A stretch of DNA of 32,464 nucleotides, taken from NCBI GenBank assembly GCA_944358805.1, contig CALVSD010000004.1, positions 1 to 32,464 of the forward strand, written 5' to 3'. Positions 1 through 32,464 of this stretch are shown here, one piece after another. The position numbers were made by a program, and so were the translations under genes. Under the pieces are notes generated by a model. The model was not told the DNA's origin, ran no database searches, and saw nothing but the letters and a program-made list of their open reading frames with translations. How positions within the stretch are numbered: position 1 is the first letter of the stretch; every line of letters starts with the position of its first letter. This DNA is from an uncultured Bacilli bacterium. GTDB taxonomy: Bacteria > Bacillota_I > Bacilli_A > RF39 > UBA660.

Positions 1-39
1 GATGATACTCTATTTTTTAATGACTTTTATTTTGTTCTT

Positions 40-48
40 TGGTATAAT
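40..48 (+). promoter_or_regulatory. Extended -10 promoter for the LRR-like gene
   Basis: TATAAT lies at 43-48, preceded by TGG (40-42), an extended -10. Only a weak TGACTT at 21-26 could serve as the -35. The Shine-Dalgarno of the following gene begins about 17 bases downstream. Confidence 0.6.
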
Positions 49-77
49 ATATATACTTTTATATGGGGGAATATATT

Positions 78-1910
78 ATGGAAACTATATATATAACAAA
101 GAAAATAAATGAAAATGAGTATATGTTTGATAATTTAATAAAAAAGTTTGAGTACTTTCTAGATGAAAATAATTATGTAGTTGCTGAGTATCCAATTAAA
201 TTAGTTTTTGAAGAAGGAATAACAGAAGTAAATGAAAAAATTATAAATAAAGATTTATTAAAATGTTCTGTTGTGGAAATTGTTTATCCTAGTACACTAA
301 TTGAATTGCCATGTATTTCTTTTGTAAATTTGGAAAAAATTACTCTTCCCAATAATTTAAAAGAAATTTTTAGTTGGAACTTATGCGGGCATTTGTGTGA
401 TATTAATTTACATAATGTAGAAGTTATTAATGCTGGTGCTTTTCATTTTAGAAGTAATTTAAATACGATTTGTATATATCCTTGTATGAAAAAAATAGAG
501 TTGTGTGCTTTTGAAGACGCAAACATAAAACGATTAATTTTTTTTAATACAAATGCTGAGATTAATCAATCTGCTTTTCGTGGAACAAAAATAGACAAAT
601 TATATTGTTTAAATAAAAATTTATTAAATCTACTATATAGTGATTTTTCTAAAATAATGGCTGATTTAATTAATATAAAAGATGAAGAATCCATAAATTA
701 TACTTTAGAAAATTTGTTTTTTCCTGTAAAAGAACTAACAATTTCTCAAGATTTAGTATCTGATTTTGTCAACATATTAATGCCATTAAATAATTATTTT
801 TCTAAAAAACTTGTAAACAAATTAATTATAGATTGCACAAATGATTTTTATCATAATTTATTATATAAAGAAAAAATCGAAACATTAAAAGAAAAACTTT
901 GTTGTGAAGTTATATTAAGTCATGATTATGTAGTGGAAAATTTTGAAGAAGTAAAAGGCGTATATGAGGAACCTACTTTAGATAATTACAGTAAAAAAAT
1001 TAATGATAAATGTAATATGATATTAGATAGCTGTTCTAATGAAAAGTTAAAAGAAAAAGTATTAAATTATTTAATAAGAGTTGTTAAAAAAAACAATGAA
1101 ACCATTGTAACTGAAGAAAATTATAGGTATAGTGATTATAATAATATTTGTTTATCTACTAATAGTAGTTATTATGGTAATAATACTTTTATTAATAAAT
1201 TAGATAGTATATTAATTAAAATTAATTTATTAAATCATAATATATTAATAAATAATGAAATTTTATCACTTCTTGATGATATAGAAGAATTAATGAGTGA
1301 AGTAAATATAACTAATGAAGAATTAAGATATTTAGATGGATCGTTATATTCAGATATTTATAAATATTTATATGTATTGGAATTAGTTGATTTTGACTTA
1401 AGACAAAAATATAGAGCTAAGTTATTAAAGATAATATCTAAATATAAAACTTTAATTTATGAAAATATAGACAATAACATAAATGATTTTCTTAATATAA
1501 ATGTGCTTTATAAAGATACTGATAAATTTGAACATGAATTTAGAAATCACTTTTTTAAAGAATTATTATCTTTTTATAAAGAATATTTTGAAAGTAAAGG
1601 TATGAATGCTTCAGATGTTGCTAATGGAATAGCTAGTATTTATGATAATGCTAAAGATAGACGAAGGAATATTTATTATAAAGTAATTACTGAGTTAATA
1701 GAAGAAATTAAAATGTTAAATTACGGAAAAGATAAAAGTATTATAGAAAAATTAGATAATATAATTAGTGTTAATTTAAATGAATTAGATGAATGTAAAC
1801 TATATAACATTATAAAAGAATTAAGTGAGATAAAATACTTTTTACAATATAAAGAAAATAAACTAAAAGAAAAAGGTTGGTTAAAATTAGCTAAGGAAAA
1901 AACTAAATAA
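78..1910 (+). CDS. Leucine-rich-repeat-like (BspA type) protein of unknown function, 610 aa
   Basis: I start this gene at ATG 78 because GGGGGA (65-70) is correctly spaced for it; an in-frame ATG at 63 overlaps that site. Residues about 45-185 show repeated segments of the BspA/LRR_5 kind, such as LEKITLPNNLKEI, VINAGAFHFRSNLNTI and INQSAFRGTKIDKL, with several cysteines (C-rich for this window). The rest, about 190-610, is Lys/Asn/Glu-rich and mostly helical, with no recognised domain. There is no signal peptide or membrane helix, so it is probably cytoplasmic. It has its own promoter and lies 114 bases before another large unknown protein, which has its own. LRR_5 folds usually mediate protein binding; no partner can be named. 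The LRR assignment is by pattern only. Confidence 0.75.
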   Translation: METIYITKKINENEYMFDNLIKKFEYFLDENNYVVAEYPIKLVFEEGITEVNEKIINKDLLKCSVVEIVYPSTLIELPCISFVNLEKITLPNNLKEIFSWNLCGHLCDINLHNVEVINAGAFHFRSNLNTICIYPCMKKIELCAFEDANIKRLIFFNTNAEINQSAFRGTKIDKLYCLNKNLLNLLYSDFSKIMADLINIKDEESINYTLENLFFPVKELTISQDLVSDFVNILMPLNNYFSKKLVNKLIIDCTNDFYHNLLYKEKIETLKEKLCCEVILSHDYVVENFEEVKGVYEEPTLDNYSKKINDKCNMILDSCSNEKLKEKVLNYLIRVVKKNNETIVTEENYRYSDYNNICLSTNSSYYGNNTFINKLDSILIKINLLNHNILINNEILSLLDDIEELMSEVNITNEELRYLDGSLYSDIYKYLYVLELVDFDLRQKYRAKLLKIISKYKTLIYENIDNNINDFLNINVLYKDTDKFEHEFRNHFFKELLSFYKEYFESKGMNASDVANGIASIYDNAKDRRRNIYYKVITELIEEIKMLNYGKDKSIIEKLDNIISVNLNELDECKLYNIIKELSEIKYFLQYKENKLKEKGWLKLAKEKTK

Positions 1911-1972
1911 AAATTTATTATTATCAAATATTATTTAAGAATACTAATATATGTGTAAATGTTTTTTGTTCA

Positions 1973-2001
1973 TTTACATCTAAAAGTATAGGTGATATAA
2001 T
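1973..2001 (+). promoter_or_regulatory. SigA-type promoter for the 670-aa gene
   Basis: TTTACA at 1973-1978, a 17-bp spacer, and TATAAT at 1996-2001 preceded by TGA, an extended -10. Transcription would begin near 2008, just before the Shine-Dalgarno AAGGAGG at 2011-2017, so the 5' leader is very short. Confidence 0.75.
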
Positions 2002-2024
2002 GAAGCTAACAAGGAGGAAAAGAA

Positions 2025-4037
2025 ATGTATTTGGAAAAACCAGAATTTTCTATGGTATATTTATATTTACAAGAACTGGAAAATTTATTGAATGAAGAAA
2101 AGGAATTATTTACTGAATTTAGATCATATGATATACAAAAAGGTAACATTGTTTATTTTAAATGTAATGATTTTTTGCCAAATATAAAGTGCAATTCATT
2201 ATTTATAAAAGAATTAAAATATTATGGTACATTAGAATTTGAATTTAATAAATCTGTTAATGAGGTATATATTTCCAAAGTTCCGTATATTTTAGTAAAA
2301 AATAACAAAGTTCCTATATTTACAAGTGATTTAGCCAAAATTATTGTAGATTTATTACATAAATATATTTCAAGTAGTGAAATACAAATTAAATTTGCTA
2401 ATCCGTATACTCTTTTAGCTATAAATAAAGAATCAATAAAGGTTATTCCTAATATTATGGAAACAACTAATTATCAAAACTTACAAATAATTTTAGAAAA
2501 AATAAAAACAGAAATAGCTTATATTGAAAAAGATTTAGAAAGACAACATAATAAACAAATTAGAGATGATAATAAGAAAGAACGAAATATGGCAAAGAAA
2601 AGAAGAATATGTGGTTTGGATATAGAAGAATATGAAAATAAGGAAGACTTTTATCAAGAGGTAAACAAAAAAATAATTGCTGTTTGGAATCAAAAACTAA
2701 AAAAATTTAAATTTCATTTAGAGGCAACTAAAAAGAAATATAAAGAATTAATAAGATCTAGTGATAAATGGGTTTTAGAAAAAGATATTATTGAATTATT
2801 AGGCAATACAGATGAACTTGATGAATTTGACAAATATCATTTCCATTTTAATTTAGAAGATGTTACTGATGATGAGTGGGAAGAATACTTAGAAAAACGT
2901 TTACAGTTAGATACAAGTTTTGATGGTATATTTAAAAAAATACGTGAATTGAAGGAATTGTATTCCGTTGAATATAAAAGTGCGTTATCTTTACGTTCGG
3001 AAGAGTATGAGGACATTGCTTATTTACGAAAATATAAATACCATGAGTGGTTTGCTGAGTGGTTGGTTAAAAATCCGCATCCTGTATTTAATTGCGAATA
3101 CAATAACGTTTTAAAAAAATATGTATATGATAAAAAAAGATTTGATTATGCAGTAGATTTATTAGAACAAATTTCTGCATTGAATGAAAAAATATTATAT
3201 TATAATGCTCGTGTTATAAATCCTGATAAGGCTATTTTATATTTTATAAATGACGAAATTAGTTGGAATGCTATTATGCAACTACCATATTGGTTAAAAT
3301 TATATAGAGATAAAAATGTTTGTCATGAAAATATATTTCTTTTAATGATTAAACCAGGAGTTAAGAATATTGATTTAGACAATCTAAAAAAATTTTATAG
3401 TGATAAAGATAAAAAAAAGAAGTTTTTGGTAAATGATAACTTTTTATGTGAACGATTAATTGTTACAGTACCAAAATCATTAAATTATTTAGAAATGAAA
3501 AAAATAATTGAATATAGCTTTAATCATGCTCAGCAAATTAATTTTATTTGTGAGAATATTTCTACAGCTGTTATTATAAAGACAATTTCTACAGGGATTT
3601 ATTTAAAACTTCCTACTCCAGTTTTATTACCATATAAAAATTATCAATATTATATTGAAGAATCTCTTAAATATAATTTGCGTACAAAAAAGGAAATTTT
3701 AGTTAATGTAGAACCTGATTATTATCGTAATTATTTTTTAAATATTCCAAATAATGAAAATTATTGGCATTTATATGATTATTCTTCTGTTTATAAGTTT
3801 CGTCGAAAAAGTATAATTAATTTTAATGGTCAAATAGATTGTGCAATAAAAGCTTTTAATATACATGGTATAACAAATCCAACAGAAGACATGGTTCTAA
3901 CAATAATTTTAGGAAGTTATTTTGAAGATGATAGATTTCCAGAAATTAGAATAACGTATAACGATTTGATAGAACAAATAGAAAATGGCGTACAAAAAGA
4001 GTTTAGCTTAGCAAAATCATACAGTAAGATAAAGTAA
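2025..4037 (+). CDS. Large unrecognised cytoplasmic protein, 670 aa
   Basis: I do not recognise this protein. The start is set by AAGGAGG (2011-2017), 7 bases before ATG 2025. It has no signal peptide or transmembrane helix. Residues about 1-150 are mixed alpha/beta with many aromatic residues. Residues about 155-250 are strongly charged and probably coiled coil, including a basic patch near NKKERNMAKKRRI. Residues 320-400 contain a Trp-rich stretch (HEWFAEWLVKNPHPVF), and the C-terminal third again looks alpha/beta. No nucleotide-binding, protease or nuclease motif was seen. Its size, lone promoter and position next to the LRR-like gene suggest accessory function; base composition matches its neighbours. 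A functional call would be a guess. Confidence 0.7.
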   Translation: MYLEKPEFSMVYLYLQELENLLNEEKELFTEFRSYDIQKGNIVYFKCNDFLPNIKCNSLFIKELKYYGTLEFEFNKSVNEVYISKVPYILVKNNKVPIFTSDLAKIIVDLLHKYISSSEIQIKFANPYTLLAINKESIKVIPNIMETTNYQNLQIILEKIKTEIAYIEKDLERQHNKQIRDDNKKERNMAKKRRICGLDIEEYENKEDFYQEVNKKIIAVWNQKLKKFKFHLEATKKKYKELIRSSDKWVLEKDIIELLGNTDELDEFDKYHFHFNLEDVTDDEWEEYLEKRLQLDTSFDGIFKKIRELKELYSVEYKSALSLRSEEYEDIAYLRKYKYHEWFAEWLVKNPHPVFNCEYNNVLKKYVYDKKRFDYAVDLLEQISALNEKILYYNARVINPDKAILYFINDEISWNAIMQLPYWLKLYRDKNVCHENIFLLMIKPGVKNIDLDNLKKFYSDKDKKKKFLVNDNFLCERLIVTVPKSLNYLEMKKIIEYSFNHAQQINFICENISTAVIIKTISTGIYLKLPTPVLLPYKNYQYYIEESLKYNLRTKKEILVNVEPDYYRNYFLNIPNNENYWHLYDYSSVYKFRRKSIINFNGQIDCAIKAFNIHGITNPTEDMVLTIILGSYFEDDRFPEIRITYNDLIEQIENGVQKEFSLAKSYSKIK

Positions 4038-4130
4038 TATAATTTAGGAAATTAATGATTGGTATTATTTATATAAAATAATTTATTATAAAAAGTAAAC
4101 ATTTAAATTGACGAAATGAGATGAATTAGT

Positions 4131-5018
4131 ATGTTAGATGGTTGTAATTTGTGTCCAAGGAATTGTAATGTTAATAGAAATAATAATGAAATAGGTTATT
4201 GTGGTGCCTCTAACCAGATGGTTATTGCTAAAGCATATTTACATATGTGGGAAGAACCTTGCATATCAGGTAGTGTTGGTTCAGGTACAATATTCTTTTC
4301 ATATTGTAATTTAAGATGTATATTTTGCCAAAATTATGATATTAGTACACTTCATAAAGGAAATATAGTATCAATAAATAGGCTTAAAGAAATATGCTTA
4401 GAATTACAAGAAAAAGGAGCACTAAATATTAATTTAGTGACTCCTACTCACTATGTACCATTAATAGTGGAAGCTTTAAAACTAGCTAAAAAAGAGGGAT
4501 TAACTATACCTATAATATATAATACTAGTTCTTATGAAAATATAAGTACTATTAAACAATTAGAGGGCATAGTAGATGTTTATCTGCCAGATTTAAAATA
4601 TTATAATGATGAGTATGGAATTAAATATTCTAATTGTAATAATTATTTTAAATATGCGAGTAGTGCAATTGAAGAGATGTATAAACAAGTAGGTAAGTGT
4701 GTATTTGATAATAATGGTATTATTAAAAAAGGAGTAATAGTAAGACACTTAATGTTACCAGATAACATAGAAGATAGTAAAAATATAATTAACTATTTAT
4801 ATGATAAATATAAAGATAATATATGTATTAGTATTATGAATCAATATACACCACTTAGAAAATTAGAATATGGTAATTTAAATAGAAAAGTAAGTAATGA
4901 TGAATATGATGATTTAATTGATTATGCATATGATTTAGGGATAAGAAATGCTTATATACAAGAAGGGGAGACTCAAAAAGAAAGTTTTATACCAGATTTT
5001 GATAATGAGGGAATATAA
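4131..5018 (+). CDS. Radical SAM protein of the COG1313 (PflX-like) group
   Basis: The radical SAM cluster motif is clear: C59-N-L-R-C63-I-F-C66-Q-N, the CX3CX2C that binds a 4Fe-4S cluster and S-adenosylmethionine. The N-terminus carries further cysteines (C5, C8, C12, C24), as in the COG1313 family annotated as putative pyruvate-formate-lyase activating enzyme-like. At 295 aa it has family length. The start at 4131 follows a modest GAGATGA site at 4119-4125. No glycyl radical enzyme lies next to it here, so PFL activation is not supported by context; the true substrate of COG1313 proteins is poorly known. It is convergent with a minus-strand gene 20 bases downstream. The superfamily is near certain; the subgroup is likely. 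Confidence 0.9.
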   Translation: MLDGCNLCPRNCNVNRNNNEIGYCGASNQMVIAKAYLHMWEEPCISGSVGSGTIFFSYCNLRCIFCQNYDISTLHKGNIVSINRLKEICLELQEKGALNINLVTPTHYVPLIVEALKLAKKEGLTIPIIYNTSSYENISTIKQLEGIVDVYLPDLKYYNDEYGIKYSNCNNYFKYASSAIEEMYKQVGKCVFDNNGIIKKGVIVRHLMLPDNIEDSKNIINYLYDKYKDNICISIMNQYTPLRKLEYGNLNRKVSNDEYDDLIDYAYDLGIRNAYIQEGETQKESFIPDFDNEGI

Positions 5019-5021
5019 AAA

Positions 5022-5055
5022 AAGTATCTACTAAAATACTATCTAGCAGATACTT
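5022..5055 (-). terminator. Terminator hairpin between convergent genes
   Basis: AAGTATCT (5022-5029) pairs with AGATACTT (5048-5055), an 8-bp stem with an 18-base loop. Read on the minus strand it is followed by a run of seven Ts (As at 5017-5023 on the + strand), so it best serves the minus-strand gene, whose stop codon lies within the loop. Confidence 0.5.
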
Positions 5056-5533
5056 GTTGACGACATCTTATATTAGGTTTAGAGTTTAATTGTCTTTCTG
5101 AATATAATGATTGTATATCGCTAAGAATATTTATTATTGTATCATATTTTTCATTTTCAAGTTGAAAAATACGATTTGATACATAATCATTTTTACTCAT
5201 AGTTATGTATAAATATGAAAGATAATATCTAACTGATATATTGGAATCTAATAAATTTATTAATTTACTATAATCTTTATTTAATAAAAGACTACTAACT
5301 TCATTATTTCCTACTTCTTTATTACCAAATAAATGTAAAACATAATTTTTTAATAAATAAAAATTTAATTCATCATTAGTTAAATTAGTTTTTCCAAGTA
5401 ACAATGAATTTTTAAAAGTTAATATATCAGCAAGTGCTTTATCATTACCTTCGTTTATATTATTTAATAAGCATTTTAATTTTTGTTCACCTTCGTTAGG
5501 ACAACAAACTGCTAATATTTGACTTCTTGTCAT
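5039..5533 (-). CDS. Unrecognised small protein, 164 aa
   Basis: I do not recognise this protein. Support for its being real is good: AGGAGGG (5541-5547) sits 7 bases before the ATG, and a strong SigA promoter lies further upstream. It is soluble and helical, with no signal peptide or membrane segment. The N-terminus MTRSQILAVCCPNEGEQKL includes a Cys pair, and two further segments (residues about 45-75 and 95-140) look like short helical repeats of the TPR kind, though no consensus is clear. The end is basic and polar. It is divergently transcribed from the surface-protein gene at 5677. Confidence 0.75.
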   Translation of the reverse strand: MTRSQILAVCCPNEGEQKLKCLLNNINEGNDKALADILTFKNSLLLGKTNLTNDELNFYLLKNYVLHLFGNKEVGNNEVSSLLLNKDYSKLINLLDSNISVRYYLSYLYITMSKNDYVSNRIFQLENEKYDTIINILSDIQSLYSERQLNSKPNIRCRQQVSAR

Positions 5534-5566
5534 ACATTTCCCCTCCTTTTTTTGTGCGAGGTCTTT

Positions 5567-5595
5567 ATAATATCATTTTTTTATTAAATTGTCAA
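5567..5595 (-). promoter_or_regulatory. SigA promoter for the minus-strand 164-aa gene
   Basis: On the minus strand TTGACA (5590-5595), a 17-bp spacer and TATTAT (5567-5572). The -35 is a perfect consensus. Confidence 0.8.
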
Positions 5596-5621
5596 CTATT
5601 TTTTTAATTTTATTAAATATA

Positions 5622-5650
5622 TTTACAAATATATCAAAATATTATATAAT
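5622..5650 (+). promoter_or_regulatory. SigA promoter for surface protein paralogue 1
   Basis: TTTACA at 5622-5627, 17-bp spacer, TATAAT at 5645-5650. It is divergent from the minus-strand promoter, with the two -35 boxes 26 bases apart, so one regulator could affect both. Confidence 0.75.
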
Positions 5651-5676
5651 TACAATATGTAAATAGGGAGGGTAAT

Positions 5677-7191
5677 ATGCAAAAAATCTTAAATAACATA
5701 AAAAGGAATTATTTACTTAGTATAGTAGTAATGGGATTAATAGTAGTTTCTTTATATTCGACATTTGCAATGTTTACAGCGAGTGTTAATACTAATGATA
5801 TAGTTGATTTAACAGCATCAACTCTTCCTACTGATACAGAGATAGTAGAGTATGAAAGAGTAACTTTAAAAAGTGGAGATAAAAAGACAGTAGAATTTAC
5901 TGTAAAAAATAGTACATCAAAAAGTTTATATTATGGTGCTTGGTATGAGATGGTAAATCCTACTTCAATTAACGATAAAATACAAATAGCTAAAAAGGAA
6001 GATACTGCAAATAATACTTTAGGGCAACTTACTGCGGGTAGTACTGCTAAAGTATCTTTAGTATTAGAAAATAAAACAGATTCATCTATTATAGTAAATA
6101 TAGGAGTGGCATATTCGTTAACATCAAGCTTGAATTTGCCTACTAATAGATATTTGATAACTAGTGTTTATTTTCCACCTGATATTACTATTAATACAAA
6201 TAATATGAGTTTATTTAATACTAAAGGTAACTATGACGTTAGCCTTGATTGTACTAATGCTAAAGTAAGATGGGACTATACTAATTGGAAATTAATAGTG
6301 TCTAGTCTACATGGTAGTACTTGTGATATTAACATTACAGCTAGAAAAGATAATTTATCACAGTATATTATAGATAATGTAGGTACAAATCAAGGAACAG
6401 GACAAATAGTAAATGAAAATGGATATCGATATGAAGGTAAGGATCCTAATAATTATATTTTATTTAATAATGAGTTATGGAGAATAATAGGAGTATTTGA
6501 TTCTTCTACACATGGACAATCTAATCAAAAATTAACTAAAATAATTAGAAATGATTCAATAGGAAGTTATGCATGGCATAAGAGTAATACTAATGATTGG
6601 GGGGCAGCATCACTTAATACAATATTAAATACATATTATTATAATAGCCAAAATGGAACAGGACAAGCAGCGTGTTATTTTTATAGTACTACTGTTCCTG
6701 GTAACTGTGATTTTAGAGTAACAGGGTTGAATACAACAGCAAGAAGTATGATTCAGAGTGTAACTTGGAAGCTTGGATCTCGAAGTGATGAAAATGCTAC
6801 CACTTCAGCATTTTATAGTGCAGAGAGAGGAACAAATGTTTATAGTGGGAGACCAACTACTACAACGGGATATGTAGGGCTTATGTATCCATCTGATTAT
6901 GGATATTCTGTTCTTTCTAATAGTTGTGCTAGAACTACTAATTTAGGTAGTTATAATAGTTCTTCTTGTGGAGTACAGTCTTGGATTTTAAAGTACGACA
7001 ACGAATGGACTATTACACATAGTTTATCTTTTGAATTTTCTGTATTTTCTATATTTTCTGATGCCAAAATTAACAGTTTTTCCTTTACATACTCAGGTGC
7101 AGCAGTCCGCCCAGTTGTATATCTTAAGTCTTCTGTTTCCATCGTTGGAGGCGATGGAAGTCAAGCAAATCCATATATTTTAGCGAATTAA
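5677..7191 (+). CDS. Secreted surface protein, paralogue 1, with N-terminal TasA/SipW-like leader
   Basis: A GGGAGG site precedes ATG 5677. The N-terminus has a basic segment, a hydrophobic helix (about 13-32) and STFAMFTASV, a pattern like SipW-dependent leaders of TasA/CalY proteins. Residues about 35-160 look like an Ig-type beta domain (LKSGDKKTVEFTVKN). A middle domain (about 165-225) and a C-terminal domain (about 230-504) follow. The C-terminal domain has ELWRIIGVF, NDWGAASLNTILN, SAERGTNVYSGR, GLMYPSDYGYSVL and RPVVYLKSSV, and ends NPYILAN. The middle and C-terminal domains are closely matched in the next gene. Residues about 440-477 (6994-7107) are Phe/Ser-rich and do not match it, although both flanks do. 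Paired cysteines suggest disulfides. Function is unknown; an extracellular role is inferred. Confidence 0.8.
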   Translation: MQKILNNIKRNYLLSIVVMGLIVVSLYSTFAMFTASVNTNDIVDLTASTLPTDTEIVEYERVTLKSGDKKTVEFTVKNSTSKSLYYGAWYEMVNPTSINDKIQIAKKEDTANNTLGQLTAGSTAKVSLVLENKTDSSIIVNIGVAYSLTSSLNLPTNRYLITSVYFPPDITINTNNMSLFNTKGNYDVSLDCTNAKVRWDYTNWKLIVSSLHGSTCDINITARKDNLSQYIIDNVGTNQGTGQIVNENGYRYEGKDPNNYILFNNELWRIIGVFDSSTHGQSNQKLTKIIRNDSIGSYAWHKSNTNDWGAASLNTILNTYYYNSQNGTGQAACYFYSTTVPGNCDFRVTGLNTTARSMIQSVTWKLGSRSDENATTSAFYSAERGTNVYSGRPTTTTGYVGLMYPSDYGYSVLSNSCARTTNLGSYNSSSCGVQSWILKYDNEWTITHSLSFEFSVFSIFSDAKINSFSFTYSGAAVRPVVYLKSSVSIVGGDGSQANPYILAN

Positions 7192-7229
7192 AGTGGTTAC
7201 TTATTTTTGTAAAGACTTATTGATAAGGA

Positions 7230-7260
7230 GTATAAAAATAGAATAATTCTATTTTTATAC
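7230..7260. terminator. Perfect 31-bp palindrome, probable terminator
   Basis: The 15 bases at 7230-7244 are the exact reverse complement of 7246-7260, around one central base. It follows the surface-protein stop codon by 39 bases and would form a long AU-rich hairpin in RNA, with a T-rich right arm. An operator is the other reading, but no promoter box overlaps it. Confidence 0.55.
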
Positions 7261-7299
7261 TTAATATAATTAATTTATTTTAGTCGTATATAGGAGTAA

Positions 7300-7327
7300 T
7301 TGAAAATACAAAATATTATATTATAAT
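7300..7327 (+). promoter_or_regulatory. SigA promoter for surface protein paralogue 2
   Basis: TTGAAA at 7300-7305, 16-bp spacer, TATAAT at 7322-7327. The transcript would have a leader of about 60 bases before the GTG start. Confidence 0.65.
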
Positions 7328-7394
7328 GTAGATGTATTAGGTAAAAAAATATTCATAACAAAGAATAGGAAGGTATAAAAGGAGGGAGTAACTA

Positions 7395-8534
7395 GTGAAG
7401 TATAAGAAAATATTGCTTTCAATGTTGTTGTTAGTATTTGGAAGTATGATTATATTTAATTGTAGTAATAATAAAACAAAATATTTTACAGTTGAAGGAG
7501 TTAAACTAGCTGTAGGAGTAAATGGGACAAAACAAAGTGAATTTCCTACAATGGGTGATTATAGTGTAAGTGTAAATTGTTCTGGTGTTACAGGTTCTTG
7601 GAATTACGGTAATTGGGAACTTGAATTATCTAACATGACTAGTAATAACGCAACGTGTGATGTCAATTTTACTAGTACTACTAGTAGTTATACCAAATTA
7701 AATGCTAAGATAATTAGTCTTTCTGGTACAACTCAAGGAATAGGTCAAGTCGTAAATGAAAATGGATATAGATATGAAGGAAAAAATCCTAATAATTATG
7801 TGTTGTTTAATAATGAATTATGGAGAATAATCGGAGTATTTGATTCTAATACTCATGGGCAATCAGGCCAAAATTTAACTAAGATAATAAGAAATGATTC
7901 TATAGGAAGTTATACATGGAATAAAAGTAATACAAATGATTGGAGTACCTCTTCTTTAAATACAATATTAAATACTTATTATTATAATAGTCAAAACGGA
8001 ACAGGGCAAACATCGTGTTATTTTTATAACGATATTATTCCTGCTAATTGTGATTTCCGTGAAAGCGGTTTAAATCCTGTGGCAAGAAGTATGATTCAAA
8101 GTGTAATATGGAAATTGGGCGGTAAAAGTGACGAAAATGGCACGGCTGCAGCGTTTTATAGTGCAGAGAGAGGAACGACCGTTTATAGTGGAAGGTCTAC
8201 CACCTATACTGGATATATAGGGCTTATGTATCCATCTGATTATGGCTATTCAGTATTGTCTAGTAGCTGCACAAGAACTACTAATTTAGGTGATTATGGT
8301 AAATCTGCTTGTGGTGGACAGTCATGGCTTTTGAAAGAAAGTTCTGAAGGGACACTTACACCATATTCTTCTTCTGATAAAAAGGTATTTCTTATAGATT
8401 ATCAAGCAAATCTTAATGATATTAATGGTGCTTTTGATACTCGTAAAATTCGTCCAGTAGTGTATCTTAAATCTTCAGTCGTAGTTCTTTCGGGAACTGG
8501 AAGCGCAAGTGATCCATATATAATTAGAGGTTAA
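7395..8534 (+). CDS. Secreted surface protein, paralogue 2 (short form)
   Basis: The start is GTG 7395, set by a strong AAAGGAGGG at 7378-7386. Residues 1-22 are a signal or anchor helix, with Cys at position 23 in IIFNC; this is a poor lipobox, so lipidation is uncertain. It lacks the N-terminal Ig-like domain of the upstream paralogue but keeps the middle domain (about 50-95) and the whole C-terminal domain (about 110-379), often with identical runs such as LFNNELWRIIGVFDS and GLMYPSDYGYSVL. The segment before RPVVYLKSSV (8451 on) differs entirely from paralogue 1. It has its own promoter, so it is a separate unit rather than a fragment. Function is unknown; cell-surface location is inferred. 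Confidence 0.8.
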   Translation: MKYKKILLSMLLLVFGSMIIFNCSNNKTKYFTVEGVKLAVGVNGTKQSEFPTMGDYSVSVNCSGVTGSWNYGNWELELSNMTSNNATCDVNFTSTTSSYTKLNAKIISLSGTTQGIGQVVNENGYRYEGKNPNNYVLFNNELWRIIGVFDSNTHGQSGQNLTKIIRNDSIGSYTWNKSNTNDWSTSSLNTILNTYYYNSQNGTGQTSCYFYNDIIPANCDFRESGLNPVARSMIQSVIWKLGGKSDENGTAAAFYSAERGTTVYSGRSTTYTGYIGLMYPSDYGYSVLSSSCTRTTNLGDYGKSACGGQSWLLKESSEGTLTPYSSSDKKVFLIDYQANLNDINGAFDTRKIRPVVYLKSSVVVLSGTGSASDPYIIRG

Positions 8535-8537
8535 TAA

Positions 8538-8561
8538 GCCGTGGTGGAATATCTGCCCGGC
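8538..8561 (+). terminator. GC-rich hairpin after paralogue 2
   Basis: GCCG (8538-8541) pairs with CGGC (8558-8561), followed by a mismatch and GG/CC. 16 of the 24 bases are G or C, very high for this sequence. It is followed by ATTTTATATT, so a terminator is plausible, but the T-run is broken. Confidence 0.35.
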
Positions 8562-8569
8562 ATTTTATA

Positions 8570-8598
8570 TTGGAAATAAATAAAACTAATGATATAAT
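8570..8598 (+). promoter_or_regulatory. SigA promoter for rluB
   Basis: TTGGAA at 8570-8575, 17-bp spacer, TATAAT at 8593-8598 preceded by TGA (extended -10). Confidence 0.75.
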
Positions 8599-8618
8599 AT
8601 TAGTATGGAGGAAATAAT

Positions 8619-9335
8619 ATGGAAAGATTACAAAAAGTAATAGCCAATTTAGGATATTGTTCTAGAAGAAAAGCTGAGGAACTAATAAGTACTGGTAAAG
8701 TAAGTGTTAATGGGAAGATAGTTACTGAGTTAGGAACTAAAGTAAAAACAAGTGATACGATAGAAGTAGATGGTAACATCCTTGATAATAATAAAAATTA
8801 TGAATATTATATATTAAATAAACCTAGAGGAGTTATTACTACTACTCATGATGAACATGATCGAAAAACAGTAGTTGATTTAATTGATACTAATACTAGA
8901 ATATATCCAGTAGGAAGACTTGATTATGATACAACAGGATTACTTCTTTTAACTAACGATGGTGTTTTAGCCAATAAACTTATGCATCCATCTTCTAAGA
9001 TAGATAAAACGTATATTGCTAAAATTGAAGGAATGATTAGCCCTATATCCATAAAGAAGTTAAGAAGTGGTGTTGTTATTGATAGTTATAAGACTAGACC
9101 TGCTAGAGTAAAAGTAAAAAGTGTTAATAAGAAAACAAACAAAAGTATTGTTGAAATAACTATAAGTGAAGGAAAAAATCATCAAGTAAAGAAAATGTTT
9201 GAAGCAGTAGGTCATCATGTTGAAAAATTAAAAAGAGAAAAATATGCTATATTTGATATAAGAGATTTAAAAGTGGGAGATTATAGAAAATTAACTTTTA
9301 AAGAAGTGAGTATATTATATAGTTTGTTTAAATAA
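8619..9335 (+). CDS. rluB: 23S rRNA pseudouridine synthase, RluB family
   Basis: This enzyme converts a uridine in 23S rRNA to pseudouridine. Residues about 2-50 are an S4 RNA-binding domain (RLQKVIANLGYCSRRKAEE, then VSVNGKIV). From about residue 63 follows the RsuA/RluB catalytic domain: NKPRGVITT, then GRLDYDTTGLLLLTNDG with catalytic Asp102, and KTYIAKIEG. At 238 aa it has the usual family length. GGAGG at 8607-8611 sets the start. It is followed after 9 bases by a nitroreductase gene, probably in one operon. RluB versus a sister RsuA/RluE-type target cannot be separated from sequence alone, but RluB is the usual form in Bacillota. Confidence 0.9.
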   Translation: MERLQKVIANLGYCSRRKAEELISTGKVSVNGKIVTELGTKVKTSDTIEVDGNILDNNKNYEYYILNKPRGVITTTHDEHDRKTVVDLIDTNTRIYPVGRLDYDTTGLLLLTNDGVLANKLMHPSSKIDKTYIAKIEGMISPISIKKLRSGVVIDSYKTRPARVKVKSVNKKTNKSIVEITISEGKNHQVKKMFEAVGHHVEKLKREKYAIFDIRDLKVGDYRKLTFKEVSILYSLFK

Positions 9336-9344
9336 GGAGATAAT

Positions 9345-9866
9345 ATGAACGAGACAATAAAAGTTTTAAAAGAAAGAAGAAGTATTAGAAAATATAAAGA
9401 TATTCAAATAACTGAAGAAGAATTAAATACAATACTAGATTGTGGTATGTATGCTCCTAGTGGTAAAAATAAACAATCTGGTTTAATTGTAGTAATCCAA
9501 AATAAAGAATTAATTTCAAAGATTGCTAAGATAAATGCTAGTTTTGTTAATAAAGAAGGGCTTAATCCGTTTTATGATGCACCAACATTGATAATTGTAT
9601 TTGCGGATAAAAATATATCAACATATATTCAAGATGGAAGTGCCATTATTACCAATATGTTAAATGCAGCTTATTCTATTGGTGTATCTTCTTGTTGGAT
9701 ACATCGTGCTAAAGAAACTTTTGAAACAGAAGAAGGTAAAAAATTATTACAAGAATGGGGAATATCTTCTAATTATGAAGGAATTGGTAATTGCGTTTTA
9801 GGATATGCTGATTGTGAAAATCCAAAACCATTTCCAAGAAAGGATAATTATGTAATAAGAGTATAA
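9345..9866 (+). CDS. Nitroreductase-family flavoprotein
   Basis: The N-terminal ERRSIRKYKD and MYAPSGKNKQ segments are the FMN-binding signature of the nitroreductase family, which uses NAD(P)H to reduce nitro, quinone or similar substrates as a homodimer. The middle GSAIITNMLNAAYSIGVSSCWI is the conserved dimer/flavin helix, and the C-terminal GNCVLGYAD strand also fits. At 173 aa it is a short, single-domain member. AGGAGAT at 9335-9341 overlaps the stop of rluB, so the two are probably co-transcribed and translationally close. The physiological substrate cannot be predicted. Confidence 0.88.
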   Translation: MNETIKVLKERRSIRKYKDIQITEEELNTILDCGMYAPSGKNKQSGLIVVIQNKELISKIAKINASFVNKEGLNPFYDAPTLIIVFADKNISTYIQDGSAIITNMLNAAYSIGVSSCWIHRAKETFETEEGKKLLQEWGISSNYEGIGNCVLGYADCENPKPFPRKDNYVIRV

Positions 9867-9890
9867 TAGTAATTTAATTTTAAAATATTA

Positions 9891-9919
9891 TTGTACTTTT
9901 TTTTTTATAATGTTATAAT
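9891..9919 (+). promoter_or_regulatory. SigA promoter for the thioester surface protein
   Basis: TTGTAC at 9891-9896, 17-bp spacer, TATAAT at 9914-9919 preceded by TGT (extended -10). Confidence 0.75.
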
Positions 9920-9941
9920 GTAGATAGAAAGTAGGGATAAG

Positions 9942-11174
9942 ATGAAAAAAGTATATGGTATTATTTTGGCATTTTTACTTTGTATTGTAAACATTACAGA
10001 TATTAGTGCTGCTACTATTAAGTCTTCTAATTTAATTATTGATGGTAAAACTTGTTATAAAAATTATCATAACGATGTAACTAATGAAGACATACATGGT
10101 AATCTTCCTAGTATATTTATTACAGTTGATGGGAAAGCAGCATATTGTGTTAATTTTGGTGTGGATTTACAAGAAGGTGATGCTACATATCAAGAACATT
10201 ATTTAAAAATGTTAAATAATAATAAAGATTTATATAATAAGATAAGTTTAATTGGATTATATGGTTACTCATATTCGGGGCATAAAACTAATAATTATTA
10301 TGGAGCTGCTCAATTGTTAATATGGGAAACTATTCTTGGAGCAGGTTTACAACCAGAATATAAAGTTAGGGATTTAAGTTTTTATTCATCTGGTGCTGGT
10401 TATCATGCTGGTGAATTAATTAATTTAGATGTTCAGAAAAAAGAAATTTTAAAATTGGTTGAAGATTATTATAAAAAACCAAGTTTTTGTGGACAAACTT
10501 ATAAAATAAAAAAAGGACAAACTTTTACTATAAAAGATTCTAACTCTGTTTTAGGAAATTATAAAGTATCTGCAAATAATACTAATTATTTAACATATCA
10601 AGTAAGTGGTAATCAAATTACCTTTAAAGCTAATAAAGTTGGTACAGGAACTGTGTTAACCTTCTCTAAAGGAATTAATGATACAAACACTATGGTATAT
10701 AGAGTTAACGATGGGCAAGAAGTAATAATACCTACAGATTATCCTGATATATCATGTGAACTTAAAGTAGAAGTATTAGAAGAAGATGCTGGTTATATTC
10801 AAATAAAAAAAGTAGACAAAGAAACAAAAGATCCTTTAAAAGGTGTAAAATTCTCTGTATATAACGAAAAAGATGAGGTAGTAGATACAGTAATTACAGA
10901 TGATAAAGGTATTGCTATTTCTAAAAAATTACCTTATGGAAAATATTATATAAAAGAAGTAGAGTCTTTAGATGGTTATATTTTAAATGAAGAGAGAATT
11001 GATGTTACAATAGATAAAAATGAAACATTTGAAATAGAGTTTACTAACGAAAAAGATATTCCAGAATCTCCACCTACTGGAGATATATTAATTGGTGTTG
11101 TTTGGGCAATTGGAGCATTTTGTCTAGGATTTAGTATTTATTATTATACAAGAATGAGAAAAAAAGAATCTTAA
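9942..11174 (+). CDS. Wall-anchored surface protein with thioester and SpaA-type domains
   Basis: This is a Gram-positive adhesin-like protein. Residues 1-23 are a signal peptide ending ISA-A. Residues about 30-175 look like a TQXA/thioester domain: Cys69 in AYCVNFG and Gln124 in AAQLLIWE are the expected partners of an internal thioester that can react with host surfaces. Residues about 200-275 look like a beta-sandwich. Residues 284-370 form a SpaA/Cna-B-like domain, with Lys290 in IKKVD and Glu339 in YIKEVE placed for an intramolecular isopeptide bond. The tail PPTGD (about 377-381), a hydrophobic helix and RMRKKES make a sortase signal in which PPTG replaces LPxTG. It is a single gene with its own promoter; no sortase gene is in the window. 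Bond chemistry is predicted from family knowledge. Confidence 0.85.
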   Translation: MKKVYGIILAFLLCIVNITDISAATIKSSNLIIDGKTCYKNYHNDVTNEDIHGNLPSIFITVDGKAAYCVNFGVDLQEGDATYQEHYLKMLNNNKDLYNKISLIGLYGYSYSGHKTNNYYGAAQLLIWETILGAGLQPEYKVRDLSFYSSGAGYHAGELINLDVQKKEILKLVEDYYKKPSFCGQTYKIKKGQTFTIKDSNSVLGNYKVSANNTNYLTYQVSGNQITFKANKVGTGTVLTFSKGINDTNTMVYRVNDGQEVIIPTDYPDISCELKVEVLEEDAGYIQIKKVDKETKDPLKGVKFSVYNEKDEVVDTVITDDKGIAISKKLPYGKYYIKEVESLDGYILNEERIDVTIDKNETFEIEFTNEKDIPESPPTGDILIGVVWAIGAFCLGFSIYYYTRMRKKES

Positions 11175-11190
11175 AAAGTTCTTTTTTTTT
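11159..11190 (+). terminator. Terminator after the surface protein
   Basis: The A-rich arm at 11159-11168 pairs with 11179-11188 across a 10-base loop, with the T-tract continuing to 11190. It overlaps the stop codon. The stem is nearly all A-T, so strength is uncertain. Confidence 0.5.
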
Positions 11191-11231
11191 ATTATCATAA
11201 TATACTTTAATGAAGAGAAAGAGGGATAAAA

Positions 11232-11747
11232 ATGATTGATAAAAAGAATTTATGGTTTTTAACTTTATTTAGTTTAGTATTAGTATTAAGTATATATTAT
11301 GTAACAATGCCCAATGAACTTTTGTTAACAAATAATAATACTGAAACTGTTAGTAACAATAATACTGAAAAAACTGATAATATTTCTGTATCAATTACAG
11401 AAAGCGATGTTATTTCAGCTTTGAAAGTAGAAGATGAAAATGATACTTTAGAAGAAATAAATACTTTGAAAGAAACTTTAACTAATTCTGAAGAAACAGT
11501 CGATAAAAAGAATGAAGCTTATGATAAAATAAAAGAATTAAATGAAAATAGTGGCAAAGAAGAAACTATAGAAAACATGTTAAAAGAAAAATATAAATAT
11601 GATGTTTTTGTTAAAATTGATAAAGATCAAGTAAGAGTAGTAATAGGTACAAAAGAACATTCAACAGAACTTGCAAACGAAATAATGAGGTTAGTTCAAG
11701 AACAATTTACTAATAAGATGTATATATCAGTTCAATTTCAATCATAA
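11232..11747 (+). CDS. spoIIIAH: SpoIIIAH-like sporulation protein
   Basis: The protein has the layout and motifs of SpoIIIAH, the mother-cell half of the SpoIIIAH-SpoIIQ channel across the two membranes around the forespore. The N-terminus NLWFLTLFSLVLVLSIYYVTMP is the conserved transmembrane segment. A variable polar linker (about 30-75), a helical segment (ETVDKKNEAYDKIKELNE) and the C-terminal ring-forming domain (IENMLKEKYKYDVFVKIDKDQVRVVI) follow. At 171 aa it is shorter than the B. subtilis protein, mostly in the linker. The rest of spoIIIA and spoIIQ are not in the window. A weak CATAATATA (11196-11204) lies at the right distance upstream for a mother-cell sigma factor, but with no clear -35. 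Next to gerE, the assignment is strong. Confidence 0.85.
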   Translation: MIDKKNLWFLTLFSLVLVLSIYYVTMPNELLLTNNNTETVSNNNTEKTDNISVSITESDVISALKVEDENDTLEEINTLKETLTNSEETVDKKNEAYDKIKELNENSGKEETIENMLKEKYKYDVFVKIDKDQVRVVIGTKEHSTELANEIMRLVQEQFTNKMYISVQFQS

Positions 11748-11764
11748 ATAGGTAAAATACTCTC

Positions 11765-11791
11765 ACTTTAATTTATAAGTAACATAGAATA
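11765..11791 (+). promoter_or_regulatory. SigK-type promoter before gerE
   Basis: AC at 11765-11766, a 16-base spacer, and CATAGAATA at 11783-11791 fit the SigK consensus AC-N16/17-CATANNNTA. gerE is a known SigK target in B. subtilis. No convincing SigA promoter was seen in this intergenic region. Confidence 0.65.
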
Positions 11792-11833
11792 TTATGAATA
11801 AGCATGACCACCCTATAAAGAAGTGAGGTATTT

Positions 11834-12040
11834 ATGAATAAAAGTATATTAACAAAAAGAGAAAAAGAAGTGTTTTCTTTATTAATTCAAAATAAGTCAA
11901 CTAGAGAAATTGCAGAAAAATTAAATATTAGTGAAAAAACTGTAAGAAATCATGTTTCAAATGCTATGCAAAAATTAGGTGTAAAAGGAAGAGCTCAAGC
12001 AGTAGTAGAATTAATTAGATTAGGAGAAATAACTTTATAA
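11834..12040 (+). CDS. gerE: GerE, LuxR-type sporulation regulator
   Basis: GerE is the last transcription factor of the mother-cell programme in spore formers, acting with SigK on coat genes. This 68-aa protein is a stand-alone LuxR-type helix-turn-helix: LTKREKEVFSLL (first helices), TREIAEKLNISEKTVRNH (turn and recognition helix) and NAMQKLGVKGRAQAVVEL (dimer helix). Large runs match B. subtilis GerE, including EKTVRNH and SNAMQKLGVKGR. There is no receiver or ligand domain, as expected. It follows a SigK-like promoter and a GTGAGGT ribosome site, and is followed by a strong terminator, so it is probably monocistronic. The nearby gerM-like gene echoes the B. subtilis neighbourhood. Confidence 0.93.
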   Translation: MNKSILTKREKEVFSLLIQNKSTREIAEKLNISEKTVRNHVSNAMQKLGVKGRAQAVVELIRLGEITL

Positions 12041-12060
12041 GCCATTTATTGGCTTTTTTT
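12039..12060 (+). terminator. Terminator of gerE
   Basis: AAGCCA (12039-12044) pairs with TGGCTT (12050-12055) around a 5-base loop, followed by a T-tract to 12060. It overlaps the gerE stop codon. Confidence 0.85.
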
Positions 12061-12104
12061 CATATTATATATTAATTTACATATATTTTATTAGGGTGAT
12101 TCTA

Positions 12105-13079
12105 ATGTTAAAGAAAATGTCAATAAGGTCAATAAGAAAGATAATGGTATCTACTTTAACTTTATTTATATTATTAATTATATATTTAATGCCTGATAGT
12201 ATTAATGATAAAGAAATAAGCTTAACTAATGATAATGTTGAATATATATATTCTAATACACTTGAAACTATATATTTGCTTGATAGTAATGATTATGTTG
12301 CTAGAACAAAAATAGATAGTTGTAAATGTGAAGGAATAGATAAAGCAAGAGATTTAATAAATGGTCTTATAATTGATGGTACTAAGAGCAATATTATACC
12401 AAATGGTTTTAAATCAGTTATACCATCAGGAACTAGTATTAAAGATATTAGTTTAGATAATGGAATACTTACTATTGATTTTTCTAAAGAATTATTAGAA
12501 ATTACAAAAGAATATGAAGAGAAGATGATAGAATCTATAGTATATACATTAACTTCTATTGAAGGAATAGATAAAGTAGTAATAAAAGTAGATGGTAAAG
12601 TATTAGATAAATTACCTATAAGTGGTAAACTATTACCAACATATTTAGATAGAAATTATGGTATTAATAAAATATATGATATTACTACTACAAACAATAT
12701 TGATTCATATACACTATATTATGTTAATACTTATAATGATAATAGTTATTACGTTCCTGTAACAAAATATGTAAATAATAATTCTAAAGATAAAATAAAA
12801 GTTATAATAGAAGAATTGTATAGTGCTCCTATATATGAATCTACACTTATGAGTTTTTTAAATTCTAATACTAAACTTTTTGATTACAAATTAGATGGTA
12901 ATAAATTAACTTTAAATTTTTCTGAAGATATTTTATCGGATATTACCAGTAACAATATTTTAGAAGAGGTAATATATACAATAAGTTTAACTATGAGTGA
13001 TAATTATGGGGTTGAAGAAGTTGTTTTTTTAGTAGAAAATGAAGAAATTTACAAAAGTTTAATAAAAGATATTGAATAA
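12105..13079 (+). CDS. gerM: GerM-like protein with two GerMN domains
   Basis: I start at ATG 12105 because AGGGTGAT (12093-12100) is placed for it; a GTG at 12096 lies inside that site. Residues about 12-32 are a membrane helix. Two copies of the GerMN (sporulation and germination) domain follow, about 55-170 and 200-320. Each has a helix feeding a beta unit: ARDLINGLII then KDISLDNGILTIDFSKEL, and IKVIIEELY then YKLDGNKLTLNFSEDI. In B. subtilis GerM is needed for normal sporulation and helps retain the SpoIIIAH-SpoIIQ complex. Unlike that lipoprotein, this one has no lipobox and seems anchored by its N-terminal helix. It lies one gene away from the spoIIIAH-like gene, consistent with a shared role. 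Confidence 0.85.
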   Translation: MLKKMSIRSIRKIMVSTLTLFILLIIYLMPDSINDKEISLTNDNVEYIYSNTLETIYLLDSNDYVARTKIDSCKCEGIDKARDLINGLIIDGTKSNIIPNGFKSVIPSGTSIKDISLDNGILTIDFSKELLEITKEYEEKMIESIVYTLTSIEGIDKVVIKVDGKVLDKLPISGKLLPTYLDRNYGINKIYDITTTNNIDSYTLYYVNTYNDNSYYVPVTKYVNNNSKDKIKVIIEELYSAPIYESTLMSFLNSNTKLFDYKLDGNKLTLNFSEDILSDITSNNILEEVIYTISLTMSDNYGVEEVVFLVENEEIYKSLIKDIE

Positions 13080-13100
13080 TTAAATTTTATGTGGTATAAT
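13072..13100 (+). promoter_or_regulatory. SigA promoter for tRNA-Arg
   Basis: TTGAAT at 13072-13077 (inside the end of gerM), 17-bp spacer, TATAAT at 13095-13100 preceded by TGG (extended -10). The start point would be about 16 bases upstream of the mature tRNA. Confidence 0.8.
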
Positions 13101-13122
13101 CACTATTGTCTTGAGTGATTAT
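13096..13122. repeat. Inverted repeat between -10 box and tRNA 5' end
   Basis: ATAATCACT (13096-13104) is the exact reverse complement of AGTGATTAT (13114-13122), with a 9-base spacer. The left arm overlaps the -10 box and the right arm touches the first tRNA base. Confidence 0.7.
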
Positions 13123-13199
13123 GTCCTCATAGCTCAGCTGGATAGAGCACACGCCTTCTAAGCGTGCGGTCGAAGGTTCGAATCCTTCTGGGGACGCCA
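13123..13199 (+). tRNA. tRNA-Arg (anticodon UCU)
   Basis: A full cloverleaf can be folded. The acceptor stem is GTCCTCA (13123-13129) with TGGGGAC (13189-13195), including one G-U pair. The D-arm closes with GCTC/GAGC. The anticodon stem CACGC/GCGTG encloses the loop CTTCTAA with anticodon TCT at 13157-13159. The T-arm has GAAGG-TTCGAAT-CCTTC. The discriminator base is G13196, and CCA is encoded at 13197-13199. It reads AGA, the main Arg codon in this AT-rich sequence. It is a single tRNA gene with its own promoter and terminator. Confidence 0.97.
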
Positions 13200-13210
13200 C
13201 TTAGTTTAGT

Positions 13211-13234
13211 AAAGAGTCTTTTGGCTCTTTTTTT
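13211..13234 (+). terminator. Terminator of tRNA-Arg
   Basis: AAAGAGTC (13211-13218) pairs with GGCTCTTT (13223-13230), with one T-G pair, around a TTTT loop; Ts continue to 13234. Confidence 0.9.
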
Positions 13235-13274
13235 CTTTATCTAAATATGTTAAAATAAGAATAAGGATGATACT

Positions 13275-13847
13275 ATGAAAAAAAGATATTATATTATAAT
13301 AGGAGTGATTTTTTGTTTTATTTCTTTAGCGTCGTTTAAAATATCACATGCTTATAGTTATAAAAATAATTTGATATATGTTGAAGATAAAGAAATAATG
13401 CTTAAAGAATTAAGTAATTATATTGATAGTGTTGATAATATATTGATACCTACGACTAGTTATACTTATTCTAATATTTTAACTGAAAACTATGATTTTT
13501 TAGTAAGGTATGCAGTTAATTATATTATAGATAATAAATATATTTATAAAGATAATATTATAAAAAAGGAAGATAAAGAGTATATACCTAAAGAATATAT
13601 TTATAAAGTAACAAATAAATATTTTAATATTACCAATTTTTATATAGAAGAAGAAAATATATTATTAGAAAAAGTAAATAAAAATTTTAAATTAAAAATA
13701 AAAAATATAGAATATGTAAAAGATGATTATATAAAGGTTAATGTATTATATGAAAATGATGTTGAATATTTATATGTATTTACCTATAATCAAGATAGTT
13801 ACATGTATTTATATAATGTAGAGGTACAATATGAAAATAATAATTAG
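13275..13847 (+). CDS. Unrecognised secreted or membrane-anchored protein, 190 aa
   Basis: I do not recognise this protein. Residues 1-27 form a signal peptide (KKR, a hydrophobic core, then SHA-Y), so the rest is outside the membrane. The mature part is Tyr/Asn/Lys-rich. Residues about 28-110 look helical, and about 110-188 look like beta strands (NFKLKIKNIEYVKDDYIKVNVLYENDVEYLYVF is the clearest part of it). AAGGATGAT at 13263-13271 gives the start, with a weak extended -10 (TGTTAAAAT, 13248-13256) after the tRNA terminator. It overlaps the peptidase-like gene by 17 bases, so the two are almost certainly co-translated and probably work together at the cell surface. Confidence 0.75.
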   Translation: MKKRYYIIIGVIFCFISLASFKISHAYSYKNNLIYVEDKEIMLKELSNYIDSVDNILIPTTSYTYSNILTENYDFLVRYAVNYIIDNKYIYKDNIIKKEDKEYIPKEYIYKVTNKYFNITNFYIEEENILLEKVNKNFKLKIKNIEYVKDDYIKVNVLYENDVEYLYVFTYNQDSYMYLYNVEVQYENNN

Positions 13848-14829
13848 AAGTTTAGTACTGGTAATAGGATTAATAATATGTAGTATAATTTTAATCAATT
13901 GTTATAAAAAATATAATGAAGTGTTAGATAAAAATAAAGAATTGTATATAAAAGCTAATAATTTAAATATAATAGAAAAAAATGGTAATATAAATTTAAG
14001 AAATAAAATAGAAGAGAAAAATAATTTAATTGCAGAAATAAAAGAAAAATTACAAGTAGAAGAATATAATGCTGAAGAAATTGATAAATTAATAGATAAT
14101 ATAGAAAATAATAATTTAGAAATGGAAGAAGAAATAATAAATTTATCTAGTGAAAAAGAAAAGTTAATAAAAGAAAGGAATACTTTGAATAAACAATATG
14201 AAGTATTGTATGAAAAATATAAGTTAAAACAAGAAACTATAATTATAAATGATGTTGCTACTATAAATCAATTTCCTAAATATCCAACTGGGTGTGAGTC
14301 TGTGGCACTTACTATTTTTTTGAATTATTATGGGTATGATGTTAGTGTTGATGATGTTATTAGTAAATTAAAACTAGGAAAATTACCATATTTAAAAGAC
14401 AAAATATGGTATGGTGGAAATCCTGAGATAGAGTTTATAGGAAACCCGTTAGATGAAGAAGGATTTGGAGTATATGAGAAACCAATATATGATGTTGCAG
14501 TTATGTATAGTGATAATGTAACTATGGGTACTGGTAAAAGTTTATCAAGCCTTCTAGAAATAGTTAAAGATGGAAATCCAGTTATGGTATGGATTAGTTA
14601 TAATTTAACTGTTCCTTATATAAGCAAAACATGGATATATGAGCCTACAATGGAGAAAATAGAATGGAAAAGCGGGGAACATGCTGTTGTAATAATTGGA
14701 TATAATTCTAAACAAATAATTGTGTCTGATCCATATACTGGTATGATTAGATATTTTGATAGGGCAACTTTTGAAGATAGATATAATTACTTTGGTAAAA
14801 AAAATATATATTTAGGAAGTGGTATTTGA
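13831..14829 (+). CDS. Membrane-anchored coiled-coil C39-like cysteine peptidase
   Basis: Residues about 5-25 are a transmembrane helix. Residues about 30-135 are a long coiled coil rich in Glu, Lys, Asn and Leu. Residues about 140-332 form a C39-like papain-fold peptidase domain: Gln147 and Cys155 in NQFPKYPTGCESVAL, His284 in GEHAVVIIGY and Asp300 in VSDPYTG make a complete candidate catalytic set. The topology puts the peptidase outside the cell at the end of a coiled-coil stalk. There is no ABC transporter beside it, so it is not a bacteriocin-exporter C39 domain; it resembles the stand-alone C39_2 group, for which substrates are mostly unknown. The gene overlaps both its neighbours and ends in TGA. 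Confidence 0.85.
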   Translation: MKIIIRSLVLVIGLIICSIILINCYKKYNEVLDKNKELYIKANNLNIIEKNGNINLRNKIEEKNNLIAEIKEKLQVEEYNAEEIDKLIDNIENNNLEMEEEIINLSSEKEKLIKERNTLNKQYEVLYEKYKLKQETIIINDVATINQFPKYPTGCESVALTIFLNYYGYDVSVDDVISKLKLGKLPYLKDKIWYGGNPEIEFIGNPLDEEGFGVYEKPIYDVAVMYSDNVTMGTGKSLSSLLEIVKDGNPVMVWISYNLTVPYISKTWIYEPTMEKIEWKSGEHAVVIIGYNSKQIIVSDPYTGMIRYFDRATFEDRYNYFGKKNIYLGSGI

Positions 14830-15131
14830 TGAAAAAAATAATTATTCCTATTATAACAATATTAATTATGTTTTTTATAATATTATCATCAATATATTTA
14901 TATAAGATAAATGAGTTAAAAAAATATAATAAACAATTGGAAGATAACATATATAAATATAATGAATTAAAAGAAGAAATTAAAAAGTATAACTTGATCA
15001 TTGATGATATTGATTTAATAAACCAAAACAAAGAAGTTGTTGAACAAAAAGCAAATGAATTAAATCAAGATATAATTGAATTAAAAGAAGAAATAAATAT
15101 AATAAAAGAAAGGATAAAAAAAATATCATAA
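14829..15131 (+). CDS. Small membrane coiled-coil protein, 100 aa
   Basis: I take ATG 14829, whose A is the last base of the preceding TGA stop, as the start; a TTG at 14826 is the alternative. A membrane helix (about 4-24, nearly all Ile/Leu/Phe) is followed by an unbroken coiled coil (about 27-98). The layout is like FtsL/DivIC-type bitopic proteins, but no family motif supports that. AGGA at 14814-14817 is the likely ribosome site, and coupling to the peptidase gene is likely. Since the peptidase has a coiled-coil stalk of its own, pairing between the two is a reasonable inference. Function is unknown. Confidence 0.7.
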   Translation: MKKIIIPIITILIMFFIILSSIYLYKINELKKYNKQLEDNIYKYNELKEEIKKYNLIIDDIDLINQNKEVVEQKANELNQDIIELKEEINIIKERIKKIS

Positions 15132-15194
15132 AATAGTACAAAAAAAATTATTTATGTGATAAAATAAATTATAGAGACTAGTCGAGGTGATTAA

Positions 15195-16895
15195 ATGGAT
15201 GGACTATTTATTGTATTAACAGTCGTAATTATATCTTTTCTATTTATTTTAATAACGTTGATTTTTACCAAGAGAAAGCAAACTAAGAAATATAAAAATG
15301 TAATAAATGAATTAGATGTAGAAAAGAATAAATTAATAGGGGTGACAGTTTTATCTGAATTTTCTAAAGTAAAAGAATTAGTAAAAACGGATAATTTAAA
15401 ACAAAAATTGGAAGATTGGGATAATATATTTAAGGATATCAAGGATACTGAAGTTCCAAAATTAAACGATTTAATATTGGAAACAGAATTTTTAGTTGAT
15501 AAAAAAGAATATAAACAAGCAATAAAGAAAATAGCTTATATAGAAATGCAAATTATGGAGTTAAGAAAAAAAAGTGAGAAATTAGTTGAAGAAATAAAAT
15601 TAATTACTACGTCAGAAGAAAGAAACAGATCATTAATAACAAAATTAAAGATAAATTATAGAGAAATTGAAAGTAAATTTTCACGTACTAAAAAGGATTA
15701 TGGAGAAGTAGCAGAATCTATAGAAACAGAATTTAAAAATATTGAAAAAGAGTTCCAAGATTTTGAGGATGCTATGGATATTAATGATTATGTTCTTGTA
15801 GAAAAAATTGTAACTTCACTAGAAGAAAAGATAAATAATATGAAGGTTATAATTGAAGAAGTTCCATCTATTGTTCTTACTGCTACTGTTTTATTACCAA
15901 ATAGAATAGAAGAGATGACTACAATTTATTTTAGGATGCTCAGAGACGGTTATCCATTAGATTATCTAAATGTAGAATATAATTTTAAAGAAATAAAAGA
16001 AAAAATTGCTAAAATAATTGAAGAGTTAAAAAAATTAAACATTGGAGAATCTAAAATAGAATTAAGGACAATGCTTGAATACTTCGATACTCTATATAAT
16101 GATTTTGATAAAGAAAAAGAATGTAAAGATTTATTTAAAGAAAATACAAAAGTATTAAAAAATAAATTAGATAAAATAAAGAAAATTGTTAAAGATATTT
16201 ATTTGCAGATAGATGATATAAAAAGCACGTATGATTTAACTGATGAAGCAATAAATAAGTTTAGTATTTTAAATAAAAACTTAGAGCAAATAAGTGAAGA
16301 CTATAAATCTTTGATATCGCATGGTAATGGTCATACTTTTGCTTATTCAAAATTAGTTGATGAACTTGATGGATTAAATATTAAATTATCTAGACTTCAA
16401 GATGATTTGGATTATCAATTAAGATCTATTACTAGTATGAAAGATGATGAAACGAGGGCAAAAGAACAACTTGATTCTATAAAAAAATTATTGAAACAAT
16501 CAAAAAATAAATTGAATGAATACAAGATACCTATTATACCTAGTAGTTATTTTATAGAATTAAAAGAAGCACAGGATGCAATTAGAGAAGTAATGAAAGA
16601 ACTTGATAAGAAACCGATTGTCATTAAGATACTAAATATAAGAGTAGACACTGCGAGGGATTTGGTCTTTAAAATATATAATAAAACAAATGATATGGTA
16701 AAATCCGTTAAAATGAGCGAAAAAATAATAATTTATGGTAATAGATATAGAAGTCAATATCCAGCGATTAGTGAAGCTTTAGATAAAGCTACAAGCTTAT
16801 TTTATAAGGGACAGTATAAGTTGTCTTTTGAGTTAGCAGCTGAAGCCATATTAAAAATAGATAGTGATGCAATAGAAAAATTGTCTTTAAATTGA
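15195..16895 (+). CDS. ezrA: EzrA, septation ring regulator
   Basis: EzrA is a membrane-bound, spectrin-like regulator that links FtsZ to the membrane and limits Z-ring formation. Residues about 4-25 are the N-terminal transmembrane helix. The rest is a long array of helical bundles, with family segments such as WDNIFKDIKDTEVPKLNDLI near the start, LPNRIEEMTTIYFRMLRDGYPL mid-protein (only parts quoted) and the C-terminal QYPAISEALDKATSLFYKGQ. At 566 aa it has the usual length. GAGGTGA (15184-15190) sets the start, and an extended -10 (TGATAAAAT, 15157-15165) lies upstream. It ends in TGA. The two following genes encode membrane proteins of unknown role; ftsA and ftsZ lie about 11 kb downstream. 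Confidence 0.92.
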   Translation: MDGLFIVLTVVIISFLFILITLIFTKRKQTKKYKNVINELDVEKNKLIGVTVLSEFSKVKELVKTDNLKQKLEDWDNIFKDIKDTEVPKLNDLILETEFLVDKKEYKQAIKKIAYIEMQIMELRKKSEKLVEEIKLITTSEERNRSLITKLKINYREIESKFSRTKKDYGEVAESIETEFKNIEKEFQDFEDAMDINDYVLVEKIVTSLEEKINNMKVIIEEVPSIVLTATVLLPNRIEEMTTIYFRMLRDGYPLDYLNVEYNFKEIKEKIAKIIEELKKLNIGESKIELRTMLEYFDTLYNDFDKEKECKDLFKENTKVLKNKLDKIKKIVKDIYLQIDDIKSTYDLTDEAINKFSILNKNLEQISEDYKSLISHGNGHTFAYSKLVDELDGLNIKLSRLQDDLDYQLRSITSMKDDETRAKEQLDSIKKLLKQSKNKLNEYKIPIIPSSYFIELKEAQDAIREVMKELDKKPIVIKILNIRVDTARDLVFKIYNKTNDMVKSVKMSEKIIIYGNRYRSQYPAISEALDKATSLFYKGQYKLSFELAAEAILKIDSDAIEKLSLN

Positions 16896-16920
16896 TTTTT
16901 TTTCTAAAGTATGGTATTCT
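16892..16920 (+). promoter_or_regulatory. SigA-type promoter for the repeat protein
   Basis: TTGATT at 16892-16897 (it overlaps the ezrA stop), 17-bp spacer, TATTCT at 16915-16920 preceded by TGG (extended -10). Confidence 0.6.
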
Positions 16921-16933
16921 ATATTATAGAATA
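16915..16933. promoter_or_regulatory. 19-bp perfect palindrome on the -10 box, candidate operator
   Basis: TATTCTATA (16915-16923), T, then TATAGAATA (16925-16933): a perfect dyad that begins at the -10 box and covers the expected start site, ending just before the ribosome site GAGGAGG (16935-16941). The position is typical of a repressor site. It could instead form a hairpin in the mRNA leader. Confidence 0.45.
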
Positions 16934-16947
16934 AGAGGAGGTACAAA

Positions 16948-18198
16948 ATGAACTTTATAGATTTTTTAATAAAATACTATGTATGGATTATAGTAGTATT
17001 AGTAATTTTAATAATTACTATAATAGGATTTTTAGCAGACAAAAAAATGAAAAATAAGAAAGACAAGAATAAGGAGAATGATGAAAAAATGATGAATAAT
17101 GAAATTAATGAACCAACATCTTTACAACCACAAAATATATTAAATGGAAATGATATTCCTGTTCAACAACCATATAATAATGAAGTGGTAAATGATATGA
17201 ATGTTGGTAGAGATAATAATTTTGCTCAAAATAATTATGCAACTAATTCAAATGGATTTGTTGCAAATTCAAATGCACAAGCATTAAATTCTTTGCAGGG
17301 GATTACCACTGAAAGTAGAAATGAATCACAGGCAGATAAGTGGGAAGTGCCAACATCCCCAGAGCCAACAGTACAACCAAGTCCTGTAATGCCAGGAGCA
17401 ATTGCACCAACAGTAAATGCAGCACCAATTAATGCATGGGAAGTGCTAGCAGCACAAGAACCAACAGTGCAACCAAGTCCTGTAATGCCAGAAGCAGTTG
17501 CACCAACAGTAAATGCAGCACCAATTAATGCATGGGAAGTGCCAGCAGCACAAGAACCAACAGTACAACCAAGTCCTGTAATGCCAGAAGCAGTTGCACC
17601 AACAGTAAATGCAGCACCAATTAATGCATGGGAAGTGCCAGCAGCACAAGAACCAACAGTACAACCAAGTCCTGTAATGCCAGAAGCAGTTGCACCAACA
17701 GTAAATGCAGCACCAATTAATGCATGGGAAATGCCAGTGGCACAAGAACCAACAGTGCAACCAAGTCCTGTAATGCCAGAAGCAGTTGCACCAACAGTAA
17801 ATCCAACACCGGTTAATGCATGGGAAATGCCAGCGGCATCAGAACCAACAGTGCAACCAAGTCCTGTGATGCCAGAACAAATAGCACCAACAGTAAATCC
17901 AACACCGGTTAATGCATGGGAAATGCCAGTGGCACAAGAACCAACAGTGCAACCAAGTCCTGTAATGCCAGAACAAATAGCACCAACAGTAAATCCAACA
18001 CCGGTTAATGCATGGGAAATGCCAGCGGCACAAGAACCAACAGTACAACCAAGTCCTGTAATGCCAGAACAAATAGCGCCAACAGTAAATGCAGCACCAG
18101 TTGCTAATAATTCAACTACTCAATACACATCTTCTGTTGGGCAAGGTCAATTTTTTGATGTAAATGGATTTTCTAATAATAATATAGATAATAACTAG
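16948..18198 (+). CDS. Membrane protein with eight 32-residue Pro/Ala/Val repeats
   Basis: GAGGAGG at 16935-16941 sets the start. Residues about 10-32 form a membrane helix, followed by a short basic stretch (KKMKNKKDKNKENDEK), which suggests the C-terminal part is cytoplasmic by the positive-inside rule. Residues about 50-131 are Asn/Gln-rich and disordered. Residues 132-387 are eight units of 32 residues, each beginning WE[VM]P and containing EPTVQPSPVMPE and APTVN, followed by a polar tail. No catalytic domain was seen. It follows ezrA and precedes a tail-anchored Asn-rich protein 22 bases on, so an envelope or division role is an inference. Repeats have far higher GC than the rest. Confidence 0.8.
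   Translation: MNFIDFLIKYYVWIIVVLVILIITIIGFLADKKMKNKKDKNKENDEKMMNNEINEPTSLQPQNILNGNDIPVQQPYNNEVVNDMNVGRDNNFAQNNYATNSNGFVANSNAQALNSLQGITTESRNESQADKWEVPTSPEPTVQPSPVMPGAIAPTVNAAPINAWEVLAAQEPTVQPSPVMPEAVAPTVNAAPINAWEVPAAQEPTVQPSPVMPEAVAPTVNAAPINAWEVPAAQEPTVQPSPVMPEAVAPTVNAAPINAWEMPVAQEPTVQPSPVMPEAVAPTVNPTPVNAWEMPAASEPTVQPSPVMPEQIAPTVNPTPVNAWEMPVAQEPTVQPSPVMPEQIAPTVNPTPVNAWEMPAAQEPTVQPSPVMPEQIAPTVNAAPVANNSTTQYTSSVGQGQFFDVNGFSNNNIDNN
17341..18108 (+). repeat. Eight tandem 96-nt coding repeats
   Basis: Units begin with TGG at 17341, 17437, 17533, 17629, 17725, 17821, 17917 and 18013, exactly 96 bases apart. Units 3 and 4 are identical and unit 2 differs from them at two bases. A unit has 45 G+C in 96, well above the flanks. 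Early units have EAVAPTVNAAPINA; later ones have EQIAPTVNPTPVNA. Confidence 0.97.
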
Positions 18199-18220
18199 AA
18201 CAATAAAAAGGAGGGGTATT

Positions 18221-18673
18221 ATGAGTGATGAAGAAATAATGAAAAAATTTAATGAACAGTTTTCTAACAATGCAATTGATGGTAATAATAAAAAAGAAAA
18301 TAACCCAACACCTTATAGAGTGGGAGAAAATTTAAATAACATGATAAATGAAAATACTATAAAAATGCCAAATTCAGTAAAAAGTGATCCTTCCTTAAAT
18401 CCAGTTAATAATGTTGTTAATTACAATATGGTAAATAATAATATTCAACCAAGTAATATAAATGCTAATGTTAATAATAATAATTTAAATACATATAACA
18501 ATAATGTTAATTATAATTATGTGCCAATAGATAATACTAAAAAAGCAAAAAAGCCAACGATAAAGTTGACTAGTGATGCATTAGCACTTCTTTTAATTGT
18601 TGTTATATTACTTGCGTTTATATTTATAACACCTAATATATATGATTTTATAAGACAAATTAAGATGAAATAG
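18221..18673 (+). CDS. Tail-anchored Asn-rich protein, 150 aa
   Basis: A strong AAGGAGGGG precedes ATG 18221. Residues 1-115 are very polar and Asn-rich, with little predicted fold (VNNVVNYNMVNNN and similar). Residues about 118-138 are a single membrane helix (LALLLIVVILLAFIFI), and a short basic tail ends IRQIKMK, so this looks like a tail-anchored protein. It is 22 bases downstream of the repeat protein with no terminator between, so they share an operon. Both pair one membrane helix with a long disordered region, in opposite orientations along the chain. The end overlaps the convergent RNHCP gene by 14 bases. Function is unknown. Confidence 0.75.
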   Translation: MSDEEIMKKFNEQFSNNAIDGNNKKENNPTPYRVGENLNNMINENTIKMPNSVKSDPSLNPVNNVVNYNMVNNNIQPSNINANVNNNNLNTYNNNVNYNYVPIDNTKKAKKPTIKLTSDALALLLIVVILLAFIFITPNIYDFIRQIKMK

Positions 18674-18968
18674 AAGATGAGAGTTTGATTATTATATCAA
18701 AATCATCATCAGTGGCAATAATATTTTTATGTAATTGCCCACATTTAGAACACTTATATATAATTTTATAAGTGTTTTTATATTTTTCTATTCCTATTGG
18801 TTTAAGAAGTCCTTGACATTTGTTACTCCTATCACCTGGGTTAATATCTACATGTTTAGAATACAAACAAAAAGGGCAGTGGTCCCTTGCTGTATAGTTT
18901 AATTTAGGAACATTTCTATTACAATTTTCACATATAAATTCTTCATCAATCATATTAAATTTTTTCAT
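18660..18968 (-). CDS. RNHCP-domain zinc-ribbon-like protein
   Basis: I start at ATG 18968, since the minus-strand AGGTGAT lies just upstream of it; a GTG at 18977 sits inside that site. The 102-aa protein has the RNHCP signature: FICENC (Cys13, Cys16), then ARDHCPFCLYSKHVD (His30, Cys31, Cys34), PGDRSNKC (Cys51), and a closing CSKCG (Cys73, Cys76). Those cysteines probably bind one or two zinc ions. The family is common in Bacillota and has no established function; nucleic-acid binding is only a guess. It overlaps the convergent tail-anchored gene by 14 bases and has a good SigA promoter on the minus strand. Confidence 0.88.
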   Translation of the reverse strand: MKKFNMIDEEFICENCNRNVPKLNYTARDHCPFCLYSKHVDINPGDRSNKCQGLLKPIGIEKYKNTYKIIYKCSKCGQLHKNIIATDDDFDIIIKLSSSISS

Positions 18969-18985
18969 AAAAATCACCTAAAAAT

Positions 18986-19014
18986 AGTATATCATAGTAG
19001 ATTTTAAATGTAAA
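18986..19014 (-). promoter_or_regulatory. SigA promoter for the RNHCP gene
   Basis: On the minus strand TTTACA (19009-19014), 17-bp spacer, TATACT (18986-18991) preceded by TGA (extended -10). Confidence 0.75.
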
Positions 19015-19017
19015 TTA

Positions 19018-19046
19018 TTGCTAAAGAAAACAAATAATGTTATACT
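19018..19046 (+). promoter_or_regulatory. SigA promoter for the pseudopilin gene
   Basis: TTGCTA at 19018-19023, 17-bp spacer, TATACT at 19041-19046 preceded by TGT (extended -10). It is back to back with the RNHCP promoter, the -35 boxes being 3 bases apart. Confidence 0.7.
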
Positions 19047-19075
19047 TTTACTAGAAGAATGGGGAATGATTTTTC

Positions 19076-19468
19076 ATGAATAACAAAGGATTTACATTAA
19101 TAGAATTATTAGCTACGATAACTATTATTGCTATAATTGCTTCAATTATTACTTTTAGTATAGGATCAACATTGTCTCTAAGTGAAGAAAAATCATATGA
19201 GTTATTGAAAAATAATGTTATTAATATGGCTAATTTGTATATTACAGAATGTGAAGCTAATAGTATTGACTGTAATGGAGAATATAATTGGAATAATAAT
19301 AGTACTAGTTTTTTTGCAAAAAATTTAATATTAAAAGGATACTTTAAAAGTAACGAGTTGAAAAATCCTATAAATGAACATGATTTAACAAATTGTTTAA
19401 TTATAAATGTAAAAAAAGATATAAACAATTCTTATAATATAACTTTAGATGACTCAAAATGTAATTAA
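19076..19468 (+). CDS. Type IV pilin-like (pseudopilin) protein
   Basis: The N-terminus MNNKGFTLIELLATITIIAIIASII is a class-A prepilin signal: Lys4-Gly5 is the cleavage site, Phe6 would be methylated, and Glu10 is the conserved fifth mature residue, followed by the hydrophobic helix. The short C-terminal part (about 35-130) contains four cysteines that could form two disulfides. At 130 aa it is like a ComGC- or PulG-type minor pilin. No prepilin peptidase, ATPase or ComGA/GB gene is nearby, so assembly would depend on genes elsewhere. It stands alone between its promoter and terminator. Role in DNA uptake, secretion or pili cannot be decided here. Confidence 0.88.
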   Translation: MNNKGFTLIELLATITIIAIIASIITFSIGSTLSLSEEKSYELLKNNVINMANLYITECEANSIDCNGEYNWNNNSTSFFAKNLILKGYFKSNELKNPINEHDLTNCLIINVKKDINNSYNITLDDSKCN

Positions 19469-19495
19469 AATCTAACAAAAGTTAGATTTTATTAT
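19467..19495. terminator. Terminator after the pseudopilin gene
   Basis: AAAATCTAAC (19467-19476) pairs perfectly with GTTAGATTTT (19481-19490) around an AAAA loop. The flanking A and T runs would let it act on both strands, which suits the convergent minus-strand gene at 19512. Confidence 0.8.
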
Positions 19496-19511
19496 AAATT
19501 TAAAAAAATAG

Positions 19512-19712
19512 TTAATAATAAGGATATGGGTAAGGATATGGGTAAGGAGCAATAGGTCTTGGAGGTAATGGTCTAGGATAAAATGCAGGAGCTAGTAATC
19601 CTCCGGTTATTCCTCCTAATATAAATGGTCCTAAAAATCCTCCTCCTATAAATCTGTCATTTGCATGGTAAAAATTATTTTGATTTCTTCTATTATACAT
19701 GTTGTTATACAT
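19512..19712 (-). CDS. Gly/Pro/Tyr-rich miniprotein, possibly spore-associated
   Basis: A good GAAAGGGG (19720-19727) lies 7 bases before the minus-strand ATG, and the + strand does not code here, so this 66-aa gene is probably real. It has three parts: an Asn/Tyr/Arg-rich start (MYNNMYNRRNQNNF), a Gly-rich hydrophobic segment (FIGGGFLGPFILGGITGGLL), and a Pro/Arg/Tyr tail ending in PYPYPYPYPYY, encoded by short direct repeats near 19519-19548. Similar compositions occur among small coat and spore-surface proteins of Bacillota; that link is only by composition and by the sporulation genes elsewhere in this window. No sporulation-type promoter was found for it. Confidence 0.65.
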   Translation of the reverse strand: MYNNMYNRRNQNNFYHANDRFIGGGFLGPFILGGITGGLLAPAFYPRPLPPRPIAPYPYPYPYPYY

Positions 19713-19766
19713 AATAATTCCCCTTTCATAATATTATATAAAAAAAGTAATGGAGAGTGATTAAAT

Positions 19767-20879
19767 ATGATGAATAAATTAAAAATATTAGCAAATATTT
19801 TAGTAGATTATTCAATTAATGTTAAAAAAAATGAAAAAGTATTAATATCTGTTGATAATGGAGTAGATAAAAATTTAATAAGATATATCATGAAAAATAT
19901 TATTGATAAAGAAGGATATCCATATTTAAAAATAAATGATGAAGAGATAAATAATTTAATTTATGAAAATTTGAATGACTTAATGATAGATAGTATTGCA
20001 AAAAGGAAAAAATTTGAAGTTGATAATTATGATGCATTTATTAGCATTTGCTATAATGCGAATGATTTTGAAAACAGAAATACTAATATTGTTAAATTAA
20101 AAGAATTGGGTAATTTAACTAAAGAGATAGATGATATAAGAATAAATAAAAGAAAATGGGTTCTTTTAAACTATCCTTCGTCTTTGGATGCTTATAAGTC
20201 TAAAATGACAACTAGTGAATTTTATGAATTTGCTCTTGACACTATGATATTTGATTATAGTAGTATGAATGAAGCTTTAAAACCTTTAAAAGAATTAATG
20301 GAAAAAACGGATAAAGTTCATATAAAAACTGATACAACAGATTTGACTTTCTCAATCAAAGGAATGCCTGCTATTATATGTGCGGGGAAATATAATATAC
20401 CAGATGGAGAAATATATACAGCACCTATAAAAGATAGTGTAAACGGGTATATTACGTATAATACTCCTTCTCCTTATAGAAATAGTGTGTTTACCAAAGT
20501 TAAGTTAACTTTTGAAAATGGTAAAATAATTAAGTGTGAAAGTGAGCAAGATAACGATAAATTAGAGGAAATATTTAATACTGATGAAGGAAGCAGATAT
20601 GTTGGAGAATTCGCACTTGGAGTAAATCCATTAATAAAAAATCCGATGGGGGATATTTTATATGATGAAAAAATAATTGGAAGTTTACATTTTACACCTG
20701 GTAATGCTTATGCAGATGCTTTTAATGGTAATATTTCTTCTATCCATTGGGATTTAGTACTTATTCAAAGAAAAGAATATGGCGGAGGGGAAATTTACTT
20801 TGATGATATTTTAATTAGAAAAGATGGTGAATTTGTTTTGCCAGAATTAGAAAAACTTAATTTTAAAAATTACTCATAA
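19767..20879 (+). CDS. M29-family metallo-aminopeptidase
   Basis: The protein matches the M29 family (AmpS, aminopeptidase T), dimeric two-metal enzymes that release N-terminal residues from peptides. Candidate metal ligands and catalytic residues are all present: Glu215 in PDGEIYTAP, Glu281 in GEFALGVNP, His308 and Tyr315 in SLHFTPGNAY, and His327/Asp329 in IHWDL. The N-terminal half (about 1-180) is the family alpha/beta domain. At 370 aa it is a little shorter than the usual 400 or so. It starts at ATG 19767 (ATG 19770 is also possible) after GGAGAGTGAT. It is monocistronic and ends in a strong terminator. A cytoplasmic housekeeping peptidase is likely. Confidence 0.9.
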   Translation: MMNKLKILANILVDYSINVKKNEKVLISVDNGVDKNLIRYIMKNIIDKEGYPYLKINDEEINNLIYENLNDLMIDSIAKRKKFEVDNYDAFISICYNANDFENRNTNIVKLKELGNLTKEIDDIRINKRKWVLLNYPSSLDAYKSKMTTSEFYEFALDTMIFDYSSMNEALKPLKELMEKTDKVHIKTDTTDLTFSIKGMPAIICAGKYNIPDGEIYTAPIKDSVNGYITYNTPSPYRNSVFTKVKLTFENGKIIKCESEQDNDKLEEIFNTDEGSRYVGEFALGVNPLIKNPMGDILYDEKIIGSLHFTPGNAYADAFNGNISSIHWDLVLIQRKEYGGGEIYFDDILIRKDGEFVLPELEKLNFKNYS

Positions 20880-20899
20880 ATTAATATGGGTAATTTTTT
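20866..20899 (+). terminator. Terminator of the M29 gene
   Basis: The 12 bases at 20866-20877 pair with 20886-20897 (one T-G pair) around an 8-base loop; the T-tract runs to 20899. The left arm lies in the 3' end of the gene. Confidence 0.8.
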
Positions 20900-20919
20900 C
20901 TAAAATAATCAAAAACTAT

Positions 20920-20947
20920 TTTCAATTATATTTTTTTTTGATATAAT
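20920..20947 (+). promoter_or_regulatory. Promoter for the lipoprotein operon
   Basis: TATAAT at 20942-20947 preceded by TGA (extended -10), with a weak TTTCAA at 20920-20925 (16-bp spacer) as the -35. Confidence 0.6.
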
Positions 20948-20968
20948 TAGATAAGAGTAGGTGACAAT

Positions 20969-21604
20969 ATGAAGAAATGTCTAATTTTACTACTTTTATT
21001 AATTTTTGTTTCAGGATGTACTAGAATAGATAACAAAACTGACTATGCAAATATTGCTAGTAATGTAATTAATTCTCCAATAGATTTAGTTAATGTTGCT
21101 ACAAAAGGGTATAAATATTATCTTCCTAAAGGTGCAACATTAATGTATAATTTTGATTTTAATCAAAAGTTTAGAATCTTAGAAGAAGATGTATACATGT
21201 ATGTAGATATAGTTAGTTATTATTATAAAAAAGATTTAAATGATTATGATAAAGATTTTAATTATTATTTTAGTAATATCAGTAGTAAGGATAAAGTTGG
21301 TTATATAGGTATAAATAAAGAGGATAATCAATATTTTGTTAAAATCGTATATAACTATAGTAAAATTGAATTTTACACAACGAAAGAAAAGATACCTAGC
21401 TTGATAAGTTATTCTATAATAATTATGGATAGTATTGAATATAATGATATTTTAATTCTTGAAATGATTGAAGATAATAGTGTTCGAAGTGAAGAATCTG
21501 AATATAAAATTTATAAACCTAATGATAATGAAAGTAAATTTAATGAGTATTTAGAGGAATATGTTCAAGATGATGAAAAAATTGAGGCTTTGCCAGATAA
21601 ATAA
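20969..21604 (+). CDS. Lipoprotein of unknown function, 211 aa
   Basis: The N-terminus MKKCLILLLLLIFVSGC ends in a clear lipobox (V-S-G-Cys17), so the mature protein should be lipid-anchored on the outer face of the membrane. The mature part is mixed alpha/beta and Tyr/Asp/Asn-rich; no domain was recognised. The last 40 residues are acidic. AGGTGA (20958-20963) sets the start. It is 20 bases upstream of an acidic cytoplasmic-type protein and the YtxG/YtxH-like genes, with no terminator between, so the four genes probably form one operon from the promoter at 20920-20947. Confidence 0.8.
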   Translation: MKKCLILLLLLIFVSGCTRIDNKTDYANIASNVINSPIDLVNVATKGYKYYLPKGATLMYNFDFNQKFRILEEDVYMYVDIVSYYYKKDLNDYDKDFNYYFSNISSKDKVGYIGINKEDNQYFVKIVYNYSKIEFYTTKEKIPSLISYSIIIMDSIEYNDILILEMIEDNSVRSEESEYKIYKPNDNESKFNEYLEEYVQDDEKIEALPDK

Positions 21605-21624
21605 TAGAAGAAAGAGGTGCCATT

Positions 21625-22560
21625 ATGGGGCTATTAGATAAATTAAAAAATTTGTTTACTGATGAAGAAGAAATTATTGAAACACAAGAAATTGAAGTAG
21701 AAGAGGAACCTAAAGTAGAAGAACCACCGAAATTACCAACATTTATGCGTGAAAAAATAGAAAAAGAAGAAAAACAGATTAATATATTAGAAGAAAAAGC
21801 AGTAGAAGAGGAAAATTTAAGTGATAGAAATTTAGTAAAAACTGATAATAGTTTTAAATTTCCTTTAGCTTTTGATGATAAAGATTTTGAGGTTCCAAGT
21901 TATAATTCACAAAATGTAATTCAAAAAGTAAAAGAAAAAGAAAAGGAAAATGAAAAAAAGAAAAGTGTTTCAGAATTATATGCAAAAAAAGCAGAAAAGA
22001 AGAAAGAAAAACATGTTTTTAGAGCAACACCAATAATATCTCCAGTTTATGGTATTTTAGATAAAAATTATAAAAAAGAAGAAGTAAAAGCAAAAAAAGA
22101 AAGTGACTATGAATTGAAAAGACCTTCTAAAAAGGTTGACTTTGAAAGTGTAAGAATGAAAGCTTTTGGTACTTTGGCAGATGAATTACAAGATAATCTT
22201 TTGGATGATCTTACGGATGTAAAAGAACCAAAAAATGTTGAAGTATATCATGATGAAGAACTGCTTAGTGACATAACAGAAGAGTCTAATAATAAAGATA
22301 CAACAATAGGTGCAGCAGAAGAAAATTATTACGATTTTGGAGTTGAATATGAGGTTCCAAAAGAACAAGAATCTGATACTTCAAAAGAAGAAGTGAAAAT
22401 AGTTAATCATAATGATGAGGAAGTAGTAGCAGAAAAAATAGAAGTTAAAGAAGAACCTAAGAAAAATGATAAAGTTTTAAGTAGTACCGATGATGAAGAA
22501 TTAACAGATGATTTGTTTGATTTAATTGATTCAATGTATGAAGAAAGGGACGACTTATAA
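21625..22560 (+). CDS. Acidic, largely disordered protein with amphipathic N-terminus, 311 aa
   Basis: I do not recognise this protein. The first residues, MGLLDKLKNLF, would form an amphipathic helix able to bind the membrane, as in the starts of SepF-like proteins, but no SepF domain follows. Residues about 15-60 and 190-311 are very rich in Glu, Asp and Lys. Residues about 130-185 (RATPIISPVYGILDKNYKKEE, quoted in part) may be the only conserved core. There is no signal peptide or membrane helix. Its stop TAA shares a base with the ATG of the next gene, so translation is coupled. A membrane-associated scaffold is one inference. Confidence 0.65.
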   Translation: MGLLDKLKNLFTDEEEIIETQEIEVEEEPKVEEPPKLPTFMREKIEKEEKQINILEEKAVEEENLSDRNLVKTDNSFKFPLAFDDKDFEVPSYNSQNVIQKVKEKEKENEKKKSVSELYAKKAEKKKEKHVFRATPIISPVYGILDKNYKKEEVKAKKESDYELKRPSKKVDFESVRMKAFGTLADELQDNLLDDLTDVKEPKNVEVYHDEELLSDITEESNNKDTTIGAAEENYYDFGVEYEVPKEQESDTSKEEVKIVNHNDEEVVAEKIEVKEEPKKNDKVLSSTDDEELTDDLFDLIDSMYEERDDL

Positions 22561-22847
22561 TGGAAATTTTAGATATTTTACAAGTTATTTTATATATATT
22601 GGGTTCTATTTTACTTATCGTATTAATAATATTAGGTATAAAATTAATTATTACTATGAATAAAATAGAAAATGTTGTAGATGATATTAATGTTAAAGTT
22701 AATAAATTAAATGGAATATTTACTATTATTGATTTAACTACAGATAAATTAGCATTATTTAGTGATAAAATAATTGATGCTATTAGTACGGTTGTCAGAA
22801 AAATATTTTCTAAGAAAAAAAGAAAGGAAGAAGAAATTAATGAGTAA
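22560..22847 (+). CDS. YtxG/DUF948-like small membrane protein
   Basis: The 95-aa protein has an N-terminal membrane helix (about 7-30), then an amphipathic coiled region (about 34-80: IENVVDDINVKVNKLNG) and a basic tail (KIFSKKKRKEEE). This is the arrangement of YtxG/DUF948 proteins, which in Bacillus lie directly before ytxH, as here. Its ATG overlaps the stop of the upstream gene by one base, and its own end overlaps the ytxH start by 8 bases. The family is linked to general stress in B. subtilis, but the biochemical role is unknown. The call rests on layout and context more than on motifs. Confidence 0.7.
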   Translation: MEILDILQVILYILGSILLIVLIILGIKLIITMNKIENVVDDINVKVNKLNGIFTIIDLTTDKLALFSDKIIDAISTVVRKIFSKKKRKEEEINE

Positions 22848-23253
22848 AGAAAAGAAAAATGGTTTAGGAAAATTTTTAGCTGGTGCTGCAATTGGAGCGG
22901 GCCTAGGATTATTATTTGCTCCTAAAAAAGGTAGTGAATTAAGAAAAGATTTAAAAAATAAATTAGACGAAATTGTTGGAAAAGCTAAAGAAATAGATGT
23001 TGAAGAAGTGAAAAATGAATTTTTTCAAAAAGTAGATGAAGTAAAAAAAGGATTAGAAGATTTAGATAAAGAAAAAGTATTAAAAATTGCAAAGAAAAAG
23101 GGTGAAGAGTTAAAAGAAAAAAGCGAAGAGTTACTAGCTCTTGCAAAAGAAAAAGGTACACCTGTTCTTGAAAAAGTAGCAAATGAAGTAAGAGATAAAG
23201 CAATACTTGTTGTTAAAGAAGTATTAGAAAAATTAGAATCTACAAAAAATTAA
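22840..23253 (+). CDS. ytxH: YtxH-like protein
   Basis: I start at ATG 22840 (MSKEKKNGLGKF), after an AAAGGAAG site at 22822-22829. The first 35 residues hold the YtxH hallmark: a short Gly/Ala-rich hydrophobic helix (FLAGAAIGAGLGLLFAPKKG) followed by SELRKDLKNKL. The remaining 95 residues are a long charged amphipathic helix made of Lys/Glu-rich repeats, a little like LEA-type proteins. At 137 aa it is of normal length. YtxH proteins are small membrane-associated stress proteins of unknown mechanism. It closes the operon; the terminator hairpin starts within its last codons. Confidence 0.85.
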   Translation: MSKEKKNGLGKFLAGAAIGAGLGLLFAPKKGSELRKDLKNKLDEIVGKAKEIDVEEVKNEFFQKVDEVKKGLEDLDKEKVLKIAKKKGEELKEKSEELLALAKEKGTPVLEKVANEVRDKAILVVKEVLEKLESTKN

Positions 23254-23265
23254 GATTCTTTTTTT
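23235..23265 (+). terminator. Terminator of the ytxH operon
   Basis: AGAATCT (23235-23241) pairs with AGATTCT (23253-23259) around an 11-base loop, followed by Ts to 23265. It spans the ytxH stop codon. Confidence 0.75.
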
Positions 23266-23272
23266 ATTGTTA

Positions 23273-23281
23273 TGGTATAAT
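23273..23281 (+). promoter_or_regulatory. Extended -10 promoter for the small gene and rnhB
   Basis: TATAAT at 23276-23281 preceded by TGG; there is no recognisable -35 box. Confidence 0.55.
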
Positions 23282-23300
23282 TAATTTGGAGTTGATAAAA

Positions 23301-23492
23301 GTGATTTTCAAAAATAGGGATTTAACAGAGATATTTAATGATAGATGGAAAGCCAACCACAATAAAAATTTAGAGAAAAAAGTAAGAGATAATAAAATAA
23401 ACACAATAAATAGAAGTTATGGATTAGGAAATAATCAAGTGAAAAAAGATAATAAAATAATTGGTTATAATAGATGGAATGGAAGTAAATAA
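23301..23492 (+). CDS. Small basic protein coupled to rnhB, 63 aa
   Basis: I do not recognise this protein. I start at GTG 23301, 9 bases after GGAG (23288-23291); TTG codons at 23286 and 23292 are in frame but worse placed. The protein is highly polar and basic ([17 protein letters not shown], then [16 protein letters not shown]), ends YNRWNGSK, and has no membrane helix. It may bind nucleic acid, on composition only. Its TAA stop is one base before the ATG of rnhB, so the two genes are translationally coupled. It has no codon-use oddity, but the chance of its being a leader rather than a functional protein remains. Confidence 0.55.
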
Positions 23493-23493
23493 T

Positions 23494-24117
23494 ATGTATG
23501 AATATGAACAAGAATTATATGAAAAAGGTATAGAGTTAATTGGTGGTATAGATGAAGTTGGAAGGGGACCTTTAATAGGACCGGTAGTTACTGCATGTGT
23601 AATATTACCAAAAAATTATATTTTAGAAGGGCTTACTGATTCTAAAAAATTATCAGAGAAAAAGAGAGAAAAATTTTATGATATTTTAATGAAGGATGCA
23701 ATTAGTATAGGAATAGGAATAGTAGATGAGAAAGAAATAGATAAAGTTAATATTTATCAGGCTACAAAAGAAGCAATGGCACAAGCAGTAGATAATATGG
23801 AAATAAAGCCTGAACATATTTTAGTAGATGCAATGCCTCTTGAACTTGAAATACCAACTACCTCAATTATAAAGGGCGATGCTAAAAGTATAACAATTGC
23901 AGCAGCTTCTGTAATAGCTAAGGTAACGAGGGATAGAATGTTGGATGAATTAGATAAAATATATCCAATGTACGATTTAAAACATAATAAGGGGTATCCC
24001 ACTAAAAAACATTTAGAAGCAATAGAAAAATATGGAATAACAAAGTATCATAGACTAAGTTATGGCCCTGTTGCTAAGTATAAAAATAAAATTAATGAAA
24101 TAGACACTAAAATTTAA
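23494..24117 (+). CDS. rnhB: Ribonuclease HII
   Basis: RNase HII removes RNA, including single ribonucleotides, from RNA-DNA hybrids. I start at ATG 23494 ([12 protein letters not shown]); in-frame starts at 23461 and 23479 would add residues not expected for the family. The catalytic carboxylates are in place: Asp20 and Glu21 in [16 protein letters not shown], Asp112 in LVDAM and Asp147 in VTRDRM. The conserved [20 protein letters not shown] block and the C-terminal [10 protein letters not shown] are present. At 207 aa it has the standard length. It is second in an operon with a small basic protein and ends in a terminator. Confidence 0.95.
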
Positions 24118-24128
24118 GTGTTTTTTTT
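24104..24128 (+). terminator. Terminator of rnhB
   Basis: ACACT (24104-24108) pairs with AGTGT (24117-24121), followed by a run of Ts to 24128. The stem is short but the T-tract is strong; it overlaps the rnhB stop. Confidence 0.7.
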
Positions 24129-24190
24129 GTATTATAATAATGTAAAATTATGGGAATTAAAAAAATAACATACAAAATTAGACAAAAATA

Positions 24191-24199
24191 TGCTATAAT
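24191..24199 (+). promoter_or_regulatory. Extended -10 promoter for the glucosaminidase operon
   Basis: TATAAT at 24194-24199 preceded by TGC. A TACAAA at 24171-24176 (17-bp spacer) may be a poor -35. Confidence 0.6.
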
Positions 24200-24225
24200 G
24201 TTATAAGAATAAGTGGTGGTAAATA

Positions 24226-26520
24226 ATGAATAAAAAAAATATATATATTTTTGTAACTCTAACATTGTTTTTTGCTTTAATTAATTTAACAGAAGCAGAT
24301 GTTACTAGAGCTAAAGTTTATTGTCCTGATGATAATGAACCACTTAATATAAGGGAAAGTATCGGTGGTAATATAAAAACTGCTTTAGCGTGTAATACAG
24401 AGGTAAAAGTATTAGATCAAAATGCTGGTGTTGATGGTAGTGGTAGGACTTGGTATAAGATTGAATACGGAAGTGGAAGTGTAGGGTATGCAGTTTCTAC
24501 TTATATAAAGATTATTGAAACAATCAAATTATCTGGTAGTGATAATATATACGTTAAAGAGAACTATGATAGTGCACTTGATGCTGATGGATTTATGGCT
24601 TGTTATGAAGATACAACAGATGTTAGTTTAAGAACTGAACCTAATGGTAACAAAACTGGTAAAAAAGTTAGTTGTGGAGAAAAAGTTAAAATTAATTCTG
24701 TTAGTGAAGGTAGCGGTAATTGTGGGTATTTTTATAATATAACTGATTCTAAAGGTAATAGTGGCTATGTGTGTGGATATTTTGTAAATACTACTAAATT
24801 AAGTTCTACTGCAATGAATTATTATAATACAAAAGAAAGCTTAGATAGCTATTATAATAGTTTAAGAAGTAAAGGATTTCCTGAAAGTTATTTACCATAT
24901 TTGGCAGAAATACATGCAAGGCATCCAAATTGGGTATTTGAGGCAGAAAAAATTAATATAGATTTTAATGATGTAATTGAAGGGGAAAGTGCTTATGGTA
25001 GAAATTTACTTGAAGGTGCTTATTTTTCACAGAATTATCGTTCAATGGGAATTAATACTTACGATATTTTAAATGATACATTTTATCAATATCCAACAGA
25101 AGCTGGATGGTATGATGCTTCCACGGAAGCAATTGCGTATTATATGGATCCCCGAACATATTTAAATGAAAAATATATATTTGCATTTGAATCATTAAAA
25201 TTTAATAGTGCCCATAATTCGGATATAATAAAAAAAGTATTATCATCTCAATCTTTTTGGCCTAAAGTATACCAGGGGTATGATGGAAATATTTATGAAG
25301 ATATAGTCAAAGCTACTGAAGAAGTTGATATTAGTGCGGTTCATATAGCCAGTCGTATTAAACAAGAAATAACTGGAATTTCTGAGACAGATCCTAGACT
25401 TGGTGGAACATTTAACTATAATGGTCAAAGCTACAGTGGTTACTACAATTTCTTTAATATAGGAGTTTATGGTGATAATAAAATAGTAAATGGCATGGTA
25501 TATGCAATGAATAATGGTTGGAATACGCCCTTTAATGCAGTATATGGTGGTTCTAAATTTATTGGAGAAGGTTATATTTCTATAAATCAAGATACAATGT
25601 ATTATCAAAAGTTTGATGTATCTACTAATAACGGCCATTATACACATCAATATATGCAAAATTTAGCTGCTCCTATTCAGGAAACAAATACAACTTATAA
25701 TACTTATGTTAATAATTTAAGTGATTATTTGAATACTGCAATAAAATTTACTATACCTGTATATGAAAATATGAGTAATTATGCAGTAGTTGCTCCTAGT
25801 ATTGGAAATCCTAACAATTATTTGAAAAATATAACTATAGATGGCAGTACAATTTCTAATTTTAGTTATGATGATTTTAGTTATGATATAAAAGTTCCTG
25901 GTAAAGTAAATAGTATTAAAATTGGTGCGACAACTATAAATAGTAATGCTACTGTAAAAGGAACTGGTGATATCCCAATAAATGAAAAACAAACAACAAT
26001 TACATTAAATGTAACTTCTGAAAGTGGTAGAAGTAGAGATTATGTTATTAATGTTACCAAGGACGAAGTAGAAGAAGGAGAGACTGTAGAATTAAGTTAT
26101 ATACTTGATAATATTGGAATAAAGTATAATGAAAATTATATGTATGGTATTTCTGAAGATACTGACGTGAAAAGTTTAATTAATAATGTGTCTAATGTTA
26201 ATTCTTATGCTAGTGTAACTATAAAAGATAAAGACGGAAATAGTAAAACTAGTGGAGTGTTTAAAACGGGGGATAAAGTAACTATATCTAATTCTAAAGA
26301 TGAAATAACTTTAACAATATTATTGTATGGTGATATTAACGGGGATGGTAGAATAGATAAAGATGATTGCTTAGCAATATTAAGACATTTAAATGGTTAT
26401 ACTTCGTTAACGGATGTTTATAAAGTGGCAGCTGATTCAAATAAAGATGGAAAAATAGACAAAGATGATTGTTTAGCAATATTAAGACATTTAAATGGTT
26501 ATACGGATTTAAATAAATAG
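24226..26520 (+). CDS. Secreted glucosaminidase with SH3-like domains and a C-terminal dockerin
   Basis: This is a predicted peptidoglycan hydrolase (autolysin) that cleaves N-acetylglucosamine bonds. Residues 1-24 are a signal peptide. Two bacterial SH3-like domains follow (about 30-95 and 120-190: LNIRESIGG and VSLRTEPNGNKTGKKV). Residues about 220-480 are the glucosaminidase domain, starting YLAEIHARHPNWVFEAE; Glu381 in HIASRIKQE is the probable catalytic acid. A Cadherin-like beta-sandwich (about 530-620) and a small beta domain (about 630-700) come next. Residues 703-764 are a type I dockerin, with two Ca-binding loops (GDINGDGRIDKDD and ADSNKDGKIDKDD). The next gene, 10 bases on, encodes a membrane protein with the same Cadherin-like domain. 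Dockerins normally bind cohesins; none is certain here. Confidence 0.9.
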   Translation: MNKKNIYIFVTLTLFFALINLTEADVTRAKVYCPDDNEPLNIRESIGGNIKTALACNTEVKVLDQNAGVDGSGRTWYKIEYGSGSVGYAVSTYIKIIETIKLSGSDNIYVKENYDSALDADGFMACYEDTTDVSLRTEPNGNKTGKKVSCGEKVKINSVSEGSGNCGYFYNITDSKGNSGYVCGYFVNTTKLSSTAMNYYNTKESLDSYYNSLRSKGFPESYLPYLAEIHARHPNWVFEAEKINIDFNDVIEGESAYGRNLLEGAYFSQNYRSMGINTYDILNDTFYQYPTEAGWYDASTEAIAYYMDPRTYLNEKYIFAFESLKFNSAHNSDIIKKVLSSQSFWPKVYQGYDGNIYEDIVKATEEVDISAVHIASRIKQEITGISETDPRLGGTFNYNGQSYSGYYNFFNIGVYGDNKIVNGMVYAMNNGWNTPFNAVYGGSKFIGEGYISINQDTMYYQKFDVSTNNGHYTHQYMQNLAAPIQETNTTYNTYVNNLSDYLNTAIKFTIPVYENMSNYAVVAPSIGNPNNYLKNITIDGSTISNFSYDDFSYDIKVPGKVNSIKIGATTINSNATVKGTGDIPINEKQTTITLNVTSESGRSRDYVINVTKDEVEEGETVELSYILDNIGIKYNENYMYGISEDTDVKSLINNVSNVNSYASVTIKDKDGNSKTSGVFKTGDKVTISNSKDEITLTILLYGDINGDGRIDKDDCLAILRHLNGYTSLTDVYKVAADSNKDGKIDKDDCLAILRHLNGYTDLNK
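26352..26504 (+). repeat. Two near-identical copies of a 51-nt dockerin segment
   Basis: 26352-26402 and 26454-26504 are 102 bases apart and differ at only two positions, both silent. They encode IDKDDCLAILRHLNGYT twice. Confidence 0.95.
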
Positions 26521-26530
26521 GAGGAATCTA

Positions 26531-27862
26531 ATGAAATCAATAAAAAAATTATTAATATTTATGATTGCGTTTGTTGTATGTACAAACAGTGTAAGTGCAA
26601 CAAGTTTAACGATAAAGAGTAGTGCTTCGTCAATAACCAAAGGAAGTACTGTAACTATTACTTCTTTAATATCAGCAGATAGTGGAATTTATACAACTTC
26701 AGGTACGGTTAAATGTACTGGCGCAGGTGTTAATTCAAGTGTTGATTTAGGGTTTGAAGATTTAAATACTGCTAATAGATCTAAATCATTTTCACTTACA
26801 ATAAAACCTACAACATCAGGAACTGTAACTTGTTCTTCATCTAATGTTAGAATAAGAGAATTAGCACAGGCTAGTGAATACTCTTTGTCCGATAAATCAA
26901 TTACAATTACTGTAAGGGAACCTGCAGTTATTCCCCCTAAAGAATATTCTAGTAATAATTATTTAAAGTCACTTAATATTGAGGGGTATGAAATAAGTTT
27001 TGATAAAGAAACTTTAGAATATTCTATTGAGGTAGAAAATGGTGTTGAAAAAGTAAATATTAGTGCTTCTCCTGAAGATTCTAAAGCATCTGTTAGTGGA
27101 ACAGGGGAAAGAGAAGTTACCGAGGGAAATAATAAATTAGAAGTAAAAGTAACTGCAGAAAATGGTAATGAAAGAACGTATGTTATAAATGTTAAGGTAA
27201 AAGAATTAGATCCTATTAATGTTAAAATTGATAATGAAGAATATACAGTAATAAGAAAAGAAGATGTGTTAGAAGTTCCTAAAAACTATGAAAAGACAAC
27301 AGTTACTATTGATGGGGAAGAAGTCCTTGCGTATTATAATAAAAATACTAAATATACATTAGTAGGCCTTAAAGATAAAGATGGAAATGCTAATTATTAC
27401 ATTTATAAAGATGGAAAATACACATTATATAAGGAATATACATTTAATGGTATTACATTATATTTAACGGGTAAAAAAGTAGATCTTCCTAATTTTAAGA
27501 AAACTTCATTTAGTTATAATGATGATAAGATAGAAGCTTATCTATTATCAGAAGATAAATTAAGCGGTAGTTCGGAAAAATATTACTTATTCTATGCTGT
27601 TAATATAGAAACAGGTAAAGAAAATTTATATCAATATGATCCATCTGAAGGAACAGTTCAAAAATATAGTTCTTCAATGATGAATTTGCTTGAAGTATAT
27701 AAAGAAGAAGCTAATAGAAATTTTATATTGTTTATAGCAATTAGTGTAGTTTTAGTGCTTTTAGTTGTAATTAAGATAATTACTGCAATTATAAAAAGAA
27801 AAAAAGATAATAATAGAATTAATAAAAAAGGAAAATTAAATGTTAAAGAAATCGATTTGTAG
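26531..27862 (+). CDS. Membrane-anchored beta-sandwich protein, putative partner of the glucosaminidase
   Basis: GGAGG precedes ATG 26531, 10 bases after the glucosaminidase stop, so the two are co-transcribed. Residues 1-23 are a signal peptide ending SVSA-T. Residues about 24-131 form an Ig- or cohesin-like beta domain with two Cys (SITKGSTVTITSLISADSG). Residues about 142-229 are a Cadherin-like domain (YLKSLNIEGYEISFDKETLEYSI, in part) matching one in the upstream protein. Residues about 230-390 contain repeated Tyr/Lys-rich beta segments with no recognised family. Residues about 397-418 are a membrane helix, followed by a basic cytoplasmic tail. The outside part could hold the enzyme at the membrane; that is inference. 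A strong terminator follows. Confidence 0.8.
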   Translation: MKSIKKLLIFMIAFVVCTNSVSATSLTIKSSASSITKGSTVTITSLISADSGIYTTSGTVKCTGAGVNSSVDLGFEDLNTANRSKSFSLTIKPTTSGTVTCSSSNVRIRELAQASEYSLSDKSITITVREPAVIPPKEYSSNNYLKSLNIEGYEISFDKETLEYSIEVENGVEKVNISASPEDSKASVSGTGEREVTEGNNKLEVKVTAENGNERTYVINVKVKELDPINVKIDNEEYTVIRKEDVLEVPKNYEKTTVTIDGEEVLAYYNKNTKYTLVGLKDKDGNANYYIYKDGKYTLYKEYTFNGITLYLTGKKVDLPNFKKTSFSYNDDKIEAYLLSEDKLSGSSEKYYLFYAVNIETGKENLYQYDPSEGTVQKYSSSMMNLLEVYKEEANRNFILFIAISVVLVLLVVIKIITAIIKRKKDNNRINKKGKLNVKEIDL

Positions 27863-27891
27863 CATGCAGTATTAATTTTATTAGTACGTTT

Positions 27892-27925
27892 AAGTTAAGT
27901 ACACAGTTATGTATTTAACTTTTTT
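27892..27925 (+). terminator. Terminator of the glucosaminidase operon
   Basis: AAGTTAAGTAC (27892-27902) pairs with GTATTTAACTT (27911-27921), including one G-T pair, around an 8-base loop; Ts run to 27925. Confidence 0.85.
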
Positions 27926-27965
27926 ATTAAATACTTATCTTTTGTTAAAAATATAATAATATTTC

Positions 27966-27994
27966 TTTATTTTTATTTTTATTTATTGTATAAT
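27966..27994 (+). promoter_or_regulatory. Promoter for ftsA-ftsZ
   Basis: TATAAT at 27989-27994 with a weak TTTATT at 27966-27971, 17-bp spacer. The leader to ftsA would be short, about 25 bases. Confidence 0.5.
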
Positions 27995-28026
27995 ATATTT
28001 GTATTATTTTAGGGAGAGTCGATAAT

Positions 28027-29277
28027 GTGAGAAAAATTTACACAAGTATTGATATTGGTTCTGATACAATAAAGTTTGTTGTAGGAGAACTTTATAATAA
28101 AAATATAAATATTCTTTCTTCTAATACGATAAAAACTAAAGGTGTTAGAAAAGGATTAATATTTGATCCTAATTTAACTATTAATGCAATAAAAGATGGA
28201 ATAAAAGAAGTAAACTCTGATTTAGGAGTTGAAATTAAAAAGGTTATCGTAAATGTTCCCAATTATAATGCTAAATTTATGTTTGTAACAGGTAGTGTTA
28301 CTATTAATAATGAAGATGAATTAGTTACAACAGAAGATATAAATAAGGTAATAAAAAATTCAGTTTATAGTAAACTTGCTATAGATTATGAGTTAGTAAC
28401 AGTTCTTCCTGTTGAATTTATATTAGATGGTGAAGTTGTTGATAAACCTGTTCAAAAAAAAGGAAAGAAATTAGAATTAAAAGGGATTATGGTATCTGTA
28501 CCTAAAAAAAATATTTATTCTGTACTTAATGTAGTTGAAGGAGCAGGGCTTGAAGTAGTAGAAATTACTTTGTCTGGTCTTGCTGATTATTTTGAGGTAA
28601 AAAATGTTAATACTGATAAAAAAGTTGGAGCAATAATAAATTTAGGACATGAAACTACTACTGTATCAGTAATTAATAAGGGGAAACTTATGAATACTGA
28701 AACTATACAATTAGGTGGCTTAAATGTTGAAAAGGATTTATCTTATATATTTGGAATAAACATATTTGATGCTAGGGTTTTGAAAGAAAAATTTGCTTCA
28801 TCTCATAAAAGATTTTGTCAACTAAATGATGTTTATGAGATAAAAAATACATTAGGTGAATTAATTAAGATAAATCAATTAGAGGCTTCTGAAGTAGTTA
28901 TGAGTAGACTAAGAGAAATTTTAGAACTTGCTAAAAAACAAATTCTTTTACTTACAAAACAAAGTATTGGATATATAATTTTAACAGGTGGGCTTACAGA
29001 AATTAAAGCTTTTAAAAATTTAGCCTTTGAAATTTTTGGAAAAAGTGTTATAATATATTCAATGGATACATTAGGAGTCCGAGATAATAAATATGTTACG
29101 TCTTTAGGTATGATAAAATATTTTTGTGATAAAATGGATATGAGAGGTAGAGAATATTCAATGATGGATACTGCAGATGTTACGGCACTAGTTACACCTA
29201 GTAGTAAAACTAAAAAAGACAACATGATATTTACAAAGTTTATAGAGAACTTTATTACAAATAAGGAGGAAAAATAA
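28027..29277 (+). CDS. ftsA: FtsA, actin-like cell division protein
   Basis: FtsA ties FtsZ filaments to the membrane and recruits later division proteins. The actin-type ATPase motifs are present: [15 protein letters not shown] (phosphate 1), [17 protein letters not shown] (phosphate 2) and [13 protein letters not shown] (adenosine). The family-specific 1C subdomain lies about residues 80-165. The C-terminal [17 protein letters not shown] is the amphipathic membrane-binding helix. At 416 aa it has normal length. The start is GTG 28027, about 8 bases after AGGGAGAG (28011-28018); an ATG at 28025 is followed at once by TGA. The stop shares its last A with the ftsZ start. Unlike many Bacilli, no divIB, murG or mraW-type genes flank it; the upstream operon is an autolysin system. 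Confidence 0.93.
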
Positions 29278-30356
29278 TGAATAATATGTTTGGTTTAGAA
29301 ATGGATCAGTTAGCAAAAATAAAAGTAATAGGTGTCGGTGGTGGTGGTAATAACGCCGTTAACAGGATGATTGAATCTGGTCTTAAAGGGGTTGAATTCA
29401 TTGTTGCCAATACTGATTTACAAGTTTTAAATAATTCTCTTGCTCCGGTTAAATTACAAATAGGAAGTGAGCTTACTGATGGCCTTGGAGCTGGTGCTAA
29501 TCCAGAAATAGGTAGAGAAGCAGCACTTGAGAGCAAAGCAGAAATAGAAGAAGCTCTAAAAGGTGCAGATATGATTTTTGTAACTTGTGGTATGGGTGGT
29601 GGAACTGGAACAGGTGCAGCACCAGTAATTGCTGAAATTGCTCAAGATTTAGGGGCACTTACAGTAGGTATAGTTACTAAACCATTTAGTTTTGAAGGTA
29701 AAAAGAGAATGGAACAAGCTATAAGCGGACTTGATGAATTAAAGAAACATGTAGATACTTTAATTGTAATACCTAATGATAGATTAAGAGAATTAATAGA
29801 TAAATCTACTCCAATGTTAGAAGCATTTAGAGAAGTTGACAATGTTCTTCATCGTGGTGTTCAATCAATATCAGACTTAATTGCTGTAGCAGGTTTGGTT
29901 AACTTAGATTTTGCTGACGTTAAAGCTGTTATGAAAGATAGAGGAAATGCATTAATAGGTATAGGTGTAGGTTCAGGAGAAGGTAGAGCAGTAGAAGCTG
30001 CTAAACAAGCTGTGTCATCTCCACTTTTAGAAACATCAATTAATGGAGCAACAGATGCTATTATTAATGTAACAGGTGGATCTTCTTTAACATTATTTGA
30101 AGTAGAAGAAGCCGCTGAAGTAATTAGAACTGCTGCTAATACTGATATTAATACAATATTTGGAGCAGTAATCAACGAAAACTTAACTGACGAAGTAATA
30201 GTTACTGTAATTGCAACAGGATTTGAAAAACCAAGTGAACCTTTATATCATAGTTTTAATACTTCTAGAGAAGAACTTCTTAGAAGTAGAAGTAGTGGGG
30301 ATATTGATAACGATTTAGATATTCCACCATTTTTAAGGGATAGAGATAATTATTAG
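29277..30356 (+). CDS. ftsZ: FtsZ, tubulin-like division GTPase
   Basis: FtsZ assembles the division ring. The nucleotide-binding sequences are complete: [13 protein letters not shown], the tubulin signature GGGTGTG at 107-113, and PNDRL. The catalytic loop segment is present as [18 protein letters not shown]. The short linker is followed by [11 protein letters not shown], a conserved C-terminal peptide that binds FtsA, EzrA and SepF. At 359 aa it is close to the family norm, with a short variable linker (about 315-345). AAGGAGG lies about 8 bases before ATG 29277, which overlaps the ftsA stop by one base (TAATG). A strong terminator follows. Confidence 0.97.
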
Positions 30357-30379
30357 AAACCAGAAAAGGTTTCTTTTTT
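30355..30379 (+). terminator. Terminator of ftsAZ
   Basis: AGAAACC (30355-30361) pairs with GGTTTCT (30368-30374) around a 6-base loop, with Ts to 30379. It overlaps the ftsZ stop codon. Confidence 0.9.
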
Positions 30380-30401
30380 CTTGAAAAAACACATAAAATT
30401 A

Positions 30402-30430
30402 TTGTGAAAAGTTAAATTTTATGGTAATAT
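30402..30430 (+). promoter_or_regulatory. SigA promoter for rpsB-tsf
   Basis: TTGTGA at 30402-30407, 17-bp spacer, TAATAT at 30425-30430 preceded by TGG (extended -10). It leaves a leader of about 100 bases before rpsB. Confidence 0.7.
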
Positions 30431-30466
30431 ATTTATGGCTTTTCAAAAAATACACACGAATATGGA

Positions 30467-30501
30467 TTTAAATATCTAGTGCCAATAAGGTGATATTTAA
30501 A
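30467..30501 (+). promoter_or_regulatory. Hairpin in the rpsB leader, candidate S2 autoregulatory element
   Basis: TTTAAATATC (30467-30476) pairs perfectly with GATATTTAAA (30492-30501), loop 30477-30491 containing GCCAATAAGG. It lies between the promoter and the ribosome site GAAGGAGG (30525-30532), and has no T-tract, so it is not a simple terminator. Ribosomal protein leaders for rpsB are known in bacteria; whether this belongs to one is not established. Confidence 0.5.
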
Positions 30502-30540
30502 GAAGAAGTATTCGGAGGATAAACGAAGGAGGAATTAATT

Positions 30541-31452
30541 ATGGTAGTAGTATCTATGAGCTACTTATTAGAAGCTGGGGTACATTTTGGTCACCAAACT
30601 AAAAGATGGAACCCTAAAATGAAAGAGTATATCTACAACTCTCGTGATGATATATATATTATTGATTTACAAAAAACTGTAGAAAAAATGGAAGAAGCTT
30701 ATGCTGCACTTAACAAAATTGCTAGTGAAGGTGGAAAGGTATTATACGTAGGAACTAAGAAGCAAGCACAAGATGTTTGTAAGGAAGAAGCAGAACGTGC
30801 TGGAATGTATTATGTTACTGAACGTTGGTTAGGAGGAATTCTTACTAACTTTAAGACTATTAGAAGAAGAGTTAATCGTCTAGAACAAATAGAAAAAATG
30901 GAATCAGATGGTACATTTGAAAAATTACCTAAAAAAGAAGTTATCGGATTAAAGAAAGAATATGCAAAATTAGATAAGAACTTACATGGTATTAGAGAAA
31001 TGAACAAATTACCACAAGCTATTATTATTGTTGATTCTACTAAAGAATATAATGCAATAAGAGAAGCTAGAAAATTAGGAATTCCTGTATTTGGATTAAT
31101 TGATACAAATTGTGATCCAGATATGATTGATTATGTATTACCTGGAAATGACGATGCAGTAAGAAGTATTAAAGTTGTGCTTGGAGCACTTACTAATGCA
31201 ATAGTAGAAGCTAATGGTGGAACTATTATTGATTATGTTTCAGAAGATGAAACTAAAAAATCACAAAGATTTGAAAAGAAAGCTAAAAAAGAAGAAAAAG
31301 TAAAAGAAGAGCCAAAAGAAGTTGCAAAAACTGAACCTAAAATTGATTTAGATATTTTAACAGTTACTGAACTTCGTGAATTAGCTAAGAAAAAAGAAAT
31401 TAAAGGCTATTCAAAAATGAAAAAAGAAGAATTAATTGAAGTTTTAAAATAA
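30541..31452 (+). CDS. rpsB: 30S ribosomal protein S2 with a C-terminal Rho-N-like extension
   Basis: S2 is an essential small-subunit protein. Residues about 5-230 are the normal domain, with [16 protein letters not shown], the [12 protein letters not shown] segment, and [25 protein letters not shown] (in part) near the end. Residues about 235-267 form a Lys/Glu-rich linker, and 268-303 an extra domain reading [17 protein letters not shown], then [13 protein letters not shown], which looks like the Rho N-terminal or SAP-like helix-extended-helix fold. At 303 aa it is about 50 longer than typical S2. GAAGGAGG at 30525-30532 sets ATG 30541. It is followed 18 bases on by tsf, the canonical order. 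The extension is in frame with no stop or codon break. Confidence 0.95.
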
Positions 31453-31470
31453 AGTGAGAGGATGGTTACA

Positions 31471-32343
31471 ATGATTAGTGCAAGTATGGTTAAAGACTTG
31501 AGAGAAGCAACTGGAGCAGGAATGCTAGATTGCAAAAAAGCATTAGAAGCTACTAATGGAAATATCGATGAAGCAATTAATTGGCTTAGAGAACAAGGTA
31601 TTTCTAAAGCCGCAAAAAAACAAACTAGAATTGCTGCAGAAGGATTAGCAGTTGCAAAAACTAAAGGTAATAAAGCCGTTGTTGTAGAAGTTAATTCTGA
31701 AACAGACTTTGTTGCAAGTAATGAAGAATTTAAAGAACTTGTTAATACAATTGCTGATGCTGTATTAAATAGTGACGTTACTAATATGGAAGAAGCAATG
31801 AAATTAGAAATTAACGGAACTACTATTGAAAACTTAATAGTAGAAAAAGTAAGTAAAATTGGTGAAAAATTATCATTTAGAAGATTTGAAGTAATCACTA
31901 AAAATGATGACCAAGTATTTGGACCATATTCTCATATGGGAGGTAAAATAGTTTCTCTTGTATTACTTGAGGGAAATGATGAAGAACTTGCTAAGGATAT
32001 TTCGATGCAAGTTGCTGCGATGAATCCAACATATTTAAATAAAGAAGAAGTACCTTCTGATATAGTAGAAAAGGAAAGAGCTATCTTAACTGAAGCTGCT
32101 GAAAAAGAAGGGTTAGATTCTAATAAACTTCCGATGATTGTTAATGGAAGATTAAACAAATTCTATGAAGAAGTATGTTTATTAGATCAAAATTTTATTA
32201 AAGAAAATAAAATGAAAGTAAGTAAATATGTTGAAAGTAAAAATAGTAAAATTATTAGTTTTGTAAGATATGAAGTTGGTGAAGGAATGGAAAAAAAAGA
32301 AGAAAACTTTGCTGACGAAGTTGCAAAACAAATGGGTGCATAA
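31471..32343 (+). CDS. tsf: Elongation factor Ts
   Basis: EF-Ts is the guanine nucleotide exchange factor for EF-Tu. I start at ATG 31471, about 9 bases after GTGAGAGG (31454-31461); an ATG at 31462 lies directly against that site and has no spacing. The N-terminal UBA-like domain has SASMVKDLREATGAGMLDCKKAL, in part, with the conserved TGAG and DCKKAL. The NSETDFVASNEEF segment that contacts EF-Tu, and the VAAMNP block, are in place. At 290 aa it is the normal full-length form. It is the second gene of the rpsB operon and is followed by a strong terminator, so the usual pyrH-frr genes do not follow in the same transcript. Confidence 0.97.
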   Translation: MISASMVKDLREATGAGMLDCKKALEATNGNIDEAINWLREQGISKAAKKQTRIAAEGLAVAKTKGNKAVVVEVNSETDFVASNEEFKELVNTIADAVLNSDVTNMEEAMKLEINGTTIENLIVEKVSKIGEKLSFRRFEVITKNDDQVFGPYSHMGGKIVSLVLLEGNDEELAKDISMQVAAMNPTYLNKEEVPSDIVEKERAILTEAAEKEGLDSNKLPMIVNGRLNKFYEEVCLLDQNFIKENKMKVSKYVESKNSKIISFVRYEVGEGMEKKEENFADEVAKQMGA

Positions 32344-32373
32344 GTAGGAAGTGAAAAGTTCCTACTTTTTTTT
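32342..32373 (+). terminator. Terminator of rpsB-tsf
   Basis: AAGTAGGAA (32342-32350) pairs perfectly with TTCCTACTT (32359-32367) around an 8-base loop, with Ts to 32373. Confidence 0.93.
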
Positions 32374-32435
32374 GTAAAATCCTAACATTGTGTAGTTGTC
32401 AATGATGTGAGACCAATAAGTCGTAAAAAATATTA

Positions 32436-32464
32436 ATTCGGAAGCTGTGCGTTAGCACAAGCTT
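32436..32464 (+). other. Partial stem-loop at the window edge
   Basis: AAGCTGTGC (32442-32450) and GCACAAGCTT (32455-32464) can pair with one bulge around GTTA. The sequence from 32374 on has no open frame of note and is richer in G and C than the other gaps. It may be the start of a structured RNA or leader cut by the window end. Confidence 0.35.

Follow-up and report, generated by a model that had tools for sequence, protein, structure and literature searches.

What does a dockerin do at the end of a cell-wall hydrolase, and is the membrane protein encoded by the next gene its receptor? Most of what is known of cohesin-dockerin pairs concerns the assembly of cellulosomes, which degrade plant fibre. 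The locus that raises the question lies on contig G000:C4 of an uncultured Bacilli bacterium (a MAG of 1.31 Mb in 111 contigs), and the window, that is, the whole stretch of DNA analysed, covers 32,464 nucleotides. Two co-oriented ORFs, P1 (24226-26520, 764 aa) and P2 (26531-27862, 443 aa), stand at the coordinates first given for them and are separated by 10 bp holding ggagga. The first-pass annotation had described a glucosaminidase ending in a dockerin, followed 10 bases on by a gene for a membrane protein, with a Cadherin-like domain common to both; the two ORFs and their Pfam domains agree with this, the shared domain falling at residues 533-612 of P1 and 145-222 of P2. Six PBP transpeptidase matches in the genome, together with EzrA in the window, indicate a walled cell, in which an autolysin makes sense. 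The features of P1 and of the gap are as follows.

24226..26520, + strand: P1, predicted secreted SagB-like glucosaminidase with a C-terminal type I dockerin, 764 aa (Pfam, NCBIfam, PDB match)
24226..24300, + strand: P1 N-terminal signal peptide, end approximate (sequence; hydropathy of 64 pairs)
24361..24510, + strand: P1 SH3_3 domain 1, residues 46-95 (Pfam)
24595..24795, + strand: P1 SH3_3-like domain 2, approximate residues 124-190 (Pfam, two stretches; boundaries by inspection)
24832..25770, + strand: P1 catalytic region, about residues 203-515 (NCBIfam, PDB match)
25822..26061, + strand: P1 Cadherin-like domain (Pfam 533-612)
26077..26325, + strand: P1 small alpha/beta module before the dockerin, in an X-module-like position
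26326..26496, + strand: P1 predicted type I dockerin, two near-identical repeats, DINGDGRIDKDDCLAILRHLNGY / DSNKDGKIDKDDCLAILRHLNGY (Pfam, structure model)
26521..26526, + strand: ggagga, likely ribosome binding site of P2 (sequence)

The top NCBIfam match of P1 was SagB, at 55 bits against a cut-off of 425 bits, and we therefore regard P1 as a SagB relative rather than an ortholog. The closest solved structure to the catalytic region was 6u0o_B (E 8e-13), which we take to be the entry of the SagB-SpdC complex, and in this alignment over the catalytic region E381 of the P1 motif RIKQE aligns with the Glu of SagB's LLETG. By its homologous catalytic domain and catalytic Glu, P1 is thus a predicted member of the SagB/GH73-type glucosaminidases. 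Hydropathy of 64 pairs showed no TM-like stretch in P1 beyond the signal peptide. At the other end of the protein, the alpha/beta module preceding the dockerin gave weak fold matches at most in structure comparison, and Pfam placed Dockerin_1 at residues 701-757 (E 7e-10, full model 1-57), the sole dockerin above the Pfam cut-off in this genome. The dockerin model, predicted like that of the P2 first domain from an alignment of only five rows, matched type I dockerins (Z 10.6 and 1.6 Å to 8x39; 1.3 Å to 1ohz), and both repeats keep Ca ligands 1, 3, 5 and 12 in the sequence. With its two Ca-loop-helix repeats, the P1 C-terminus is a predicted type I dockerin, expected to bind a cohesin in a calcium-dependent manner.

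P2 has a different architecture, with the candidate receptor domain at its N-terminus and a membrane anchor near its C-terminus.

26531..27862, + strand: P2, membrane-anchored predicted receptor, 443 aa (ORF, Pfam, relatives)
26531..26599, + strand: P2 signal peptide (sequence; hydropathy)
26600..26935, + strand: P2 first domain, residues 24-135, divergent cohesin-like, predicted dockerin receptor (profiles, model)
26963..27196, + strand: P2 Cadherin-like domain, a spacer (Pfam 145-222, E 8e-12)
27209..27685, + strand: P2 conserved stalk region, without a Pfam match (Pfam, relatives)
27725..27781, + strand: P2 transmembrane helix, residues 399-417, then a short basic cytoplasmic tail (hydropathy)

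Across the 64 pairs, hydropathy placed a TM helix in 61 of the P2 proteins and in no P1. The pairing itself is strongly conserved. Full-length relatives of P2 were found in most genomes of its family, and the enzyme was present in 64 of the 98 family genomes sampled; one of these (G024) holds only a fragment, and in the 63 whose contig allowed a neighbour check, P2 lay directly downstream of the enzyme on the same strand every time (63/63), usually after a gap of 3-30 bp. This is the search of related genomes that the first-pass annotation had proposed, and the pairing it had pointed to is kept throughout. With more than 60 related genomes holding the pair, the P1-P2 arrangement is not a product of chance. 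The enzyme ends in a dockerin in 62/63 of the checked family genomes. The exception is G094 (L193), where the enzyme carries many SH3 repeats and has lost the dockerin, and P2 still adjoins. A class-wide sample added P2 relatives in two further Bacilli families (f13 and f19), with twelve loci at which P2 and a dockerin protein are separated by no more than about 20 bp; the dockerin partners scanned there were mostly PF01832 glucosaminidases, plus one GH25 muramidase. Two f13 genomes (L211 and L212) have a P2 that lacks the first domain and has no dockerin neighbour. Finally, the same pair is present in Vescimonas fastidiosa MM35 (Clostridia, a human gut isolate) as WP_212821509.1 and WP_212821511.1, its genes 10 bp apart and annotated merely as dockerin-domain and cadherin-like proteins.

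We then asked what the first domain of P2 is. It had been called Ig- or cohesin-like, with a suggestion that residues 24-131 be compared with cohesin profiles. Pfam gave no above-cut-off match for these residues in the window P2, the Cohesin model PF00963 included, which is why we term the domain cohesin-like and not cohesin. The connection runs instead through relatives. Among the P2 first domains of the receptor class that we call A, 34/34 matched Pfam Cohesin at E<=0.1 (best 2.8e-10), and the class-A profile retrieved cohesins as its top PDB matches. Profile comparison linked the window's receptor class to class A with 96.7% probability over 107 columns, nearly the whole domain, and two other receptor classes with 97.0% and 95.5%, compared with 0.1-0.3% for control profiles of the P2 Cadherin-like domain and stalk (0.2% and 0.1% for the window's class). 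Receptor classes B1 and B3, searched by sequence against the PDB, returned nothing meaningful. The AlphaFold model of the window first domain is all-beta, a confident beta-sandwich (pLDDT 91.8). Structure prediction had been proposed as a check, and for the first domain it placed the cohesins 2jh2, 2w1n and 2vo8 at or near the top of the fold matches (Z 10.1-10.3), but with other Ig-like folds tied within 1 Z unit, and the fold therefore does not by itself decide cohesin identity, solved cohesins being nine-strand jelly-roll beta-sandwiches. Taking the profile link and the model together, the original description holds in the form of a divergent cohesin-like domain, and by sequence profile the window P2 first domain is homologous to recognised cohesins.

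The dockerin and the P2 first domain also change together. Over 62 pairs, pairwise distances of the dockerin correlated with those of the P2 first domain at r=0.74, compared with r=0.36 for the dockerin against the remainder of P1 and r=0.36 for the P2 first domain against P2's own Cadherin-like domain. The partial Mantel statistic for dockerin and first domain was 0.68 (0/2000 permutations, 62 pairs) with controls near 0, and it was 0.52 within class A alone and 0.44 in 13 pairs outside the family (0/5000 permutations each); such tests are liberal for related sequences, and the tree-based contrast is modest, with p 0.03 alone. The first-pass annotation had also offered contact between Cadherin-like domains as a possible link. 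This received no support, as the partial r between the dockerin and the P2 Cadherin-like domain was -0.08 once other parts were accounted for.

The co-variation is also visible as discrete classes. Four clusters of first domains, made blind to the dockerin, correspond to four dockerin motifs that were defined after inspection of the data (LLxVQK, YVxIKN, LLxxRQ and the window's xLAILR); only L165 is clearly mismatched among the assigned classes, and the motifs of five dockerins fall outside the four classes. On a tree built from all sequence except the dockerin and first domain, the classes switch 12-14 times, and receptor class B1 switches with dockerin YVxIKN in 6/6 independent contrasts (p 0.03). 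Information on receptor class is highest at dockerin positions 10, 11, 13, 17, 18 and 21, in the two repeats alike, and Ca ligands 1, 5 and 12 carry almost none. In type I complexes, helix positions 17-18 and 21-22 are contacts. The classical recognition pair corresponds to positions 10-11 as we count them and to 11-12 elsewhere (PMC5301203). The class-informative positions are, then, mostly known cohesin contacts.

A correlation of this kind could also arise if P1 and P2 were co-located without binding, whether because neighbouring gene ends were replaced together or because ancestry is shared. On the DNA, the first domain of P2 does adjoin the dockerin end of P1, and one recombination tract could carry both. 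However, the P2 signal peptide, which lies between the two domains, tracks the dockerin only weakly (partial 0.14), and the focus of class information on contact positions, with constant Ca ligands and both repeats changing in step, also argues against passive linkage; we consider this explanation very unlikely. A second possibility is that P2 is a mere neighbour and that the true receptor is another cohesin protein of this genome, on contig G000:C87 (883 aa, with a degenerate dockerin, a Pfam cohesin, two Cadherin-like domains and a TM segment). That protein is membrane-anchored and bears the only above-cut-off Pfam cohesin in the genome, and proteins like it, of 874-915 aa, are found across the genus. 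Yet it is the first domain of P2 with which the dockerin co-varies, and the pair is kept where no other cohesin was detected (for example, in G025, G031 and G036). In addition, the cohesin on C87 belongs to the general Pfam type, whereas the autolysin dockerin motif KDDCLAILRHLNG elsewhere accompanies P2's own receptor class, and the Pfam cohesin model matches P2 homologs at the expected place. We give the C87 protein only a slim chance of being the receptor.

Since dockerin and receptor change together across species, the pair very probably holds the enzyme at the membrane. We consider it likely that the two proteins make up a dedicated cohesin-dockerin tether, one receptor to one enzyme, with binding predicted from sequence. 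The surface tether for an autolysin that had been put forward for this locus is thus well supported by the 63/63 pairing and the co-variation of dockerin and first domain, and what we infer is the binding, its dependence on calcium, the activity of the enzyme, and where and to what end it acts. In the proposed mechanism, P1 would be exported as a soluble glucosaminidase, and P2, a putative type I membrane protein, would probably be co-transcribed with it. The calcium-loaded P1 dockerin would bind the N-terminal cohesin-like domain of P2, and the Cadherin-like domain, stalk and TM helix of P2 may keep the enzyme close to the membrane, at the place where new peptidoglycan appears. Tethered there, P1 would trim or release glycan strands, much as SagB of S. 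aureus does on its membrane scaffold SpdC.

Two known systems frame this proposal. In Staphylococcus aureus, SpdC scaffolds SagB for glycan-strand cutting (PMC10581084), and in both cases a membrane protein partner holds a glucosaminidase, the two enzymes being related. However, SpdC is homologous to CAAX proteases and SagB is itself membrane-associated, whereas P1 is soluble and its link would be a predicted cohesin-dockerin plug. P2 was rejected as an SpdC-type partner, as it has one C-terminal TM helix plus beta domains and no CAAX-protease-like Pfam match. In its simplest reading, the tether would be a convergent solution, a soluble glucosaminidase plugged into a single-pass membrane receptor. 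With the type I pairs of cellulosomes (C. thermocellum, 1ohz, 2ccl), P1-P2 shares the dockerin fold, two symmetric Ca loops, the loop and helix contact positions, a cohesin-like receptor and surface anchoring. It differs in having one receptor per enzyme in one operon, an own-wall hydrolase as cargo and a TM helix as anchor, and three of its receptor classes have diverged beyond the reach of the Pfam cohesin model. Use outside cellulosomes is shared with the C. perfringens cohesin modules (2jh2, 2w1n, 2vo8), which rank among the closest structural matches of the window domain; those cohesins are built into glycosidases, and in P2 the cohesin-like domain is part of a predicted membrane receptor. 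Dockerin-bearing cell wall hydrolases are themselves known from ruminococcal cellulosomes (PMC6403190), which thus also fuse a dockerin to a peptidoglycan hydrolase, but those are reported within multi-enzyme scaffoldin systems, in contrast to the two-gene dedicated pair described here.

A cellulosome- or mucinolysome-like scaffold for outside substrates, in which P2 would take several dockerin enzymes, might be suspected from the 10-15 dockerin matches in some family genomes and from paralogous P2 genes that adjoin M6-peptidase-like dockerin proteins. However, the helix motifs of the other dockerin proteins in G073, G080 and G026 differ from that of the autolysin in the same genome, and nearly all lineages scanned have a peptidoglycan hydrolase as the upstream partner of P2. 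There is only one receptor domain in P2 and one good dockerin in the window genome, whose one above-cut-off cohesin sits in a separate protein, and on these grounds the window system was rejected as a cellulosome. Of the readings weighed here, the scaffold is the one we hold least probable.

The pair also had been read through its downstream neighbours, which in the window are division genes.

28027..30356, + strand: ftsA and ftsZ, neighbours outside the conserved system (TIGR01174, TIGR00065)

Here ftsA (TIGR01174) starts at 28027 and ftsZ (TIGR00065) at 29277. The placement just before ftsAZ is true of the window but is not a trait of the system. Within the genus, ftsAZ follows the pair in the window, G002, G004 and G005, and the one further case is G109 (L041/L194). 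Two genomes of this genus, G003 and G006, carry other genes downstream of the pair, and ftsAZ was not beside it in any further genus examined, G109/L041 apart. The neighbours that recur elsewhere are genes for LytR-CpsA-Psr (LCP) with PASTA (22 loci), Glycos_transf_4 with polysaccharide deacetylase (19 loci) and O-antigen ligase/GT1 (11 loci), pointing to wall-polymer work in general. Because the ftsAZ link is not conserved and the recurrent neighbours are cell-wall-polymer genes, the role in daughter-cell separation that had been drawn from the ftsAZ placement is unsupported. A division-specific system, with the autolysin positioned at the septum to separate daughter cells, would be compatible with the tether, and LytB- and Atl-type hydrolases do serve cell separation in other species (PMC6403190); the five genomes with ftsAZ after the pair fit such a role, but two members of the genus lack the division genes at this position, and genes for LCP, Glycos_transf_4 and O-antigen ligase recur in other genera, so that we think it unlikely.

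Returning to the dedicated tether, we lean towards a wider reading, in which it would represent an undescribed, widespread Bacillota class of two-gene cohesin-dockerin tethers attaching the cell's own peptidoglycan hydrolases (SagB-like, PF01832, GH25) to the membrane, with at least 4 receptor specificity classes, three of them unrecognisable as cohesins, switching repeatedly with matching dockerin codes. A literature text search, with most subscription journals outside its reach, found no account of a membrane receptor dedicated to a single autolysin and no description of matched switching of dockerin and receptor classes. The plug known from cellulosomes seems here to manage the cell's own wall, with one receptor per enzyme, which suggests how uncultured Bacilli with small genomes control a dangerous enzyme and would extend the SagB-SpdC principle of a membrane-scaffolded glucosaminidase to another anchoring chemistry. 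The family is also a source of dozens of cohesin-dockerin pairs that are matched by nature and possibly orthogonal. As a cultured clostridium carries the pair, the idea is directly testable. The pair itself was found in a large group of uncultured gut-type bacteria.

Two relatives of P2, the membrane-anchored protein encoded beside the dockerin-bearing autolysin P1, are without its cohesin-like first domain:
L211 4849-5895 (genome G344)
L212 4021-5001 (genome G355)
No dockerin neighbour was found for either, and these loci are natural absences of both partners, the first domain and the dockerin neighbour. A paralogous P2 adjoins the gene of another dockerin protein, with an M6-peptidase-like domain, at two further loci, where the order of the two genes is reversed:
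L216 1422-5595 (G137)
L217 3995-8414 (G213)

The autolysin can also occur without its dockerin, as in the following gene, which P2 still adjoins:
L193 3615-6266 (G094), autolysin with many SH3 repeats, one of them inserted inside the catalytic region
Among the P1 homologs, eight SagB-like glucosaminidases (L103, L116, L133, L150, L156, L160, L165 and L191) are circularly permuted, with the equivalent of P1 residues ~430-515 placed N-terminal to that of ~203-430.

An unlikely rival candidate for the receptor of the P1 dockerin, encoded on another contig of the same genome, is conserved within the genus:
G000:C87:1071-3695 (L172), second membrane protein, which combines a Pfam cohesin and a degenerate dockerin with a TM helix and two Cadherin-like domains

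Other genes were identified in the window itself:
63-1910, BspA-type leucine-rich repeat protein
9942-11174, thioester-domain (TED) and SpaA protein, possibly a covalent adhesin
11232-11747 and 12096-13079, sporulation-type genes (SpoIIIAH-like and Germane-domain)
The host genome carrying these two sporulation-type genes is 1.3 Mb.
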